A stretch of DNA of 64,000 nucleotides, taken from NCBI GenBank assembly GCA_015489815.1, contig WFZA01000016.1, forward strand, positions 1-64,000. Reading direction: 5' to 3'. This stretch comes from Caldisericales bacterium. Lineage in GTDB: Bacteria > Caldisericota > Caldisericia > Caldisericales > Caldisericaceae. The notes under the pieces were generated by a model. That model had not been told where the DNA came from. It worked only from the letters and a program-made list of their open reading frames with translations, and did not search any database. This document shows positions 1 through 64,000 of the stretch, one piece after another (the stretch's first letter is position 1; each line of letters begins with the position of its first letter). The position numbers and the translations under genes are program-made.

Positions 1-709
1 AGAAAACGTTCTGTATAAGCTCATTTTGTTTATTTAAAATAAGTTGAACATCGGAATAGGTAAAGTTCTCGCTGTTTTCTGCCTTCTCATACAACGGTTT
101 AAGCTCGGGGTCATTCTTCACATATCCACTATCCATCCAGAACAGGTTAAACAAGGCAATAAGATTTGTATAGTCCTGGTTTGAAAGGTAATTAACAATT
201 GCTTTTTTATTAAGAGGGTTACTAAACTTCTTAAATGCTTCGTCGCGCTTATCAAGCAACTTTTTATAAAGAGGTACTTTTTTTACTATGTGGTCCCAAT
301 TAATATCAAAAAATCCACCAGGTATCTGTATTATTTCCCACTTCTGGCTATCAGTAAGCTTCTCTGCAGGAATTTCAGAGAGAGCCTCTCGAATGTCCTT
401 TTCTCCATTTTGGTAATCAATGATTTGTTGTATAAGTGAACCGGAAAGGTCAAATGTGACTTTTACATCTGGGTACTTAGAAACAAGATACGGCATTCTC
501 CAGTAATCTTTTACGGCATGAAGCCTCACCCAGGGCAAAATAAATTCCTTTTTTAAAGGATTTTCATAGAATGGTTGGTGATTATGCCACACAATAATGA
601 CATTGAGCGGTTTTTCCTGTGGTGCACATCCACCACCGGGAAGAACGACAAGCATACCTACAAAAGCAACGACGAGCAAATACACCACAAACCTTCGCCA
701 GTTTTTCAT
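1..709 (-). CDS. GH57-type glycoside hydrolase, exported, N-terminal part only
   Basis: An open frame of 236 codons starts at ATG 709 and leaves the window at position 1, so the C-terminus is missing. A strong Shine-Dalgarno (AAGGAGG) lies 5 nt before the ATG. The first ~30 residues form a hydrophobic export signal ending in GGGCAPQ, which could be an atypical lipobox. It is followed by WHNHQPFY near residue 42, the N-terminal signature of family 57 (alpha-amylase, amylopullulanase, branching enzyme), then LHAVKDYW and later NLFWMD, also typical of the family. It probably degrades alpha-glucans outside the membrane. It is the last visible gene of the cvpA-queA-tgt unit. The catalytic Glu and Asp lie beyond the window, so exact substrate is open. 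Confidence 0.8.
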   Translation of the reverse strand, partial: MKNWRRFVVYLLVVAFVGMLVVLPGGGCAPQEKPLNVIIVWHNHQPFYENPLKKEFILPWVRLHAVKDYWRMPYLVSKYPDVKVTFDLSGSLIQQIIDYQNGEKDIREALSEIPAEKLTDSQKWEIIQIPGGFFDINWDHIVKKVPLYKKLLDKRDEAFKKFSNPLNKKAIVNYLSNQDYTNLIALFNLFWMDSGYVKNDPELKPLYEKAENSENFTYSDVQLILNKQNELIQNVF

Positions 710-773
710 ATAAACCTCCTTCCTAATTCTAAAAATTTTTATAAAGGCGCCCCATACGCCTTATTGCAAATTC

Positions 774-1892
774 TTATTTCGAATTCTTTAAATATCTTGT
801 CTTAAACTCAGTATAAAACTCTTCGAAGTAATCCCCTGCTATTGCCTTGCGAATGTCCTGAATTAACCTGTGCATAAAGTACAGGTTGTGAATTGTTGCA
901 AGTCTTGGCGCAAGGTATTCTTTTGCCTTAAAAAGATGGTTTAAGTATGCCTTTGTAAAGTATCTGCAAGTTTCGCACCCGCAGTCCTCTTCAATGGGAG
1001 TAAAGTCTTCTTTGTAAATCGCTTTCGTAATTTTAATCGGGCCGTCTTTCGTAAAGAGTGTTCTGTTGCGTGCGACACGCGTTGGCAGCACACAGTCAAA
1101 CATATCCACCCCCAGCCGCACATACTCCAGGATACTGATCGGGTCACCCACTCCCATAAGATAGCGCGGTTTATTCTCTGGTAGTAAAGAAACGGTGTAA
1201 TCTACAAATTCTTTCGTAAGGTTTTTGTCTTCACCTATGCTAAGCCCCCCAAGAGTTACACCCTGAAAGCCGAGCGACAAAATATTTTTTACTGCAACTT
1301 CACGGAGGTCTTTATAAAACCCGCCCTGTATTACGCCAAACATCACCTGGTCGTCTCTCTTCTTTGCGCGGAGACTTCTCTCTGCCCAATCCAGCGTAAT
1401 CTCAAGCTCCTTTTCTGTCGTTTCGTGGTCAGAGGGATATTCGCTGCAAATATCAAGCGGTATAATAATGTCTGAACCAAGTTTTTCTTCTATCTCAACA
1501 ACCTTTTCTGGAGTAAAGTGATGTTTTGAGCCGTCTATAAAAGAGCGGAATTCTACGCCGCTTTTTTTGATTTTCCTTATCTCTCTAAGGGAAAGCACCT
1601 GGAATCCGCCGCTGTCCGTTAAAATAGCATGTTTCCAGTTCATAAATTCGTGCAGCCCGCCTGCTTTTGCAATGGTATCTGGCCCCGGCTGCAAATAAAG
1701 GTGATACGTATTTCCAAGAATAATTTTGAAACCGATCTTTTCAACATCCAGCGAAGAAAGCGTCTTTACGGTAGCCTGCGTTCCTACGGGCATAAAAACA
1801 GGAGTCTCTATTTTTTCGTGCGCTGTATTAAACTCTGTAAGACGCGCCCTGCTTTTTGTACTTTGTTTTAACACTTTAAAATTAATGTCCAT
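774..1892 (-). CDS. tgt: tRNA-guanine transglycosylase
   Basis: This 372-residue enzyme exchanges guanine-34 of GUN-anticodon tRNAs for preQ1 in the queuosine pathway. Visible family hallmarks are LTDSGGFQVLSL (substrate Asp), the GGLSIGE glycine loop, MFDCVLPTRVARN (nucleophilic Asp and RNA contacts) and the C-terminal zinc site CGCETC with a later His. Length is normal for bacterial TGT. It lies 8 nt downstream of queA, the next step of the same pathway, and has a GAGGTG ribosome binding site. The downstream GH57 gene is probably co-transcribed but functionally unrelated. Confidence 0.97.
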   Translation of the reverse strand: MDINFKVLKQSTKSRARLTEFNTAHEKIETPVFMPVGTQATVKTLSSLDVEKIGFKIILGNTYHLYLQPGPDTIAKAGGLHEFMNWKHAILTDSGGFQVLSLREIRKIKKSGVEFRSFIDGSKHHFTPEKVVEIEEKLGSDIIIPLDICSEYPSDHETTEKELEITLDWAERSLRAKKRDDQVMFGVIQGGFYKDLREVAVKNILSLGFQGVTLGGLSIGEDKNLTKEFVDYTVSLLPENKPRYLMGVGDPISILEYVRLGVDMFDCVLPTRVARNRTLFTKDGPIKITKAIYKEDFTPIEEDCGCETCRYFTKAYLNHLFKAKEYLAPRLATIHNLYFMHRLIQDIRKAIAGDYFEEFYTEFKTRYLKNSK

Positions 1893-1900
1893 ATTTCACC

Positions 1901-2929
1901 TCAAATAATTAGCATTGCATCACCAAAACTGTAAAAACGGTAATGTTCTTTTACTGCAACATCGTAAGCGTGCAAAGTAAATTCCTTACCGGCAAACGCA
2001 GAAACAAGCATCAGCAATGTGGTTCTTGGAAAGTGGAAGTTCGTGATAATTGCATCAACAATTTTAAAAGGATATCCAGGCTTTATAAACAGCTTTGTTT
2101 TCCCGCTCATCGACTTAAGCTTCCCGTTATAAGCAGATGCAGTTTCGAGAGTACGCACGACAGTTGTGCCGCACGCAAAAACTCTTCCGCCTTTTTCTTT
2201 TGCTTTGTTAACGATCCGTGCTGTTTCTTCTGGCACGAAGAATTCTTCCTCGTGCATTTTATGGTGTTCTATAATTTCTTCTTTCACCGGCTTAAAGGTA
2301 CCAAGCCCTACATGAAGCGTTACATAAACGATAATTACGCCTTTATTTTTTAATGCGTCAAGAAGTGCTTTCGTAAAGTGCAAACCAGCCGTAGGAGACG
2401 CAACAGCACCTTCCTTTTCTGCAAAAATCGTCTGATACTCTTTCTCATCCATTATTTTACCTTTTATGTACGGCGGCAGCGGCACATTCCCGATACTTTC
2501 AAGAATCTCGCGCATAGAAAGGTTGCTTTTACTTACAAACTGCACGACATTTTCACCGTTACTCCCTTTTTCTTTAACCTCAATCGTTACATCTTCATTT
2601 ACTACAATTCTGTCGCCTGCGTGTATTCTTCTATTGGGGCGCGTCAGCGCAAGCCACTCAAATTCAGAACGCCGTTTAAGTAGAAACACTTCGCGCTTTC
2701 CACCTGTTTCTTTATTTACACCCTTTATGCGTGCACGAACAACCTTCGTATTGTTCAGGACGAGGACATCGCCCGATTCGAAGTAATCTATAATCTGAAA
2801 AAATTTCTTATGAGTAATACTTTGATTTTTCCTGTTTAGCACCATTAATCTTGCATGATCTCGTGGATAAATGGGGTGCTGTGCAATAAGCCCCTCGGGG
2901 AGATAATAATCAAATTCTTCGAGTCTCAT
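1901..2929 (-). CDS. queA: S-adenosylmethionine:tRNA ribosyltransferase-isomerase
   Basis: QueA transfers and isomerises the ribosyl group of S-adenosylmethionine onto preQ1-tRNA to form epoxyqueuosine. The 342-residue sequence begins with the family pattern YYLPEGLIAQHP and RDHARLMV and contains VASPTAGLHFT, HVGLGTF and TNFHFPRTTLLMLVSAFAG, all diagnostic. It follows cvpA with essentially no gap (cvpA stops at 2931) and precedes tgt by 8 nt, so the three genes form one unit. No preQ1 riboswitch is visible upstream, where there is almost no leader. Confidence 0.97.
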   Translation of the reverse strand: MRLEEFDYYLPEGLIAQHPIYPRDHARLMVLNRKNQSITHKKFFQIIDYFESGDVLVLNNTKVVRARIKGVNKETGGKREVFLLKRRSEFEWLALTRPNRRIHAGDRIVVNEDVTIEVKEKGSNGENVVQFVSKSNLSMREILESIGNVPLPPYIKGKIMDEKEYQTIFAEKEGAVASPTAGLHFTKALLDALKNKGVIIVYVTLHVGLGTFKPVKEEIIEHHKMHEEEFFVPEETARIVNKAKEKGGRVFACGTTVVRTLETASAYNGKLKSMSGKTKLFIKPGYPFKIVDAIITNFHFPRTTLLMLVSAFAGKEFTLHAYDVAVKEHYRFYSFGDAMLII

Positions 2930-2930
2930 A

Positions 2931-3644
2931 TCACCGTAACATAGGAGTAATAATTTCTATTGCCTTTTTCTTTAAAATAGGGAAAAGTGCGCTGCCTATC
3001 TGATAAAACTTTGAGCTTTCTATCTGGGCAAGGACATTGCCGCCAAGGCGCAGGTATCCCATTGAGCTTACGAGTATTTCAGCAATTATAAACAAAATAA
3101 TAAATGCAATAGAAAAACGGAAAAGTGCACCAAGTAGTGCATCCACCCACTTAAGGAACGGGCTTACGCGGACGGCCTTGCGCACGAGCACGCCTACAAT
3201 TCTGAAAATAATTATTACGAGTAAGAATAAAACGATAAATGCAATGCCATATAGAATGCTGCTTGCTATGCTGTTTACTATGTACTGCTGCACGGTAAGT
3301 TGAGGCTGGGCACTTGCATTCTGCATAAGAAAAGTTTGAATAAATGAAGGGAGATGCAACGAAGAAAACGCAGCGTTAATGTTCTGTGCAGTCGCAGGAA
3401 GATTGGCAACGATGTCAGGAAGTTTTACAATGGGTGCAATTTTTTCTTTCAGAAATGGAGTTATAGATATCCACTTATCAAGAATAGGAGCAAAATTTGC
3501 ACTGTATCCTTTTGCAACAAACCAGCCTACGATTACACCAAGAATGTCGAAAAAGGGTACAATTACACCAGACTTTATTCCCTTAATTACTTCAATTAAA
3601 AGAATGATGAAAACAATTAAATCAATGTAGTTCAGGTTATTCAT
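2931..3644 (-). CDS. CvpA family membrane protein
   Basis: A 237-residue protein with hydrophobic segments at about residues 10-27, 30-47, 133-155 and 170-195, matching the CvpA (colicin V production) family layout: NYIDLIVFIILLIEVIKGIKSG at the N-terminus is characteristic. The region between the first and second helix pairs is longer than usual (about residues 55-125) and would sit outside the membrane. CvpA proteins are inner-membrane proteins of uncertain role in envelope homeostasis. The ATG at 3644 has no Shine-Dalgarno but has a TAAAAT box 6 nt upstream, so the mRNA is probably leaderless. It is the first gene of the cvpA-queA-tgt unit. Confidence 0.8.
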   Translation of the reverse strand: MNNLNYIDLIVFIILLIEVIKGIKSGVIVPFFDILGVIVGWFVAKGYSANFAPILDKWISITPFLKEKIAPIVKLPDIVANLPATAQNINAAFSSLHLPSFIQTFLMQNASAQPQLTVQQYIVNSIASSILYGIAFIVLFLLVIIIFRIVGVLVRKAVRVSPFLKWVDALLGALFRFSIAFIILFIIAEILVSSMGYLRLGGNVLAQIESSKFYQIGSALFPILKKKAIEIITPMLR

Positions 3645-3650
3645 ACGATA

Positions 3651-3678
3651 ATTTTACATACAAAGAGAAAAAATTCAA
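3651..3678 (-). promoter_or_regulatory. Sigma-A type promoter of the cvpA unit (leaderless geometry)
   Basis: On the minus strand TTGAAT (3678-3673) and TAAAAT (3656-3651) are 16 bp apart. The ATG of cvpA begins only 6 nt after the -10 box, which places the transcription start at or next to the start codon. No ribosome binding site fits in between. Confidence 0.6.
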
Positions 3679-3704
3679 TAGAATAAGCAGTTTATAACAA
3701 ACAT

Positions 3705-4970
3705 TTAAACTTTATATGCCTTAAACTTATCAACATCCTGTTTAAACCCCTTAACGACTAAAAATACGCCTTTTTCCGTACTTTCAGAATGCAAGACTTC
3801 CAGAGTGTCGTATATCTTAGAAAGAACGCTCTGTTTATCGTGAGGGATAAACAACTTCTCGCTCGTGTGAAGGCGTGAAATCTCTTTGCTAATTCTTTCT
3901 TTCAACGCTTCTATTCCTTCCCCGCTTAGCGCCGAAATAAAAACTGTTTCTGGGTACCTCTGTTTAAGAAAATTGAGTTTTTCCTCACTAATTTTGTCAA
4001 TTTTATTGAACACCGTAATTCGAGGGATAAGAGATGCACCCAATTCGTTTATCGTCCTGAGGACAGTTTCCATTTTCGCACTAAAGTCCGGGACAGAAAC
4101 ATCCGTAACATGCAGGATAATCCACGCATCGAGAATTTCTTCAAGAGTGGAATGGAATGCGTAAATCAAGGCAGGTGGCAGATCCCTTATAAAACCGATT
4201 GTATCGACAAACAGCACTTTTTCCCCGTTTAGTTCCCCTTCCCTTACCAGAGTATCTAAAGTTGAAAACAGCATATCTTCCACATACGCATCAGGAGTTG
4301 TAAGTTTATTAAGTAAAGTCGACTTTCCGCTGTTCGTATACCCCGCAATTGCTATTATAGGAATGTTGCTCTTTTTCCTCTTTTTTCTTCTCAGCATCCG
4401 CTGTTTTCTTATCTCTAAAAGTTTCTTTTCTAGCACTTTTATCCGCTTTTCTATGTATCGCCTCTTTAATTCTGTTTTCTTTTCACCGGGCCCTTTAAGA
4501 CCCATTTCAGAGCCTACCTGCTGGTCAAGGGAAATTCCGCTGTGCACGATCTCGGGAAGGTGCATTTTTAGTTCAGAAAGTTCAACCTGCAGCTTTCCTT
4601 CTTTAGTTTTTGCCCGCATGTCAAAAATCATCAGTATGAGATGCGGCCTGTCAACAACTGGCACTCCGATTTCTTTCGAAAGGTTCCTTATTTGAAGGTA
4701 AGAAAGTTTCGTATCTATAAAAACGACTTCTGTATCAAGTAATTTCACGATTTGCCTGATTTCGTTTACTTTGCCTTTTCCAATGAAAAATCCGTAATTT
4801 GTTTTTCTTGCAATGTAGGTTGTTTCTGCTGAAATCTCGTACCCCAGCGTCTCAACGAGAAGTCTAAACTCTTCAAACGAATCTTCAGATATTTCCCTTA
4901 CGAGTGGATTGATTACTTCTACTACTACCGCTTTTTTGCTATCTTTTAGTATTTGAGTTCCTGATCCCAT
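3705..4970 (-). CDS. hflX: GTPase HflX
   Basis: HflX is a ribosome-associated GTPase that splits stalled or hibernating 70S ribosomes, notably after heat stress. Of 421 residues, the N-terminal part is the HflX nucleotide-binding-like domain (GYEISAETTYIARKT, YFIGKGK-like GFFIGKGKV), followed by the signature GSEMGLKGPGEKKTEL, a basic coiled coil, and the G domain with G1 GYTNSGKST, G3 DTIGF and G4 NKID. The usual GPGET is GPGEK here. The ATG shares one base with the stop codon of the upstream gene. It is the last gene of the recA-recX-rny-uvrC unit. Confidence 0.95.
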   Translation of the reverse strand: MGSGTQILKDSKKAVVVEVINPLVREISEDSFEEFRLLVETLGYEISAETTYIARKTNYGFFIGKGKVNEIRQIVKLLDTEVVFIDTKLSYLQIRNLSKEIGVPVVDRPHLILMIFDMRAKTKEGKLQVELSELKMHLPEIVHSGISLDQQVGSEMGLKGPGEKKTELKRRYIEKRIKVLEKKLLEIRKQRMLRRKKRKKSNIPIIAIAGYTNSGKSTLLNKLTTPDAYVEDMLFSTLDTLVREGELNGEKVLFVDTIGFIRDLPPALIYAFHSTLEEILDAWIILHVTDVSVPDFSAKMETVLRTINELGASLIPRITVFNKIDKISEEKLNFLKQRYPETVFISALSGEGIEALKERISKEISRLHTSEKLFIPHDKQSVLSKIYDTLEVLHSESTEKGVFLVVKGFKQDVDKFKAYKV

Positions 4971-5323
4971 CAGGCATGCCTGCGCTTTGGGAAAAGCAAT
5001 GCCGTAATTACCATACTGAACAGAGAAAGTAGCACAGAACCAATCATTGCATCCCAGAAAGAAGAAATTTTAAATCCAAAGTCGAATGCTGCAACAAACT
5101 CAAGAACGATTCCGTTCAGGATAACGACAAACAAACCAAATGTTACAATGTCAATAGGTAAAGAGATAAAGAGCAAAAATGGCTTTATCGTTGCGTTTGC
5201 AATACCCAGCAGAATAGCAGCAAGGATAAGACTCCAGAAATTGTCAAATTGGAATCCGTGCAGAATTCTGCTTACGATGTAAAACGAAACACTATTAATC
5301 AAAAGCGATGCTATAATCCTCAA
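4970..5323 (-). CDS. Phage holin family 4 (YvlD-like) membrane protein
   Basis: A 117-residue protein with four predicted membrane segments (about residues 3-20, 27-48, 53-76, 90-111). The motifs ANATIKPFLLFISLPIDIVTFGLFVVI... cover the conserved core of the holin family 4/YvlD group, found as chromosomal genes of unknown role in many Gram-positive and deep-branching bacteria; it is not evidence of a prophage. The start codon is TTG at 5323; its ribosome binding site GAGGTGA includes the uvrC stop codon, so translation is coupled to uvrC. Confidence 0.75.
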   Translation of the reverse strand: MRIIASLLINSVSFYIVSRILHGFQFDNFWSLILAAILLGIANATIKPFLLFISLPIDIVTFGLFVVILNGIVLEFVAAFDFGFKISSFWDAMIGSVLLSLFSMVITALLFPKRRHA

Positions 5324-5327
5324 TCAT

Positions 5328-6974
5328 TCACCTCTTCTTTTTATCAAGTATACCAGAACGGTGCAAAGTTGTAAAATATTTTTTTGCAAACCTGTGAGAT
5401 TCGTCCCTGACCCTTTGCAAAAGCTTTAATACTTCTGACCGCCTTGACAGCCTTATAGGTTTGCCCCGCCCTTCCACAAAGACGAGCTCCTCTTTCTTTG
5501 CAAGCGAAGCAATCTCCACATCTACATTAAGTAACTTTTTAATTGCAATGGCAGAATCAAGCTGCCCTTTGCCACCATCAATAAGAAGAAGATCTGGCAT
5601 TTTATCTGAAAACTCTTCTTCTGTTCCCCGTTCAAAACGCCTGAACAAAACCTCTTTTAGCATGGCAAAGTCGTTTGGGCCTTCCACATACTTAATCTTA
5701 AACTTTCTGTACTGGTTCTTATCGGGCTTTCCGTTTGTAAAAACGACCATAGAACCCACGGCATCCTGTCCAGAAACATTTGATATGTCGTATCCTTCTA
5801 TGCGCAAAGGAAGTTTTGAAAGTCCCAGTGCTTCTTTCACACTTTCTAACAACTTTTTTTCTTTTAAAAGTTTTCTACGCTCAATGTAACTTTCAAGTTG
5901 TGCTTTTGCATTGTTCTCTGCCATTTTCACGATACTCTTCTGCAGTTCTCCACGCGCTTTCATAATACGCACCTTTGTTTTATTGTGAGAAGAAAGAAAA
6001 TCTTCCAATTGCCTACTATCGGGTAAATTTACGCCGGTATAAATCTTACCAAAGTTTCCGTGAAAAGGATTTTGTATAAGAAACTCTTTAATAATTTCTT
6101 CTTTTGGCGAGCTACCTGGTACATTCAGCAGAAAAGGATATGACGAAACAAGCTTCCCGTGCCTTACACTCATCTTTACGATAGAAGCAATTTTACCTTT
6201 CCGATAAACTCCAAATGCGTCAAAAGAAACATTGCGTTCTACCACAACGCTTTGTTTCTCCATAAGGGAAAGAATGCTGCGGATCTGGTCTCTGTATATA
6301 GCAGCCCGTTCAAATTCCAGGTTCCTTTTCGCTTTTTCCATTTCTATTGACAGCTTTCTCAATACTTTATCGCTGTTTCCGTTAAGAAAGTCTTTTAAGG
6401 GTTCCACAATTTTTAAGTAATCACTCCTTGAAATTTTGTGCGCACAGGGGGCACTGCACAAACCGATGTGGTAGAGCAGACAAGGCTCAATCGTTTTGTC
6501 TTCCGTAATTTTAATGTTGCAGGTGCGAATAGGAAAAATTTTTCTGATTGCCTTTATCGTAAGATCAATTGCTTTCCCGTGAGGAAAAGGACCAAAGTAC
6601 TCTCCATTCTGCCCCCTGATTCTGTAAGCTTTCAAAAGCCTCGGATAGTCTTCATTTGTAATCTTTATGTAAGGGTAATTCTCGTCGTCTACGAGGCGAA
6701 TGTTATACGGAGGTTTATACTTTTTAATCAGATTGTTTTCGAGAAGGAGTGCTTCTTCCTCTGAGCCCGCTACGATAAAGTCTACGAAACGGATTTTATT
6801 GCTGAGAGACACAGTTTTAATATCGGAAGGGTGAACATAGGAAGAAACTCTTTTTCTAAGAGATTTTGCTTTGCCTACATATAACACCTTCCCTTTCTCG
6901 TCCTTCATTGTGTAAACGCCAGGGAGAAGGGGAAGGTGCTTTATTTCGTCAGGAAACTTTATGCTACTTTGCAT
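5328..6974 (-). CDS. uvrC: Excinuclease ABC subunit C, lacking the C-terminal HhH domain
   Basis: UvrC makes both incisions in nucleotide excision repair. The 548 residues contain the GIY-YIG nuclease (LPGVYTMKDEKGKVLYVGKA, residues 15-60), a Cys-containing segment CLLYHIGLCSAPC, the UVR motif (residues ~205-240) and the RNase H-like 5-prime nuclease (EGYDISNVSG, LLIDGGKGQL, RDESHRFA). The protein ends about 20 residues after RDESHRFA, where other UvrC proteins carry two helix-hairpin-helix motifs. The stop is real: the next gene's ribosome binding site overlaps it. The start overlaps the end of rny by 11 bp. Confidence 0.95.
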   Translation of the reverse strand: MQSSIKFPDEIKHLPLLPGVYTMKDEKGKVLYVGKAKSLRKRVSSYVHPSDIKTVSLSNKIRFVDFIVAGSEEEALLLENNLIKKYKPPYNIRLVDDENYPYIKITNEDYPRLLKAYRIRGQNGEYFGPFPHGKAIDLTIKAIRKIFPIRTCNIKITEDKTIEPCLLYHIGLCSAPCAHKISRSDYLKIVEPLKDFLNGNSDKVLRKLSIEMEKAKRNLEFERAAIYRDQIRSILSLMEKQSVVVERNVSFDAFGVYRKGKIASIVKMSVRHGKLVSSYPFLLNVPGSSPKEEIIKEFLIQNPFHGNFGKIYTGVNLPDSRQLEDFLSSHNKTKVRIMKARGELQKSIVKMAENNAKAQLESYIERRKLLKEKKLLESVKEALGLSKLPLRIEGYDISNVSGQDAVGSMVVFTNGKPDKNQYRKFKIKYVEGPNDFAMLKEVLFRRFERGTEEEFSDKMPDLLLIDGGKGQLDSAIAIKKLLNVDVEIASLAKKEELVFVEGRGKPIRLSRRSEVLKLLQRVRDESHRFAKKYFTTLHRSGILDKKKR

Positions 6975-8520
6975 AATCCGTGTAACGGGTTTCTCGCACT
7001 ACCGTTACTTTTATTATGCCCGGATATACGACCTCCTGTTCGATTTTTTTTGCTACGTCATGAGAAATTTTCAGTGCAATGATTTCGTCTACTTCCGTAG
7101 GATTTACCATAATACGGACTTCTCTTCCTGCCTGAACAACAAAAGCTTTTTTAATGCCCGGGACCGAAGATGCAATTTTCTCTATTTCTTCCAGTCTCTT
7201 TATGTACATTTCAAGATTTTCTCTTCTTGCTCCTGGCCTCGTTGCAGAAAGCGTATCTGCAATTTGAACAATGGTATCAAGTACATTTTCAGGTTTTACT
7301 TCATTATGGTGTGCTGCAACTGCATGAACTACAAGTGGATTTTCGCCGTATCGCTTCAAAAGGTCTGCACCAATCAAAGCGTGGGGCCCTTCAATCTCGC
7401 TGCCCATGACCTTACCAATGTCGTGAAGGAACGCAGCACGCTTTGCAAGTGTTACATTTTCCCCAAGTTCCGAAGCAAGAATACTTGCAATCATCGCACT
7501 TTCAATGGAGTGCTGAAGCAAATTTTGCCCAAAACTCGTCCTGAACTTCATCCTCCCTATAAGTTTCTTTATTTCAAGAGGAACATTGTATATAGAAACA
7601 GACATAAGTGCTTCTTCCGCTTCTTTGAGAATCATCTGCTCTACATCTTTTTCTGCTTCTCTTACAAAGTCTTCAATGCGCGCAGGATGAATCCTTCCGT
7701 CCAATATAAGATGCTCTAACGCCTGCTTTGCTACTTCTCTTCTTATGGGATCAAAACAAGAAAGTGTTACGGCTTCTGGCGTGTCGTCCACCAACACATC
7801 AACACCCGTAAGCGTCTCAAATGTCCTTATGTTTCTGCCTTCGCGCCCAATAATACGCCCTTTGATTTCTTCTGAGGGAAGTGGCACTACAGAAACAGTC
7901 GTTTCAGACACATAATCGGTTGCACACCTTTCCATCGCTTCAGAAAGGATCACTTTCGCCTTTTGCTCTACATCAGTCTGAAGCTCTTCTTCCATTTCCT
8001 TTATGCGTTTTGCGTATTCTCCTTGAAGTTCTTTCTCAATGTTTTCAAGAACAATGCGTCTTGCTTCGTCAGGAGAAAGGCCTGCAACCCTGAAGTATTG
8101 TGCTTCAGCTTCCTTTATTTTTTCTTCGACTGCCTTTCGCATCCGTTCTATTTCCTGTTCTTTTTTTACGAGCTCTTTCTCTTTGTATTCGAGAGAGTTA
8201 AGTTTATGCTCAGCAGCTTCTTCTTTTTTCAATAACCTGGATTCTATTTCCTGAATCTGCCTTTGTTCCTGTTTTATACGGTTTTCTAATTCTTCCTCTT
8301 TTTTTTCAAACTGCTTTTTAAGGTTTATTTCCATATCAAGGCGGGCAGATTGAATTTCTCTTTCGGCTTCTTCTTTCCGCTTTTTAGTATATTCTTCTAC
8401 AGAACCTATTTTTGTTTTATAGATATAACTTTCAAACAAAAAACCTAATAAAAAACCAATTGCAAGCATTGCAATGGTAATAATCAAATATAAAATGTAT
8501 GGAACCTGCATGTTTCGCAC
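6964..8520 (-). CDS. rny: Ribonuclease Y
   Basis: RNase Y is a membrane-anchored endoribonuclease that starts mRNA decay in many bacteria without RNase E. The 518 residues show one N-terminal membrane helix (residues ~8-28), a long charged coiled coil (~35-200), a KH domain (IKGRIIGREGRNIRTFE) and an HD domain with AAFLHDIGKVMGSE. Length and order are typical. It lies 4 nt after recX and overlaps uvrC by 11 bp, so it is co-transcribed with the recA unit. Confidence 0.97.
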   Translation of the reverse strand: MRNMQVPYILYLIITIAMLAIGFLLGFLFESYIYKTKIGSVEEYTKKRKEEAEREIQSARLDMEINLKKQFEKKEEELENRIKQEQRQIQEIESRLLKKEEAAEHKLNSLEYKEKELVKKEQEIERMRKAVEEKIKEAEAQYFRVAGLSPDEARRIVLENIEKELQGEYAKRIKEMEEELQTDVEQKAKVILSEAMERCATDYVSETTVSVVPLPSEEIKGRIIGREGRNIRTFETLTGVDVLVDDTPEAVTLSCFDPIRREVAKQALEHLILDGRIHPARIEDFVREAEKDVEQMILKEAEEALMSVSIYNVPLEIKKLIGRMKFRTSFGQNLLQHSIESAMIASILASELGENVTLAKRAAFLHDIGKVMGSEIEGPHALIGADLLKRYGENPLVVHAVAAHHNEVKPENVLDTIVQIADTLSATRPGARRENLEMYIKRLEEIEKIASSVPGIKKAFVVQAGREVRIMVNPTEVDEIIALKISHDVAKKIEQEVVYPGIIKVTVVRETRYTDYAK

Positions 8521-8524
8521 ATCC

Positions 8525-8998
8525 TCACCTCCTGTCTTTCAACTCAGCGAGGACCTTCCTAACTGTAAACTCTCTGTAACCTCTGCTTGAAAGAAAACCA
8601 CCTAACTTATCAAGCGGCCGTTTCGTCGAAAGTAAAAGTGCATTTTCTCTTTCTTTATCTTCGTCGTATATGGCCGAAAGTAAAGGCTCAAATACCTCAT
8701 GTTTTATACCTTTTGCTATTAATAAATGCTTGATTTTCAAATACCCATATTTTTTCTCAAAAGCATACTTTTTAATAAGTCTTTCGGCATATAGTCTCTC
8801 GTTAAGAAGCTCTCGCTCAGTTAATTTATTAATCGTATTTTTAACTTCTTCTTCACTATACTTCTTTATTAATTTTTGTTCTAATTCCTTTACTGAATAA
8901 TCCCTTCTGGAAAGAAGCCTGAGTGCGTAATTAAAACACGAAATAGGTTTACTGCTTCGCGCTTTCTTCTTCCTCTTCCTTTCCGAAGAATTTATCAT
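8525..8998 (-). CDS. recX: Regulatory protein RecX
   Basis: RecX binds RecA filaments and limits recombinase activity. The 157-residue sequence has the three-helix RecX repeats, with [19 protein letters not shown] and the [14 protein letters not shown] segment typical of the family. The ATG at 8998 lies 50 bp inside recA in another frame, a common recA-recX arrangement; no in-frame ATG, GTG or TTG start is apparent near the beginning of the conserved region, so this start is accepted although its ribosome binding site is weak. Confidence 0.9.
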
Positions 8999-9980
8999 TC
9001 ACTTCTTTCCTCACCTTTTCCAGAATTTCAGGGTGGTCAGAAATAAAATTAATTGCATTATCTCTGCCCTGCCCAAGCTTAATGTCCCCATAAGAATAAT
9101 AAGAACCTGCTTTTTTAATAACTCCTGCTTTTACTGCTACATCAAACAGGTCTGCAAGTTTTGATACGCCTTTTCCAAAAATCAGGTCAACGATTGCCTC
9201 TCTATATGGAGGAGCCACCTTATTCTTTACGACCTTTATCCTTAACCTGTTGCCGATAACGACACCTTTGTCCTTAATACTTTCTACCCTTCTAATATCA
9301 AGTCTTACAGAGGAGTAAAACTTTAACGCACGACCTCCCGGCGTTACTTCGGGGTTACCGAACACGATACCTATTTTCTCTCTTAATTGATTAATAAATA
9401 TAACACAGGTTTTAGACTTGCTTATAGAACCCGTAAGTTTTCTTAACGCCTGCGACATAAGGCGTGCCTGGACACCCATAAACGAATCTCCCATATCGCC
9501 TTCGAGCTCTGTTTTTGGCACAAGTGCAGCAACTGAATCCAGAACCACGATGTCCACTGCACCAGAGCGCACAAATGTATCGATAATCTCAAGTGCCTGC
9601 TCTGCATAATCCGGTTGTGATATAATCAGGTCGTCAATATTCACACCAAGATTTGCTGCATACTCTGGAGAGAACGCATGCTCAACATCCACAAACAACG
9701 CCTTGCCACCTGCTTTTTGTGCATTTGCAACAGCCTCCAGTGCAAGCGTCGTTTTACCCGTACCTTCAGGGCCGTATATCTCAATAATCCTGCCTCTGGG
9801 AAAACCGCCCGCGCCAAGTGCAATATCCAGAGAAAGAATACCCGTAGGAATTACCTCTACGGAAAGATGCGATTTTTTATCTCCCAGGCGCATTACGGAA
9901 CCCTTGCCAAATTCTTTCTCGACCTGCGCAATAGCAAGTTTAAGCGCATTTTCCTTATTAATATTTTCTTTATTTGCCAT
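8949..9980 (-). CDS. recA: Recombinase RecA
   Basis: RecA catalyses ATP-dependent strand exchange and drives SOS induction where LexA is present. The 343 residues include Walker A GPEGTGKT, the Walker B region [14 protein letters not shown], the L2 region ([19 protein letters not shown]), and PGGRALKFY. The C-terminus is acidic ([11 protein letters not shown]). A GAGAGG ribosome binding site precedes the ATG. Its own promoter lies within the end of thpR. No inverted repeat resembling a LexA site is evident in the 55-nt gap, so SOS control is not supported by this sequence. Confidence 0.98.
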
Positions 9981-10021
9981 ATTCTTACCTCTCTTTGTAA
10001 AAGTTTCTCTATCTTATTTTC

Positions 10022-10049
10022 ATTATAGTTAATTTTCAGGCGAAATCAA
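10022..10049 (-). promoter_or_regulatory. Promoter of the recA unit
   Basis: Minus-strand TTGATT (10049-10044) and TATAAT (10027-10022) are separated by 16 bp, giving a leader of about 35 nt with a Shine-Dalgarno before the recA ATG at 9980. The -35 box lies in the 3-prime end of thpR. Confidence 0.65.
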
Positions 10050-10566
10050 ACTGAGCAATTACTTCGTATATAGGGCCATACTTAGTTAGAGTGCTTTTCA
10101 CCAGAGATAAACCGCTTGCACTTACACTTAAAGGAGAAAAATCAATGTCGGCACGGGAAATATCAAGAGGTGCGCGTGTCCTGCCCAGCGTTAAGTGTGG
10201 AACATAACTCTTCTCTTGATTGAAACCAAGCGTGTTCAAATCGTTATCTATAACTTTCATCAATTCAATAATTTTCTCTCCGTCCTTCACTGAAATAAAG
10301 ATAACCTTTGCACGCTTTTTATTTGGGAATGCAGAAATGCCCTGATAAATAAAAACAAAATTAGTAAACCTGCTGGCAATGTCTTCCAATTTTGTTTTCA
10401 CAAGATCACTCTGCAAACTTTCTACTTCCCCGAGAAACTTCAGCGTGAGGTGCAAGTTTTCTTTATCTACCCACTTTACATTCTGATACATCCTCATTAG
10501 TCTTTTCTCTATGGAAAATACTTTGCTTTTATTAAGATTCGTTTTTAAGGCTACAAATAATCTCAT
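10036..10566 (-). CDS. thpR: RNA 2-prime,3-prime-cyclic phosphodiesterase (LigT/ThpR family)
   Basis: The 176-residue protein has the two HxTL motifs of the 2H phosphoesterase superfamily, HLTLKFLG (residues ~41-48) and HLTLGRTR (~124-131), plus the N-terminal MRLFVALKT strand. The family hydrolyses 2-prime,3-prime-cyclic phosphates on RNA and can ligate tRNA halves in reverse. The start overlaps the rimO stop by 4 bp, so it is the tail gene of the tig-lon-rimO operon. Confidence 0.92.
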   Translation of the reverse strand: MRLFVALKTNLNKSKVFSIEKRLMRMYQNVKWVDKENLHLTLKFLGEVESLQSDLVKTKLEDIASRFTNFVFIYQGISAFPNKKRAKVIFISVKDGEKIIELMKVIDNDLNTLGFNQEKSYVPHLTLGRTRAPLDISRADIDFSPLSVSASGLSLVKSTLTKYGPIYEVIAQFDFA

Positions 10567-11885
10567 AACTTCCTCAATACTTTTGCAAAGAGTTTCTCTT
10601 CGTCAAAATCGTACACTTTTGCCCTGTAAATGTTTCCTTCCTTTATAGTTTCGTCGCTATCAATCACGACAAAGTCGTCAATCTCCGGTGCATTGTAAAC
10701 TGTTCTGCCTATAAAGGCATTGGCATCTTCATCAAAGTAGTCCACTATGATGTCTACCTGTCTTCCTCTCATATTGGAGAATTTCTCCACATTTATATCG
10801 TGCTGTAATTTCTCAATAATGTGCTGTCTTTCAATTTTAGTTTTCTTATCCACCTGCTTGTCCAATGAATAGCTCTCTGTTCCTTTTTCCCTGAAAAACG
10901 GAAATACGCCAAGATGTTCAAACTTTGCTTTTTTTACAAACTCAACGAGTTCTTTAAATTCTTTTTCGCTTTCTCCTGGAAAACCGACAATTACAGTGGT
11001 ACGGACTGCTATTCCATGAGACTTTATCTTATCAATAAGTAGTTCAATATCTTTTTTACTGCCTATTCTACGCATCCTTTTAAGTATAAAGTCGCTGATG
11101 TGCTGAATGGGTACATCAATGTAAGGCACCACCTTATTATCCCTCGATGCGATGTACTCTATTAACTCGTCAGAAATTTCAGAAGGATATGTGTATAAAA
11201 GCCTGATCCACCTGATACCTTCCACCCTGTTTAGCAGTTTTAGCAAGTCAAGAAGGCTGTTTTTCCCATACAGGTCTATTCCATATTGCGTTGTATCCTG
11301 TGCAATCAAAATGAGTTCTTTTACACCGTTCGCTGCAAGAGACTCTGCTTCTGAAATAAGAAATTCCACATCAAAGCTGTGCACAGGCCCTTTAATTTTA
11401 GGGATCAAACAAAAAGCACACTTATGATTGCAACCATCTGCTATTTTAAGATACTCGTAATGAGGAAGTGTGATCTGCAAACGGGCAAACTCCTCAGAGC
11501 GCACCGTGCTATCAACAAATACTTTTCCTTTTCCAAGCAGCGCATTCTCTACATCTCCAATGTTGTTTGTTCCAGTTATTGCATCTACCTCCGGAAATTT
11601 TTCTAACAGTTTTTCCTTTACGAGAGAAGGATAACATCCCGAAACGATAACTTTTGCAACTTTACCACCTTTCTTTTTTTCGATAAACTCTTTTATTACC
11701 GCTTCAGATTCCTCTCTTGCACTTTCGAGAAAGGCACAGGTATTAATGATAACGGAGCGCGCTTCGTCTGCATCGAATGTAACAGAAAAACCGTCCTGTA
11801 TAAGGAGGCCCAATATTCTTTCACTATCCACTATATTCTTGGGGCATCCAAGACTCACGATCCCAATAGGTTCAAAATTTCTCAT
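10563..11885 (-). CDS. rimO: Ribosomal protein S12 methylthiotransferase
   Basis: RimO is a radical-SAM enzyme that methylthiolates an Asp of ribosomal protein S12. The 440 residues have the MTTase domain with three cluster cysteines (SLGCPKN, NTCAF, SGCYP), the radical-SAM motif CNHKCAFCLIPKIKG and a C-terminal TRAM domain. IKGPVHS and the SLGCPKN start favour RimO over MiaB or MtaB. It begins directly at the stop codon of the rodZ-like gene. Confidence 0.95.
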   Translation of the reverse strand: MRNFEPIGIVSLGCPKNIVDSERILGLLIQDGFSVTFDADEARSVIINTCAFLESAREESEAVIKEFIEKKKGGKVAKVIVSGCYPSLVKEKLLEKFPEVDAITGTNNIGDVENALLGKGKVFVDSTVRSEEFARLQITLPHYEYLKIADGCNHKCAFCLIPKIKGPVHSFDVEFLISEAESLAANGVKELILIAQDTTQYGIDLYGKNSLLDLLKLLNRVEGIRWIRLLYTYPSEISDELIEYIASRDNKVVPYIDVPIQHISDFILKRMRRIGSKKDIELLIDKIKSHGIAVRTTVIVGFPGESEKEFKELVEFVKKAKFEHLGVFPFFREKGTESYSLDKQVDKKTKIERQHIIEKLQHDINVEKFSNMRGRQVDIIVDYFDEDANAFIGRTVYNAPEIDDFVVIDSDETIKEGNIYRAKVYDFDEEKLFAKVLRKL

Positions 11886-12632
11886 TTAAGGTTTTTTGTA
11901 TACAACCTCCACGACTTTCTTATTTTTACTCACAACGCCTAATTTTTTCCCGTTCAGAGCAACAAATGCATGCGTTGCGTTTCCAAACAGAATTTTTACA
12001 TAGTTCTTCCCCTTGAACTCTTTTTTCTCACCGGGGTGAATAAAAAGCTGAGTATACTTTCCATCAATCGTAACACCCACCCAGCACAACCTATCTGCAG
12101 AAACCACGACATCCACGCCAGAGTAGACCTTTTTTGGAGGATTTGGCTTATTTTCTGAAGAAGGCGGATTCTGTTCACTTGCAGGCTTCTGCTGACCTGA
12201 CGAAGGAGTTTTATTCCCGCCTTCAGAAGAGTTTTTACTTTCGGAGGGTATCGTAATTTGCCTCCCCGAATTATTTCCCGGACGGCTACTTAACGAATAC
12301 TTCACGAACATACCGAGAACAACCGCAATAATAACAGCACCGATAACGACAAAAGGCGTAATGTTATTTTTACTTTTATTGGGCTGATGAGTATCTTCTT
12401 TCTTCTTAAAAAGAGACTTGTATTGTAATACAAGAGGCTCCGGGTCAATCCCAAGAGCCTCCGCATACTTCCTTATGTAAGCATTCACAAAACCGTCGTA
12501 GCGCTCAAACTTATTGTTTTCTATCTGCTCAAGATAATACTTCCGAATGAGCGTTTTATTTGCTATGTCTTCCAGCGTAAGGTGTTGCTTTTCCCTTTCG
12601 CTTTTTAGGTAATTGCCAATATTAAGTTTCAA
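11886..12632 (-). CDS. RodZ-like helix-turn-helix membrane protein
   Basis: The 248-residue protein has an N-terminal Xre/RodZ helix-turn-helix domain (GNYLKSEREKQHLTLEDIA, residues 5-70), one membrane helix (~93-112), a Ser/Pro/Asn-rich linker (~113-165) and a C-terminal beta domain of the DUF4115 type (VVSADRLCWVGVTIDG). In model bacteria RodZ links MreB to the envelope; no mreB is present in this window. The start overlaps the end of lon by 11 bp. The role in cell shape is inferred from the family. Confidence 0.82.
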   Translation of the reverse strand: MKLNIGNYLKSEREKQHLTLEDIANKTLIRKYYLEQIENNKFERYDGFVNAYIRKYAEALGIDPEPLVLQYKSLFKKKEDTHQPNKSKNNITPFVVIGAVIIAVVLGMFVKYSLSSRPGNNSGRQITIPSESKNSSEGGNKTPSSGQQKPASEQNPPSSENKPNPPKKVYSGVDVVVSADRLCWVGVTIDGKYTQLFIHPGEKKEFKGKNYVKILFGNATHAFVALNGKKLGVVSKNKKVVEVVYKKP

Positions 12633-14940
12633 AGGCTACCTTTAACACCTCCTCGACATTGTCAATTAAAACAAACTTTAGTTTGTTTTTTGCAACTTTT
12701 GGAATCTTTTTCAGGTCATTTTTGTTCTGCTTAGGCAAAACAATCGTCTTGATGCCGGCTCTATAAGCACCCAGTACTTTTTCTTTTATGCCACCAACGG
12801 GCAAAACTCTTCCCCGTAAAGTAATTTCACCTGTCATTGCAACATCTTTATTCACAGGCTTCTCCGTAAGAATGGAAACGAGAGTCGTGAAAATTGTAAT
12901 TCCTGCAGAAGGGCCTTCCTTTGGCACAGCGCCTTCAGGTACGTGAATGTGTATATCGTACTTATTGTAAAAATCCGGGTCTATTCCAAACTTTTTTGCA
13001 TGCGAGCGCACATAACTCAATGCAGCCTGAGCGCTCTCTTTCATTACATCGCCAAGCTGCCCCGTCAAAATTAAATTTCCCTTCCCTTTCATTTTCGTCG
13101 CCTCAATGTAAACGATGTCACCACCAGCAGAAGTTACGACCATGCCACAAGCAACGCCTACCTGGCTTTTCTTCTCCTGCATACTTACAGGGAACACAGG
13201 ATTACCAAGGTATTTTTCGAGGTTCTTCGTAGTAACTATCACTTTTACAGAACCCTTTTCTGCTTTTTCCTTTGCGACCTTGCGCATTACTTTCATAATT
13301 ATGCGCTCAAGATTCCTGAGCCCTGCTTCGCGCGTATATTCTCTGATTATTCTTAGTAAAGCATTATTACTAAACTCGAGTTCCTTTTCAGTAACGCCGT
13401 GTGCCTTTAACTGTTTTGGTATAATAAACTTCTTCGCTATTTCTATCTTTTCTTCGTCAATGTATCCCGGAAGAGAAATAACCTCCATTCTGTCAAGCAG
13501 AGCAGGTGGAATTGTATCCACGATGTTTGCAGTCGTAATAAATAACACTTCTGATAAATCAAACGGGAGCTCTATGTAATGGTCAGAAAATGCGTTATTC
13601 TGCTCAGGGTCAAGCGCTTCAAGCAATGCGGCAGTTGGGTCGCCTCTAAAATCTGCACCCACTTTGTCAATTTCGTCCAGCAGGAAAACAGGATTTTTAA
13701 CGCCTGCCTGTTTTATACCCTGAATAATCCTACCAGGCATTGCCCCCACATAAGTCCTTCTGTGTCCTCTTATTTCTGCTTCGTCTCTGATGCCGCCAAG
13801 AGAAACATGGACAAACTTTCTGTTCAAAGCCTCTGCTATAGAACGCCCAAGAGATGTTTTTCCAACACCTGGAGGCCCTACAAAACATATAATCGGACCT
13901 TTAATGTTCTTTGTAAGTTTTTTAACGGCAATAATCTCGAGGATTCTTTCCTTAATGTCGTTAAGGTCGTAGTGGTTCTTATCAAGAATTTCCTTTGCCT
14001 TTTTAATGTCTATACGGTCCCTCGTCCGTTTATCCCAGGGAAGGTCAATCAACCAGTCCAAATATGTACGGATTACGGCACTCTCAGGGCTCATTGCCGG
14101 TATTTTTTTGAGCCTTTCTAATTCCTCTTCTATTTTATCTTTTACATAAGAAGGAAACTTCCTTCCCTTCATCTTCTTTTTATATTCGCCTATTTCACCG
14201 ACTTCTTCGCCTACTTCACCGAGTTCTTTTTCAATTTCTTTCAGTTTTTCTCTAAGGAAGTATTCCTTTTGGCTTTTCTCTATTTTATTCCGTACCTCTT
14301 CGTCTATCTTTCGGCTTAACTCCAAGATTTCGTCTTCTCGCTCAAGATAGCGGACGATCTTTTTAAGTCTTTCTGTAACATCAACTGTTGAAAGTAAGTC
14401 CTGCTTTTCCTCAATACTTAAAAACAGATTGGCCGCGACTATGTCTGCAAATCTGTCAGGATCAGTTGCATTCGTTAAAGACACAATAATATCCTGTGGT
14501 ACTTTTTTATTTAGCTCTGCATAAAGAGAAAACTTCTCCACTATGAGCCTCATCAACGCGTCCTGCTCAAGAGTTTTCTGAGACTCATTCTTCTCTATAG
14601 GCTCTACATCCACTTTCCAGTAAGGTTCGTTTGTATAAAACTTTTTAATTCTTACTCTCTGAATACCCTCAACAAAAATTCTGTAAGTTCCATCAGGAAG
14701 CTTTAATATTTGTAGAATTTCGGCTCCTACGCCAACAGAATACACATCATTTTCAGTGGGTTCTTCTACAATTCCCTTTTTCTGCGTGGCAAGTACAATC
14801 CTTTTGTTCGTTTCGAGGGCTTTCTCTATGGAAGCAATCGACTTCTGCCTGCCAACGAGAAGTGGAATTACCATATAAGGAAATACTACAATATTTCTAA
14901 GCGGTATAAAAGGTGCTTCAGTCATATCCCAGTTCTTCAA
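12622..14940 (-). CDS. lon: ATP-dependent protease La (Lon)
   Basis: Lon degrades damaged and regulatory proteins. The 772 residues show the N-terminal substrate domain ([21 protein letters not shown]), a coiled coil, the AAA+ module with Walker [10 protein letters not shown] and Walker B FLLDEIDK, and a C-terminal peptidase with the catalytic dyad Ser in [10 protein letters not shown] and Lys in [10 protein letters not shown]. It follows clpX by 11 nt in an operon dedicated to protein quality control. Confidence 0.98.
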
Positions 14941-14951
14941 TCTACCACCTC

Positions 14952-16184
14952 CTATGCAATTTTTTTGATGTAAGTTCTTTTACCTGATGAATCCAGAAGT
15001 ACTGCCTGCTCGGTTCCTGCGAGGAATTCCTTTGTAATAATGCACTTTTTGACATTTTTTAGGCTGGGAAGAGTATACATGAGTTCCATCATCGATTGCT
15101 CCATAATAGACTTAAGCCCTCTTGCACCAATTCCTAATTCAATTGCTTTATCCGCGATGTATCCAAGTGCTTCGTCTTCAAATTCAAGTTCCACATTATC
15201 AAAAGCAAAAATTTCTTTGTATTGTTTTACGAGAGAATTCTTAGGTTTGTACAGAATTTCTATAAGTTCTGCACGAGAAAGTGCTTTAAGCCTTGCAACC
15301 ACAGGAAAACGCCCCACGAATTCCGGCAGCATACCAAACTTAACGAGATCCTGTGGCAAGATTTTAATGTCCTCAGCCTTAACATCCTTAGTCTCACTTC
15401 CAAACCCAATTTTTCTTTTCTTCACCCTACTCAGCAAAATGTCTTCAATTCCGTCAAATGTGCCACCACCTATAAAAAGTATGTCTTTTGTGTTCACTTT
15501 TATAAATTCCTGATACGGGTGTTTTCTCCCACCAGCAGGAGGCACATTTGCAACAGTCCCTTCAACGATTTTTAACAACGCCTGCTGTACCCCTTCGCCG
15601 GAAACATCCCTCGTAATGGAAGGATTTTCACTTTTTCTCCCGATTTTATCTATTTCGTCCAGATAAACGATGCCTTTTTCTGCTCTGCTTACATTGAAGT
15701 CCGTGAGCTGTAACAAACGCTGGATCACAGTTTCCACATCTTCTCCAACATATCCCGCTTCCGTAAGAGAGGTAGTATCAGAGATAGATAACGGCACTCC
15801 TATAATCTGCGAAAGAACTCGCGCAAAAAGAGTTTTCCCAGAACCTGTAGGCCCTACAAGCAATATATTGCTTTTTTCTATGTTTACATCGTCCTTATTT
15901 GCCAGAATGCGCTTATAGTGATTATACGCTGCAACAGAAATAATTTTCTTTGCTTCTTCCTGTCCTATAATGTACTCGTCCAACTTTCTATGGATTTCTT
16001 TAGGCGTAGGTAAATTCTTGAGTTCGTTCTGAGTTCTCTTTGACTCCTCTGCTCTTACGATGTTGTAAGCTTTCCTTATGCATTCATCACAGATGTAAAT
16101 ACCGTTAGGACCTGCGACTAATTTGTTTACTTCTTTATAACTTTTTCCACAGAAAGAGCAACGAGGCTCTTTTATTTCATCCAC
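14952..16184 (-). CDS. clpX: ATP-dependent Clp protease ATP-binding subunit ClpX
   Basis: ClpX unfolds substrates and feeds them to ClpP. The 410 residues contain the N-terminal C4 zinc-binding domain (CSFCGK then CDECI), Walker A GPTGSGKT, Walker B VYLDEIDK, and an IGFG-type ClpP-contacting loop (RKIGFGSE). SmpB is present in the window at 25 kb, consistent with tag-directed degradation of trans-translated products, although no tmRNA was seen. The start overlaps the clpP stop by one base. Confidence 0.98.
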
Positions 16185-16789
16185 TAATCTTTTTCACCTC
16201 CAAGCGTTCGTGAACGCTTTATAATCTGGTCTATAATACCGTATGCCTTTGCATCTTCAGGCGACATATAAAAGTCACGCTCCGTATCTCTTTGCACCTT
16301 TTCAAGAGGCTGCCCCGTGTGCAATGCAATTATCTCGTTTCCCATTTTTTTAATCCTGAGGATTTCCTTTGCCTGAATTTCCACATCTGTAGCCTGTCCC
16401 TGTGCACCACCCCACGGCTGGTGAATCATAATACGAGAATGAGGCAAAGCAAAGCGCTTTCCTTTCTCGCCAGCAGCAAGCAGTATTGCAGCAAGCGACG
16501 CTGCCTGTCCAAGACAAATAGTAGAAACAGGCGCTTTAATGTACTGCATCGTATCGTAAATTGCCATTCCGGGAATTACTTCTCCCCCGGGACTGTTAAT
16601 GTAGAGGTAAATGTCCCTCGTCGGATCCTGTGCTTCCAAAAAAAGCATTTCGGCAACAATGAGGTCTGCAACCTCGCCGTTTATTTCCCCGGTTAAAAAA
16701 ATAATCCTATCTTTTAATAAGCGCGAGAATATATCGTAACTTCTTTCTGTACGCCCATTTTCTTCGATTACAAATGGAACTATTGGCAT
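16184..16789 (-). CDS. clpP: ATP-dependent Clp protease proteolytic subunit
   Basis: The 201-residue serine protease has the catalytic Ser98 in LGQAASLAA and His123 in [10 protein letters not shown], with the Asp near residue 172. The family forms a tetradecameric chamber. Starting from MPIVPFVIE there is no obvious long propeptide. It begins 2 nt after the tig stop and is followed directly by clpX, the classical tig-clpP-clpX order. Confidence 0.98.
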
Positions 16790-16791
16790 AC

Positions 16792-18078
16792 TTACTCATC
16801 CCCTTTCGTTTCTTGCTTTTTCTTTTCTTCTTCCTCTGTCTTTTCTTCGTTAACTTTTTCCTCTTTAATTATAGCACGATCCTTTAAGAAAGAAATTGCT
16901 TTGTTCCTGAGAAGCTGGTCCTCTATGATAGACTTCACATCTTCAGAAAGCCTGACATTCTTGCTTGAAATGTTTTGCTCTTTTATAAATCTGTCAAACT
17001 CAGCTTTAATCTCATCATCAGTCACCTTAATGTTCTCTTTTTTAATAATTGCCCTGATAATTAAGTCTTTTTTAATGTCTTTTATTACGGACTTCCTAAT
17101 ACCTTCCTTTAGTTCTTCAAGCTTGTCAGGAGCATCCTTAAATGCATCAGTTAACTTAATGCCGTGTTTTAAGTACTGATTCTCCAGATCTTTAAACCTG
17201 CTTTCAGTTTCTTCTTTTACGAGTTTTTCAGGAAGTTCTACATCTAATTTGTCAGCAAGAATTTCAAGTGCTTCGTTTCCTTTTGATTCCTCAAGCTGCG
17301 TTTCTTTATTCTTTAATGCTTCTTCCCTGATGCTCTTTTTCATATTTTCAAGGTCGTCAAATCCTGCATCTTTTGCAAGCTCGTCGTCTATTTCAGGTAC
17401 TTTCTTTTCCTTGACTGCGACAACTTTAACCTGAACCGTCATATTATCTGACTTTACTTCAAATGTATCTCCAGCTTTTTTACCGACGATTTGCTCGTCA
17501 AAGTCACCCACGAATTGTTTCTTACCTACTTCAAGCGTCACATCTTTCCAATCCGCATCTTTAACTTCGTTGATCTTGTACTGAACATCTACAAGGTCAC
17601 CTTCTTTTGCTGCCCTATCTACTTCTTTTACCTCTGTAAATGTATCCTGCAAATCTTTTAATTTCTTTTCAACTTCTTTATCCACTTCGTTCAAGTCTAG
17701 AATAACATCAATCTTTTCAGGAACTTCGACATCTACATCGGGTAAAAATTCTACCGTAAAAGTAAGTACGACCTCGTTTTCGTCGAGTTTATCAAGTTTT
17801 ACATCTGGCCTTGTGATAGGATTTATTTTTTCTTTTGCTAAAAACTCATCCAGATCCTTCTGCATCAATTCGTCCAGAGCTTCCTCGAGAAGCCTGCTCT
17901 CACCAACAAAACGCGCACCGATTTCGTAAGGTGCTTTTCCTTTTCTGAATCCAGGAACATTTACTTTGCCGGCAAGTTTTTTATAGGCACTTCTCTTGGC
18001 TTTCTCAATTTCTTCCCCCGTGTTTTTTGACTGAAAAACTACTTTCGTGTTCGTTTTTTCTTTAACCTCGTAACTCAT
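16792..18078 (-). CDS. tig: Trigger factor
   Basis: Trigger factor is the ribosome-bound chaperone and prolyl isomerase. The 428 residues include the ribosome-binding signature region [13 protein letters not shown] (residues ~37-50), a PPIase FKBP-like domain (~145-240: [11 protein letters not shown]) and a long helical C-terminal domain ending in a highly acidic/basic tail rich in Glu and Lys. A short AGGAG motif precedes the ATG; transcription probably continues from the tRNA cluster just upstream, since no separate promoter is evident in the 27-nt gap. Confidence 0.96.
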
Positions 18079-18105
18079 TTCAAAACTCCTTTCCTAATAT
18101 AAAAA

Positions 18106-18190
18106 TGGTGCGAAGGGCGGGACTTGAACCCGCATGGGTTTCCCCACTGGATCCTAAGTCCAGCGCGTCTTCCAATTCCGCCACCCTCGC
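18106..18190 (-). tRNA. tRNA-Leu (anticodon TAG)
   Basis: Acceptor stem GCGAGGG pairs with CCTTCGC, the T-loop is TTCAAGT, the variable arm is long (class II), and the anticodon loop is CTTAGGA, giving TAG. CCA is encoded. It is the last and promoter-distal tRNA, 27 nt upstream of tig. Confidence 0.96.
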
Positions 18191-18219
18191 ACTTTCCTCG
18201 AAATGTTCACCATAAAAAA

Positions 18220-18295
18220 TGGTGGGTCCTGCGGGACTCGAACCCGCAACCCACGGATTAAGAGTCCGTTGCTCTACCAATTGAGCCAAGGACCC
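18220..18295 (-). tRNA. tRNA-Lys (anticodon CTT)
   Basis: Acceptor GGGTCCT pairs with AGGACCC; anticodon loop CTCTTAA gives CTT; T-loop TTCGAGT; CCA encoded. Confidence 0.96.
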
Positions 18296-18307
18296 ACCTG
18301 TAAAACC

Positions 18308-18383
18308 TGGCGCGCCTAGCAGGAGTCGAACCCGCAACCAACGGATCCGAAGTCCGCCGCTCTATCCATTGAGCTATAGGCGC
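18308..18383 (-). tRNA. tRNA-Arg (anticodon TCG)
   Basis: Acceptor GCGCCTA pairs with TAGGCGC; anticodon loop CTTCGGA gives TCG; T-loop TTCGACT; CCA encoded. One of three arginine isoacceptors in the cluster. Confidence 0.95.
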
Positions 18384-18392
18384 TCTTCATTC

Positions 18393-18469
18393 TGGTGCGC
18401 CCAACAGGATTTGAACCTGTGGCCTGCGGATTAGGAATCCGCCGCTCTATCCTACTGAGCTATGGGCGC
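18393..18469 (-). tRNA. tRNA-Arg (anticodon CCT)
   Basis: Acceptor GCGCCCA pairs with TGGGCGC; anticodon loop TTCCTAA gives CCT; T-loop TTCAAAT; CCA encoded. Confidence 0.95.
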
Positions 18470-18500
18470 TTCTGTTTTTCCGCCCACCTTTGCACCGTTA

Positions 18501-18577
18501 TGGGGTGGGTGAGGAGATTCGAACTCCCAACAACCGGATCCACAGTCCGGTACTCTAACCATTGAGCTACACCCACC
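18501..18577 (-). tRNA. tRNA-His (anticodon GTG)
   Basis: Acceptor GTGGGTG with the extra 5-prime G (position -1) opposite the discriminator C, as expected for tRNA-His; anticodon loop CTGTGGA gives GTG; T-loop TTCGAAT; CCA encoded. Confidence 0.96.
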
Positions 18578-18586
18578 ATTAAAAAA

Positions 18587-18663
18587 TGGCGCGCCCAGCC
18601 GGATTCGAACCAGCGACCGACGGATTAGAAATCCGTTGCTCTATCCTGCTGAGCTATGGGCGC
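18587..18663 (-). tRNA. tRNA-Arg (anticodon TCT)
   Basis: Acceptor GCGCCCA pairs with TGGGCGC; anticodon loop TTTCTAA gives TCT, the reader of AGA; T-loop TTCGAAT; CCA encoded. Its body closely resembles the CCT gene at 18393, suggesting duplication. Confidence 0.95.
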
Positions 18664-18673
18664 TTTACCGCTC

Positions 18674-18750
18674 TGGTCGGGGCGAGAGGATTCGAACCTC
18701 CGATCTCATGGTCCCAAACCATGCGCGTTACCAAACTACGCCACACCCCG
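18674..18750 (-). tRNA. tRNA-Pro (anticodon TGG)
   Basis: Acceptor CGGGGTG pairs with CGCCCCG (one G-T type pair); anticodon loop TTTGGGA gives TGG; T-loop TTCGAAT; CCA encoded. First gene of the cluster, nine nt after the -10 box. Confidence 0.96.
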
Positions 18751-18759
18751 CACAAGCAT

Positions 18760-18787
18760 ATTTTATAGATAACTGTTAAAAAATCAA
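18760..18787 (-). promoter_or_regulatory. Promoter of the tRNA cluster and tig-clpPX-lon operon
   Basis: Minus-strand TTGATT (18787-18782) and TAAAAT (18765-18760) are 16 bp apart, with the tRNA-Pro 5-prime end 9 nt further on. It is the only promoter-like sequence seen before tig. Confidence 0.6.
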
Positions 18788-18836
18788 GTATTAACAAAAA
18801 ATTTATTTAAACATGGCAAAAAGCTGCACAAAAGTA

Positions 18837-18863
18837 TTGATTTTGTACGCCAAAATATATAAT
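18837..18863 (+). promoter_or_regulatory. Probable promoter of the patB-type gene
   Basis: TTGATT (18837-18842) and TATAAT (18858-18863) are 15 bp apart, a slightly short spacing. The leader is about 25 nt and holds GGAGG (18887-18891) before ATG 18896. Confidence 0.5.
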
Positions 18864-18895
18864 GAGAGAAACTTAATTTTACAAATGGAGGCACT

Positions 18896-20095
18896 ATGAA
18901 ATATAATTTCGATGCGGTAATAAGCCGAGAAGGCACAGGTTCTATGAAGTGGGATACCATCGAAACCGTATTTGGAAATAAAGAAATTTTGCCAATGTGG
19001 GTAGCCGACATGGATTTTCCCGTAGCAGAACCCATAATCGACGCAGTTAAAAAACGGCTGGAGCATCCGATACTTGGATACACAAAACCCTGGAAGTCTC
19101 TTCTTGAATCAGTAGTTGAAAGGATGAAAAAGAAGTTTAACTGGGAAATAAAACCAGAATGGATCGTGTTTACTCCAGGCGTAGTACCAGCAATTTCAAC
19201 TGCAATAAAAGCAATTACGCATCCCGGGGACGAAGTCGTTCTTCAGGGACCTGTTTATTATCCGTTCTGGGATGTAATAAGAGAAAACGGATGCCATGTT
19301 TCAAACAACACATTAAAATTTGAAAACGGAAAGTATGTAATGGATTACGAAGACCTGGAGAAAAAATTCTCTCCTAAAAAAGCTTTGTTTCCAAAACCAC
19401 CAAGGACAAAAGCAGCAATACTGTGCAACCCGCACAATCCCGTGGGAAGAATGTGGGACAAAGAAGAACAGATAAAGTTTGGAGAAATCGTATTGAAACA
19501 TGGAGGAGTAGTTATTTCCGACGAGATACATTCTGAAATAGTAGTAAGCAATAAGAAGCACATACCATTTGCATCCATATCAAAAGAGTTCGAACAAAAT
19601 TCAATTACCTGTTTTTCTCCAAGCAAAACATTCAATATTGCAGGACTCTCCGTTTCATCAATTATTATTCCCAACAAAAAACTGCGAGAAGGTTTTATTT
19701 CAGCGGCAGGACATCAATTAGGAAAAGTCAGTGTGCTAAGCCTTGTTGCAATGGAAGCAGCATACAGATATGGAGACGAATGGCTTAACGAATTATTGGA
19801 GTACCTAAAAGGAAACTTGCAATTTTTAATGAACTACTTTGAAGAAAACATCCCTGAAGTGAAAGTCATTAGGCCCGAAGGAACTTACCTCGTATGGCTT
19901 GATTTCCACGCGCTCGGGATGAGCGGAGAAGAGCTTTCAAAGTTTCTGGTAGAAAAAGCAAAAGTTGGGCTGGATGACGGATACCTGTTCGGCCCGTCAG
20001 GAAACGGTTTTGCACGGATAAACATTGCCTGCCCCAGAGAAACACTGAAAGAAGGATTGAAAAGAATAGAGAGCGCAGTAAAAGATTTACGGTAA
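18896..20095 (+). CDS. PLP-dependent C-S lyase / aminotransferase, MalY-PatB family
   Basis: The 399-residue class I/II aminotransferase-fold protein belongs to the MalY/PatB branch, which usually acts as a cystathionine or cysteine-S-conjugate beta-lyase. Branch markers are LPMWVADMDFPVA near residue 30, HPILGYT, the cofactor-binding Asp/Tyr region ISDEIHSEIV and the PLP lysine in SPSKTFNIAGL. The C-terminus contains FARINIACPRETLKEGLKRI. GGAGG lies 4 nt before the ATG. It is a single plus-strand gene diverging from the tRNA cluster. The exact substrate cannot be read from sequence. Confidence 0.88.
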   Translation: MKYNFDAVISREGTGSMKWDTIETVFGNKEILPMWVADMDFPVAEPIIDAVKKRLEHPILGYTKPWKSLLESVVERMKKKFNWEIKPEWIVFTPGVVPAISTAIKAITHPGDEVVLQGPVYYPFWDVIRENGCHVSNNTLKFENGKYVMDYEDLEKKFSPKKALFPKPPRTKAAILCNPHNPVGRMWDKEEQIKFGEIVLKHGGVVISDEIHSEIVVSNKKHIPFASISKEFEQNSITCFSPSKTFNIAGLSVSSIIIPNKKLREGFISAAGHQLGKVSVLSLVAMEAAYRYGDEWLNELLEYLKGNLQFLMNYFEENIPEVKVIRPEGTYLVWLDFHALGMSGEELSKFLVEKAKVGLDDGYLFGPSGNGFARINIACPRETLKEGLKRIESAVKDLR

Positions 20096-20422
20096 GTACC
20101 CAATAAAAAGCTTTAATGCATCAAACTTTACCAGGTTAAAAAGATATTTTAATGTAAAAAGTATTTTGCAATGCCCAATCCGAAATAGAACAATTGAATC
20201 CTTATGAGCGTATAGATTTTCAACATCTAAATAAAGTAATAGGGCGCCGTAAGAATCGGTACTTATTAGGGAAAGTGGCTATTTTGATATACAAACAACT
20301 TTTCGCTTTTCGGCCGGATTTTGCCAATTTTTGACACTCAAAGAAGCCCCTATTTATGCGGGTTTCTATTTTCAGTAATTTTATTCAAGTTGATAATTTT
20401 GTGGCAATTTTTGAGAAACGCC

Positions 20423-20578
20423 GATAAATAAAGGGTTTATTGCAATTTTTGTATGCCCTAAAATAAGGCCGTTTAACGCATTTTGCAGGTATAATTACCC
20501 TATTTTTCTCAAGATTTGCGTCTATGGGCCTTAAATTAGCGATTTTGAAACGAGCACTGATAAATACAGGGTTTGTTG
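20423..20578. repeat. Direct repeat with GATAAATA-AGGGTTT core
   Basis: A 20-nt unit at 20423-20442 recurs at 20559-20578 with 3 mismatches (GATAAATA[A/C]AGGGTTT[A/G]TTG). A related inverted core, CCCCTATTTAT, occurs at 20347-20357. TTTTGA stands shortly before both direct copies. The element is unlike the repeats further right. Confidence 0.5.
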
Positions 20579-20598
20579 TGGGTGATTTTACCGTAATA

Positions 20599-20698
20599 GA
20601 GCGTCTTTGCAAAAATCTCATATAAATAACTTTTAATGCTAACAAAGCACAGGATTATTATGGCAGAGATGTTTCGTTACACCCCAACATAACAAAGC
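20599..20698. repeat. Composite repeat unit 1 (inverted half + direct half)
   Basis: An inverted copy (GAGCGTCTTTGC then AAAAATCTCA, 20599-20620) is followed after about 35 nt by a weak direct copy (GGCAGAGATGTTTCGTTAC ... ATAACAAAG, to 20698). This is the most decayed of the four paired units. Confidence 0.45.
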
Positions 20699-20710
20699 AG
20701 AAAACATCTA

Positions 20711-20755
20711 TTGTTAAGGAAGGAACTCTTCGCTGACTCAGGGTGGCGCAATAAA
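20711..20755. repeat. Single direct repeat copy
   Basis: Begins TTGTTAAGG and contains AACTCTTCGCTGACTCAGGG followed by GGCGCAATAAAA. It matches the shared pattern TTGTTAnnGCAGAGATTCTT-CGCTnCG-CTCAGAATGACAAAA with several changes. Confidence 0.55.
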
Positions 20756-20764
20756 AATGTCTAC

Positions 20765-20806
20765 TGTTAGGGCAGAGACTCTTTACTTCGCTCAGAATAA
20801 CAAAAA
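20765..20806. repeat. Single direct repeat copy
   Basis: Reads TGTTAGGGCAGAGACTC, then TTTACTTCGCTCAGAATAAC and AAAAA; close to the consensus. It lies immediately before the inverted half of unit 2. Confidence 0.6.
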
Positions 20807-20808
20807 CT

Positions 20809-20954
20809 GTTACTCTGAGCGCTTTTGCGAAAAATCTCAATGAATAGAAATGACACGAAGTTTCCTTTCTAACTTTTCTTTCCGTAGGAGGTAAACAGCA
20901 AAGACCTTTGCTGTTAAAGAGAAAACTCTTCACTACGCTCAGAGTGGCAAAAAG
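20809..20954. repeat. Composite repeat unit 2 (inverted half + direct half)
   Basis: The inverted half (TGTTACTCTGAGCGC then TTTTGCGAAAAATCTCAA, 20809-20840) and the direct half (CTGTTAAAGAG, then AACTCTTCACTACGCTCAGA, GTGGCAAAAAG, 20911-20954) could pair over about 30 nt as RNA or cruciform DNA. Confidence 0.6.
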
Positions 20955-21054
20955 ATAGTCGTCTTTTAATGAATGTACCTATTACCTATTGTTCCTGCAT
21001 AAACAATATTTTCCTTCTTTATTGTCTCCTAGAGCAAGTGCTTTCCATTTTTCG

Positions 21055-21178
21055 TCGTCTTGAACACTTTTTGTGAAGATTATTACAAGAATTAAGTGCA
21101 CAATTCAAAGTTTTTGATATTAGCAAATTACAAAATTGTTAGAGCAGAGATTCTTCACTGCGTTCAGAATGACAAAAT
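21055..21178. repeat. Composite repeat unit 3 (inverted half + direct half)
   Basis: The inverted half (GTCGTCTTGAACAC then TTTTTGTGAAGATTATTA, 21055-21085) is weak. The direct half (TTGTTAGAGCAGAG then ATTCTTCACTGCGTTCAGAA, TGACAAAAT, 21136-21178) is the best preserved copy in the region. Confidence 0.6.
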
Positions 21179-21275
21179 ATGCCGTTACAAACACATTTTC
21201 TTATTCCATTAACATCGAACAATTCTCGCGATTCTCTTCCTCAGCCATCCCCAAGCGAGTGTTTTCCATTTTCCG

Positions 21276-21408
21276 TCGTCCTGAGCCGTATTTGCGAAGA
21301 ACCTCATAAGAAATGGCTTGCTGTTCAATGTTTTTAATAATAACAAAAAATAGGGTTGTTAAGACAGAGGTTCTTCGCTCGCAAGTTCCTTCAGAATAAC
21401 AGAAAAAA
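21276..21408. repeat. Composite repeat unit 4 (inverted half + direct half)
   Basis: The inverted half (GTCGTCCTGAGCC then GTATTTGCGAAGAACCTCAT, 21276-21307) is followed by a direct half (TTGTTAAGACAGAGG, TTCTTCGCTCGC, an 8-nt insertion, TCAGAATAACAGAAAA, from 21356). About 20 nt before both this inverted half and that of unit 3 stands AG[C]-A/G-AGTG-TTTTCCATTTT, so the repeated unit is longer than the palindrome. Confidence 0.6.
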
Positions 21409-21499
21409 ATTTCTGAGCAACAAAAAGTGCAAAAACACAAAAGTAGCACACCTATTTCAGCAGGATGACTTTGCAGATTTTATGAACCTACTGTTTAAC

Positions 21500-22309
21500 C
21501 TATAAATCAATGTGTTCTACATCTTTCACGCTGATGCTAAGAAACAGCTTTGCCTTGTCAAAGAAATTCTTAGTGTCGCCTGTAGTAAGAAAAATGCGCC
21601 CGCGTTCTTTTGTATCTGAAGTTAAGTTATTTTCCATTAAAAATTGCGTTAACTCTTTGCCTACTTCTGCCGCAGGGTCCACTACTTTTACTTCACTTCC
21701 AACAACTTTTTTTACGACCTTGTACAAAAACGGAAAGTGTGTACACCCTAAAACGAGTGTATCAATTTTCTTACTTAGCACACCAGACAATTTATTCTTT
21801 GCAAGTAAGTACGCTTTTTTCTTATGCGCATTTCCATCCTCAACAAGATTTACCAGTTCCTGAGAGCCTACCTCAAAAACTTCAGCGCTCTCATTCAGAC
21901 TCATTATTTCATTTTTATAAGCATGCATCTTAGCAGTAAGCGGAGTTGACACAACACCTATCCGGAGGTTATTCGTAGTTTTTAGGGCAATCTTTGCGCC
22001 AGACTGTACCATGCCAAAAATTGGTATGTCACCAGAAATTTCTCTCAGATACGGAAGTGCAACCGAGGAAACTGTATTGCACGCAACGACAATTGCTTTT
22101 GCGTTTTTCTTTAAGAGAAACCGTACGATTTTTTCTGAGTAATTCCTAATCTGCTCAGCACTTTTTGTTCCGTATGGAAAGTGAGCAGAATCTGCAACAT
22201 ACAAATAGCTTTCATCAGGCAAAATCTTTAAAAGCGTGTTCAGTACACCCAACCCTCCTACACCAGAGTCAAACACGCCAATAAACGAATTTTTATCCGC
22301 CATTTTCAC
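21500..22309 (-). CDS. murI: Glutamate racemase
   Basis: MurI supplies D-glutamate for peptidoglycan. The 269 residues have the family motifs GVFDSGVGGLGVL, the two catalytic cysteines in VVACNTVS and LGCTHFPF, and DSAHFPYG. The first ATG at 22309 overlaps the amidase gene; a second ATG six bases later (MADKNSF) has a better-placed GGTG and may be the true start. It is the last gene of the lspA unit, and the repeat-rich region follows it. Confidence 0.95.
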   Translation of the reverse strand: MKMADKNSFIGVFDSGVGGLGVLNTLLKILPDESYLYVADSAHFPYGTKSAEQIRNYSEKIVRFLLKKNAKAIVVACNTVSSVALPYLREISGDIPIFGMVQSGAKIALKTTNNLRIGVVSTPLTAKMHAYKNEIMSLNESAEVFEVGSQELVNLVEDGNAHKKKAYLLAKNKLSGVLSKKIDTLVLGCTHFPFLYKVVKKVVGSEVKVVDPAAEVGKELTQFLMENNLTSDTKERGRIFLTTGDTKNFFDKAKLFLSISVKDVEHIDL

Positions 22310-24734
22310 CAGTTAGGTATTCCACAATTCCGTCGCGCAATGCCTTTGCAACTTTTTCAAGGAAAGACTTTTGTTTACAAAGCGCTTCTTCGTGAGGATT
22401 TGACACAAATACGACTTCGGTCAGTATCGCCGGCATAGTAGTTACATTCCTGCATACATACAGGTAATCCCTTTTTACACCTCTATCGGTCGTGCCAAGT
22501 TCACTTACGAGACTGTGCTGAATCACCTCAGCAAGCCTTTTAGAATCAGAGTGCCAGTAATATGTTTCAGTTCCGTGTGCTTCTCTGCTTACTGATGCGT
22601 TTAGGTGGATAGACATAAATAAGTCTCCCCCGGAATGGTTTGCTATGGCGCATCTCTGTGCAAGTGTAGGATTATTTGGATTATCCAGTGTATCGTGTGT
22701 AAGAATAACTTTTGCACCATCTTTTTCAAGTAGTGCTTTTAGTAATTTTGCAATTTCAAGGACGACAACTCCCTCCTTTACGCCAGTTGGGCCAGTTGCA
22801 CCAGTATCGAGATATGGTCCTGAGTAACTTCCGTGTCCCGGGTCAATTACGATAATTCTTCCTGCAAGTATACCCTTGTTGCTTACATTGGATTGTTCTA
22901 TTGTAATTATTCTGCCGTTAACGAGAATGTCAGAGTCTTTTGCCTTAACGGTAATTCTCGGGGATGTTTCACCAACCCGTTTTGTAAAGTTAACATCACC
23001 TGAATACTTTCCCGCACTCGCATAAATGTAGTAAACTGTTTCGTCGTCTACTTTACTTTTCTTTACCTGCGGAGGAATAGAAAACTCGTAAACAATTTTA
23101 TCTTTACTCCTTTTTAAAGAAGTAAGGACTGGGTCGACAAAAATCGTATTGTTAAATTCAGAGATATTTACATTAAAGTACTTTTCAAGCGCTGAAAGGG
23201 AAATATAAAATTCTCCGTCTTTCCTTAATAAGTCTTTCACTGGTATCGAAATTTCTTTCGAGCCAACTATAACCTCTGCAGAATCGCTGTCTACATTAAG
23301 TCTACCCTCCAGAGCGCTTACTACACTTTTCAGTTCTATGTATTCCTCGTTATTTTCGTTAAGTACATCAGAATATACTTCGCTGTCAGCAACTTCCACT
23401 CGTTTTTGTCCTTTCTTAGGAAGTTCCAGCGTTATAACGAAATTTCCACTTTTTACTTCAGTCTTGAAAGGGATTCTATCAGTAAGGTCCACTATCACAT
23501 CAGTAGATAGGCCATTCTGATTGTAACGCACCCTAATAATAGGCGGAATGTTAATTCCCAGAGCGTTTGCATTCTTGGAGAGTATCGTATTTTTAAAGTG
23601 TGCGTTGAGGCGTATCGGATTTTCAAGAATTGAAATCGACGGTGCCGGCAGTTTACTTCCGTATACGATAACATCAATTCCATTTGAAGAAATTCTCCAA
23701 GTAACTTTGTTAATTTCGCCCTTCTCTACCGTTTTCAGGTTAATTAAGTCAGATCTTATCCAACCTAACTTCCCGTTTACTTTTACTTCGTACCATACCT
23801 CACTTTTATCCGTTTGGGCAACTCCAACTACACTGCAATTCGTACCTTTTGTAAGCACAACTTCTATCGCGTAATCAGTAGATGGGCCTGAACGCAAGTT
23901 CACATAATCAAGCGTAGACGCTTCTCCGCCAATGGGTGAAAAATCCACATTTGGAAGCTGCGAAATAGTAAACAATGTCGATAAACTCCACCCCTTAACT
24001 CCGTTATAGTAAACTTCGATCCACACTTCGCCGTAAGAGTTCTTCGCAACGCCCACAATAGAAACAGAGTCGCCTTTCGATATTAAACCAACTTTTCCGT
24101 AATCAATAGAAGGCCCTTGCCTTATGTTTATATAGTACAGCGCTTGAGCAACAGGATTCGTATTGTTAGTTTTCTTTTCTGGTTTGTTTTCAGGCACGAC
24201 CTTTTTCGTATACCAGCCTGCAATGTAAAAATACTTTCCATTCTCTTTATATCTGTACCAACTTTCTCCATCGCTCCTGTTTATAACACGCGTTATATGT
24301 CTTTTATCGCCTTTTGATAAAACATCTATTACCTTAAATGCAGTACCAGGCCCAATGCGTGCATTTAAAACATCTGTCGTTACCTCAGCCGTAAAATCGG
24401 CATTTTTACCTGCTATACTAACGCCACTATTAGAAACAAGCCACGAAGCAATGTAAGCAACTTTATTTTTATCAAAGTCGTATATCTTATACCACACATC
24501 GCCGCTGCTGCTTTTTACAGAGCCAAGTTTCTCAAGCAAGTCGCCGCGTGCAACCCGAAAAATAATCGGATAATTCAGCCCCGGACCTTTCCTTACATTA
24601 ACTACATCACCACTTACAGAAACAAGTGGATAATAGTTGTCAGCACTTACGGATAACTTACCTATAGGAAAAACTGCAAACAATAGCACAAATGTAACAA
24701 ATAAAACTACAATTTTTTTAATCCTACTTTTCAT
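22293..24734 (-). CDS. Secreted N-acetylmuramoyl-L-alanine amidase with four SH3b domains
   Basis: The 813-residue exported protein has a signal peptide (residues 1-31), four bacterial SH3 repeats (about 34-105, 112-182, 192-262 and 270-340; each with a VN/I-R-x-GP core), an AMIN-like beta region (~345-445), a region resembling copper-amine-oxidase-N domains (~455-540) and a C-terminal Amidase_3 zinc amidase (~630-810). Zinc ligands are visible in VIDPGHGSYSG, GVVVLEIAKLL and SIHLNAS, with the catalytic Glu in LTEVVFVSN. It should cleave stem peptides from glycan strands. The stop overlaps murI and the start overlaps smpB by 4 bp. Confidence 0.93.
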   Translation of the reverse strand: MKSRIKKIVVLFVTFVLLFAVFPIGKLSVSADNYYPLVSVSGDVVNVRKGPGLNYPIIFRVARGDLLEKLGSVKSSSGDVWYKIYDFDKNKVAYIASWLVSNSGVSIAGKNADFTAEVTTDVLNARIGPGTAFKVIDVLSKGDKRHITRVINRSDGESWYRYKENGKYFYIAGWYTKKVVPENKPEKKTNNTNPVAQALYYINIRQGPSIDYGKVGLISKGDSVSIVGVAKNSYGEVWIEVYYNGVKGWSLSTLFTISQLPNVDFSPIGGEASTLDYVNLRSGPSTDYAIEVVLTKGTNCSVVGVAQTDKSEVWYEVKVNGKLGWIRSDLINLKTVEKGEINKVTWRISSNGIDVIVYGSKLPAPSISILENPIRLNAHFKNTILSKNANALGINIPPIIRVRYNQNGLSTDVIVDLTDRIPFKTEVKSGNFVITLELPKKGQKRVEVADSEVYSDVLNENNEEYIELKSVVSALEGRLNVDSDSAEVIVGSKEISIPVKDLLRKDGEFYISLSALEKYFNVNISEFNNTIFVDPVLTSLKRSKDKIVYEFSIPPQVKKSKVDDETVYYIYASAGKYSGDVNFTKRVGETSPRITVKAKDSDILVNGRIITIEQSNVSNKGILAGRIIVIDPGHGSYSGPYLDTGATGPTGVKEGVVVLEIAKLLKALLEKDGAKVILTHDTLDNPNNPTLAQRCAIANHSGGDLFMSIHLNASVSREAHGTETYYWHSDSKRLAEVIQHSLVSELGTTDRGVKRDYLYVCRNVTTMPAILTEVVFVSNPHEEALCKQKSFLEKVAKALRDGIVEYLTGENGG

Positions 24735-25180
24735 CTGAGCCTCCTTACACGACTCATTTCTTCTTTCAATCGTCGTTCTTCCTCTTTGCGCTTATTCCCA
24801 AACATCTTTTTTGCCCGTACGAGCCCTATGGTAAGTTTAATTCTGTTTCCAGATGTATGCACATCAATAGGTAAAATAGTTAACCCTTTTTCTTTCACTT
24901 TTGTGCTCCAGCGGATAATTTCGTACTTGTGCATTAACAACTTTCTCCTTCTGCGTTCGCTCTTCCCGCCGTGCAAAGAAGAATTGCCCGCAACAAACAT
25001 ATTGTATATAAAAAATTCACCATTTTTCTCTTTTATGTAACTGCCGTTTAAGCTTACGCGGCCTTCTCTTATGGACTTTGTTTCGTAACCTTCCAATTGA
25101 ATGCCTACTTCCAGCGTGTCCAGTATGTCAAAGTTACGCAATGCTCTCTTGTTTTGTACTATTACTTTCTCTTCTTCCAT
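24731..25180 (-). CDS. smpB: SsrA-binding protein SmpB
   Basis: SmpB delivers tmRNA to stalled ribosomes. The 149 residues carry NKRALRNFDILDTLEVGIQL-type N-terminus, the GSYIKEKNGEFFIYNM core, LTIGLVRAKKMFGNKRKEE and a basic tail. The start lies 19 bp inside the upstream pseudouridine synthase gene. No ssrA gene was identified in the window. Confidence 0.96.
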   Translation of the reverse strand: MEEEKVIVQNKRALRNFDILDTLEVGIQLEGYETKSIREGRVSLNGSYIKEKNGEFFIYNMFVAGNSSLHGGKSERRRRKLLMHKYEIIRWSTKVKEKGLTILPIDVHTSGNRIKLTIGLVRAKKMFGNKRKEEERRLKEEMSRVRRLR

Positions 25181-26070
25181 TTTTCTCTAAGCTCCTTCAA
25201 TACCTCACTTAAATCGTCAGGTAAGTGTGAGTAAACTGTTATTCTTTTATTTATTATAGGATGTAGGAAGGAAATCTCATAGGCATGCAGAAACTGCCTG
25301 TTTAACCTCACATCACGGTCTCTTCCGCCATACAGAGGATCGCCTACCACAGGGTGGCCAATAAAAGAGAAGTGCACTCTAATCTGGTGCGTCCTACCCG
25401 TTTCAAGTCTAACTGCAACGAGTGTATACGGGCCAATCTCTTCGAGCACTTTAAAATGCGTAATTGCACGCCTGCCCATCGGAGAAACTGCCATCTTTGT
25501 TTTGCCTTTTATCCTACCTATTGGAATATCTATTTTACCCTGCTTAACATCCAGTTTTCCTTTTACGAGTGCAATGTACCTTCTATCTATATCGTGTCTT
25601 TTAAGCATTTCGGAAAGTTTTAGATGGGCTTTGTCTCCCTTTGCAACAATGAGCACCCCGGAAGTATCTTTATCCAATCTGTGGACGATCCCCGGCCTGA
25701 TTGTTCCAGAAATTGCAGACAGATCTTTTATGTGAAACAATAGCCTATTTACGAGAGTGTTTGTGTTTTTACTACCTACAGGATGAACGGTTACACCTGC
25801 TTCCTTATCCACCACCAGCAGATATTTATCTTCGTATAATATTTTAATCGGCTTATCTTCTCTTTCGAGCGTTGAGCTTTGCGGTACAAACTCTCCCACT
25901 TCTACAGTTTCCCCTATCTTTAACTTATAAGACTGTCCAACAACTTTTCCGTCTACCTTTACTATCCCCTGCCGTATAATTTTCTGAACAAAACTGCGCG
26001 TTTTATCGAGCTTTTTACTTAGAAATCGGTCAATGCGCTCTTGAGAGTCCGATTTTAATATCTTCGCCAT
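25162..26070 (-). CDS. RluA-family pseudouridine synthase (RluD-like)
   Basis: The 302-residue protein has an N-terminal S4 RNA-binding domain (ERIDRFLSKKLDKTRSFVQK, residues 11-75) and a catalytic RluA domain with the active-site Asp in VHRLDKDTSGVLIVAK and GRTHQIRVH. Similar lspA-adjacent genes usually encode the 23S rRNA RluD-type enzyme, but the exact uridines cannot be told here. It overlaps lspA by 41 bp. Confidence 0.93.
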   Translation of the reverse strand: MAKILKSDSQERIDRFLSKKLDKTRSFVQKIIRQGIVKVDGKVVGQSYKLKIGETVEVGEFVPQSSTLEREDKPIKILYEDKYLLVVDKEAGVTVHPVGSKNTNTLVNRLLFHIKDLSAISGTIRPGIVHRLDKDTSGVLIVAKGDKAHLKLSEMLKRHDIDRRYIALVKGKLDVKQGKIDIPIGRIKGKTKMAVSPMGRRAITHFKVLEEIGPYTLVAVRLETGRTHQIRVHFSFIGHPVVGDPLYGGRDRDVRLNRQFLHAYEISFLHPIINKRITVYSHLPDDLSEVLKELREKWKKRK

Positions 26071-26530
26071 GATATATAAAGTAAATAATCAGTATTGCAA
26101 GACCGATATCTATGCAAGCATCTGCAATGTTAAATACTGGCCAGAAGTGAAAGTCAATAAAGTCAGTAACAAACCCCAGAAAAATTCTGTCAATTAAATT
26201 TCCTAATATACCGCCAAACAGGAGTGCACTTCCAAAAGAAACAACGCCGTTTGCGCAAAATAATTTAAGTTCTGCTAGAATAAACACAGCCGCAAGGATT
26301 CCAACAACTATAATAAACAATCTGCTATTTTGGAAAAAGCCAAATGCAGCACCTCTATTTTGCACATAAGTGAAACTCACAAAATGCGAGATAACATTCA
26401 CACTACGCCCCTCAGTAAGAGTATGTCTAACAAAGTACTTCACCACCTGATCACTGACGACTACTACTGCACTCAGTACAAAAAATAAAAATAGGTTTCT
26501 TACATCCATTTCCTTATCCTCTTTTCTCAT
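26030..26530 (-). CDS. lspA: Lipoprotein signal peptidase
   Basis: LspA removes signal peptides of prolipoproteins in the membrane. The 166 residues have four membrane segments, the FTYVQNRGAAFG motif, and the two catalytic aspartates in GNLIDRIFLG and FNIADACI. ATG 26530 is chosen because a TACAAT -10 box ends 6 nt before it; an internal ATG (MDVRNLF, seven codons later) preceded by AAGGAA is an alternative. It heads the unit lspA-rluA-smpB-amidase-murI. Confidence 0.94.
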   Translation of the reverse strand: MRKEDKEMDVRNLFLFFVLSAVVVVSDQVVKYFVRHTLTEGRSVNVISHFVSFTYVQNRGAAFGFFQNSRLFIIVVGILAAVFILAELKLFCANGVVSFGSALLFGGILGNLIDRIFLGFVTDFIDFHFWPVFNIADACIDIGLAILIIYFIYHGEDIKIGLSRAH

Positions 26531-26536
26531 AGGCTT

Positions 26537-26564
26537 ATTGTAAAGAACCTATATTAAAAATCAA
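26537..26564 (-). promoter_or_regulatory. Promoter of the lspA unit (leaderless geometry)
   Basis: Minus-strand TTGATT (26564-26559) and TACAAT (26542-26537) are 16 bp apart; AAGCCT then separates the -10 from ATG 26530. No Shine-Dalgarno precedes this ATG. Confidence 0.65.
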
Positions 26565-26574
26565 GTAAATAAAC

Positions 26575-26605
26575 AAAAAAGGCTGCTTTTCATTAAGCAG
26601 CCTTT
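26575..26605 (-). terminator. Rho-independent terminator of the opp operon
   Basis: A perfect 11-bp stem (AAAGGCTGCTT / AAGCAGCCTTT) with a 6-nt loop is followed on the minus strand by a run of six T. It lies 20 nt after the stop codon of oppF. Confidence 0.9.
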
Positions 26606-26625
26606 AAAGAATAACACAAAAGTTA

Positions 26626-27639
26626 TTATGATTTACTATACTCCACCTTACCACCCTTCTTTACAAAGTGGCACGCAACATAGTGGCCGCCGCCAATGTC
26701 AACAAGCGGAGGCGTCTTTTCCGCACAGATGTCCTTTGCATACATACAACGCGTTCTAAACGGACATCCCGAAGGTGGATTAATGGGAGAAGGAATGTCT
26801 CCCTGCAGAATTATCCTTTCTTTCTTCACGTCAGGGTCAGGGATAGGAATTGCAGAAAGCAAAGCCTGCGTATAAGGATGTAGAGGATTGTCGAATAATT
26901 CTTTCGTATCTGCAACTTCCATAAGTTTCCCCAGATACATTACCCCAATCCTATCCGATACATGTCTCACAACTGCCAGATTGTGAGCAATAAATAAGTA
27001 TGTTAATGCCAACTTCTGCTGCAATTCAAGTAGCAGGTTTAACACCTGTGCCTGAATAGATGCGTCAAGTGCAGACACGGGTTCGTCCGCAACGATAAAC
27101 TTTGGATTAAGAACCACAGCTCGCGCTATACCAATCCTCTGTCTCTGTCCACCAGAGAATTCGTGAGGATAACGATGCAAGTATTCAGGTCTTAATCCTA
27201 CGAGTTTCATGATTTCTACTACGCGTTCTTCTTGTTCTTTCTTCGTCCCAATTTTGTGCACGGCAAGAGGTTCACGAATAATCTCGCCCACAGGAAGCCT
27301 TGGGTTCAGCGAGCCGTAAGGATCCTGGAAGATAATCTGCATATCCCTTCGCAACGGACGCATCTCAGAAGGGCTGTAATTTGAAATATCTTTCCCCTCA
27401 AAAAGTATGTGCCCGGATGTAGGTTCGTGCAACTTTAAAATGGTCTTACCAGTTGTCGTCTTGCCGCTGCCACTTTCGCCCACAAGAGAAAAAGTTTCGC
27501 CCTCGTAAATGTGAAATGAAACATCATCCACAGCCTTGACCCATGCAACAGGTCTGCTAAAAACTCCACCCAGAACAGGGAAGTACTTTTTAAGATTTTT
27601 TACTTCAAGAATGATTTTTTTGTCTTTAAATTCGCTCAT
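26626..27639 (-). CDS. oppF: Oligopeptide ABC transporter ATPase OppF
   Basis: The 337-residue ABC protein has Walker [11 protein letters not shown], the signature [13 protein letters not shown], Walker [13 protein letters not shown] and the C-terminal Opp/Dpp domain with the four-cysteine segment [14 protein letters not shown] followed by a final Cys in YVACHF. In this family those cysteines can hold an iron-sulfur cluster. It overlaps oppD by 4 bp and closes the operon. Confidence 0.94.
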
Positions 27640-28634
27640 GATACCTCCTCTTTCACATTAACCGGGTGGAAGCATCGCACAAGATGATTCGGCTCAACTT
27701 CCTTGAGTTCTGGCATTTCTTTTCTACATATATCTGTTGCAAATGGGCATCGTGGATTAAAGTGGCATCCTTTGGGCATCCTATACGGACTTGGCACCAT
27801 GCCCTCTATTGCAGGTAAAGGCTCCTTTGTCTTCTCGGAAAGCAAACTCGGAATTGATTCAAGTAATCCGTAGGTATAAGGATGGTGCGGATTTTTAAAT
27901 ATACTTCTTACATCCGAATACTCAACGATTTTTCCCGTGTAAGTTACGGCTACACTATCCGTCATTTCAGCAACGAGTGCAAGGTCGTGCGTAATAAACA
28001 GAATTGCCATCCCTATTTTACGCTGAAGATCCTTCATAAGCTCAAGAATCTGTGCCTGAATTGTTACATCAAGCGCAGTGGTTGCTTCGTCTGAAATAAG
28101 TAAGTCTGGGTTACAGGAAATTGCCATTGCAATCATTGCCCTCTGTCTCATTCCACCACTCATTTCGTGTGGATATTCGTTAAACCTTTTTTTAGGATCA
28201 GGAATGCCAACAAGGTCAAGTAGCTTTATCGTTTGCTTCTTTGCTTCTTCTTCGTTTACATCCTGGTGAGTGAGGATTGCCTCCATTATCTGGTCGCCAA
28301 TCGTATAAACAGGATTTAATGCCGTCATTGGTTCCTGGAAAATCATTGCAATTTCGGAACCTCTGATCTTTCGCATTTCTTCTTCACTCTTTTTGAGCAG
28401 ATCCTCTCCCTTAAATATAATCTGCCCACCAACAATTTTACCAGGTGCATCAACAAGCCTCATAATAGAGAGAGAAGTTACACTCTTACCGCAACCACTT
28501 TCTCCAACAAGGCCAAGCACTTCACCTTTATGTATTGTAAAACTTACACCGTCAACGGCTCTTACTACACCGTCCTCCGTGTAAAAATATGTTCTCAAAT
28601 CCTTTACTTCAAGCAATACTTCTTTTTCCATCAT
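27636..28634 (-). CDS. oppD: Oligopeptide ABC transporter ATPase OppD
   Basis: The 332-residue ATPase partner has Walker [11 protein letters not shown], signature [13 protein letters not shown], Walker [13 protein letters not shown] and a C-terminal [14 protein letters not shown] motif. It pairs with OppF to energise uptake through OppBC. The spacing of 5 nt from oppC supports one transcript. Confidence 0.94.
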
Positions 28635-28639
28635 CCCAC

Positions 28640-29548
28640 CTACCTATACAATCTCGGGTCAAGCGCATCACGCAAACCATCGCCAAGGAAGTTAAACGCA
28701 AGAGTAGTAACAAGAATAGCAATTCCAGGCCACCACATAAGCCACGGCGCAGTAAGCATGAAAGTTTGTGCACCGTTCAGCATATTACCCCAGCTGGGAG
28801 TTGGCTGCCTAATTCCAAGGCCAAGAAACGAAAGTGTTGCTTCGTAAATAATGTTACCACTAATTGCAAGCGTTGCAGCAACGATAACAGGTGCCATAGA
28901 ATTAGGTAATAAATGAATCCACATAATTCTACCTGGTGTTTCCCCAATTGCTCGCGCTGCCTCAGTAAATTCTTGCTCCTTAAGAGACAGCACCTCGCCT
29001 CGCACGAGCCTTGCAACTCCCATCCAACTAAATATAGAAATGACGAAAATTATCGTCCACAGTGATCCTTTAATTACTGAGCTTAGCACTACCATCAATG
29101 GAAGAACTGGAAGCGATAACATAAAGTCAGTAAAACGCATTATAAGCATATCAGTAATACCACCAAAGTATCCTGATATAAGACCAAAGAACAAGCCTAC
29201 CGCAGCGCCAATAAAACTGCAAATAAATCCTACTGCAAGAGATACACGCCCGCCATACAGTAATCTTGACCAGGCATCTCGTCCCATATTGTCCAACCCA
29301 AGCGGATGTCCGGGCCCAGGAGGTGCAAGCTCTGGCCTTGGTGCCCACGGTACTGATTTAATGTAACTATACGGGTTATTACCGAAAGAAAGCGGACCAG
29401 CAAATACAGCCATCAAAATAAGAACTACGAGAAACCAGAGGGATACCATAGCAATTTTATGCTTTTTTAACCTCTGAAAGACTTTCCTCCAATAACTATA
29501 GCTTTCGCTTGTTTCTATTCCGCCTTCAACATAATCTTCATTTGCCAT
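28640..29548 (-). CDS. oppC: Oligopeptide ABC transporter permease OppC
   Basis: The 302-residue permease has a cytoplasmic N-terminus, one membrane helix (residues ~34-54), an external loop with HPLGLDNMGRDAWSRLLYG, and five further helices. The coupling motif EAARAIGETPGRIMWIHLLPN matches the EAA loop of binding-protein-dependent permeases. Confidence 0.94.
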   Translation of the reverse strand: MANEDYVEGGIETSESYSYWRKVFQRLKKHKIAMVSLWFLVVLILMAVFAGPLSFGNNPYSYIKSVPWAPRPELAPPGPGHPLGLDNMGRDAWSRLLYGGRVSLAVGFICSFIGAAVGLFFGLISGYFGGITDMLIMRFTDFMLSLPVLPLMVVLSSVIKGSLWTIIFVISIFSWMGVARLVRGEVLSLKEQEFTEAARAIGETPGRIMWIHLLPNSMAPVIVAATLAISGNIIYEATLSFLGLGIRQPTPSWGNMLNGAQTFMLTAPWLMWWPGIAILVTTLAFNFLGDGLRDALDPRLYR

Positions 29549-29558
29549 ACTTTTCCTC

Positions 29559-30560
29559 CTAACTATACCTTATTCTCGGGTCAGCAACAGCATAGAATAT
29601 ATCCGCAAGGAAATTACCTATTACGACGAGGATTGAGAAAATCATAATTAAAGCCATTGCAACAAATACATCCTGAGACATAACTGCATTATAGGTAAGC
29701 CTTCCTATTCCGTCAATTGCAAAAACCGTTTCCGTAATCATAGCTCCACCAATAAGGCCAGGGAAAGACAAACCTATTAGGGTAATAATTGGTATAACGG
29801 CATTTCGGAAAGCGTGTTTATAAATCACAGTACGCTCAGGCAAACCTTTTGCGCGTGCTGTCCTTACATAATCCATACTTTTTACTTCAAGCATAGAAGA
29901 GCGCATATAACGCAGCCACCCACCTACCTGAAATACAGTAAGAACTGTAATAGGCAAGGTTAAATGCCAGGCTTCGTCTAAAAATTGCATCCAACGCGGC
30001 GCTTTATCAAACATTACAGGCACACCCTTTATGATAAAAAACGCTCTGTGGTAACCTGCTGCAGGGAACCAGTGTAATTTAACAGCAAACAAATAAATAA
30101 GCATAATGCCAAACCAGAAGGTAGGCATTGACATTCCAAAGAAAGCAAAGAAAGTAAGTATGTAATCAGCAACAGAGTATTGCCTCAGTGCGGAATATAC
30201 ACCAAGAGGAATTGAAAGAATAATTGCTGCAATAAGTGATGTACTTGAGAACGCAATAGTGACAGGAATTCTTCTGCTGATTAATTGAAGCGCTGTTTGG
30301 CCCGGAGCAAGAGTGGAAAGCCCCCAACCCTGTCTTGGCCATACAAAATCCTTTAACCAATACCAAAATCTAACAACCAGGGGATCATCCCAGTGCCAGA
30401 TGTGCCTTAAACGCTGAATATCCTCAGGTCGCACATGGGGATTTAAAACAAGCACTGCAAACGGATCGCCCATTTTAGAAACGAGCCAGAAACTCACAAA
30501 AGCAATTGCGAATAAAACCGGGATGAGCTCAAGCGACCTCCTAATTAAGTAGTTTCTCAT
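29559..30560 (-). CDS. oppB: Oligopeptide ABC transporter permease OppB
   Basis: The 333-residue permease has six predicted helices, the N-terminal helix LIRRSLELIPVLFAIAFVSF and the EAA-type loop YVRTARAKGLPERTVIYKHA. The external loop after helix 1 is larger than average (residues ~30-95). It lies 91 nt after oppA, behind a stable hairpin. Confidence 0.94.
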   Translation of the reverse strand: MRNYLIRRSLELIPVLFAIAFVSFWLVSKMGDPFAVLVLNPHVRPEDIQRLRHIWHWDDPLVVRFWYWLKDFVWPRQGWGLSTLAPGQTALQLISRRIPVTIAFSSTSLIAAIILSIPLGVYSALRQYSVADYILTFFAFFGMSMPTFWFGIMLIYLFAVKLHWFPAAGYHRAFFIIKGVPVMFDKAPRWMQFLDEAWHLTLPITVLTVFQVGGWLRYMRSSMLEVKSMDYVRTARAKGLPERTVIYKHAFRNAVIPIITLIGLSFPGLIGGAMITETVFAIDGIGRLTYNAVMSQDVFVAMALIMIFSILVVIGNFLADIFYAVADPRIRYS

Positions 30561-30582
30561 ACATTATCCTCCTAACGCTTTA

Positions 30583-30615
30583 GGAGGGAAAGACGGAACC
30601 CCCATCTTTCCCTCC
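30583..30615 (-). promoter_or_regulatory. Intercistronic hairpin between oppA and oppB
   Basis: An 11-bp perfect stem (GGAGGGAAAGA / TCTTTCCCTCC) encloses an 11-nt loop. It lacks a T-run in the direction of transcription, so it is more likely an mRNA-stabilising or attenuating hairpin that raises the amount of binding protein over permease than a terminator. Confidence 0.7.
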
Positions 30616-30651
30616 TTTTCTCTATCTACTAGCGAGAGTTAGAAAACAACT

Positions 30652-32874
30652 CTATTTTTCCCAATACCAGTACTGTGCGTTCCAGGTACTTGGAGTTACA
30701 GCACTAATCGGGAAGTCGAAACCAACAAGGCCTTTGCGGATAACAGTAACTGCAACATGGAAGTTCAGGTAAAGCTCTGGAAGTTGATCGTAAACGATTG
30801 CTTGAATCTTCTTGGATGCTTCAATTCTGACTTTCGGATCAACAGAGTCATTACAAATAGTTGTCCACTTGTCAAGTTCTGCATTCTTAATTCTCGTAAA
30901 GTTCTGGCCTGCATAACCATTTGCTTTAGTAGGAATCTGTGAAGAGTTGTAAAGTGTATAAGAGCAAATATCTGCAGGATCAGATCCCCATGCAAACAGA
31001 GCGCCCTGGAAGTTTCCTGCATACCAGTCGTCAATCATTGGTCCCCAGTTCTTAGGAACATAATTCGTAGTAATACCAAGGTTCATCTTCCAGTAATGCG
31101 ACATAAATTCTATCTCTTGCTGGCGGACTGCATAACCCTGTGGTCCTTCAATATTAAGAACGACTTTCTCTCCATTAGGAGCAATTAAGTTACCATCTTT
31201 ATCCCAGGTGTAACCCGCAGATTTTAGGATAGCTTTTGCTTTTGCTGGATCATACGGATACTTACCAATGTTTGCCTTGTTGAACGCCGCAAAATTCGTA
31301 GGAATAGGACCGTAGCAGAGTGGCCTCTTGCCCATAAAGATCTTATTAGACATTTCTTTTCTATCAAGTGCAAACATCAATGCTTTACGCAGATGAATGT
31401 CTTTAAGGAACTTGTCAGTAAGGTTCAAAGTAACATGTTCCCAGTAAACAGACGGAATGTAGTAGATGTTGAATGTTTTTGTTAAGCCATTCTTCTCTGC
31501 TGCTGCTGCCTGAGGAATATCGATTCCGATTCCAGGAACAGCACCGTCGAGTTTACCTGCCATAAGCTGCATAAGCATTGTATTGGTGTTAGGTGTGAAG
31601 TAGAAAATGAATGTATCCAGAAGTCCCTGGCCTGCCCAGTAGTTCGGGTTTCTCTTTAAGATGATGTAGTTTCCTCTTGACCAATCTGCAACTTCATACG
31701 GACCACTGTAAACTGGATGCTCATTAAAGTCACAGGAATTAATGTTTGCAGGATTCTTATCAAAAATTGGCTTTAAGATGTGTGCAGGATAGACACCTGC
31801 GCCTGCAACACCGTACTGTGCCCAAATCGAAAGCTGCTTCCAGTATACGATAATTGTATACGGATCTGGAGTTTCGATTTTTGCAACTTTATCTGCTACA
31901 TCTCTCGATGTAACCTGAACTTTGTTGTTCTCTGTCATCTTCCACGCAAATACATAATCCGCTGCGGTAACAGGCTGGCCATCCGCCCACTTAACGCCTT
32001 TTCTTAACTTCCAGATCGTTTTCATCGTGTGGGCTTTTTCGTTGATAATCCATGTGCCATTTGCCTCAGAAGGAATGTACTTTGCTTCTACAGGATAAAG
32101 TTTACCAGAAGGAAGAGTTGCAGCTTCACCTTCTGCAACAGGTCCAAGAATTTCGTACATCGTCATACTCGAGTCAAGTGCAGTAAACAATGTTTTCGGC
32201 TCTTCGGACACTGCATAAGCAAACTTTCCACCTTTTACAGGTGGCTTAAGAATCATGTAAATAGAATATGCACATTCCGCCCTTGTCGCAGGATCTCTCG
32301 GCCTGATGTTTCTATTGCTATCCCACTTGAGAAGCTGGTATGAAGGCCTAACTGCAAGAGTCATTGCGCCCTTTGCCCAGGAATCTACTTTATCTTCGTC
32401 GTTTGAGAATGTTGCAAAGATTAAGTTAGGATCATTTGCTTCTTTTTCCTTGCCAAGCACTCTAATCTCAAGAACAGCAAGCTGCTCTCTCGTGATTGGA
32501 TCTGCAGGTCCAAACTTACCGTTGCCATAACCCTTAATGTAACCTGCTTTTACTGCTGCCTCTACATAACCATAGGACCAACGAGATTTTGGTACATCTG
32601 TAAATGTAGGAGTTGCAGGTTTGTAAAGTTTAAGGCCTTTTGCAACAACGATCATTTTTGCGAATTGCTCACGCGTTACCTTTGCTTCAGGTTTGAATGT
32701 CCCATCCGGGAATCCTTTAATAACGCCTTTACTCACAAGATAATCAATCTGTTTTTTTGCCCAGTAATTTGCCGGGACATCAGGAAAACCTGCTGCACTT
32801 GCTGGTGCAGGTCTCACTGCAAAGAATACAAGCACCATTGAAAGTGCTAATACGACTGCTAATAACTTCTTCAT
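30652..32874 (-). CDS. SLH-domain oligopeptide-binding protein (OppA fusion)
   Basis: The 740-residue exported protein begins with a signal peptide cut after ASA (residue 27), carries S-layer homology repeats at about 29-81 (FPDVPANYWAKKQIDYL) and 89-140 (FTDVPKSRWSYGYVEAA), a divergent third at 155-210, and then a family 5 solute-binding domain (~215-740). It contains no lipobox, so the SLH domains replace the usual lipid anchor and would bind the cell-wall polymer. It heads oppBCDF and has a strong AAAGGAGG site. No unambiguous sigma-A promoter was found in the 88 nt upstream; read-through from the sigma-factor genes is possible. Confidence 0.92.
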   Translation of the reverse strand: MKKLLAVVLALSMVLVFFAVRPAPASAAGFPDVPANYWAKKQIDYLVSKGVIKGFPDGTFKPEAKVTREQFAKMIVVAKGLKLYKPATPTFTDVPKSRWSYGYVEAAVKAGYIKGYGNGKFGPADPITREQLAVLEIRVLGKEKEANDPNLIFATFSNDEDKVDSWAKGAMTLAVRPSYQLLKWDSNRNIRPRDPATRAECAYSIYMILKPPVKGGKFAYAVSEEPKTLFTALDSSMTMYEILGPVAEGEAATLPSGKLYPVEAKYIPSEANGTWIINEKAHTMKTIWKLRKGVKWADGQPVTAADYVFAWKMTENNKVQVTSRDVADKVAKIETPDPYTIIVYWKQLSIWAQYGVAGAGVYPAHILKPIFDKNPANINSCDFNEHPVYSGPYEVADWSRGNYIILKRNPNYWAGQGLLDTFIFYFTPNTNTMLMQLMAGKLDGAVPGIGIDIPQAAAAEKNGLTKTFNIYYIPSVYWEHVTLNLTDKFLKDIHLRKALMFALDRKEMSNKIFMGKRPLCYGPIPTNFAAFNKANIGKYPYDPAKAKAILKSAGYTWDKDGNLIAPNGEKVVLNIEGPQGYAVRQQEIEFMSHYWKMNLGITTNYVPKNWGPMIDDWYAGNFQGALFAWGSDPADICSYTLYNSSQIPTKANGYAGQNFTRIKNAELDKWTTICNDSVDPKVRIEASKKIQAIVYDQLPELYLNFHVAVTVIRKGLVGFDFPISAVTPSTWNAQYWYWEK

Positions 32875-32962
32875 AGATCAGTCCTCCTTTCGACTGTAAA
32901 TTTTTTAATGTTAGCAATCCTTTTCATAGGTTGTTTCAGCCTATCACCTCCCCTAATTTATT

Positions 32963-33436
32963 CTATTGAAATATTGCAAATTGGCCAATAGGCCAATACA
33001 GTATAGCACGGTTTTTTTCATTATACAAAATTCGCAATGTTTTTCTGTTCCCAAAATTATAAGAAGCAACTTTTACTATATCGTCGTGTGCATTATTGGA
33101 AGAAGTGTGCACTGGAGCATACAACGCTCCAACCGGCCTGAATAGCATAAAAAACATCAGCAAAGCCGCACTAAGTGCCGTAGAGCTAAATAGAATCCTT
33201 GTAACATTTCTTCGCTCTTTAAATTCTTTCACAAATTTTTTACTTAAATTTCTATATAACCGAGATTTAAACTCAATACTGGCCTTTGACTGCTCTTCCT
33301 TTAAAAAAAGTGATAATTCCACACTTTCCAGGAGATTCTCGTCTCCTTTTACAAATCTATAGTCTGGGGAGGAATCCTTTAGTAATTCCTCTAAAAATTT
33401 ACTAAACTTTTCTTCTTTTTTTATTTGCTTATTCAT
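32963..33436 (-). CDS. Single-pass membrane protein, putative anti-sigma factor
   Basis: This 157-residue protein matches no family I recognise. Residues 1-80 are highly charged and helical (two predicted helices around 4-20 and 35-75), one membrane helix spans ~83-100, and a short external domain of ~55 residues follows, ending GQFAIFQ. No zinc-anti-sigma HxxxCxxC motif is present. The gene overlaps the ECF sigma gene by 8 bp, the standard place and topology for an anti-sigma factor, so that role is inferred from context. Confidence 0.6.
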   Translation of the reverse strand: MNKQIKKEEKFSKFLEELLKDSSPDYRFVKGDENLLESVELSLFLKEEQSKASIEFKSRLYRNLSKKFVKEFKERRNVTRILFSSTALSAALLMFFMLFRPVGALYAPVHTSSNNAHDDIVKVASYNFGNRKTLRILYNEKNRAILYWPIGQFAIFQ

Positions 33437-33998
33437 GCCTCATCTTCTCCTTTACTACATTTCTTAACTTTTGAATTGCCCTAAACTGCAAAACTTTTAC
33501 TGCACCCACACTTTTCCCCATTATGTTTGCAATTTCTTTTAAACTTTTATTTTTAAAGAATCTTAATTCAATCACTTCTCTATATTGCTCTGGCAAATCA
33601 TTAAGTGATGCATTTATTATTTCCTTAATTTCCTCCCTCTCAGCGGTAACATACGGGTCGTCAATAGGAGGATTTAATATAATATTCCACCTTTCTTCAA
33701 AAGGAAGCACAGAAAATCCAGTTTGTTTCCTAAAGTAGTCCCTTACCACATTCCTCTCTATCGTGTACATCCAGACATCCAATCCTCCTTCAAACCGCTC
33801 CTCAAAATTTCTGAATCCTTTCAACGCCTTTAAAAATGTCTCTTCAGTAATATCTTCTGCATCAGATCTATTTTTCACCTTACGATAAGCATACTTATAT
33901 ACCTTTTCAAAAAATCTCTCGTAAAATTCTTTAAAAGCGCCTTCCTTACCATTAACGATGTCCTTTACAAGCGCTATGTCGCTTTTGTATCTTTTCAC
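33429..33998 (-). CDS. ECF-type RNA polymerase sigma factor
   Basis: The 189-residue protein has sigma region 2 (AFKEFYERFFEKVYKYAYRK, NRSDAEDITEETFLKALKGF, residues 19-68) and region 4 (LPEQYREVIELRFFKNKSLK, EIANIMGKSVGAVKVLQFRA, ~128-175), without regions 1 and 3. GTG 33998 is chosen as start because AGGTGA lies just upstream. A candidate ECF promoter directly upstream suggests it drives its own gene. The 8-bp overlap with the downstream membrane protein links the two. Confidence 0.93.
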   Translation of the reverse strand: MKRYKSDIALVKDIVNGKEGAFKEFYERFFEKVYKYAYRKVKNRSDAEDITEETFLKALKGFRNFEERFEGGLDVWMYTIERNVVRDYFRKQTGFSVLPFEERWNIILNPPIDDPYVTAEREEIKEIINASLNDLPEQYREVIELRFFKNKSLKEIANIMGKSVGAVKVLQFRAIQKLRNVVKEKMRHE

Positions 33999-34010
33999 TT
34001 ATCACCTATA

Positions 34011-34038
34011 TAAACGCATAATTTTGAAAAAGGTTACA
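34011..34038 (-). promoter_or_regulatory. Candidate ECF-sigma autoregulatory promoter
   Basis: Minus-strand TGTAAC (34038-34033) and CGTTTA (34016-34011) are separated by 16 bp. This matches the general ECF pattern (TGWAAC, 16-17 bp, CGTnnn) known from Bacillus SigW/SigX-type promoters, and it sits between the hlyD-like stop and the sigma gene. No comparable sigma-A pair was seen there. Confidence 0.6.
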
Positions 34039-34039
34039 C

Positions 34040-34894
34040 TTATTCATTAAAAATTTCATTTTCTTTTACGAGATGCGGAGTTTCCACGACAATTAGAGTT
34101 GTCTCTTCTACATTAACATTGGCGAGCAGATAACCACCGTGTAATCTATACATTTTTGCAGGCAGAAATTTTATAATACCATTCTCCACAATAAAAATTC
34201 CTTTTTTGCCGTTACAAACAGCTACCGTAGAGGTTTTTATTTTAACGCCTTTCTTAAATCCATTAAGCATTTCAAATGTATTCTTATTTATAAAGTATTT
34301 TAGGAATTCGTTGCCCGAAAAAATGGTATAGCCTTTCCCTGTATACATCCAATGAAGTGGAAAAGTAATTCCATTCAGATAAATATAAACAACCTGCTGT
34401 TTGTAATGTCCCTCCAAACTAACAAAAAAATTATCATTATTAATAATAGAGCAAACTATCTCGTTCTTATGGACGAATCCTTTATTCCAATCAAATTGTA
34501 TTTTAGAAGGAGACTTTAAAAAATTTTGTATAGAGCCTATGTATTTGTTAAATTTACCCCACACAATTAATCCCGAAGACGGAGTAACCAGATCCACAGT
34601 GTATTCGTCGTTTACTACCCTACCAACAACATCACCTTTATTAACAAAACTATAATTTCCAACGAGCCTTTCAATTTTTCCGTCCATCGAAGCATACACA
34701 GGCTTTGCAATAAACACCACACTGCCTTTAGCAGTAGTATAAACCGGATACAAGGCAACTTTTTTATTCATTACCCTGACACGAGTACTTTTTAGAAACC
34801 CGTGAAACTGAGCAAGCGCAGAAATTATAAGAAAGAAACTAAGTAGTAAAAGTATAATTCTTGCTGCTGCTCTTCCGAATGAAAACTCATTCAT
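34040..34894 (-). CDS. HlyD-like membrane-anchored protein of the division cluster
   Basis: A 284-residue protein with one N-terminal membrane helix (residues ~10-30) and an external portion. Residues ~60-115 (VYASMDGKIERLVGNYSFVN, KGDVVGRVVN, VTPSSGLIVWG) resemble the biotinyl-lipoyl-like half-motifs of HlyD/membrane-fusion proteins, and 140-150 and 250-284 add beta strands. Related proteins occur near sepF or ftsZ in some clostridia and deep-branching bacteria, with unknown function. It lies 6 nt after ftsZ in the same unit. Confidence 0.6.
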   Translation of the reverse strand: MNEFSFGRAAARIILLLLSFFLIISALAQFHGFLKSTRVRVMNKKVALYPVYTTAKGSVVFIAKPVYASMDGKIERLVGNYSFVNKGDVVGRVVNDEYTVDLVTPSSGLIVWGKFNKYIGSIQNFLKSPSKIQFDWNKGFVHKNEIVCSIINNDNFFVSLEGHYKQQVVYIYLNGITFPLHWMYTGKGYTIFSGNEFLKYFINKNTFEMLNGFKKGVKIKTSTVAVCNGKKGIFIVENGIIKFLPAKMYRLHGGYLLANVNVEETTLIVVETPHLVKENEIFNE

Positions 34895-34900
34895 TCTGGA

Positions 34901-35968
34901 TTAATACTTTTTAGATTTTTTCCTGAAAATTGCAGGTATTTCTATGTCACCAGTATCGATTTCGTCAAGTTTAGGTAGCTTTCTTCCTTTTAGATGCTTT
35001 GCAGAACGCTCCTGTTTAATTTTCTTTTCAAAGCCTGCGGCTATCACTGAGATTCTAATTTCGTCGTCAAGGGATTCGTCTATTACTGCACCAAAGATTA
35101 CATTGGCATCGTCGTTGGTTGCAGATTTTATAACCTCGGCCGCTTCGTTAATTTCGTAAAGTGTAAGGTTGTTACTTCCGGTAACATTCAATAAAATTTT
35201 CATAGCACCTTCCACAGAGAACTCCAAAAGAGGACTGGACAAAGCTCGCTCAGCTGCTTCTTTTGCTCTGTTTTCGCCTCGCCCTACACCAAGCCCAAGC
35301 CATGCATTTCCTGCATTTTCAAGCACGGTCCTTACATCTGCAAAGTCTACATTAACTATTCCAGGAGTCGTTATAAGATCAGAAATACTCTTCACGGCAA
35401 GGAGCAAAACATTATCTGCAATTTTGAATGCTTCGTTTAAAGGAGTTTTTTTACTAACGAGGGATAAAAGTTTGTCGTTAGAGATCGTAATAATCGTATC
35501 TACATTAGGGGTAAGTTCTTTAATACCTTCTTCTGCAACTTTCATTCTGTGCTTACCCTCAAATCCAAAAGGCTTTGTTACCACGGCAACAGTCAATATA
35601 CCTAACTCCTTTGCAATGGAAGCAATAACTGGAGAAGCACCTGTTCCTGTACCACCACCCATACCTGCGGTAATAAACAAAAGATCAGCACCTTCTATGA
35701 TTTTGCGGAGTTCATCCTTGCTTTCTTCGGCAGATTTTTTACCTATTTCAGGGAAAGAGCCTGCACCAAGTCCACCCGTCGTTCTTGCCCCGATCTGCAC
35801 TTTCTTCTCTGCATTGCTTAACGCAAGCACCTGTACATCTGTATTTACGGCAATAAATTCTACACCTTGAACTCCCTCTTCAATCATTCTATTAACGGCA
35901 TTGCCTCCACCGCCACCTACACCTATAACCTTTATTACTGCCTGTGCGTGTTCCCATGGATCTAACAT
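34901..35968 (-). CDS. ftsZ: Cell division GTPase FtsZ
   Basis: FtsZ polymerises into the division ring. The 355 residues contain [11 protein letters not shown], the tubulin signature [10 protein letters not shown], and the synergy loop [11 protein letters not shown]. The usual disordered linker is short (~25 residues), followed by a C-terminal peptide [13 protein letters not shown], matching the conserved FtsA-binding tail. It lies 13 nt after ftsA. Confidence 0.98.
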
Positions 35969-35981
35969 ATTTTATACCCTC

Positions 35982-37190
35982 CTAAAATCCAAAAATGTCT
36001 TTAAGCCAGGAGAGATCTTTCCACTCTCCAAAAGAATGCTTTCTACTGATACCTTTAGACTTTGCATAATTTATAAGACCGACAATTGCTGCATTTTCAG
36101 GTTTTTTAATAGCACCAATAGATACGCCCTCATCTCCTGGATATCCAATTCTGACTGGAAGCTCCAGAATCTCCTGAGCTTTCTTGTCTATACCCTGCAA
36201 ATTAGCACTTCCGCCAGTTAATACAATACCGGCGTTCATATTGCTCCAATACCCCTTTTTCGTGAGCTGGAAACGGATATTCTCAAATATTTCTTCTACT
36301 CGAGAAGTAATAATCTCCCCAATTTGCATTTTAGGGACCATTACATTCTTATTGCCTGCAATTCCCTCAACTTCTATTTCGCCTTCTATTTCATCATCGC
36401 TAGTTATAACAAATCCGTGCTCCTTTTTAATCTCCTCTGCCTTATTCAGGGGGATTTTCAGCACATAAGCAAGATCACGCGTAATGTAAGCGCCAGCCAT
36501 AGGAAAAATTTCAGTAAACTGGATGTTTCCCTCTGCAAAAGAAATAATGTCCGCAGTGCCTGCACCCAAATCAATCAAAGTTACGCCAAGTTCTTTTTCC
36601 TCCTCACGCAAAGCAGAATAAGACGATGCAAAAGATTGAAGAACAAACTCTCCTACTTCTAATCCTGCATTCTTTACTGAACGCTTTATATTTCTCAGAA
36701 CAGTGCTAGAACCCGTAACTATGTGGACTTCCTCTTCAAACTTTATTCCAGCCATTCCAATAGGATTTCTAATTCCACCCTGACCATCTATTATAAACTG
36801 CCGTGGCAATACATGGATAATTTCCTGATTTGGCTGTAGCATTATTACTTTTGCAGACTCTTCTGCACGCCTCACATCTTCCCTTGTAATTTCGCGCCCC
36901 TCGCGAGAAACGACAATGGTACCCTTATTATTTACGGAATTTATGTGGATTCCGCTCACTGTGGAAAACACCGTAGAAACCTTTTTCCCACACATATTTT
37001 CCGCTTGCTCTCGTGCTTTCGCAATGGATTCAGACGCCTTTTCAAGGTCTACAACAGCCCCTCTGTCTACCCCCCTGCTCAAGGCAGTACCAAACCCAAC
37101 AATTACGGGACCATTATCGTCCAACTCTGCAATTGCAAATTTTATCGTGCCGCTCCCAAGATCCAATGCAGCAATAAGTTTTTCGTTCAT
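35982..37190 (-). CDS. ftsA: Cell division protein FtsA
   Basis: FtsA is the actin-like ATPase that tethers FtsZ to the membrane. Family motifs include IAALDLGSGTIKFAI, the SHS2/1C subdomain region (RGAVVDLEKA), VTLIDLGAGTADI and IVLTGGSANLQGI, and a C-terminal amphipathic helix (WKDLSWLKDIF). ATG 37190 is preferred over GTG 37205 because it makes a 4-bp ATGA overlap with the ftsQ stop, the coupling used throughout this cluster, and because family members start MxEKLI. Confidence 0.95.
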   Translation of the reverse strand: MNEKLIAALDLGSGTIKFAIAELDDNGPVIVGFGTALSRGVDRGAVVDLEKASESIAKAREQAENMCGKKVSTVFSTVSGIHINSVNNKGTIVVSREGREITREDVRRAEESAKVIMLQPNQEIIHVLPRQFIIDGQGGIRNPIGMAGIKFEEEVHIVTGSSTVLRNIKRSVKNAGLEVGEFVLQSFASSYSALREEEKELGVTLIDLGAGTADIISFAEGNIQFTEIFPMAGAYITRDLAYVLKIPLNKAEEIKKEHGFVITSDDEIEGEIEVEGIAGNKNVMVPKMQIGEIITSRVEEIFENIRFQLTKKGYWSNMNAGIVLTGGSANLQGIDKKAQEILELPVRIGYPGDEGVSIGAIKKPENAAIVGLINYAKSKGISRKHSFGEWKDLSWLKDIFGF

Positions 37191-37801
37191 TTTAGCTCTC
37201 TCCACCTTATTATTGCTTCATTTTTAAACCGCAAATCCACCTCTTTTATGTCTTTTAACCTCTCTTTATAAACTTCAAGTACTTTTCTATACTCCAAAGT
37301 CTTATAGTCAAAATTAAGGTTACCCATTATAACAAGAATTCCATTTTTATCATAAAACGCTGGTTCTCCATCGTAAACCTCAAATTGTTTCACATTATTT
37401 ATCATATCATTTTTCGTCAAATTAACAAACATCAGTTTATATTCATCATCCCAATGCACACTTTCGAAGTTAGCATAAAAAACTTTCTTACAATCTTTTT
37501 TGTTTTTCATTCTAATTATATTTCCTTTTTCTGTAATTGCAAACTCACCGTCAATAAACTTAAAGCATCCATAAACGGGTTCGTTATAATTTACATTCAC
37601 TAAAAGAAAGTGTCTTGATAAACTGACAGTAAGATTTGGGTGATAAATTAAATAGAATGCACCAATGTGTGGGAAAACTTCGTCCAGAGAAATAGGTACA
37701 TTACTCTTTAAATAAATAAAAGACGATGGAGGAGCAATAAATAATGTAAGCAAAATGAGAAGAATAAGAATTACGACTACGGTAAAAAGAGATTTTCTCA
37801 T
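37187..37801 (-). CDS. ftsQ: FtsQ/DivIB-like division protein
   Basis: The 204-residue protein has one membrane helix (residues ~7-25), followed by a POTRA-like segment (YLKSNVPISLDEVFPHIG) and a beta domain ending in VDLRFKNEAIIRWRELK, the typical DivIB/FtsQ end. It is short and diverged, but its position between ddl and ftsA is the canonical place for ftsQ. It overlaps ddl by 4 bp. Confidence 0.82.
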   Translation of the reverse strand: MRKSLFTVVVILILLILLTLFIAPPSSFIYLKSNVPISLDEVFPHIGAFYLIYHPNLTVSLSRHFLLVNVNYNEPVYGCFKFIDGEFAITEKGNIIRMKNKKDCKKVFYANFESVHWDDEYKLMFVNLTKNDMINNVKQFEVYDGEPAFYDKNGILVIMGNLNFDYKTLEYRKVLEVYKERLKDIKEVDLRFKNEAIIRWRELK

Positions 37802-38730
37802 TTAGCACGCGCCAGAGCAAATTGAACAATTGAGGTAACTAATTCTTCAAAACTTACCCCAGCAGCCCGCGCCGCATCCGGCAATAAACTCGTTTCCGTA
37901 AAACCTGGGATGGTATTTACTTCAAGTGCATAAACTTCACCCTGTTTATCCACAATAAAGTCAATTCTGCCAAAGTCCCTTACATTAAATTCTTTATAAA
38001 TAAGAGTGGATAATTTTTCTGCAGTTTCGTAAGATTTTCTACTTATTCTTGCGGGAATTATGTGATGCGACATTCCAGGCGTATACTTTGACTCATAATC
38101 GTAAAAGTCCTTCTCTGGGATGATCTCTATAATAGGCAGGACACGCGCAGAATTACCATTTCCGATGACTGAAACAGTTATCTCAGTACCAGATACAAAA
38201 GACTCAACGATAATTTTGTCTGATAAAGCAAAGGCTTCATTAACGCCACGCAAATACTCAGCACTCGTTTTCGCAATAGTAATTCCAATCGTGGAACCCT
38301 GGTCTACTGGCTTTATTACCACCCTCTCAGTTTTTAACTTTTTTCTGGCATCATCAAAAGAAGATACTTCACCTTTTTTTAGAGAGAAGTAATCAGGCGT
38401 CTTAACACCAATCGAGTTAAATAAGCGTTTCGTTATAAGTTTATTCATACACACTGCACTTGCAGTAACACCTGAACCTGTATAAGGAACGCCTAACAAT
38501 TCAAGAATCCCTTGAACTGTACCGTCCTCTCCATACTTTCCGTGAAGAGCTATAAACACGACATCTGGATTAAATTGTGCAACGATTTTTTCTAATTTTC
38601 CTTGAAAATCGAATTCTCTAACGACAAAACCCGATTTTTTAAGTGCTTTTACGATCGAAGAACCACTACTTTTAGAAACTTCTCTCTCGGTTGACAATCC
38701 ACCGTCTAATACGAGCACTTTCCTATTCAT
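37798..38730 (-). CDS. ddl: D-alanine--D-alanine ligase
   Basis: Ddl makes D-Ala-D-Ala for peptidoglycan. The 310-residue ATP-grasp enzyme has LDGGLSTEREVSKSSG, ALHGKYGEDGTVQG, VIKPVDQGSTIGI and EVNTIPGFTETSLLP. These include the metal-binding Glu/Asn at the end. Overlaps of 4 bp with murB and ftsQ embed it in the cell-wall operon. Confidence 0.96.
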   Translation of the reverse strand: MNRKVLVLDGGLSTEREVSKSSGSSIVKALKKSGFVVREFDFQGKLEKIVAQFNPDVVFIALHGKYGEDGTVQGILELLGVPYTGSGVTASAVCMNKLITKRLFNSIGVKTPDYFSLKKGEVSSFDDARKKLKTERVVIKPVDQGSTIGITIAKTSAEYLRGVNEAFALSDKIIVESFVSGTEITVSVIGNGNSARVLPIIEIIPEKDFYDYESKYTPGMSHHIIPARISRKSYETAEKLSTLIYKEFNVRDFGRIDFIVDKQGEVYALEVNTIPGFTETSLLPDAARAAGVSFEELVTSIVQFALARAK

Positions 38731-39662
38731 TTCTTCTTCATCAGAAGGTCCAAATTAAACTTTCCTACGAGTTTTACTTCCAGGTCAAGAATCAAGTCCT
38801 TCTTTCTGTAAACTCTTTCCTGTGCAATTCTGATTAATTTCAATACATCACTCGCCGTTGCATGTCCAAGATTTATGATAAAGTTCGCGTGAAGTTCCGA
38901 GATCATTGCATCCCCAACTCTCAAACCTTTACAATCAGCCTCTTCCAATACCTTTCCCGCATAAGTAGTAGGGGGATTTTTAAAAACGCTACCTGCACAC
39001 GGATACTCTATTGGTTGTCTGCCTTTACGCTTCTCAGCCGCCTCTTTAATGTTTTTCTTAACTTCCCCTGGATCTTTTTCTTCAAGCTCAAATTGAACAT
39101 CAAGTAATATCAACGGCTCTTCCTGTAAAATACTATGCCTATAATCAAATTTTAACTCATCGTGCAATAATCTATATTCTTTACCGTTTAAATCTATTAC
39201 GCGTGCTTTTCTAACAAACTTGCTCAGAAAATGCGAGTTTGTTCCGGCATTCATTGCAATGGACCCACCAATTGCACCAGGGATTCCCCAGGCAAATTCC
39301 ATTCCCCCAAGACCACGCTCCATTGCAGCGTTTATTACGCTTTTCACTGCAGTTCCTGCTTTTACGAGTGCAAAATCCTCGTCGAAGAAAACACCGCTAA
39401 ATCGATCAGCTATTTTTATGGTAACACCCTCAATCCCATTATCAGAAACGAGTAGATTTGTACCATTTCCAATGGGTGTGACAGGTAATCTATTCCTCCT
39501 TGCCCACAAAATAATGTTTTTTATATCTTCGTCGTCCGCTGGAATACAAAAAACTTCAGCAGGACCCCCTATGTGAAAAGAAGTGTGCCTGCTCATAGGT
39601 TCGTTTATTAAAACTGTGCCTTTTACACTATCTTTTAACCGATCAATGCTTTTTACCCTCAT
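38727..39662 (-). CDS. murB: UDP-N-acetylenolpyruvoylglucosamine reductase
   Basis: MurB is the FAD enzyme that forms UDP-MurNAc. The 311 residues show MSRHTSFHIGGPAEVF, GNGTNLLVSD, WGIPGAIGGSIAMNAG and the catalytic Ser of type II MurB in YPCAGSVFKNP. It overlaps murC and ddl by 4 bp each. Confidence 0.96.
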   Translation of the reverse strand: MRVKSIDRLKDSVKGTVLINEPMSRHTSFHIGGPAEVFCIPADDEDIKNIILWARRNRLPVTPIGNGTNLLVSDNGIEGVTIKIADRFSGVFFDEDFALVKAGTAVKSVINAAMERGLGGMEFAWGIPGAIGGSIAMNAGTNSHFLSKFVRKARVIDLNGKEYRLLHDELKFDYRHSILQEEPLILLDVQFELEEKDPGEVKKNIKEAAEKRKGRQPIEYPCAGSVFKNPPTTYAGKVLEEADCKGLRVGDAMISELHANFIINLGHATASDVLKLIRIAQERVYRKKDLILDLEVKLVGKFNLDLLMKKK

Positions 39663-41029
39663 TCAACTCTCCCATATACAAGGACTAATTTTTCTGCAAG
39701 TTCGCCAATACTGCCAGGCCCTAAAAGCACTACCACATCGTCACTTCGTACGATCCTCGACAATGTATTTATAACATCATTTTCTTTTTTTTCAAAATAT
39801 ACACTTTTGTTTTGATTATACGACTTAATCCAATTAAAAACAAGATTTCCATTTATACCCGGAATTTCTTTCTCAAATGCAGGATATATGTCCATAACTA
39901 TGACTTTGTCTGCATCTATAAACGGAGTCGCAATTAATTCTCCAAGCGCTGCAACTCTACTATAACGGTGAGGCTGAAAAACTGCTATGATGCGTTTTCC
40001 AGGAAAGTGTGCCTTTACCGCTTTTAGTGTGGCACTTACTTCTGTTGGATGATCTGCATGGTCGTCTATAAGAACCGTACCATTTTTAAGTTTGTGCACT
40101 TCCATTCTTCGTCGAGGCGGCCTGAAAGTCTTCAATGCATTTGCAATCTGGTCTACACCAATTCCGTAAACTTTTGCAACGAGCATTGCAGCAAGGGTAT
40201 TCAAAACATTTTTATCTCCATACAGCGGAACAAAGATGCCTTCGTTATTTACTAAACCTTCATTAAAACGCACTCTAAACTTGAGGCCATCATTCAGATG
40301 TTGAATATCAAATGCTTGAATATACGAACTTTTATCTGTAATACCGTAAGCAAGTGATGGATTTAATCTCACGCCTACTTCAGTAGCGTTTATATCGTCA
40401 GCACAATAAATGACAGTACTTGCCTTTTCCGCCACTTTTAAAAACGCTTCTTTTAAGTTATCCATACTATTTCCGTAATTCTTTAAGTGATCGTTATCGA
40501 TATTAGTGATAATGAGTGTATCCGGACTAAGGTAAAGGAAACTCCCGTCACTTTCGTCTGACTCAATTACAAAGTAAGGCGAATTCCTATAAAATGATTC
40601 AAATTCACTGTCAACCCCCCCTACATACACATTTACATTTCCAAATACTGACTTAAAAATGTGACCAATAAGCGATGTAGTCGTCGTTTTTCCGTGCGTT
40701 CCAGAAACAACTATAATATTTTTATACCTATTTACTATTTCAGCAAGTGCTTCTCCTCTTTTAAGCGTTCTTATCCCTAAAGACAGTGCCCTTTCAAGTT
40801 CCACATTGTCACTTTTTATAGCAGAGGAGTATACGATAAGATCGAATTCTTTTGTAATGTGGGATGAGTCGTGACCACGATAGACTACAATTCCTTTTGA
40901 TTGCAACTTTTCCGTAATAGGAGATAAAACAACATCAGAACCATAAACTTCGTCGCCAAATGAGTGGAACAACAACGCAAGTTTGCTCATCCCCGCTCCA
41001 CCTATGCCGATAAAAAAGACTTTACTCAT
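39659..41029 (-). CDS. murC: UDP-N-acetylmuramate--L-alanine ligase
   Basis: MurC adds L-Ala to UDP-MurNAc. The 456 residues have the N-terminal GIGGAGMSKLALLF, the ATP loop SGTHGKTTTTSL, FVIESDESDGSFL and LIDDHADHPTEVSATL, in which the usual DDYAHHP reads DDHADHP. Overlaps of 8 bp with murG and 4 bp with murB link it to its neighbours. Confidence 0.96.
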   Translation of the reverse strand: MSKVFFIGIGGAGMSKLALLFHSFGDEVYGSDVVLSPITEKLQSKGIVVYRGHDSSHITKEFDLIVYSSAIKSDNVELERALSLGIRTLKRGEALAEIVNRYKNIIVVSGTHGKTTTTSLIGHIFKSVFGNVNVYVGGVDSEFESFYRNSPYFVIESDESDGSFLYLSPDTLIITNIDNDHLKNYGNSMDNLKEAFLKVAEKASTVIYCADDINATEVGVRLNPSLAYGITDKSSYIQAFDIQHLNDGLKFRVRFNEGLVNNEGIFVPLYGDKNVLNTLAAMLVAKVYGIGVDQIANALKTFRPPRRRMEVHKLKNGTVLIDDHADHPTEVSATLKAVKAHFPGKRIIAVFQPHRYSRVAALGELIATPFIDADKVIVMDIYPAFEKEIPGINGNLVFNWIKSYNQNKSVYFEKKENDVINTLSRIVRSDDVVVLLGPGSIGELAEKLVLVYGRVE

Positions 41030-42104
41030 ACATTTTTATAATCCTTTCGTAAATTATGTCAGCCGCATTTTCAGGAAAAATCCCTTTACATTCTTTGCTC
41101 ATTTTATTTATTATATCGTTATGAGAAAAATAGTAAATAAGCCTATCCATCAACAACTTTTCCGTAAGTTCTTTCTCTCTAATTACTTCAATGCAACCTT
41201 TTTGTACGAGCAAGCGCGCATTCTTAAATTGATGGTCGTCTCGTGCAAACGGAAATGGAACAATAATAGCAGGAATTTTTGTAAGAGAAAGTTCCGTAAG
41301 AGTCATCGCACCACCCCGTGCAACGGCAAAGTTTGCAAGTTTAAGTGCGTATTCCATGTGCTCAAGGTACGGCAAGACTTTTATACTTCCAGGAAGTTTC
41401 TCTGGAAGAGCAGAACGAATCCCTTCAAAATCTCGTTTGCCCGTAATAAATACTATCTGAGCACTGGTCTTCTGATAAAATGGGACAATAATTCTTGAAA
41501 ATATTTTATTAAGAGCGCTTGCACCACCGCTTCCACCAAAAACGAGTAGAGTCTGCAGTGTTTCAGACAACCCGAGCCATGCAGCAGCATCTTTTTTCGT
41601 CACAGTAAAAATCTCTTCTCTTACTGGATTACCAGAAAATACCGTTTTACTTTGAGGAAAATATCCGTAAATGTCAGGGAAACCTGTGAATATTACTTTT
41701 GCAAATCGTCCAAACAAACGGTTCGTGCGCCCTGGCACTACATTCTGCTCAAATAAAAAAAACGGTTTTCTCAAAACGAGGGAAGCAAAAAGAACAGGAG
41801 CTGAAACATACCCGCCTCCCCCAATCACCACATCGAAATTCTGCTTTTTCAATATCTTAAACGCATCGTAAACACCTTTCGAAGCATTCACAGAAAACCT
41901 TAACAAAGATTTTGGGTCAGCGTAGAATTGTGCAGAATGAATATTTAGAACCTTAAATCCCGCTGCTTTAAAAATCCTTTCCTCAAAACTGTTGTGCCTT
42001 CCAGCAAGCACTACCTCGTGCCCCTCTTTTGTAAACTTACTCGCTATTGCAAGTGCAGGATAAACATGTCCGCCAGTCCCACCTGCAGCTACTAAAACTT
42101 TCAT
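41022..42104 (-). CDS. murG: UDP-GlcNAc transferase MurG
   Basis: MurG adds GlcNAc to lipid I to make lipid II at the inner face of the membrane. The 360 residues include the nucleotide-binding start AAGGTGGHVYPALAIA, GGGGYVSAPV, LVFGGSGGASALN and ARGGAMTLTEL. The start overlaps ftsW by 4 bp. Confidence 0.96.
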   Translation of the reverse strand: MKVLVAAGGTGGHVYPALAIASKFTKEGHEVVLAGRHNSFEERIFKAAGFKVLNIHSAQFYADPKSLLRFSVNASKGVYDAFKILKKQNFDVVIGGGGYVSAPVLFASLVLRKPFFLFEQNVVPGRTNRLFGRFAKVIFTGFPDIYGYFPQSKTVFSGNPVREEIFTVTKKDAAAWLGLSETLQTLLVFGGSGGASALNKIFSRIIVPFYQKTSAQIVFITGKRDFEGIRSALPEKLPGSIKVLPYLEHMEYALKLANFAVARGGAMTLTELSLTKIPAIIVPFPFARDDHQFKNARLLVQKGCIEVIREKELTEKLLMDRLIYYFSHNDIINKMSKECKGIFPENAADIIYERIIKMYE

Positions 42105-43198
42105 TCTACTTCCCTTCTTATGATACTTATTAAAACGCCAACTTCAATGAAAGATACGACGATGTTATTACCAGAGTAACTGACAAAGGGAAGAGGCACA
42201 CCCACAACAGGAAATAGTCCTACATTTGCTGCTATATTGACGATAACGCCTATAATAATATTTAATACGATACCTAATGCTAATATCCTTCTAAACTTAT
42301 CCTGCACGAGATAAACGATCTTTAGCCCCACATATGCAAACAACAAATAAAGAGTAATTAAAATTGTTTCCCCTATAAGCCCTGTTTCCTCTCCGATAAT
42401 AGAAAATATAAAGTCTTTGCCGTTCTCAGGCAGGCTTCCGTATTTAAAGTAACTCCTCGTAAGTCCAACGCCATAAATCCCACCTGACGCAATTGCCTTA
42501 AAGGATTGCAGTGCCTGATAGCCAGAGTTTAAACTATACTTTTCCGGATGGAAGAATGCAGCAATTCTTTTAGAATGAGAGGGCTGCGCGAGCACTACGA
42601 TTGCACCTAGAAGAGTAGTTGCTCCAGTAGAAAGTAATATGTATCCCAGGTCAATACCACTACCAAAGAGAAGTAATACAAATGTTGCAAAAATAATAAA
42701 CGCAGTTCCAAGATCTGGTTCTAATCCAACTTTTGCAACCGCAATAAGAGCAAAAACAAACAAAACAGTATAGTAAAGTTTTTTATTTTTCTCGTCAATG
42801 TCTTTTATAGACAACACTTTTGCAACAAAAGCTGCTAAAGCAAAGGAAATATACTGTGACGGCTGAAGCGAAAATGGCGTATGTCCAAAAGAAATCCAGC
42901 GAGAAGAGTTTCTCTCCATACTAATATTTGGAGCAGGTTTCGTAAAGAACAGTAGAATAAGAAAAAATAGAAAAAGTGGAAAAGCAAAGCGTTTAAAAAT
43001 GTCAGGATCTATAACGGCAAATATAAACATCAAAACGGTGCCTACAGTAACAGAGAGCAAATATCTATAAAAAACAGCAAGTTCGCTTGCACTGCTCTGC
43101 GAAGGACTTACGCTGAGATTCATAATAATCCCAAATGCAACGAGCATGTATACAATCGTTAATATCGAAATAGCATATACTTTTTGTGTTTTAGTCAT
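42101..43198 (-). CDS. ftsW: SEDS-family glycosyltransferase FtsW
   Basis: FtsW polymerises lipid II together with its partner penicillin-binding protein. The 365 residues form about ten membrane helices and contain the SEDS features SLQPSQYISFALAAFVAK, KVGLEPDLGTAFIIF, the extracellular motif GEETGLIGE and VVGVPLPFVSYSG. Its place between murD and murG indicates FtsW rather than RodA. Confidence 0.95.
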   Translation of the reverse strand: MTKTQKVYAISILTIVYMLVAFGIIMNLSVSPSQSSASELAVFYRYLLSVTVGTVLMFIFAVIDPDIFKRFAFPLFLFFLILLFFTKPAPNISMERNSSRWISFGHTPFSLQPSQYISFALAAFVAKVLSIKDIDEKNKKLYYTVLFVFALIAVAKVGLEPDLGTAFIIFATFVLLLFGSGIDLGYILLSTGATTLLGAIVVLAQPSHSKRIAAFFHPEKYSLNSGYQALQSFKAIASGGIYGVGLTRSYFKYGSLPENGKDFIFSIIGEETGLIGETILITLYLLFAYVGLKIVYLVQDKFRRILALGIVLNIIIGVIVNIAANVGLFPVVGVPLPFVSYSGNNIVVSFIEVGVLISIIRREVE

Positions 43199-44538
43199 AA
43201 AGCATTAACTATTTGCTTAAATTTCTCCCCTCTATCTTCGAAATCTTTAAACATGTCAAAACTTGCACATCCAGGTGAAAGAAGAACTACATCTCCACTT
43301 TTTGCTACTTTTTGTGCAATGTCTACTGCTTCTTTAAGCGAAGATGCAAACACGATGTCTGAATAACCTTCATCAAGTGCTGCATTTGCTATATCCGCAG
43401 ATGTCTCACCTATAAGGATAAGTTTGCGAACCTTTCCATTCAAGTGTCTGGCAAATTCAGAGAAGTCATTATTCTTACTGCTTCCACCTGCTATGAGCAC
43501 GATGTTTTCACTAAATGAGTTAAGCGCTTTTATTACAGAATCAGGAGTAGTCGCTTTTGAATCATTTACATACAGCACACCATTTACTTTTCTTACCTCT
43601 TCCAAACGGTGTGGCAACCCTGTGAATGTAGAAACTGCACTATCAATTACATCATTACTTGCTCCCATAAGCTTTGCAGAGAGCACCGATGCGAGTACAT
43701 TCTGTACATTATGCTCACCACGCAGACGAGTAATAGCTATAGGAAAAAGCTCCTCTTCCGTGTTTTTGTCCTTAAATACTACCTTTTCGTTTTTTAAGAA
43801 TACACCTCTCTGAGGCATTTCTTTTATACTAAAAAAGTAAGGACGCGACTTTATCGTATCAGCGAGTTTACCCACTCTTTCGTCGTCGTAGTTTAATACG
43901 GCAAAATCTGTACTATCCTGATTTTCAAAAATCCTCCTCTTATAGTAAAAATACTCGTCAACACTTTTATATCTATTCAAATGGTCTTCGGTAAGATTCA
44001 AAAAAACAGCAACTTTAGGATGAAACTTTTCAATGGTTTCAAGTTGAAAGCAACTAGTCTCAAGTATCGCAACATCAGGCTCTGGATTATAAACGAGAAG
44101 CTCAGAGTAAGGCGTCCCGAGATTTCCACCGTATACAGAGTTAAAACGCGACTTCTTGAATATTAATCCAGTGAGTGTCGTCGTCGTACTTTTGCCATTA
44201 GTTCCCGTAATACTTACGATAGCAGTCTTTGGAGACATTTCGTAAGCAAATTCCATCTCCCCAATAATTGGAATGTTTTTTTCTTTAAGTGCCCGTGCAA
44301 TATCAGAATTCAGTGGAACGCCAGGAGAAAGAACGGCAGTATCAAACTGATCCAACTTATCAAAACTGTGTTTCCCTATTTCGTAAGGAATTTTTTCGCT
44401 TTCTAACAGCTTAACAAATTTTTCGACTTCTTCGTTTTTTGAAATTTCGCTTACAAAAGGATTGAAACCCTTTTTCTTGGCAAGCAAAGCAGTATATACG
44501 CCGCTTTTTCTTGCACCCACTATAAATATGTTTTTCAT
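43195..44538 (-). CDS. murD: UDP-N-acetylmuramoylalanine--D-glutamate ligase
   Basis: MurD adds D-Glu to the stem peptide, using the product of murI at 21.5 kb. The 447 residues have the ATP loop SITGTNGKSTTTTLTG, LETSCFQLETI, LTEDHLNRY and VNDSKATTPDSVIKAL. It overlaps ftsW and mraY by 4 bp each. Confidence 0.96.
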   Translation of the reverse strand: MKNIFIVGARKSGVYTALLAKKKGFNPFVSEISKNEEVEKFVKLLESEKIPYEIGKHSFDKLDQFDTAVLSPGVPLNSDIARALKEKNIPIIGEMEFAYEMSPKTAIVSITGTNGKSTTTTLTGLIFKKSRFNSVYGGNLGTPYSELLVYNPEPDVAILETSCFQLETIEKFHPKVAVFLNLTEDHLNRYKSVDEYFYYKRRIFENQDSTDFAVLNYDDERVGKLADTIKSRPYFFSIKEMPQRGVFLKNEKVVFKDKNTEEELFPIAITRLRGEHNVQNVLASVLSAKLMGASNDVIDSAVSTFTGLPHRLEEVRKVNGVLYVNDSKATTPDSVIKALNSFSENIVLIAGGSSKNNDFSEFARHLNGKVRKLILIGETSADIANAALDEGYSDIVFASSLKEAVDIAQKVAKSGDVVLLSPGCASFDMFKDFEDRGEKFKQIVNAL

Positions 44539-45512
44539 TTAAAACCTCCCATCAAAAATAACAAAATACCTAACATTGAGGAAACAAGAGTAATAATAGC
44601 AAATCTAAAAACTATTTTAGACTCACTCCATCCGCACTTTTCAAAGTGGTGGTGAATCGGGGCCATTTTGAATACGCGCTTCCCGTGAGTAGCTTTAAAG
44701 TAAGAGACCTGTATAAAAATCGATAACGCCTCAATAACAGGAATAATTGCTATAAATACGAGCAAAATTTCAAGTTTTGCAATGACTGCAGCAGCAAACA
44801 CCAACCCTCCGAGAGAAAGTGAACCGGTATCGCCCATAAATACTTCTGCCTTTGGGCTGTTAAACCACAAGTAAGCAGCAAGTGAGCCTATTGCTACAAA
44901 CAGAATAGCATTTACGGCACCCAACTCACTCCTCGGTAAAACAGGAAGAACCGCCATACCTATAATGATAAATAGAGTCATAATAATTGAATTGCTTGCA
45001 AGAAGCCCGTCTATACCATCAGTAAGGTTGAAGGCATTGACAGTACCAAGAGCAACGAACAGAAAAAATAAAAAGTAACCAATTGTGCCCAGTTGAATGT
45101 TATACTTTCCAAAACTTACATAGCTCTGAATAAATGGCTTAAATAAAAAGTACAGGATAACTGACACGAACAATTGGAGCAAAAGGCGCTCTCTTACAGA
45201 AAGCCCTTCAGACTCCTTTTGTTTTACACTCAAAAAATCATCCAGAATTCCTATTGCTCCATTTAAAAGCATCGCAAAATACAGCGCGACAAAAATCCTG
45301 CTTCTAACAAATGGAATAAAGAGCAGCGGCAAAATAAGAAATACTATACCCCCTGCTGTCGGCGTACCCTCTTTGTTCTTATGCCATATCGGACCTTCAG
45401 GTCTTATAAATTGCCCTATTCCATGCCTTCTAAAAAGCGGGATTATAATTAAAAATAACACAAAGGAAACAGCAAAGCTTACTAAAAAAACCAACAGGTT
45501 AAAAATATTCAT
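44535..45512 (-). CDS. mraY: Phospho-N-acetylmuramoyl-pentapeptide-transferase
   Basis: MraY makes lipid I on undecaprenyl phosphate. The 325 residues contain about ten helices, the aspartate motifs IGILDDFLSV and NAFNLTDGIDGL, FMGDTGSLSLGG, and the MraY-specific APIHHHFEKCGWSESKIV. Overlaps with murF and murD are 4 bp. Confidence 0.97.
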   Translation of the reverse strand: MNIFNLLVFLVSFAVSFVLFLIIIPLFRRHGIGQFIRPEGPIWHKNKEGTPTAGGIVFLILPLLFIPFVRSRIFVALYFAMLLNGAIGILDDFLSVKQKESEGLSVRERLLLQLFVSVILYFLFKPFIQSYVSFGKYNIQLGTIGYFLFFLFVALGTVNAFNLTDGIDGLLASNSIIMTLFIIIGMAVLPVLPRSELGAVNAILFVAIGSLAAYLWFNSPKAEVFMGDTGSLSLGGLVFAAAVIAKLEILLVFIAIIPVIEALSIFIQVSYFKATHGKRVFKMAPIHHHFEKCGWSESKIVFRFAIITLVSSMLGILLFLMGGFK

Positions 45513-46885
45513 CGCCCATACCTCTCAATTAAAAGTTGCAAAACATCTTCCATCCTTAAACCACGAGAACCCTTAACAAATATAATAACATTTTTCGGTA
45601 TGTCAAAGCGCCGGAAAAAATTAAGAAGCTGTTCCTTATCTTTAAAGTGATGTACATTTTCCTGCCTGGTAATTCTTTTAACCTCCTCGCTGATATACCT
45701 GCTTAAATCTCCGTAAGTTACGAGGTAATCAGGTTTAAAACTTGCCACTACTTTTCCACTTTTTTTGTGTATGGCATCCGCTTTACTTCCCAACTCCAGC
45801 ATATCTCCAAGAATAAGAAAGAGTTTTTTATTTCTGTTTCTAAATCTGCTTAAACTGTATTCAAGCGAAAGTGGATTTGCATTGTATGTTTCGTCCAGCA
45901 AAATACGATTCCCACTTAAGTGAATTTCTTTGCCTCTACCTGATAGAGGAGCAAAATTTTCAATAGTATTCAAAATCTCTTTAATGGGCAGATGTAAAGC
46001 ATAGGACATTGCAACGACTGAAAGAATGTCGTACGCATAGTGCACACCAGACAGGGTAGTTTTAAAAGGATATTCTTCATTATTAACAAAAATGTTCAAT
46101 GTCATTCTTTCTGTGTTTATCTGTTCTATCTTTGCATTAACGACATTGTGCCTCTTAAATCCAAATGTAATACACTTTTTACACTTTTCTTGCGCAAGTC
46201 TGTAAAAATTTTTATCATCTCCATTCAGTATTACGATCCCATTTTTTTCATCTACAAAAGAAGCAAGCTTGAATTTTTCTCTAGCAACATTTTCAACACT
46301 ACCAAGAAATTCAAGGTGAGACTGCGACGCATTTAATAAAATTGCTATGTCCGGCATAACAATTTTATTCAGCAGGTCCATATCGCCCACTTTTTGCACA
46401 CCCATTTCTGTAACTGCGTAATTACTCTCTAAGTTAAGCCTGTTCAAAAAGAAAAGCGGAAGAGAATATTCAGTATTTGCATTCCCTTCAGTCTTAGAAA
46501 CAGAATAAAAATGGGATAAAACTGTGTAAACCAATTCTTTTGTAGTTGTTTTACCCGCACTTCCAGTAATACCTACCACTTTCCCGGAAAATTTTTTGCG
46601 CGCTAAACCTCCTAAATTAATAAGCGCATTCTTTACAGACTCTACTTTATAAACAAAAACATCTTTTCTGAGTGTATCCCTTTCCACAATACAGCCACGA
46701 GCACCGTGCTTTATTGCATCGTTAATAAACTCGTGTCCGTCCACATGCGCACCTCTTATTGCAAAAAATAATCCACCAGGTTTCACTTTTCTACTGTCAA
46801 TGGAAAAGTTTTCAAAGTATCCCACATTAATTCCGTTTGAAATACCCTTCGCAACACTTAATATCTCACTTTGATCGAGCCTCAT
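45509..46885 (-). CDS. murF: UDP-MurNAc-tripeptide--D-alanyl-D-alanine ligase
   Basis: MurF attaches the D-Ala-D-Ala made by Ddl. The 458 residues show SIDSRKVKPGGLFFAIRG, the ATP loop GITGSAGKTTTKELV, TEMGVQKVGDMDLL, LLDETYNANPLSLEYSL and FVKGSRGLRMEDVL. It overlaps murE by 4 bp. Confidence 0.96.
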   Translation of the reverse strand: MRLDQSEILSVAKGISNGINVGYFENFSIDSRKVKPGGLFFAIRGAHVDGHEFINDAIKHGARGCIVERDTLRKDVFVYKVESVKNALINLGGLARKKFSGKVVGITGSAGKTTTKELVYTVLSHFYSVSKTEGNANTEYSLPLFFLNRLNLESNYAVTEMGVQKVGDMDLLNKIVMPDIAILLNASQSHLEFLGSVENVAREKFKLASFVDEKNGIVILNGDDKNFYRLAQEKCKKCITFGFKRHNVVNAKIEQINTERMTLNIFVNNEEYPFKTTLSGVHYAYDILSVVAMSYALHLPIKEILNTIENFAPLSGRGKEIHLSGNRILLDETYNANPLSLEYSLSRFRNRNKKLFLILGDMLELGSKADAIHKKSGKVVASFKPDYLVTYGDLSRYISEEVKRITRQENVHHFKDKEQLLNFFRRFDIPKNVIIFVKGSRGLRMEDVLQLLIERYGR

Positions 46886-48318
46886 TGAATTATCTCCTTT
46901 AACATTTCTTCATCGCTCATTTTAAGTACACTATCCTTAAAGTGAATTTCCCGCTCTTCGCCTCTGCCAAGTAGTGCAACTATGTCTCCCTTTTTCATTA
47001 TAGAGACTGCATGTTTAATCGCTTCGAACCTATCTTTTATGATCACGGGACATTTTACAAAACGAGCAACATCGTATATAAGCGTATCAGGATCATCGCC
47101 TCGAGGGTCGTCCGTCGTGACAATTACTACATCACTATACAAAGACGACTTCTCCCCCATCTCTTTTCTCTTTTTTTTCGTAGACCATCCAACTGCGCCT
47201 ATAACCGTAATAAGCCGGTTTTCTTTGATACCGCGGAGAAACTGTAAAATCCTTTCCACTTCGTAAGGATTATGTGCAAAGTCTATTACAACAATGCCAT
47301 CTTTAAGCCTGTATGTTTTTAATCGTCCGGGTACCTGCGGTATGTGCAATGCAAAGTATTTAACACTTTCCATACTAACTTTCTCGTTCAAAGCAAAAGC
47401 AGAGAGTGCAAGAAAATTGTACAAATTAAAGAGACCACCCGCATTTAAATGCATAGTCTCTTTAACATCGCGAAAAGATATTTCAAAGTCCGTATAATGT
47501 AGAGCACTGCTTAATATGTGAGCACTTACATCAGAACTATGAGTAATTCCATATGTTACAAAATTTTGAGCACTTTCAGCAAACTTTTCGTAATAACTTA
47601 CATCACGATTTAAAATCGAAGGCGTTTTATCCTTAAAGAAACTCAATTTGGTTTGCAAATAATCCTCAAAAGAACCGTGTACATCAAGATGGTCTTCTGC
47701 AATGTTAGTTAAGATTTTTGAATAAAAAGTAACTCCTTTTTCTCGTTTAAAAAGTATTGCAGAAGAAGAAATCTCTAAGAAAGCATATTCCACATCGTTT
47801 TTTACCATCTCACTCAAAAGCCTATTTAAGTAGAATGCATCAGGAGTAGTAGGAGGAAACTTTTCTTTTATCACAAAACCCTTTCCTGAATCTTCTCCTA
47901 TCGTGCCTATAAATCCACTTTTTTTGTGTAACACGCCGTTAAAAAATTTATACAGCCAGAAAGCAGTCGTAGTCTTGCCTGATGTCCCTGTAATGCCAAC
48001 GACTTTAAGATTCTTAGAAGGGAAACCAAAAAAAGCAGACGAGAATAAAGAATAAGCAGAACGCGTATCGTCTACCTTTATACCAAGTATATCTTTAGGT
48101 ATTTTTACATTTTCTTCAAAGACAACTGCAGTTGCACCGTTTTGTATCGCTTCGTCAATTTTCAAGTGGGAGTCAAAACGCGTTCCTTTAATTGCAACAA
48201 ACATCGTGCCTTTTGATACTTTACGAGAGTCTAAAACAATAGAATCAAATTCCACGCTTAAGTTCCCTGAGTAATGAAACCGCGGAAAAATTCGTTTTAA
48301 CTCCAGGCCCCTCATCAA
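46882..48318 (-). CDS. murE: UDP-MurNAc-dipeptide ligase MurE
   Basis: MurE adds the third, usually diamino, residue of the stem peptide. The 478 residues contain SIVLDSRKVSKGTMFVAIKG, the ATP loop GITGTSGKTTTAFWL, FLEISSSAILFKR and the amino-acid-selecting motif DDPRGDDPDTL. The Arg fits meso-diaminopimelate enzymes (DNPR), but the Asp for Asn change is shared with some lysine or other types, so the substrate is left open. Overlaps of 4 bp link it to ftsI and murF. Confidence 0.95.
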   Translation of the reverse strand: MMRGLELKRIFPRFHYSGNLSVEFDSIVLDSRKVSKGTMFVAIKGTRFDSHLKIDEAIQNGATAVVFEENVKIPKDILGIKVDDTRSAYSLFSSAFFGFPSKNLKVVGITGTSGKTTTAFWLYKFFNGVLHKKSGFIGTIGEDSGKGFVIKEKFPPTTPDAFYLNRLLSEMVKNDVEYAFLEISSSAILFKREKGVTFYSKILTNIAEDHLDVHGSFEDYLQTKLSFFKDKTPSILNRDVSYYEKFAESAQNFVTYGITHSSDVSAHILSSALHYTDFEISFRDVKETMHLNAGGLFNLYNFLALSAFALNEKVSMESVKYFALHIPQVPGRLKTYRLKDGIVVIDFAHNPYEVERILQFLRGIKENRLITVIGAVGWSTKKKRKEMGEKSSLYSDVVIVTTDDPRGDDPDTLIYDVARFVKCPVIIKDRFEAIKHAVSIMKKGDIVALLGRGEEREIHFKDSVLKMSDEEMLKEIIQ

Positions 48319-50072
48319 TTGCCCCCTTTATTCTCTTGACGAATTATGCTACTTGAAGGAACGCTTTGTTTTACCAATTTATCTGGAGGAATTTTTAAGT
48401 ACCGTACGAGGAATGACGCCACTTTTTGAAACAAAGGTGCTGCAACATAAAGCGAATAAGTGGGTTTTTCAGTCTGATCGACAATAGTAAGAATTACCAC
48501 TTGCGGGTTATCTGCAGGAAGGATACCGCAAAAGCTATATATTAACTTTGTATTTGAATAACCTGACTTGTCTGGTTTTTGAGCGGTGCCAGTTTTACCT
48601 GCAATTGTATAGCCCTTCACCTCGGCCTGGGGCACGCCTTGCGGTGTAACGACTGCTTTCAGTGCATTCATAACTTCCGTCGCTACGGTATTGGATACGA
48701 CGACTTTTCTCACTGTTGGAGAATTTGAAAACCGCGTCTTTCCGTCAGGACCTATAATCTTTTTAACTATGTAAGGTTTCATTTCTACTCCGTGATTTGC
48801 AATTGCGGAAAAAGCATCTATCAACTGAAGCGGCGTCACAGCGACCCCCTGTCCGTACGACATCGTTGCAACCTCTACATCACCAAGATTCTTAACGCTA
48901 GGCAATATGCCTTTCTCTTCACCAGGAAGTTCTATTCCTGTATATTCGCCAAAACCAAAACGCTTTAAATAGCGCACGAGCTGCTCTTTCCCTAATTTCA
49001 AACCAATCTCCATAAATGCTACATCACAGGAATTGCGCATAATGACATTTAATCCATGCTCTACGCCGTGAGTCCTCCAGCAGTGAAGAGTCCGATCTTT
49101 TACGCGAAGATATCCATTACACACAAAAGTATCGTCCGTGTGCAGAGTGCCTTCCTGTAGCGCTGCTGCTGCTATTATAGGTTTCAACACAGAACCAGGT
49201 TCGTAATTCATTTGAATTGCCCTGTTTAAGATCGTATTTGAATTTACAGAAGCAAGATTGTTCGGATCAAAATCCGGATACGAAGCCATACCCAGTATTT
49301 CCCCTGTTTTAGGATTCATAACGATTATTACACCGTCTTTTGCTTTATCGTTTATCACTGCTTCTTTTAAGTATTTTTCGATCGTATATTGAATATTTGC
49401 ATCTATGGTAAGTTGCAATGTATCACCTTTTACAGGTTTTATCTTAAACATTGAAACATTTGGCACAATAGGCTTTGGAGATATTAAAGGTATGTATACT
49501 TTCCCGTCAATTCCCTTTAGATCACTATTAAACTTGTACTCCAGACCAGAAAGTCCGTTATCCTCCGCACCTACAAAGCCTAAGACATCAGAAAGAAGAG
49601 AGTGAAAAGGATAAATACGCTGCTCCGTAGGAGTAATTGCTATGCCCTTTGCGATGCCTAAAGATTCTATTTCTGTTTTTTCTTTCTCCGTTAAGGAAGT
49701 GGAAATTCTTACAAAAACTTTATAATCGCTTAGAATACTAACGATCTTCTTTTTATCAATATTTATAATGTGGGGAAGTTTTTTCTCAATAATAGACTTC
49801 TGCTCTCCAGTAAGAAGCACCGGATTTATGTCGAGCTCATACGAAGGCTTACTAATTGCTATCGCTACACCATTTCTATCAAGGATGTCACCTCTTTCAC
49901 CTTTTACATCTATAACCTTTGGAGCTGTTTGCTGAACTACCTGTGCTACATAGTATCCTCTACGGAATATTTGGAGGTAAAGTAATCTGCCAAATATAGT
50001 GGCAAAAGAAATTATTACAATTAATAATATTGCAATAATTCTCGTTGCAACCGGATCGCCCTTATCTTCCAT
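48315..50072 (-). CDS. ftsI: Class B penicillin-binding protein (FtsI-type)
   Basis: This is the septal transpeptidase expected to work with FtsW. The 585 residues have one N-terminal membrane helix (~10-32), a dimerisation domain with GERGDILDRNGVAIA, and a transpeptidase domain with SxxK in EPGSVLKPI, SCD in the SxN position (MRNSCDVAF) and KTG in IAGKTGTAQ. No PASTA domain is present. Operon position supports FtsI over PBP2. The start overlaps ftsL by 11 bp. Confidence 0.94.
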   Translation of the reverse strand: MEDKGDPVATRIIAILLIVIISFATIFGRLLYLQIFRRGYYVAQVVQQTAPKVIDVKGERGDILDRNGVAIAISKPSYELDINPVLLTGEQKSIIEKKLPHIINIDKKKIVSILSDYKVFVRISTSLTEKEKTEIESLGIAKGIAITPTEQRIYPFHSLLSDVLGFVGAEDNGLSGLEYKFNSDLKGIDGKVYIPLISPKPIVPNVSMFKIKPVKGDTLQLTIDANIQYTIEKYLKEAVINDKAKDGVIIVMNPKTGEILGMASYPDFDPNNLASVNSNTILNRAIQMNYEPGSVLKPIIAAAALQEGTLHTDDTFVCNGYLRVKDRTLHCWRTHGVEHGLNVIMRNSCDVAFMEIGLKLGKEQLVRYLKRFGFGEYTGIELPGEEKGILPSVKNLGDVEVATMSYGQGVAVTPLQLIDAFSAIANHGVEMKPYIVKKIIGPDGKTRFSNSPTVRKVVVSNTVATEVMNALKAVVTPQGVPQAEVKGYTIAGKTGTAQKPDKSGYSNTKLIYSFCGILPADNPQVVILTIVDQTEKPTYSLYVAAPLFQKVASFLVRYLKIPPDKLVKQSVPSSSIIRQENKGGN

Positions 50073-50328
50073 TATCTACCTCTATGATCATGAATGAGCC
50101 AGGTAAAACCATTTTGAGTTTTTTACGCGCGATAGAGTCTACTTCGGAAAGATTCAAGTTTTTGTAGTATTGCACCCTCAGAGTTCGATTTTCGTATTCA
50201 AGCATATTAAGTTTTTCGTTTAATGTACTTATGCGTTTCTCCATCAGGTTGGTTTTCAGATAGAGCACTCCGAGAGAAAAAAATAATACAATTATAAGAG
50301 CATAGACGACAAACCGCTTAAAACTCAT
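50062..50328 (-). CDS. ftsL: FtsL-like division protein
   Basis: The 88-residue protein has a short cytoplasmic start, a membrane helix (~6-25) and a leucine-rich coiled coil (KTNLMEKRISTLNEKLNMLE, then YENRTLRVQY) ending with IARKKLKMVLPG. This layout and its place between rsmH and ftsI are typical of FtsL, which recruits FtsW-FtsI. Sequence identity to known FtsL cannot be judged because the family is poorly conserved. Confidence 0.8.
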   Translation of the reverse strand: MSFKRFVVYALIIVLFFSLGVLYLKTNLMEKRISTLNEKLNMLEYENRTLRVQYYKNLNLSEVDSIARKKLKMVLPGSFMIIEVDNGR

Positions 50329-51197
50329 AACTTCTCCGCCACTCTCATCTTTGCACTTCTTGCACGAGGATTTGCCTTAACTTCGTCACGGCCCGGGATA
50401 ATCACTTTTTTGTTAACTCTTTTAAGAACAGAATTATTGATAAAGGCTCTCTTAACTATTCTATCTTCTAGTGAATGATACGAAATAACGACTATTCTGC
50501 TACCTTTGTTTAAAAACAGAGGTGCCTCTTTTAAAAACTTCTCCAAATCCTTTAGCTCATTATTGACTGCTATCCTCAGCGCCTGAAATGTCTTTGTTGC
50601 AGGATTTATCCTTCCTCTTCTTTTGTAAACACTTTCCACGATGTGTGCAAGTTCAGATGTAGTTTCTATCCTTTTTTTCTTTCTATACACAACAATTGCT
50701 TTTGCAATTCTTCTTGCAAGATGTTCTTCACCGTAGTAGTAGATAACATCAGCAAGTTCACTTTCAGCGAGACTATTAACTAATGTCGATGCCGTAATGT
50801 CTGCCTTCCGGTCCATCCTCATGTCAAGCGGACCATCTTTCATAAAACTAAAACCGCGTTCAGCTTTATATAATTGAAGCGAAGAAATACCAAGATCTGC
50901 TATTATTCCGCTAACTCGTTTTACAAACAAATTTTCCAATATATTACTTAAATTTGCAAAAGTATCATGAACAAGTACGAAGTTACTTCCAATTAAGGAA
51001 AGCCTGTTTCTGGCACGACTTAAGGCATCTTCGTCTTTGTCTATACCAATTAAAAGACCTTTTTCACCAATCCGCTTTAATATCTCAACACTATGCCCAC
51101 CTTCACCTATCGTGCAGTCTACAATCCTGTCCCCGGGTTTTATATTTAAGTATTCCAGACTCTCATTTAACATTACGGGTGTGTGTATTATCTCCAT
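50325..51197 (-). CDS. rsmH: 16S rRNA m4C1402 methyltransferase
   Basis: RsmH (MraW) methylates C1402 of 16S rRNA. The 290 residues contain HTPVMLNESLEYL, VDCTIGEGGHSVEIL, GIIADLGISSLQL, GPLDMRMD, FQALRIAVNNEL and ISYHSLEDRIVK, all classical. It is the first gene of the division and cell-wall operon; mraZ, which usually precedes it, is absent. ATG 51197 has no ribosome binding site and a TATAAT box 6 nt before it. Confidence 0.97.
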   Translation of the reverse strand: MEIIHTPVMLNESLEYLNIKPGDRIVDCTIGEGGHSVEILKRIGEKGLLIGIDKDEDALSRARNRLSLIGSNFVLVHDTFANLSNILENLFVKRVSGIIADLGISSLQLYKAERGFSFMKDGPLDMRMDRKADITASTLVNSLAESELADVIYYYGEEHLARRIAKAIVVYRKKKRIETTSELAHIVESVYKRRGRINPATKTFQALRIAVNNELKDLEKFLKEAPLFLNKGSRIVVISYHSLEDRIVKRAFINNSVLKRVNKKVIIPGRDEVKANPRARSAKMRVAEKL

Positions 51198-51203
51198 GTT
51201 TAA

Positions 51204-51209
51204 ATTATA
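51204..51209 (-). promoter_or_regulatory. -10 box before rsmH (leaderless geometry)
   Basis: TATAAT on the minus strand ends 6 nt before ATG 51197; 16 bp upstream stands TTTTAT, a poor -35. It lies just after the T-run that ends rnpB, so the 15-gene operon probably has its own start here besides any read-through. Confidence 0.5.
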
Positions 51210-51230
51210 ACAAGTTGCTCTACAAATAAA

Positions 51231-51563
51231 AACCCGAGTAAAGGATAAGCCGGATTCTGTTACCCTTACGGGCCGCGATCATTTATCTAAGCGACCTACC
51301 CGATGGCAAGGGGGAGCACCTTAACGCCATCCTATTTGGTCTTGCTCCGGGTGGGGTTTACCGAGCAGCATCCCGTTACCGAGATACCCGGTGGTCTCTT
51401 ACACCACCTTTTCACCCTTGCAGGTAAAACCTGCGGTTTGTTTTCTGTGGCACTTTCCCTGGGGTCGCCCCCGCCTTGATTTCCAAGGCACCCTGCTCCC
51501 AGGAGTCCGGACTTTCCTCAGGTCGTAATGATTACGCCTGCGATCGCTTCCTTTACTCGGGTT
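51231..51563 (-). ncRNA. rnpB: RNase P RNA
   Basis: The catalytic RNA that trims tRNA 5-prime ends. The 5-prime conserved core GAGGAAAGTCCGGACTCC (minus strand, near 51520-51502) and the 3-prime part ending with ACAGAATCCGGCTTAT are unmistakable. The ends AACCCGAGTAAAGG and CCTTTACTCGGGTT form helix P1, and the RNA ends in TTTTTATTT, which may act as terminator. The 5-prime end overlaps the stop codon of the zinc-ribbon gene. The fold appears of the ancestral A type, judged by eye. Confidence 0.97.
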
Positions 51564-52293
51564 ATTTCTTTAACTCTTCAGGATAGTATAAAATCTTACC
51601 GCAAACTTCACAAAGTATAATGCGGTCGCCCTTCCCAGTTTTAAGTTCTTCTAATCTTTCAAGAGGTATCAGGGCTCCACAATTAGAGCAAGTATTATCT
51701 TCTACTGTAGTAATTGCACCAAAAGGAAAATTTTCTTTTATCTCTTCGTACTTTCGCAAAATCTCTTCAGGTATCGACTTCGCTAATCTTTCAAATTCTT
51801 TTCTTAAAATAGCTGACTCTTCTTTAATTTCTCTCTGCAAAGACTCTTGCTCTTTCCTAAACTTCTCGAGACTCCCCTCAGCCTCTTCGATTTCGGATTT
51901 AAGTTTTTCTATACTTGACTTTTTGTTTTTTATTTCTTCTTCTATAAATTCCAGTGACTTTTTTAGTTCTTCTTTCTTCGTTAATAGATTTTCTTTTGTT
52001 TTCTTAGCCGCCTTAATCTCCTTACTCGTCTTAAGTTTATTACTTTCTAACAGAGCAGTTACATTCTTAATTTGACTTTCGTTTTCCTCTAAATTCCTTT
52101 CTATTTCATGCTTCCTTTGATTAAATCCACTAAGAGCGAGTTCAAGACCTGCAATTTCGTCGTTATATTTCTTGACGGCGTCATTTATTTGTAATTCTTT
52201 TTCTATCTCTTTGATACGCAGTTCTTTTTTACGCAGGACTTCTTCTTTTTGTTCGAATTCGTAAAGCAGTTTTATATACATTGATACCTCCAA
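51562..52293 (-). CDS. Coiled-coil protein with C-terminal C4 zinc ribbon
   Basis: The 243-residue protein is a continuous coiled coil (residues ~5-175) followed by a zinc ribbon, CSNCG at about 203-207 and CEVCG at about 228-232, ending ILYYPEELKK. This matches the DUF164/zf-RING_7 family, often found next to rnpB or rpoD and with unproven nucleic-acid functions. It follows the tRNA gene by 4 nt and has a GGAGG site, so tRNA, this gene and rnpB may share a transcript. Confidence 0.82.
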   Translation of the reverse strand: MEVSMYIKLLYEFEQKEEVLRKKELRIKEIEKELQINDAVKKYNDEIAGLELALSGFNQRKHEIERNLEENESQIKNVTALLESNKLKTSKEIKAAKKTKENLLTKKEELKKSLEFIEEEIKNKKSSIEKLKSEIEEAEGSLEKFRKEQESLQREIKEESAILRKEFERLAKSIPEEILRKYEEIKENFPFGAITTVEDNTCSNCGALIPLERLEELKTGKGDRIILCEVCGKILYYPEELKK

Positions 52294-52297
52294 AATA

Positions 52298-52372
52298 TGG
52301 TGGGCCCGCCCGGATTCGAACCAGGAACCAATTGGTTATGAGCCAACTGCTCTACCGTTGAGCTACAGGCCC
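52298..52372 (-). tRNA. tRNA with CAT anticodon (Met or Ile2)
   Basis: Acceptor GGGCCTG pairs with CGGGCCC (one G-T pair); anticodon loop CTCATAA gives CAT; T-loop TTCGAAT; CCA encoded. The anticodon stem lacks the three G-C pairs of the initiator. GCAG...GGCTCATAACC resembles lysidine-modified tRNA-Ile2 as well as elongator tRNA-Met; this cannot be settled here. Confidence 0.9.
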
Positions 52373-52390
52373 CTCCTTATTTGCTGTAAT

Positions 52391-52418
52391 ATTTTATACA
52401 AGATTAAATTAAAGTCAA
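52391..52418 (-). promoter_or_regulatory. Promoter of the tRNA(CAT)-zinc ribbon-rnpB unit
   Basis: Minus-strand TTGACT (52418-52413) and TAAAAT (52396-52391), 16 bp apart, about 18 nt before the tRNA 5-prime end. Confidence 0.65.
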
Positions 52419-52453
52419 GCGGAATATTCACATACAAAAATAAATTTTTAGTA

Positions 52454-52459
52454 TATAAT
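52454..52459 (+). promoter_or_regulatory. -10 box before the 52476 gene
   Basis: TATAAT lies 16 nt before ATG 52476; no convincing -35 is seen at 16-18 bp. GAGGAGG (52465-52471) sits between it and the ATG. Confidence 0.4.
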
Positions 52460-52475
52460 GCAACGAGGAGGTAAT

Positions 52476-52898
52476 ATGGAAAAAACAATTTCATTCCACA
52501 GTGACGGTAAGTTAGTAAAATTAAATAATAAAAATGGTAGCATAGAAATCGTACAGGGAAAAACAAAAGAAATCGTGCCGGTCTTAAAATTAGTAAACAT
52601 AAAAATTGACAGACGAAAAAGCAAGTTCAAACCAGATGCATTTTTCGTAGGCTATGCAGTACTTAGTACCGCAATTTCAATAGGTATCGTAAAAATACTA
52701 TTTAAAAATATCTCTACCATCAACATAGCAACTGCTATTTCAATAATAGTAATTATTTCAATCATTATGCAAGTAAATACAGCAAACAAAAAACAGGCAC
52801 TTTTTATTAAAACAACTGAGAAAACAATAGAAATACCAATTGACGAAACATCTAAAGTAGAATCAATAAAAAACTTTTTCAAAAATAATGAGAAATAG
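52476..52898 (+). CDS. Small membrane protein, unknown function
   Basis: I do not recognise this 140-residue protein. Residues 1-55 are polar with a beta-rich pattern, two adjacent membrane helices span about 56-77 and 80-100, and ~40 polar residues with IETPVDE-like text follow, ending KNFFKNNEK. GAGGAGG 4 nt before ATG 52476 decides the start; an upstream ATG at 52458 overlaps the -10 box and is rejected. It is monocistronic on the plus strand between two minus-strand units. Confidence 0.7.
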   Translation: MEKTISFHSDGKLVKLNNKNGSIEIVQGKTKEIVPVLKLVNIKIDRRKSKFKPDAFFVGYAVLSTAISIGIVKILFKNISTINIATAISIIVIISIIMQVNTANKKQALFIKTTEKTIEIPIDETSKVESIKNFFKNNEK

Positions 52899-52918
52899 TT
52901 GAAGCAGAAGTTAGTTAC

Positions 52919-53401
52919 TTATTTTTTAGTTTGTAGGGTAATATTTAAACTGTCAAAATAAGAAGCTTTTACCAGAACGCGAGTAATTTCCGAAGGAATT
53001 TTAAAGTCTTTATCTTTCTCTTTCACATAAATAACGCCTGCCGTAAGAAATACGATAGTTGAAATCACTGTAAGTAAATTAGGTAATCTGCCAATGTGGA
53101 TGTTAAAACCCTTCTCAAGAACAGCGCCTACCACAAGTCCTGCAACAAAAAAGAAAAATGGCACCATATATATAGAGAATATACCTTTTACGATGTCTTT
53201 CTCTTCATATTCAAATTCAACGAGATCTCCTTTTTCGGCACCTATACGATTCCACGCAAGAATAGTATCGTTTTTAGAACCAGAAAGGTGTGTAGGACAA
53301 CTCTCATTTAAAGGGCAGCTTGCGCATTCTTCCTGAGTTGCAGCACGGATTTCCGCAATTTCTTTTTCTACTAATCTATTAACTACTCCTACTTCCTTCA
53401 T
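52919..53401 (-). CDS. RseC/MucC family membrane protein
   Basis: The 160-residue protein has the N-terminal four-cysteine segment (CASCPLNESC, residues 22-31, plus GDLVEFEYEE) and two membrane helices (~84-105 and 112-131), the layout of the SoxR-reducing system RseC family. In other bacteria these proteins accompany Rnf electron-transfer complexes; no rnf genes are visible here. The start lies 23 bp inside moaE. Confidence 0.85.
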   Translation of the reverse strand: MKEVGVVNRLVEKEIAEIRAATQEECASCPLNESCPTHLSGSKNDTILAWNRIGAEKGDLVEFEYEEKDIVKGIFSIYMVPFFFFVAGLVVGAVLEKGFNIHIGRLPNLLTVISTIVFLTAGVIYVKEKDKDFKIPSEITRVLVKASYFDSLNITLQTKK

Positions 53402-53774
53402 ACTTAATCTCCTTCCATATCGGGACGAGCAATTTTACCTGATCTACGATCCAGGCACACGCCTCAAAACATTCTTTTCTATGCGGTGCAGAAACACCCA
53501 CAAAGAATGAAACCATTTTTAAGGGTACATTGCCAAGCCTATGGGCAATTATAATATTTTTTACACCAAAACGCTCCTTTGCTTCCTTTTCTATTTTTAG
53601 CATCTCCTTTTTGGCCATTTCTTTGTAGGCTGTATAGTTAATAGAAACTACCGGACCATCCTCCTTACTACTGCGAGGCTCACCTAAAAAAACCACAATA
53701 CCGCCTGCACTTTCTTCTTTAAGCGCAGTCTCAAACTTTTCTATGGGAATTTCATCTTTGCCAATAAAAACCAT
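53379..53774 (-). CDS. moaE: Molybdopterin synthase catalytic subunit
   Basis: MoaE converts precursor Z to molybdopterin using sulfur carried by MoaD. The 131 residues have GGIVVFLGEPR, AYKEMAKKEM, HRLGNVPLKMVSFFVGVS, and SAPHRKECFEAC followed by VPIWKEI, covering the active-site Arg and Lys. It starts immediately after moaD stops. Confidence 0.93.
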   Translation of the reverse strand: MVFIGKDEIPIEKFETALKEESAGGIVVFLGEPRSSKEDGPVVSINYTAYKEMAKKEMLKIEKEAKERFGVKNIIIAHRLGNVPLKMVSFFVGVSAPHRKECFEACAWIVDQVKLLVPIWKEIKYEGSRSS

Positions 53775-54017
53775 CTATCCTCCTTGCACAGGTGGTATAA
53801 TTGCCAGAGTATCACCATTTTTCAAAATAGTATCTTTATCTACATATTCCATATTAACTGCAACGGCAATCTTATTAACTATCGTGTTCAATCTAGGATG
53901 TTTTACAACTATATAATGTAAAAACTCTTCAACACTACTCCCATTAAACTGCATTATTTCTTCATGTAAGCCAGCAATTCTTTCAGCTTCTGCAAAATAA
54001 AGCACTTTTATTTTCAT
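53775..54017 (-). CDS. moaD: Molybdopterin synthase sulfur carrier subunit
   Basis: The 80-residue ubiquitin-like protein begins KIKVLYFAEAERIAGL and ends IIPPVQGG; the terminal Gly-Gly is the thiocarboxylate site. ATG 54017 has no Shine-Dalgarno and lies 6 nt after a TATAAT box. It forms moaD-moaE-rseC and diverges from a molybdopterin oxidoreductase gene. Confidence 0.93.
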   Translation of the reverse strand: MKIKVLYFAEAERIAGLHEEIMQFNGSSVEEFLHYIVVKHPRLNTIVNKIAVAVNMEYVDKDTILKNGDTLAIIPPVQGG

Positions 54018-54023
54018 TATTGA

Positions 54024-54029
54024 ATTATA
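54024..54029 (-). promoter_or_regulatory. -10 box before moaD (leaderless geometry)
   Basis: TATAAT on the minus strand, then TCAATA and ATG 54017. The hexamer 16 bp upstream is TTTTAT, the same poor -35 as before rsmH. Confidence 0.5.
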
Positions 54030-54056
54030 TCACAATAGGAACTCTATAAAAATGTA

Positions 54057-54084
54057 TTGCAGCAAATCAGTTTTTGTCTACAAT
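54057..54084 (+). promoter_or_regulatory. Promoter of the molybdopterin oxidoreductase gene (leaderless geometry)
   Basis: TTGCAG (54057-54062) and TACAAT (54079-54084) are 16 bp apart; ATAAATC then leads to ATG 54092. It is back-to-back with the moaD promoter in a 74-nt gap. Confidence 0.6.
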
Positions 54085-54091
54085 ATAAATC

Positions 54092-54661
54092 ATGAAGAAA
54101 AATTTTATTATGCCTCCGGGGCAAAGAATAACGAGCAGATGGTATGCAATATCTTCGTTAGAGAAACCCAAAAAGATGGACATCGAAAACTACTTCGTAA
54201 AAATATTTGGGCTCGTAGAAAAAGAAAAAACAATTCTGTTAAAATACATCTTTTCACTTCCTACAGTGAAAAAAGAAATCGACATACACTGCGTCGACGG
54301 ATGGAGTTATCTAAACACAATTTTTGAAGGCGTCTATCCAAAAGAGCTTTTTAGGGATGTAAAAATAAAAAACGGTGGGAAATTCGTTATCGTGCATACA
54401 GTTGAAGGATACACCACAGATTTGCCTCTTGATTTTCTTTTAAGTGAAAGCGTATTGCTTGCATATAAGGTAAATGGCGAAAATCTTTCTTTTGAACACG
54501 GCTATCCGTTAAGACTTGTCGTAGAAGGTAAATACGCATACAAAGATGCAAAGTGGGTAAACGGATTTGAAATTGTGGATAAAGACATTCCAGGCTATTG
54601 GGAAGCGCGCGGTTACAGTAGATCGGCCGATGTTTACAAAGAGAAAAGATTCGAAAGATGA
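54092..54661 (+). CDS. Small molybdopterin-dependent oxidoreductase (sulfite oxidase/YedY fold)
   Basis: The 189-residue protein is a sulfite-oxidase-type molybdopterin domain: PPGQRITSRWYAISSLEKP near the start, the Mo-ligating Cys in DIHCVDGWS (residue ~69), and HGYPLRLVVEGKYAYKDAKWV, a typical substrate- and cofactor-contact segment. It ends PGYWEARGYS. There is no signal peptide or heme domain, so it is probably a cytoplasmic single-domain enzyme; substrate unknown. Its divergence from moaD-moaE is meaningful because it needs their product. Confidence 0.85.
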   Translation: MKKNFIMPPGQRITSRWYAISSLEKPKKMDIENYFVKIFGLVEKEKTILLKYIFSLPTVKKEIDIHCVDGWSYLNTIFEGVYPKELFRDVKIKNGGKFVIVHTVEGYTTDLPLDFLLSESVLLAYKVNGENLSFEHGYPLRLVVEGKYAYKDAKWVNGFEIVDKDIPGYWEARGYSRSADVYKEKRFER

Positions 54662-54670
54662 AGCTCTACT

Positions 54671-55099
54671 TTAACTCTTGCTTTTTCTTTTACACTCAGG
54701 GCAAATTCCGTAAATGAACAGGGAAAATTCTTTAATGTCCCAACCTTTTTCCTTTGCGACTCTTACGACATCGTTGTAATCTGGAAGTTCTGCATCTTCT
54801 ATCTTGCCACAACTTATACAAACAAAGTGAATGTGCGGCACTATTCTGCCGTCAAAGTGCTTACTCTTATTTATTGAAAACTCTTTCGCTAAGCCTAATT
54901 CAACGAGTTTATTTAAAACATTATAAACCGTAGCAAAACTAACACCGGGCAACTTTTCTTTAATATCGTTATAGACCATTTCAGCTGTTGGATGACTACG
55001 CGTATTCACCAGGTACTTATATATTTCAATCCTCGTTTTTGTTACTTTTAAACCATTTGCCCGTAAAACTTCTTTAATCTTTTCTTCCATTTTAATCAC
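54671..55099 (-). CDS. perR: PerR-type peroxide regulator (Fur family)
   Basis: This 142-residue repressor has a winged helix (residues ~5-80) and a dimerisation domain. Metal residues match PerR: His36, Asp83, His89, His91 and Asp102, the last two aligned by HIHFVCISCGKIED, plus structural zinc cysteines C94-C97 and C133-C136. Asp rather than Glu at 102 is the feature that separates PerR, which senses H2O2 by metal-catalysed His oxidation, from Fur. It lies just downstream of the oxygen-defence operon, after a terminator-like hairpin and with its own promoter. Confidence 0.88.
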   Translation of the reverse strand: MIKMEEKIKEVLRANGLKVTKTRIEIYKYLVNTRSHPTAEMVYNDIKEKLPGVSFATVYNVLNKLVELGLAKEFSINKSKHFDGRIVPHIHFVCISCGKIEDAELPDYNDVVRVAKEKGWDIKEFSLFIYGICPECKRKSKS

Positions 55100-55116
55100 T
55101 CCCGATTTTTCTTTAA

Positions 55117-55144
55117 ATTATAACAATTTTAATGAGTTTTGCAA
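55117..55144 (-). promoter_or_regulatory. Promoter of perR, with overlapping inverted repeat
   Basis: Minus-strand TTGCAA (55144-55139) and TATAAT (55122-55117), 16 bp apart. An A/T inverted repeat TTAAATT...AATTTTAA (55113-55132) overlaps the -10 and could be an autoregulatory site, though it departs from the PerR-box pattern. Confidence 0.5.
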
Positions 55145-55155
55145 TAACGAAAAGA

Positions 55156-55191
55156 CTCCCTTTTTGCAAGTATAAGCAAAATCTGAGGGAG
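55156..55191 (-). terminator. Probable terminator of the ferritin-peroxiredoxin operon
   Basis: CTCCCT (55156-55161) pairs with AGGGAG (55186-55191) and TTTTGC (55162-55167) with GCAAAA (55176-55181), with a 4-nt bulge and an 8-nt loop. On the minus strand it is followed by TCTTTTCG, a weak T-run. Confidence 0.6.
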
Positions 55192-55212
55192 CCCAAGTGT
55201 TTTACTTTGCAA

Positions 55213-55446
55213 CTACTTCAACTTTTCTGCCACTTCTTTACCGGAATCCGTAATAATAAATACGCCGTCCTGCTCTTTAACAGCGCCTTTTCCAATCAAT
55301 TCTCTTAACTTCCGCGCGATAAGCGGAGTGTTAAGCCCGCTTTTATCGGCAATCTCTTGTTTTGTTGCTTTACCCACCTCTGCAAGCAGTTTTAAAATCG
55401 ACTTCGCCTGCTCAGAAAGATTCTTATTTGGTTTAAGGCACGGCAT
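55213..55446 (-). CDS. Small winged-helix regulator, unknown target
   Basis: The 77-residue protein is almost only a winged helix: LLAEVGKATKQEIADKSGLN (helix-turn-helix), LIARKLRELIGKGAV and the wing QDGVFIITDSGKE. It starts MPCLKPNKN, with GAGGAATAAA before ATG 55446, one nt past the peroxiredoxin stop; a longer frame reaching back to 55488 inside that gene lacks a ribosome site. No metal-binding residues besides Cys3 are apparent. As the last gene of the oxygen-defence operon it may tune that operon. Confidence 0.75.
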   Translation of the reverse strand: MPCLKPNKNLSEQAKSILKLLAEVGKATKQEIADKSGLNTPLIARKLRELIGKGAVKEQDGVFIITDSGKEVAEKLK

Positions 55447-55447
55447 T

Positions 55448-56041
55448 TTATTCCTCAGGTTTCCAAACTGTATAAACCTTACCTGCAATCTTTATGTCAG
55501 GAGCAAATGTCTTCTTACCGGGTTCCCATCCTGCTGGTGCAACCTGATCCGGATGCTCGCGGACATACTGGAACGCCTGAATCTGACGGATAAGCTCCTT
55601 CACATTTCTTCCTACATTCGGATAAAGAACTTCAACGGCCCTTAAAATTCCGTCAGGGTCAATGATAAATCTACCTCTTACTGCCGTTCCACTCTCTTCA
55701 TCGTAAACTTCGTAAAGGCGCGAAACTTTTCCTGTTGGGTCTGCACCCATTGCAAATTTTACCGGCTTGATTAGCTCAGATGTTTCGTGCCACACTTTGT
55801 GGGAGAACACTGTGTCCGTGCTCATAGAAATGACTTCAACGCCCATTTTTTTTAACTCATCGTAAGCTCTTGCCATTGCATTAATTTCCGTAGGGCAAAC
55901 AAATGTGAAATCAGCAGGATAGAAGCAAAGCACCACCCATTTGCCTCTGTAATCAGAGAGCTTAATCTTGTCGATGCTCCCATCAGTTGGGAAGAACGCA
56001 TCGGTCTCAAAATCTGGTACTTCTTTCCCCACCATCAACAT
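55448..56041 (-). CDS. AhpC/Prx1-type peroxiredoxin without resolving cysteine
   Basis: The 197-residue peroxidase has the peroxidatic Cys49 in FTFVCPTEINA, and Thr and Arg partners (Thr46 and the Arg of VRGRFIIDPDG). It aligns along its whole length with AhpC/Prx1 enzymes. The C-terminal resolving cysteine, normally in EVCPAGW, is replaced: QVAPAGWEPGKKTF. The only other Cys is Cys39 (VVLCFYP). It therefore should work as a 1-Cys enzyme or use an outside thiol. AGGAGG lies 7 nt before ATG 56041. Confidence 0.93.
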   Translation of the reverse strand: MLMVGKEVPDFETDAFFPTDGSIDKIKLSDYRGKWVVLCFYPADFTFVCPTEINAMARAYDELKKMGVEVISMSTDTVFSHKVWHETSELIKPVKFAMGADPTGKVSRLYEVYDEESGTAVRGRFIIDPDGILRAVEVLYPNVGRNVKELIRQIQAFQYVREHPDQVAPAGWEPGKKTFAPDIKIAGKVYTVWKPEE

Positions 56042-56075
56042 AATACCACCTCCTTAAGAAATTATTTTTAATAAA

Positions 56076-56465
56076 TTACTTTAATGTACCTTTCCAGAGA
56101 CCATGAACGCTGCAATATTCCCTCGCGTATACCTCTTTTCCTTCAGGTACTTCAAAAACTGCTTCTGGTTTGTCACCAGGGTTGAGGAATTTTCTATATA
56201 CCGCTCCGTCAACGACAAGTTCAATCCATTCAATGTAGTGCTTTTCTTCCATAGGATGCGCTACGTTCTCACCTACTTTAACCACATAAGCATTGCCTTC
56301 CCTCTTAATGAACGGCACATGCTTTTCTGTAGAAGAATCTGCTGTTTTCTCCTCCAATAGTGTCATCGGCTGCCCGCAGCAAACAAGCTGTCCTGCACCT
56401 GGATGTGTCACCTCAACAATGTTTCCACATACTTCGCACTTGTAAATCTCCAATTTTTTCGTCAT
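56076..56465 (-). CDS. dfx: Desulfoferrodoxin (superoxide reductase, two-iron type)
   Basis: This 129-residue superoxide reductase converts superoxide to H2O2 without releasing oxygen. It has the N-terminal desulforedoxin centre with Cys10, Cys13, Cys29 and Cys30, and the catalytic Fe(His)4Cys site in [21 protein letters not shown] and [13 protein letters not shown] strong AAGGAGG site precedes ATG 56465. The H2O2 formed could be used by the downstream peroxiredoxin. Confidence 0.95.
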
Positions 56466-56476
56466 ACTGCACCTCC

Positions 56477-57658
56477 TTATGAAATTTTTTCTTTTAATTT
56501 ATTTGAAAATTCAGTTACAAAACTATCAAGCTTTTCAAAATCAGCTGGCTTTGGATACCCCTTTACCATAACAGGCTCTATAAAATCAACCTTTAAATTA
56601 GAAAGCATTTCTTGAATTTGCTTTACTCCTAAACCGCCCCATCCGTAAGATATAACAATTGATGCAACTTTCACCTTTGGGCGAAGTGCATTTGCAAGAT
56701 ACGCAGTAGAAACAACTGAAGGATGTGCACCTGCAAGCACATAAGGGCTTGCAAAAATTACGCCTGCTGTATCTACAAGTTCCATAGCTATTTGTCCTAC
56801 ATCGGCAACTGTTAGATTTATAGGCACAACTTCGATATTCTTTTCTATAAACTTATCAGTCAAAAACTCGACGATTTTCTTCGTGCTTCCATGCATTGAA
56901 ACATACGGAATTAAAACTTTATTCTCCACTTTATCTGAGATCCAGCCTTCGTAAGCCTTTATAATAATTTCCGGGTTTGGGTATACCGGACCATGGCTTG
57001 GAGCAATGTATTTTATATCGTACTGTTTTATCTTTTCTATGTTCTTTTTTATCTGTGTTCTAAACGGCATCATTATTTCCGCATAGTATCTCTTTGCGTC
57101 AACTATCACCCTGTGTTCGTTCTCCACAAACAGATGGCTTGCCGCCCTGTGTGACCCAAAGAAGTCACAGGAGAACAAAACTTTATCCTCTATCAAATAA
57201 GTAGACATTGTTTCAGGCCAGTGCACCCACGGCGTAAATATAAACTTTAGCGTTTTTCCTCCAAGAGAGAGTTCTTCTCCATCGGTTATTTCAATAAAGA
57301 CATCGTCTTTTAACAGTAAAAATTCTTTTAGGAATGACTTGCACTTTGCATTCGTAACTACTTTTGCATCTGGGTATAGTTTTAATACATCAGGAATACT
57401 TCCAGAATGGTCCTGCTCTGCATGACTTGAGATAATGTAGTCAATCTTTTTAACTCCAAGCGCCTTTAAATTATCCAATAAAATTTCTTTTTTTTCAGGT
57501 TCAACTGTATCTATTAAGGCGGTTTTTTCCTTCCCAAAAATAATGTACGAATTATAACTCGTCCCGTCTGGAAGCGGGATAAGATCATCAAATATTTTTC
57601 TGTCCCAATCTATTGCACCAACTTCATAAACTCCATCCACTAATTTTCTTACAGCCAT
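56477..57658 (-). CDS. Flavodiiron protein (FprA type)
   Basis: The 393 residues comprise a metallo-beta-lactamase-like diiron domain (HAEQDHSG, His79-Glu81-Asp83-His84, then [10 protein letters not shown] and FFGSHR, PSHGP) and a C-terminal flavodoxin domain ([19 protein letters not shown]). Such proteins reduce O2 to water or NO to N2O in anaerobes. No rubredoxin domain is fused. It starts immediately after the ferritin stop with a GAGGAGG site. Confidence 0.95.
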
Positions 57659-58174
57659 TTACGCCTCCTCGTTCGTTAAGGGAGTATAAGTACGCGTTCC
57701 TAAATCTCTGTCAAGCATAAATAATCCGTTTCCGTTATCGCCAATGAACTTTAGCCTGTCGATTATTTCTCTATCGTTTTCCTCTTCTTCTACCTGCTCG
57801 TCAATAAACCATTGAAGGAAATTGTAAGTTGCTCTATCTTTTACTTCCTCTGCGACATCGATCAGATAATTAATGCGCTCAGTGATGTGTTGCTCGTGAT
57901 TTAGTGTTTCTTCAAATACCTGCAATGGAGATTCCCATTCAGTTGGAGGTTCCTTTATCGTATGTAACTTTACATCTTCGCCTCTCGATAAGATGTAATT
58001 AAACATCTTCATTCCGTGGTCAACTTCTTCTTTGTACTGAACCATCATCCAATTTGCAAAACCTTTTAAACCAATTTTACTAAAGTAAGCAGACATAGAC
58101 AGATAAAGATAAGCAGAATAAAACTCTTCGTTTACCTGGTCAGTTAAAGCATTCTTCATTTTCTCGTTAAGCAT
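57659..58174 (-). CDS. Ferritin
   Basis: The 171-residue four-helix iron-storage protein shows the H-type ferroxidase residues: Glu in NEEFYSAYLYL, Glu and His in EEVDHGMKMF, and the QHITERINYL and FLQWFIDEQVEEE helices. It takes up ferrous iron and so removes Fenton substrate. It is first in ferritin-FDP-desulfoferrodoxin-peroxiredoxin-HTH and diverges from feoAB, joining iron storage, uptake and oxygen defence in one region. A strong promoter precedes it. Confidence 0.95.
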   Translation of the reverse strand: MLNEKMKNALTDQVNEEFYSAYLYLSMSAYFSKIGLKGFANWMMVQYKEEVDHGMKMFNYILSRGEDVKLHTIKEPPTEWESPLQVFEETLNHEQHITERINYLIDVAEEVKDRATYNFLQWFIDEQVEEEENDREIIDRLKFIGDNGNGLFMLDRDLGTRTYTPLTNEEA

Positions 58175-58214
58175 ATCCTACACCCCTTTCTTTTTTTAAA
58201 ATCATTTTAGTTTT

Positions 58215-58242
58215 ATTATAAACCTTTTTTGAAATCTGTCAA
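58215..58242 (-). promoter_or_regulatory. Ferritin operon promoter
   Basis: Minus-strand TTGACA (58242-58237) and TATAAT (58220-58215) with a 16-bp spacer, a perfect consensus pair. TTATAATAAAACTAA overlapping the -10 resembles half of a PerR box (TTATAATnATTATAA), a weak match. Confidence 0.75.
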
Positions 58243-58477
58243 CCACAGCTTTCCAGAAACCTATTAGAGATATTTGGAAACCTAAGCCATAATACTCTAA
58301 GAATTTATTATATTATAAAACTAAAAAGTAATTATTTCAACATTTTTTTATTCTTAAAAATCCTTAAACTCGTTATCAAAGAGTTAAAATCAAATTTCTG
58401 CATCCAATACGCAGAAAGATACTTTATATAAAAACACAGAAAAGTCTTTCTCAAAAAGTAAATACTTGACTTTTTAC

Positions 58478-58505
58478 TTGACTTTTGTCTACTATTCAAT
58501 ATACT
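58478..58505 (+). promoter_or_regulatory. feoAB promoter
   Basis: TTGACT (58478-58483) and TATACT (58500-58505) are 16 bp apart. A second ACTTGACTTTT lies 12 bp upstream of the -35, making a tandem repeat. Confidence 0.65.
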
Positions 58506-58525
58506 AACTTAGTCATAACTAACTT
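58506..58525 (+). promoter_or_regulatory. Candidate iron-repressor operator of feoAB
   Basis: AACTTAGT-CATA-ACTAACTT is an inverted repeat with 7 of 8 pairs matching. It lies directly after the -10 box, over the transcription start, where a repressor would block initiation. TTAGT/ACTAA half-sites resemble DtxR-family operators, and a DtxR-type gene follows feoB. Confidence 0.6.
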
Positions 58526-58549
58526 TGAAAAAAAGAAATGAGGTGGATA

Positions 58550-58792
58550 ATGTTTAACGAGATAATGCCCCTGGCAGATGTTTCAGAAAATACAAAAGTA
58601 CAAATTGTGAGTTTCTCTGGAGGTTATAACTTTGTAAGAAGATTACAGGAAATGGGGCTCGTACCTGGACAAATTGCTAAAATAATAAGAAATTCTAAAA
58701 TTGGCCCGGTAGAAGTATCTGTTATGGGCTCTAATCTTGCAATAGGCAGAGGAATTGCGTCAAAAATCCTCGTGAAGGTGGTATATGAATAA
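58550..58792 (+). CDS. feoA: Ferrous iron transport protein FeoA
   Basis: The 80-residue SH3-like protein contains MPLADVSENTKVQIVSFSGG, RRLQEMGLVPGQIAKI and LAIGRGIASKILV, standard for FeoA, the cytoplasmic partner of FeoB. ATG 58550 is chosen because GAGGTG lies 4-9 nt upstream; the earlier ATG at 58538 overlaps that ribosome binding site. It overlaps feoB by 8 bp. Confidence 0.93.
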   Translation: MFNEIMPLADVSENTKVQIVSFSGGYNFVRRLQEMGLVPGQIAKIIRNSKIGPVEVSVMGSNLAIGRGIASKILVKVVYE

Positions 58793-60722
58793 AAAAGAGT
58801 TTACCGTTGCCCTTGCAGGTAATGCAAATGTAGGTAAAAGTGTAATATTCAACCAATTAACCGGCGGAAACCAGATTATAGGGAACTGGCCGGGGAAAAC
58901 CGTAGAAAAAGCAGAAGGCTTTCTTGAACAGGAAGGAATTAAACTTCACATAGTAGACCTACCGGGTATATACTCACTTTCCACATACTCAGAAGAAGAG
59001 ATCGTTTCTAGGGAATTTATCGCAAAGGAACATCCAGACCTCGTTGTAAATGTAGTGGATGCATCCAATTTAGAAAGAAATTTATTCTTTACCTTACAGC
59101 TAATCGAGCTTGAAGTACCCCTTGTAATTGCGTTAAACCAATACGACATATTGGAAAACAAAGGACTCCACATAAATGAAGATAAGCTTTCTAAACTGCT
59201 TGATGCGCCAGTAGTCAAGACAATTGCAGTCCAAAACAAAGGACTAAAAGACTTATTTAAAGTAATAAAAGAGACACTACTCTCAGAAGAGAAAAAAGTG
59301 CCACACATAAAGTACGGCAAAGAAGTAGAATCAAGAATTGAGATCCTCGTTGAAAAGCTCAAAAATAAAAAAATTAAACTTTCCTACCCGTACCGTTTTG
59401 CTGCAATAAAATTACTGGAAAACGATCCTTTAATAAAAAAAGAAGTAAACGACCCTGAAATACTTTCTACAGTTAAAAAACTCCAGGAAGAGCTAAAGGA
59501 AATACACGGAGAAGACGCCGAAACAGTAATAATTTCGGAGAGGTATGCCATTGCATCACGCATAGCAGAGTCCGTAATCACGAGAAGGTACATGGTAAAA
59601 GCCAGCATTGGAGACTGGTTTGATAAAATCGCTTTAGATAAGTTCTGGGGATATGTATTCTTTATACTTATAACAATAGGTATATTTTATACAGTATTCA
59701 AATTCGGAAGTTACTTTTCAGATCTTTTAAGTAACTGGCTTGAAGCGTTTAAACCTACATTTATGCAGATACCACTTTCTCCATTCTGGGATAAAATATT
59801 GTGGGACGGCGTAATGGAAGGGGTAATCGCAGGAATAGGCATAGTGCTTCCATACATTGCGCCATTTTACCTACTCCTTGCGTTTTTAGAGGATAGTGGT
59901 TATCTGGCAAGAATTGCATTTTTAACAGACAATCTAATGCACAAAATGGGCCTTCACGGCAAAGCATTTATGCCGCTAATTGAAGGGTTCGGATGCAATG
60001 TCCCAGCAGTTCTCGGCACAAGAATTATGGAGCGCGACAGAGACAGATTCCTTGCAGCAATACTCGTAACGCTTGTTCCCTGCTCAGCACGGACGGTTAT
60101 TATATTAGGACTTGTCGCCGCATTCTTAGGGCCAATATATGCATTTCTTATTTATGTGCTTGATTTTATACTCATTGTAATCGTTGGGCGCATTCTGAAC
60201 AAGTTTATGAAGGGCACACCGTCCGGACTCATAATGGAAATGCCCAGATATAGAAAACCAGTAATGCGTATAATTTTAAAGCAAACATGGATTAGGCTAA
60301 AAGAATTTGTCTATATCGCATTCCCTATTATCATTATAGCAAATGTCGTAATAGAACTCTTTGCATTACTGAATTGGTTAAATCCTGTTGCAAATTTTTT
60401 AAAGCCTGTCGTAACTAATTTCATCGGCCTGCCACCACTTGCAGGTGTTACGCTCATATTTGGAGCATTAAGAAAAGAACTCACACTCGTAATGCTTGCC
60501 GGAATATACCACACGACAAACTTTGCGTCTATTATGACGCCAAGGCAAATTTTTGTTTATGGATTTGTAACGATGATCTACATTCCCTGCGTTGCCACAA
60601 TGGCAGCATTAAAAAGAGAGTTTGGCTGGAAACGCACTACATTAATCGTCGTTGGGGAACTTGCGGGGGCAATTATACTGGGCGGATTATTCAACCAGAT
60701 ATTAAAACTATTTATGCCGTAA
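58785..60722 (+). CDS. feoB: Ferrous iron transport protein FeoB
   Basis: FeoB imports Fe2+. The 645 residues have an N-terminal G domain (G1 GNANVGKS, G3 DLPG, G4 NQYD), a GDI-like helical domain (~170-265), and a membrane part with two Gate domains (FIEGFGCNVPAVLGTR, VPCSARTVIILGLVAAFLGP, LPPLAGVTLIFGALRKEL). No FeoC gene follows; a DtxR-type repressor gene does. Confidence 0.97.
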   Translation: MNKKEFTVALAGNANVGKSVIFNQLTGGNQIIGNWPGKTVEKAEGFLEQEGIKLHIVDLPGIYSLSTYSEEEIVSREFIAKEHPDLVVNVVDASNLERNLFFTLQLIELEVPLVIALNQYDILENKGLHINEDKLSKLLDAPVVKTIAVQNKGLKDLFKVIKETLLSEEKKVPHIKYGKEVESRIEILVEKLKNKKIKLSYPYRFAAIKLLENDPLIKKEVNDPEILSTVKKLQEELKEIHGEDAETVIISERYAIASRIAESVITRRYMVKASIGDWFDKIALDKFWGYVFFILITIGIFYTVFKFGSYFSDLLSNWLEAFKPTFMQIPLSPFWDKILWDGVMEGVIAGIGIVLPYIAPFYLLLAFLEDSGYLARIAFLTDNLMHKMGLHGKAFMPLIEGFGCNVPAVLGTRIMERDRDRFLAAILVTLVPCSARTVIILGLVAAFLGPIYAFLIYVLDFILIVIVGRILNKFMKGTPSGLIMEMPRYRKPVMRIILKQTWIRLKEFVYIAFPIIIIANVVIELFALLNWLNPVANFLKPVVTNFIGLPPLAGVTLIFGALRKELTLVMLAGIYHTTNFASIMTPRQIFVYGFVTMIYIPCVATMAALKREFGWKRTTLIVVGELAGAIILGGLFNQILKLFMP

Positions 60723-60731
60723 ACTTAAAAA

Positions 60732-61115
60732 ATGAAAGATAAAACTACAAGAAGTATTGAAGATTACCTTGAGGCAATATATCTTATTAAGCAAAAAAAA
60801 CAAACCGTCAGAGTAATCGATGTCGCAAAGTGCCTGTCAGTAAAACTGCCTTCAGTAACGGGCGCTCTAAAGAGGCTTAGTGAAAAGGGTTTCGTGATAC
60901 ATACCTCCTACGGTGAAATAGAACTAACAGAAAAAGGAAAACAGATAGGGAAAGAAACATGGGAAAAGCATAAACTTTTATTCACATTACTTCATAAAGT
61001 ACTGGGCGTTTCAGAAGGCACGGCATATAAAGAAGCATGCCTTATAGAACACCTTATATCAAAAGAAACTGAAGAAAAAATTAAACAGTTTTTAGAGAAA
61101 CACAATCACAAATAA
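60732..61115 (+). CDS. DtxR-family iron-dependent repressor
   Basis: The 127-residue protein has a winged helix (residues 6-72: SIEDYLEAIYLIKQK, VTGALKRLSEKGFV) and a dimerisation domain. Metal-site residues correspond to DtxR: His80 in EKHKLLF and Cys103-Glu106-His107 in EACLIEH. A Cys at this place is typical of iron sensors (DtxR, IdeR), where MntR has Glu. It lacks the C-terminal SH3-like domain. It starts 9 nt after feoB and probably represses feoAB through the repeat at 58506. Confidence 0.88.
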   Translation: MKDKTTRSIEDYLEAIYLIKQKKQTVRVIDVAKCLSVKLPSVTGALKRLSEKGFVIHTSYGEIELTEKGKQIGKETWEKHKLLFTLLHKVLGVSEGTAYKEACLIEHLISKETEEKIKQFLEKHNHK

Positions 61116-61118
61116 AAA

Positions 61119-61147
61119 ACTGCCCGTCTTTTTTAAAGACGGGCAGT
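61119..61147 (-). terminator. Terminator of the PLP-enzyme gene
   Basis: A perfect 13-bp stem (ACTGCCCGTCTTT / AAAGACGGGCAGT) with a 3-nt loop is followed on the minus strand by TTTTTTATTT. It lies between convergent genes; on the plus strand there is no T-run, so it serves mainly the minus-strand gene. Confidence 0.88.
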
Positions 61148-61174
61148 GCGTAATCATCCAAAAACAAATTTCTT

Positions 61175-62653
61175 TTATAGATACTTTTTAATTAATCCTA
61201 CTCTTTCATTAAATTCTTTTATTCTTTCGTCCCATTCTTTGTAGGATTCAAACTTTTCGTCCCAGTAATTGTCATCGTACCACTGCGCGTTAAGCTCTGC
61301 AAGTTCTTTGCCTTGCTGCTCAATCCATGTAAAGTACTTTAAGTTATGCATTCTCTTTTTGTCGTAGTATCTGAGTTCCAGCATCCAGTCAGTCGTTGCG
61401 CCAAGCAAGTAACGATCAAAGTCTTTTGCAGCGTCCATTTCAGTATATTCTCCGTATTGGTCTCTGAGCTCCTGAAGTCTCGATTGATAGAGTTCCATAG
61501 AATCTGTTGCAACGGTAAATATTACATCTTTATCAGTCATTTCGTAGTACTTTGCCATTTTGATTGCACCGAGGATATTTGCAGTTGAGGAAATACCAAA
61601 GAGGTCAAGTTTATCTACAAATGCAGGATCTACGCCAGATTCCTTAAGATACTTTCTACCAGCAGGCTCGTTAAATAATCTAATTAAGTGCATGCAAGCT
61701 TCATCGTCAATGTCTACAACCATATCAATATTTTTTACATCAAAAATCCACGGAACATGCTTATCTCCGATTCCTTCGATCCTGTGTCCACCGTAACCAT
61801 TATAAAGAAGTGTAGGGCATTGAAGTGCTTCACCTGCGCCAATCTTAATCGTAGGGAATTTCTTTCTTAAGTAGTTACCACTGCCAAGAGTGCCAGCAGA
61901 ACCCTGAGTAAGGAACAACGCAGTCATTCTCTGGCCTTCCTTTTTCTCTTTATTGAATACTTCTTCCATTGCAGGTCCCGTTACGGCATAGTGCCAGATC
62001 GGGTTTCCAAACTCTTCAAACTGGTTCAATACAACGATTTCATCCGGCCTTTGCTGTTTGAGTTCTTTTGTTTTATCAAAAACCTCTTTTACATTGCTTT
62101 CAACGCCAGGTGTAGCATACACTTCTGCACCAATACTCTTGAGCCACTCGAACCTTTCTTTGGACATCCCTTCAGGAAGTACTGCAATTGCCTGGCAAGC
62201 AAGTAGTGCAGAATCGTATGCACCACCCCTGCAGTAATTTCCGGTAGATGGCCAGAGTGCTTTCTGTCTGGTTGGGTCAAATGCACCTCTGGTAAGTTTT
62301 TCTACGAGCGGACCAAATGTCGCACCAACTTTGTGAGAACCCGTTGGGAAGTATTTACCAATTAAAACGAAAATTCTTGCCTTTACTCCACTTAATTCTG
62401 GAGGAATTTCTACATAATTTACGCCATCGAAACCGCCACCAAATTTAACTGGTTCATTTTTCCAGGTAATCCTGAATAAGTTCCTCGGGTGAAGATCCCA
62501 CAAACCAATGTGTTTTAATTCTTCTTTTATTTTTTCTGGAATTTTCGTAGGATCACGCATCTGCTCGTAAGTAGGAATAATAATGTTTCTTTCTCGTGCT
62601 CTCTGGATAGTTCTTTCAAGAACCTCCTCGTTAACTATGTCATTTTTAGACAT
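61175..62653 (-). CDS. Fold-type II PLP-dependent enzyme (TrpB/cysteine-synthase-like)
   Basis: The 492-residue enzyme has the PLP lysine in GKYFPTGSHKVGATFGP, the PSTGNYCRGG segment, and a glycine-rich phosphate loop GSAGTLGSGNYL. These place it in the tryptophan-synthase-beta fold, but it is longer than cysteine or threonine enzymes, with an added C-terminal helical region rich in Trp and charged residues. Function cannot be named with confidence; a beta-replacement or lyase reaction is likely. ATG 62653 has AAGGAGG 6 nt upstream; the frame extends to 62695 without support. Monocistronic. Confidence 0.8.
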   Translation of the reverse strand: MSKNDIVNEEVLERTIQRARERNIIIPTYEQMRDPTKIPEKIKEELKHIGLWDLHPRNLFRITWKNEPVKFGGGFDGVNYVEIPPELSGVKARIFVLIGKYFPTGSHKVGATFGPLVEKLTRGAFDPTRQKALWPSTGNYCRGGAYDSALLACQAIAVLPEGMSKERFEWLKSIGAEVYATPGVESNVKEVFDKTKELKQQRPDEIVVLNQFEEFGNPIWHYAVTGPAMEEVFNKEKKEGQRMTALFLTQGSAGTLGSGNYLRKKFPTIKIGAGEALQCPTLLYNGYGGHRIEGIGDKHVPWIFDVKNIDMVVDIDDEACMHLIRLFNEPAGRKYLKESGVDPAFVDKLDLFGISSTANILGAIKMAKYYEMTDKDVIFTVATDSMELYQSRLQELRDQYGEYTEMDAAKDFDRYLLGATTDWMLELRYYDKKRMHNLKYFTWIEQQGKELAELNAQWYDDNYWDEKFESYKEWDERIKEFNERVGLIKKYL

Positions 62654-62747
62654 CCCATACCTCCTTGTAAATAATTTATTTGCAATTTTTAGCAACTATT
62701 TTATACGCACACTTTTTTTTGTCAAGACAATCATTAGTAGAGCGTTT

Positions 62748-63599
62748 TTACAAATTATTGTTAAGCGAATATTCCTCAGTAAAAGAACTTATTTTTCCAA
62801 GTCGAATTTTCTTTTTCTTTATAAAAGCAACGACTTCAAAATCAAATACCTTTAACGCGTAATAAAGCGCTTCTTTTAACCCAAAGTTAAATTGTTTTAT
62901 AGAATGTGCATCTGAGCCAACAGTAATCTCAGTTCCTCCGACAGACACATAATAGGACAAAATTTCTTTCGAGGGATACGGTTCGCCTGGTAACTGCCTG
63001 AAACCAGAACTATTTACCTCAAGTACCATGCCATTTTTCACGATTTCAGAAAGAATAGGAAAAATAATTTCTTTATAATGCTCGGCATAGAAGGGACCGT
63101 AAAATTGTACTCCATATCGCTTTATCACATCGAAGTGACCTACAACCTGAAAATAGTTCATATTGACGAGACTTTTCATTTCCTCAAAATACATTTCGTA
63201 AGCAGTTTTTTCGTCTTTCCCTTTAAAAAACGGAAGGCCGCTTGCACCTGCTATAGTAAAACCTTCAAGCCTGTGGACAGAGCCCATCAAAAAATCGTAA
63301 TCCTTGTCTAAGGTAGCATTCAAAATACTATTTTCAAGCTCTTTCTGATAAGTCACTTCAACACCAAAGAGTAAATTCAACTTATTGCCATATTTATTGC
63401 GAAGCATTGTAATATCTTTTGCAGCGTCATTATACCTGTAATAACCATAATCCTTATCCACCGGATCCAGATCCAGATGATCCGTAAATCCCAGATATTT
63501 GATGTTGCGTTTTATTGCTTCAATTGCGTATGCCTCAGGATCTTGCACAGAATCTTTAGAAACGCGCGTATGAAGATGTAAATCCTCTATTATTCTCAT
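62748..63599 (-). CDS. PHP-domain phosphatase, HisJ-like
   Basis: The 283-residue protein has PHP metal motifs: DLHLHTRVSKDS at residues 6-17, GFTDHLDLD, GVEVTYQ, GSVHRLEG, VGHFDVIKRYG, EVNSSGFRQ and GSDAHSI. Order and spacing match HisJ/HisK-type histidinol-phosphate phosphatase. No other his gene is near, so a related phosphoesterase is possible. ATG 63599 has no Shine-Dalgarno and a TAGAAT box 6 nt upstream. Confidence 0.85.
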   Translation of the reverse strand: MRIIEDLHLHTRVSKDSVQDPEAYAIEAIKRNIKYLGFTDHLDLDPVDKDYGYYRYNDAAKDITMLRNKYGNKLNLLFGVEVTYQKELENSILNATLDKDYDFLMGSVHRLEGFTIAGASGLPFFKGKDEKTAYEMYFEEMKSLVNMNYFQVVGHFDVIKRYGVQFYGPFYAEHYKEIIFPILSEIVKNGMVLEVNSSGFRQLPGEPYPSKEILSYYVSVGGTEITVGSDAHSIKQFNFGLKEALYYALKVFDFEVVAFIKKKKIRLGKISSFTEEYSLNNNL

Positions 63600-63605
63600 A
63601 GGGTA

Positions 63606-63633
63606 ATTCTACTGGAAAAAGCGAAAAAATCAA
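63606..63633 (-). promoter_or_regulatory. Promoter of the hisJ-like gene (leaderless geometry)
   Basis: Minus-strand TTGATT (63633-63628) and TAGAAT (63611-63606), 16 bp apart, followed by TACCCT and the ATG at 63599. It is one of the clearest examples of the leaderless pattern in the window. Confidence 0.65.
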
Positions 63634-63647
63634 CCCTGAAATGTCTC

Positions 63648-64000
63648 CTATTTATTATGCAGTTTTGCAAGAAAACCTAGTTTTGCCTCGTCCTCCTTGG
63701 TATTTACATTAAAGAAAGTCGTTAGTTCTCTATCGAAACGCACAATTTCGTTCTCCTTTAGATACTGCACCTTACTATTTCTTAAAAGCAACCGCAAAGG
63801 AAACTCTTTTAATTCTATGCTTTGTTTTACTTTTGTAAAAAGACGCCTGTTATAAAATGCAAAAAGCAGTTCAATATAGCTTCCTACACGGGGAATGTAG
63901 ATGTCCACACTCTTATCTAAATTACCGTACATATACATAAGAAGTTGTTCGTTAATAAAAGGCATATCGCAGGCAGTTAGAAACACAAATTGTTCCTCTG
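63648..64000 (-). CDS. MobA-like nucleotidyltransferase, C-terminal part
   Basis: The frame is open to the right edge of the window and lacks its start. Readable residues begin EEQFVFLTACDMPFINEQLL, where CDMPF is the metal-binding motif of MobA (molybdenum cofactor guanylyltransferase), and end with DRELTTFFNVNTKEDEAKL, in which FFNVNT is the usual MobA end. MobA joins GMP to molybdopterin. The N-terminal LAGG-GKS nucleotide loop lies outside. A related NTP transferase such as MocA cannot be excluded. With moaD and moaE at 54 kb it points to an active molybdenum cofactor pathway. Confidence 0.82.
   Translation of the reverse strand, partial: EEQFVFLTACDMPFINEQLLMYMYGNLDKSVDIYIPRVGSYIELLFAFYNRRLFTKVKQSIELKEFPLRLLLRNSKVQYLKENEIVRFDRELTTFFNVNTKEDEAKLGFLAKLHNK

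Follow-up and report, generated by a model that had tools for sequence, protein, structure and literature searches.

The window, by which we mean the whole stretch of 64,000 nucleotides that was analyzed, comes from a MAG (78% complete, 1.29 Mb) of the Caldisericaceae, a hot-spring family. Its reverse strand carries an ECF sigma factor gene and, overlapping it by 8 nt, the gene of a small membrane partner. The features of the locus, in the direction of transcription, are the following.

34040 to 34894, reverse strand: gene for an HlyD-like membrane protein, upstream of the sigma gene and 6 nt after ftsZ; conserved neighbor
34033 to 34038, reverse strand: -35 element TGTAAC, invariant in 17 genomes
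34011 to 34016, reverse strand: -10 element CGTTTA, CGTNTA in 17 genomes, with a spacer of exactly 16 nt in all
34001 to 34007, reverse strand: Shine-Dalgarno-like AGGTGAT, which in the window begins 3 nt downstream of the -10 element
33429 to 33998, reverse strand: ECF sigma factor gene, 189 aa, GTG start, with regions 2 and 4
32963 to 33436, reverse strand: putative membrane anti-sigma factor gene, 157 aa, with orthologues in 17 genomes
30652 to 32874, reverse strand: gene for an SLH-domain oligopeptide-binding protein (OppA-like), downstream of the partner; conserved neighbor and possible target

Of 18 Caldisericaceae genomes, 17 have a close orthologue of the sigma factor, and these 17 also have the partner. 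Wherever the assembled contig extends far enough, the genes follow one another as ddl-ftsQ-ftsA-ftsZ-HlyD-like-sigma-partner-oppA-oppBCDF, and the pair, its overlap, and its place are conserved in all 17 genomes that include the region. The sole exception (G009, 75% complete) is also missing ftsZ, and we therefore attribute the absence of the pair to assembly. The pair had originally been described as inserted between the division cluster and the peptide transporter; since all 17 genomes share the same order, a recent insertion is ruled out and the arrangement dates to the ancestor of the family.

The gap between the partner and oppA measures 88 nt in the window and 12 nt in genomes resembling C. 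exile, and no terminator-like site was found in it. Within this gap (32875 to 32962, reverse strand), a strong ribosome-binding-site-like sequence, GGGAGGTGAT, directly follows the stop codon of the partner and occurs in some form across the family; in some genomes a short lysine-rich reading frame follows it and ends near the start of oppA. We considered a short ORF in this gap, preceded by a ribosome-binding site of its own, but rejected it, as no recognized start codon is common to all genomes.

In other families of the Caldisericota, ftsZ is often followed by genes which, from reading their sequences, we take to be HlyD-like, YggS/YlmE-like, and SepF-like. In three of these genomes, G037, G021, and G051, the next gene encodes an ECF whose small partner contains cysteine; L256, L258, and L262 show this arrangement after the ftsZ/SepF genes. 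Orthology of the sigma factor studied here with these sister-family ECFs was rejected (p-AU 0.004). They do not group with it. Across the phylum, ECF genes thus recur close to the 3' end of the division cluster, while the ECF itself and the type of partner differ.

The sigma factor and its membrane partner

The sigma protein matches Sigma70_r2 (residues 25 to 93) and Sigma70_r4 (residues 132 to 180) with 50.8 and 56.6 bits, respectively, against Pfam cut-offs of 24. Regions 2 and 4 are its only ones, and the linker between them is shorter than 50 residues; this architecture, together with a promoter bearing AAC in the -35 and CGT in the -10 element at its own gene in 17 genomes, corresponds to group IV (ECF). 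The closest solved structure is that of BldN (6dxo), and the best NCBIfam match is the BldN equivalog TIGR02952, with 129.1 bits; as this lies below the curated cut-off of 206.45, membership of the BldN family was dropped.

As originally predicted, the partner has a charged N-terminal half, a single membrane helix, and a short outer domain, and it lacks a zinc-anti-sigma motif. A helical cytoplasmic domain (approximately residues 1 to 80, with 35 charged residues) precedes the best hydrophobic segment at residues 81 to 99 (mean Kyte-Doolittle value 2.15), which is flanked by five K/R on its N-terminal side and one on its C-terminal side, in the positive-inside sense. The outer tail of about 58 residues ends, in most genera, in a conserved YNxxNxxILYWPxGQFxxxQ. 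In the C. exile-like genomes (g7), the hydrophobic segment is weak (1.1 to 1.6) and contains charges, so that it may not span the membrane there. The HxxxCxxC motif is absent from all 17 orthologues, which excludes the zinc-binding class I (ZAS) by sequence; the partner in the window contains no cysteine at all, as is the case for 13 of the 17. A search of Pfam and NCBIfam with the protein from the window gave no match even at an E value of ≤1, and neither a FecR domain nor DUF5667 was found in it with Pfam.

The partner is the less conserved of the two proteins, with a mean pairwise identity of 31% among orthologues against 55% for the sigma factor, and faster evolution of the partner than of its sigma is the usual pattern of anti-sigma factors. 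Between two species of the genus, dN/dS amounts to 0.08 for the sigma factor and 0.15 for the partner (32 synonymous and 25 nonsynonymous changes), the latter value indicating purifying selection and thus a real gene. Structures modeled with AlphaFold for the full-length partner and for its N-terminal part were weak (mean pLDDT 59 and 67). They place, at low confidence, three cytoplasmic helices (residues 5 to 19, 33 to 46, and 54 to 85 in the shorter model) before the membrane helix, and Foldseek searches with both models retrieved no similar solved structure, with nothing at an E value of ≤0.001. The known fold of non-zinc class I anti-sigma domains consists of a bundle of three helices and a fourth helix.

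The promoter and its occurrence in the genomes

The sequence TGTAAC-N16-CGTTTA, which had been proposed as an ECF promoter directly upstream of the sigma gene, is indeed found at 34038 to 34011 on the reverse strand, and its core is kept in 17 genomes. The stop codon of the preceding gene lies 1 nt away on one side, and the start codon of the sigma gene follows after 12 nt on the other. AAC in the -35 element and CGT in the -10 element are hallmarks of ECF promoters (PMC8103513). Anchored on TGTAAC, the invariant columns read AGTGTAAC.TTT..........T.CGT.TATA across 17 genomes of eight genera. Because these columns are fixed while the rest of the spacer varies, chance is not a plausible explanation, and we regard the promoter as real by conservation.

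The distance from the -10 element to the sigma start codon is 12 to 13 nt in 15 of the 17 genomes. The annotated ATG of G004 follows it by 6 nt, and the annotated start of G008, which may be misplaced, by 1 nt. Transcripts from ECF promoters usually start 6 to 8 nt after the -10 element; given the position of AGGTGAT, an mRNA initiated at this promoter would begin inside the ribosome-binding site, placing AGGTGAT at or within the predicted transcription start.

The genomes were scanned with the strict pattern TGTAAC-N15-17-CGTNTA and a reversed-pattern control. In all 17 of them the scan recovered the promoter of the sigma gene, and this was the only site to recur: the other matches were single, scattered, and no commoner than in the control, and no second site recurred across genera when two mismatches were allowed. 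An invariant promoter core with no other recurring strict site points to a narrow apparent regulon. We thus deem the protein to be an ordinary, probably autoregulated ECF factor, if one with an unusually narrow apparent regulon. That it was an autoregulated ECF sigma had been predicted, and the invariance of the promoter strongly supports this, with autoregulation following by inference from the conserved promoter, since reading its own promoter is the normal case for such a factor. In G008, AGTAACTTTTT..ACGTTTA (AGTAACTTTTTCC..ACGTTTA; L126:1501-1527) lies about 17 nt before the gene of a secreted NHL-repeat-like protein, a possible second target of the sigma factor.

Another ECF-like element, [TC]GRAACTTTTT-N11-CGTCTA, is abundant in the genus and accounts for the excess of two-mismatch matches in G000 and G001. 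It occurs in 14 copies in the former genome and 31 in the latter, was not found in the reversed control, and is embedded in about 60 nt of conserved sequence (examples from the two genomes are L190:473, L190:2294, L191:12213, L193 (-):9720, and L198 (-):1694). Of the genes that follow it, 29 of the 35 assigned encode a hydrophobic N terminus, being secreted or membrane proteins, and the set reads either as a large regulon of envelope genes under a different ECF or as a dispersed promoter repeat. Both hexamers of the element are unlike those of the promoter studied here, and we therefore did not assign it to this sigma factor. The sequence TGGAACTTTTT-N11-TGTCTA was observed within the final codons of a different ECF gene (L074:4639-4666 on the reverse strand, G000:C42:12638-12665), where it directly precedes the start of the downstream membrane protein of that ECF; the second promoter family may be read by this ECF.

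It is improbable, in our opinion, that TGTAAC-CGTTTA is read by a different ECF, the sigma gene being a slave in a cascade and not autoregulated: the genome does encode other sigma-70 region-2 proteins, at least three more of them ECF-like, and the second promoter family (TGRAAC-CGTCTA) exists, but the element occurs once per genome and always at this sigma gene, and no similar site lies upstream of the paralogues examined.

Relationship of the partner to anti-sigma factors

Three classes of anti-sigma factors and their binding modes have been described (PMC7406223). Class III was inspected because BldN is the closest solved relative of the sigma factor and because related ECFs of the Chloroflexota carry DUF5667 partners. 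It is possible, though we hold this only tentatively, that the partner is a diverged, RsbN-like member of this class minus the DUF5667 outer region, with the sigma factor as a distant ECF of the BldN group; such an assignment would refine the membrane anti-sigma reading and not oppose it. Besides the match to 6dxo and to TIGR02952, in the nearest relatives from the Chloroflexota (L021 and L023) the downstream partner carries DUF5667, a tree joining the sigma factor with DUF5667-paired ECFs is not rejected (p-AU 0.385), and one collinear hhalign match of the partner to an alignment of such domains reaches an E value of 0.004. However, this last signal includes the membrane helix; once the helix is removed, the score falls to the shuffle level (11.3, against a maximum of 11.75 in column-shuffled controls), and the link to RsbN thus does not reach significance. 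Moreover, the TIGR02952 score is 129 against a cut-off of 206, the partner has no DUF5667, a region that does not strictly define the class, and the computed tree fails to unite the sigma factor with the DUF5667-paired ECFs.

Outside the family, the partner profile matched the N termini of two proteins of 369 and 384 aa (E values of 1.2e-4 and 7e-4) in G051, a genome of another class of Caldisericota. Both are encoded directly downstream of ECF genes and overlap them, hhalign comparison with the partner gave a probability of about 91% for both, and one of them has a weakly LolA-like outer region (E value of 0.18). The same N-terminal domain beside different ECFs and with different outer regions is what is expected of an anti-sigma domain. 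Among 386 genomes, no credible member of the profile was found besides those of the Caldisericaceae and G051; a weak match in G134 proved to be a short RNA-polymerase-omega-like protein, and another in G263 has stops in frame.

The recurrence of this domain in G051 also bears on two alternative roles of the partner: that of a positive co-regulator, and that of a small, unrelated membrane protein that is simply cotranscribed. The partner matches no anti-sigma domain in sequence or fold, but it overlaps the sigma gene and is order-locked with it in 17 genomes, has the topology of an anti-sigma factor, and shares its N-terminal domain with ECF neighbors having a different outer domain, and we consider such a role very unlikely. 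On the basis of the constant overlap, the topology, purifying selection, and the N-terminal domain beside other ECFs of the phylum, the two proteins are deemed a putative sigma/anti-sigma pair, as first proposed. The suggestion of a new or strongly diverged class is likewise sustained, with no match in Pfam, NCBIfam, or PDB and with the RsbN link not significant. Judged from sequence, no described family appears to match the partner; the overall layout of the pair is familiar. The best reading is a new, lineage-specific variant of the membrane anti-sigma/ECF switch, which would drive the operon it belongs to and perhaps the peptide transporter as well.

Proposed switch and comparison with known systems

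Taken as a whole, the locus probably encodes an ECF sigma factor with a single-pass membrane anti-sigma factor, forming a signal-released and self-amplifying switch. At rest, the sigma factor would be kept at the membrane by its partner through the helical domain on the cytoplasmic side. A signal from the envelope would act via the short outer tail, and release would probably involve cleavage by an RseP-like M50 protease, as the genome encodes a member of the site-2-protease family PF02163 (M50; E value of 2.3e-53). The free sigma factor would then read the one TGTAAC-N16-CGTTTA promoter, yielding more sigma factor and more inhibitor. Transcription probably continues into the operon opp of the S-layer-anchored oligopeptide transporter, since the gap contains no terminator-like site and shrinks to 12 nt in the C. 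exile-like genomes. Against this reading, a sigma factor with a single genomic promoter site has a narrow output, the AlphaFold models are weak and without a Foldseek match, and the hydrophobic segment is weak in g7.

We find it rather unlikely that the N-terminal domain of the partner is structurally new and represents an anti-sigma class confined to the Caldisericota, with the sigma factor as a one-promoter switch coupling the division operon to peptide uptake. The same low expectation applies to a further part of that proposal, namely, that the self-initiated mRNA is near-leaderless and that read-through from ftsZ supplies the full ribosome-binding site. If its fold is new, the domain would extend the list of anti-sigma classes, of which three are known. 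With a clean pair and a fully conserved promoter, the partner, the signal, and the output are directly testable, and with ftsZ and opp as neighbors, a link of division, envelope state, and peptide uptake can be tested as well. In the library of papers searched, none on sigma/anti-sigma signaling in Caldisericum was found.

Among known systems, surface signaling of the FecI-FecR-FecA type likewise combines a sigma factor and a membrane regulator, followed by a transport system. Here, instead, there is no FecR domain match and no TonB receptor, and the transporter is an S-layer-anchored OppABCDF whose coupling to the switch is suggested by gene order only. BldN-RsbN and the DUF5667-paired ECFs provide the closest solved sigma factor and, as here, a single-pass membrane partner without zinc, whereas the Caldisericaceae partner has no DUF5667 and a profile similarity at control level, and its sigma factor scores far under the BldN cut-off. 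Class I pairs such as SigW-RsiW, RpoE-RseA, and SigK-RskA share with the present one a membrane partner gene directly after the sigma gene, an AAC/CGT promoter with a T-rich spacer start at the sigma gene, a single membrane helix, a helical cytoplasmic domain, and an RseP-type protease in the genome. Unlike them, the Caldisericaceae pair has a partner with neither the zinc motif nor detectable similarity in sequence or fold to class I domains, and it is further set apart by its one strict promoter site per genome and its location beside the division cluster.
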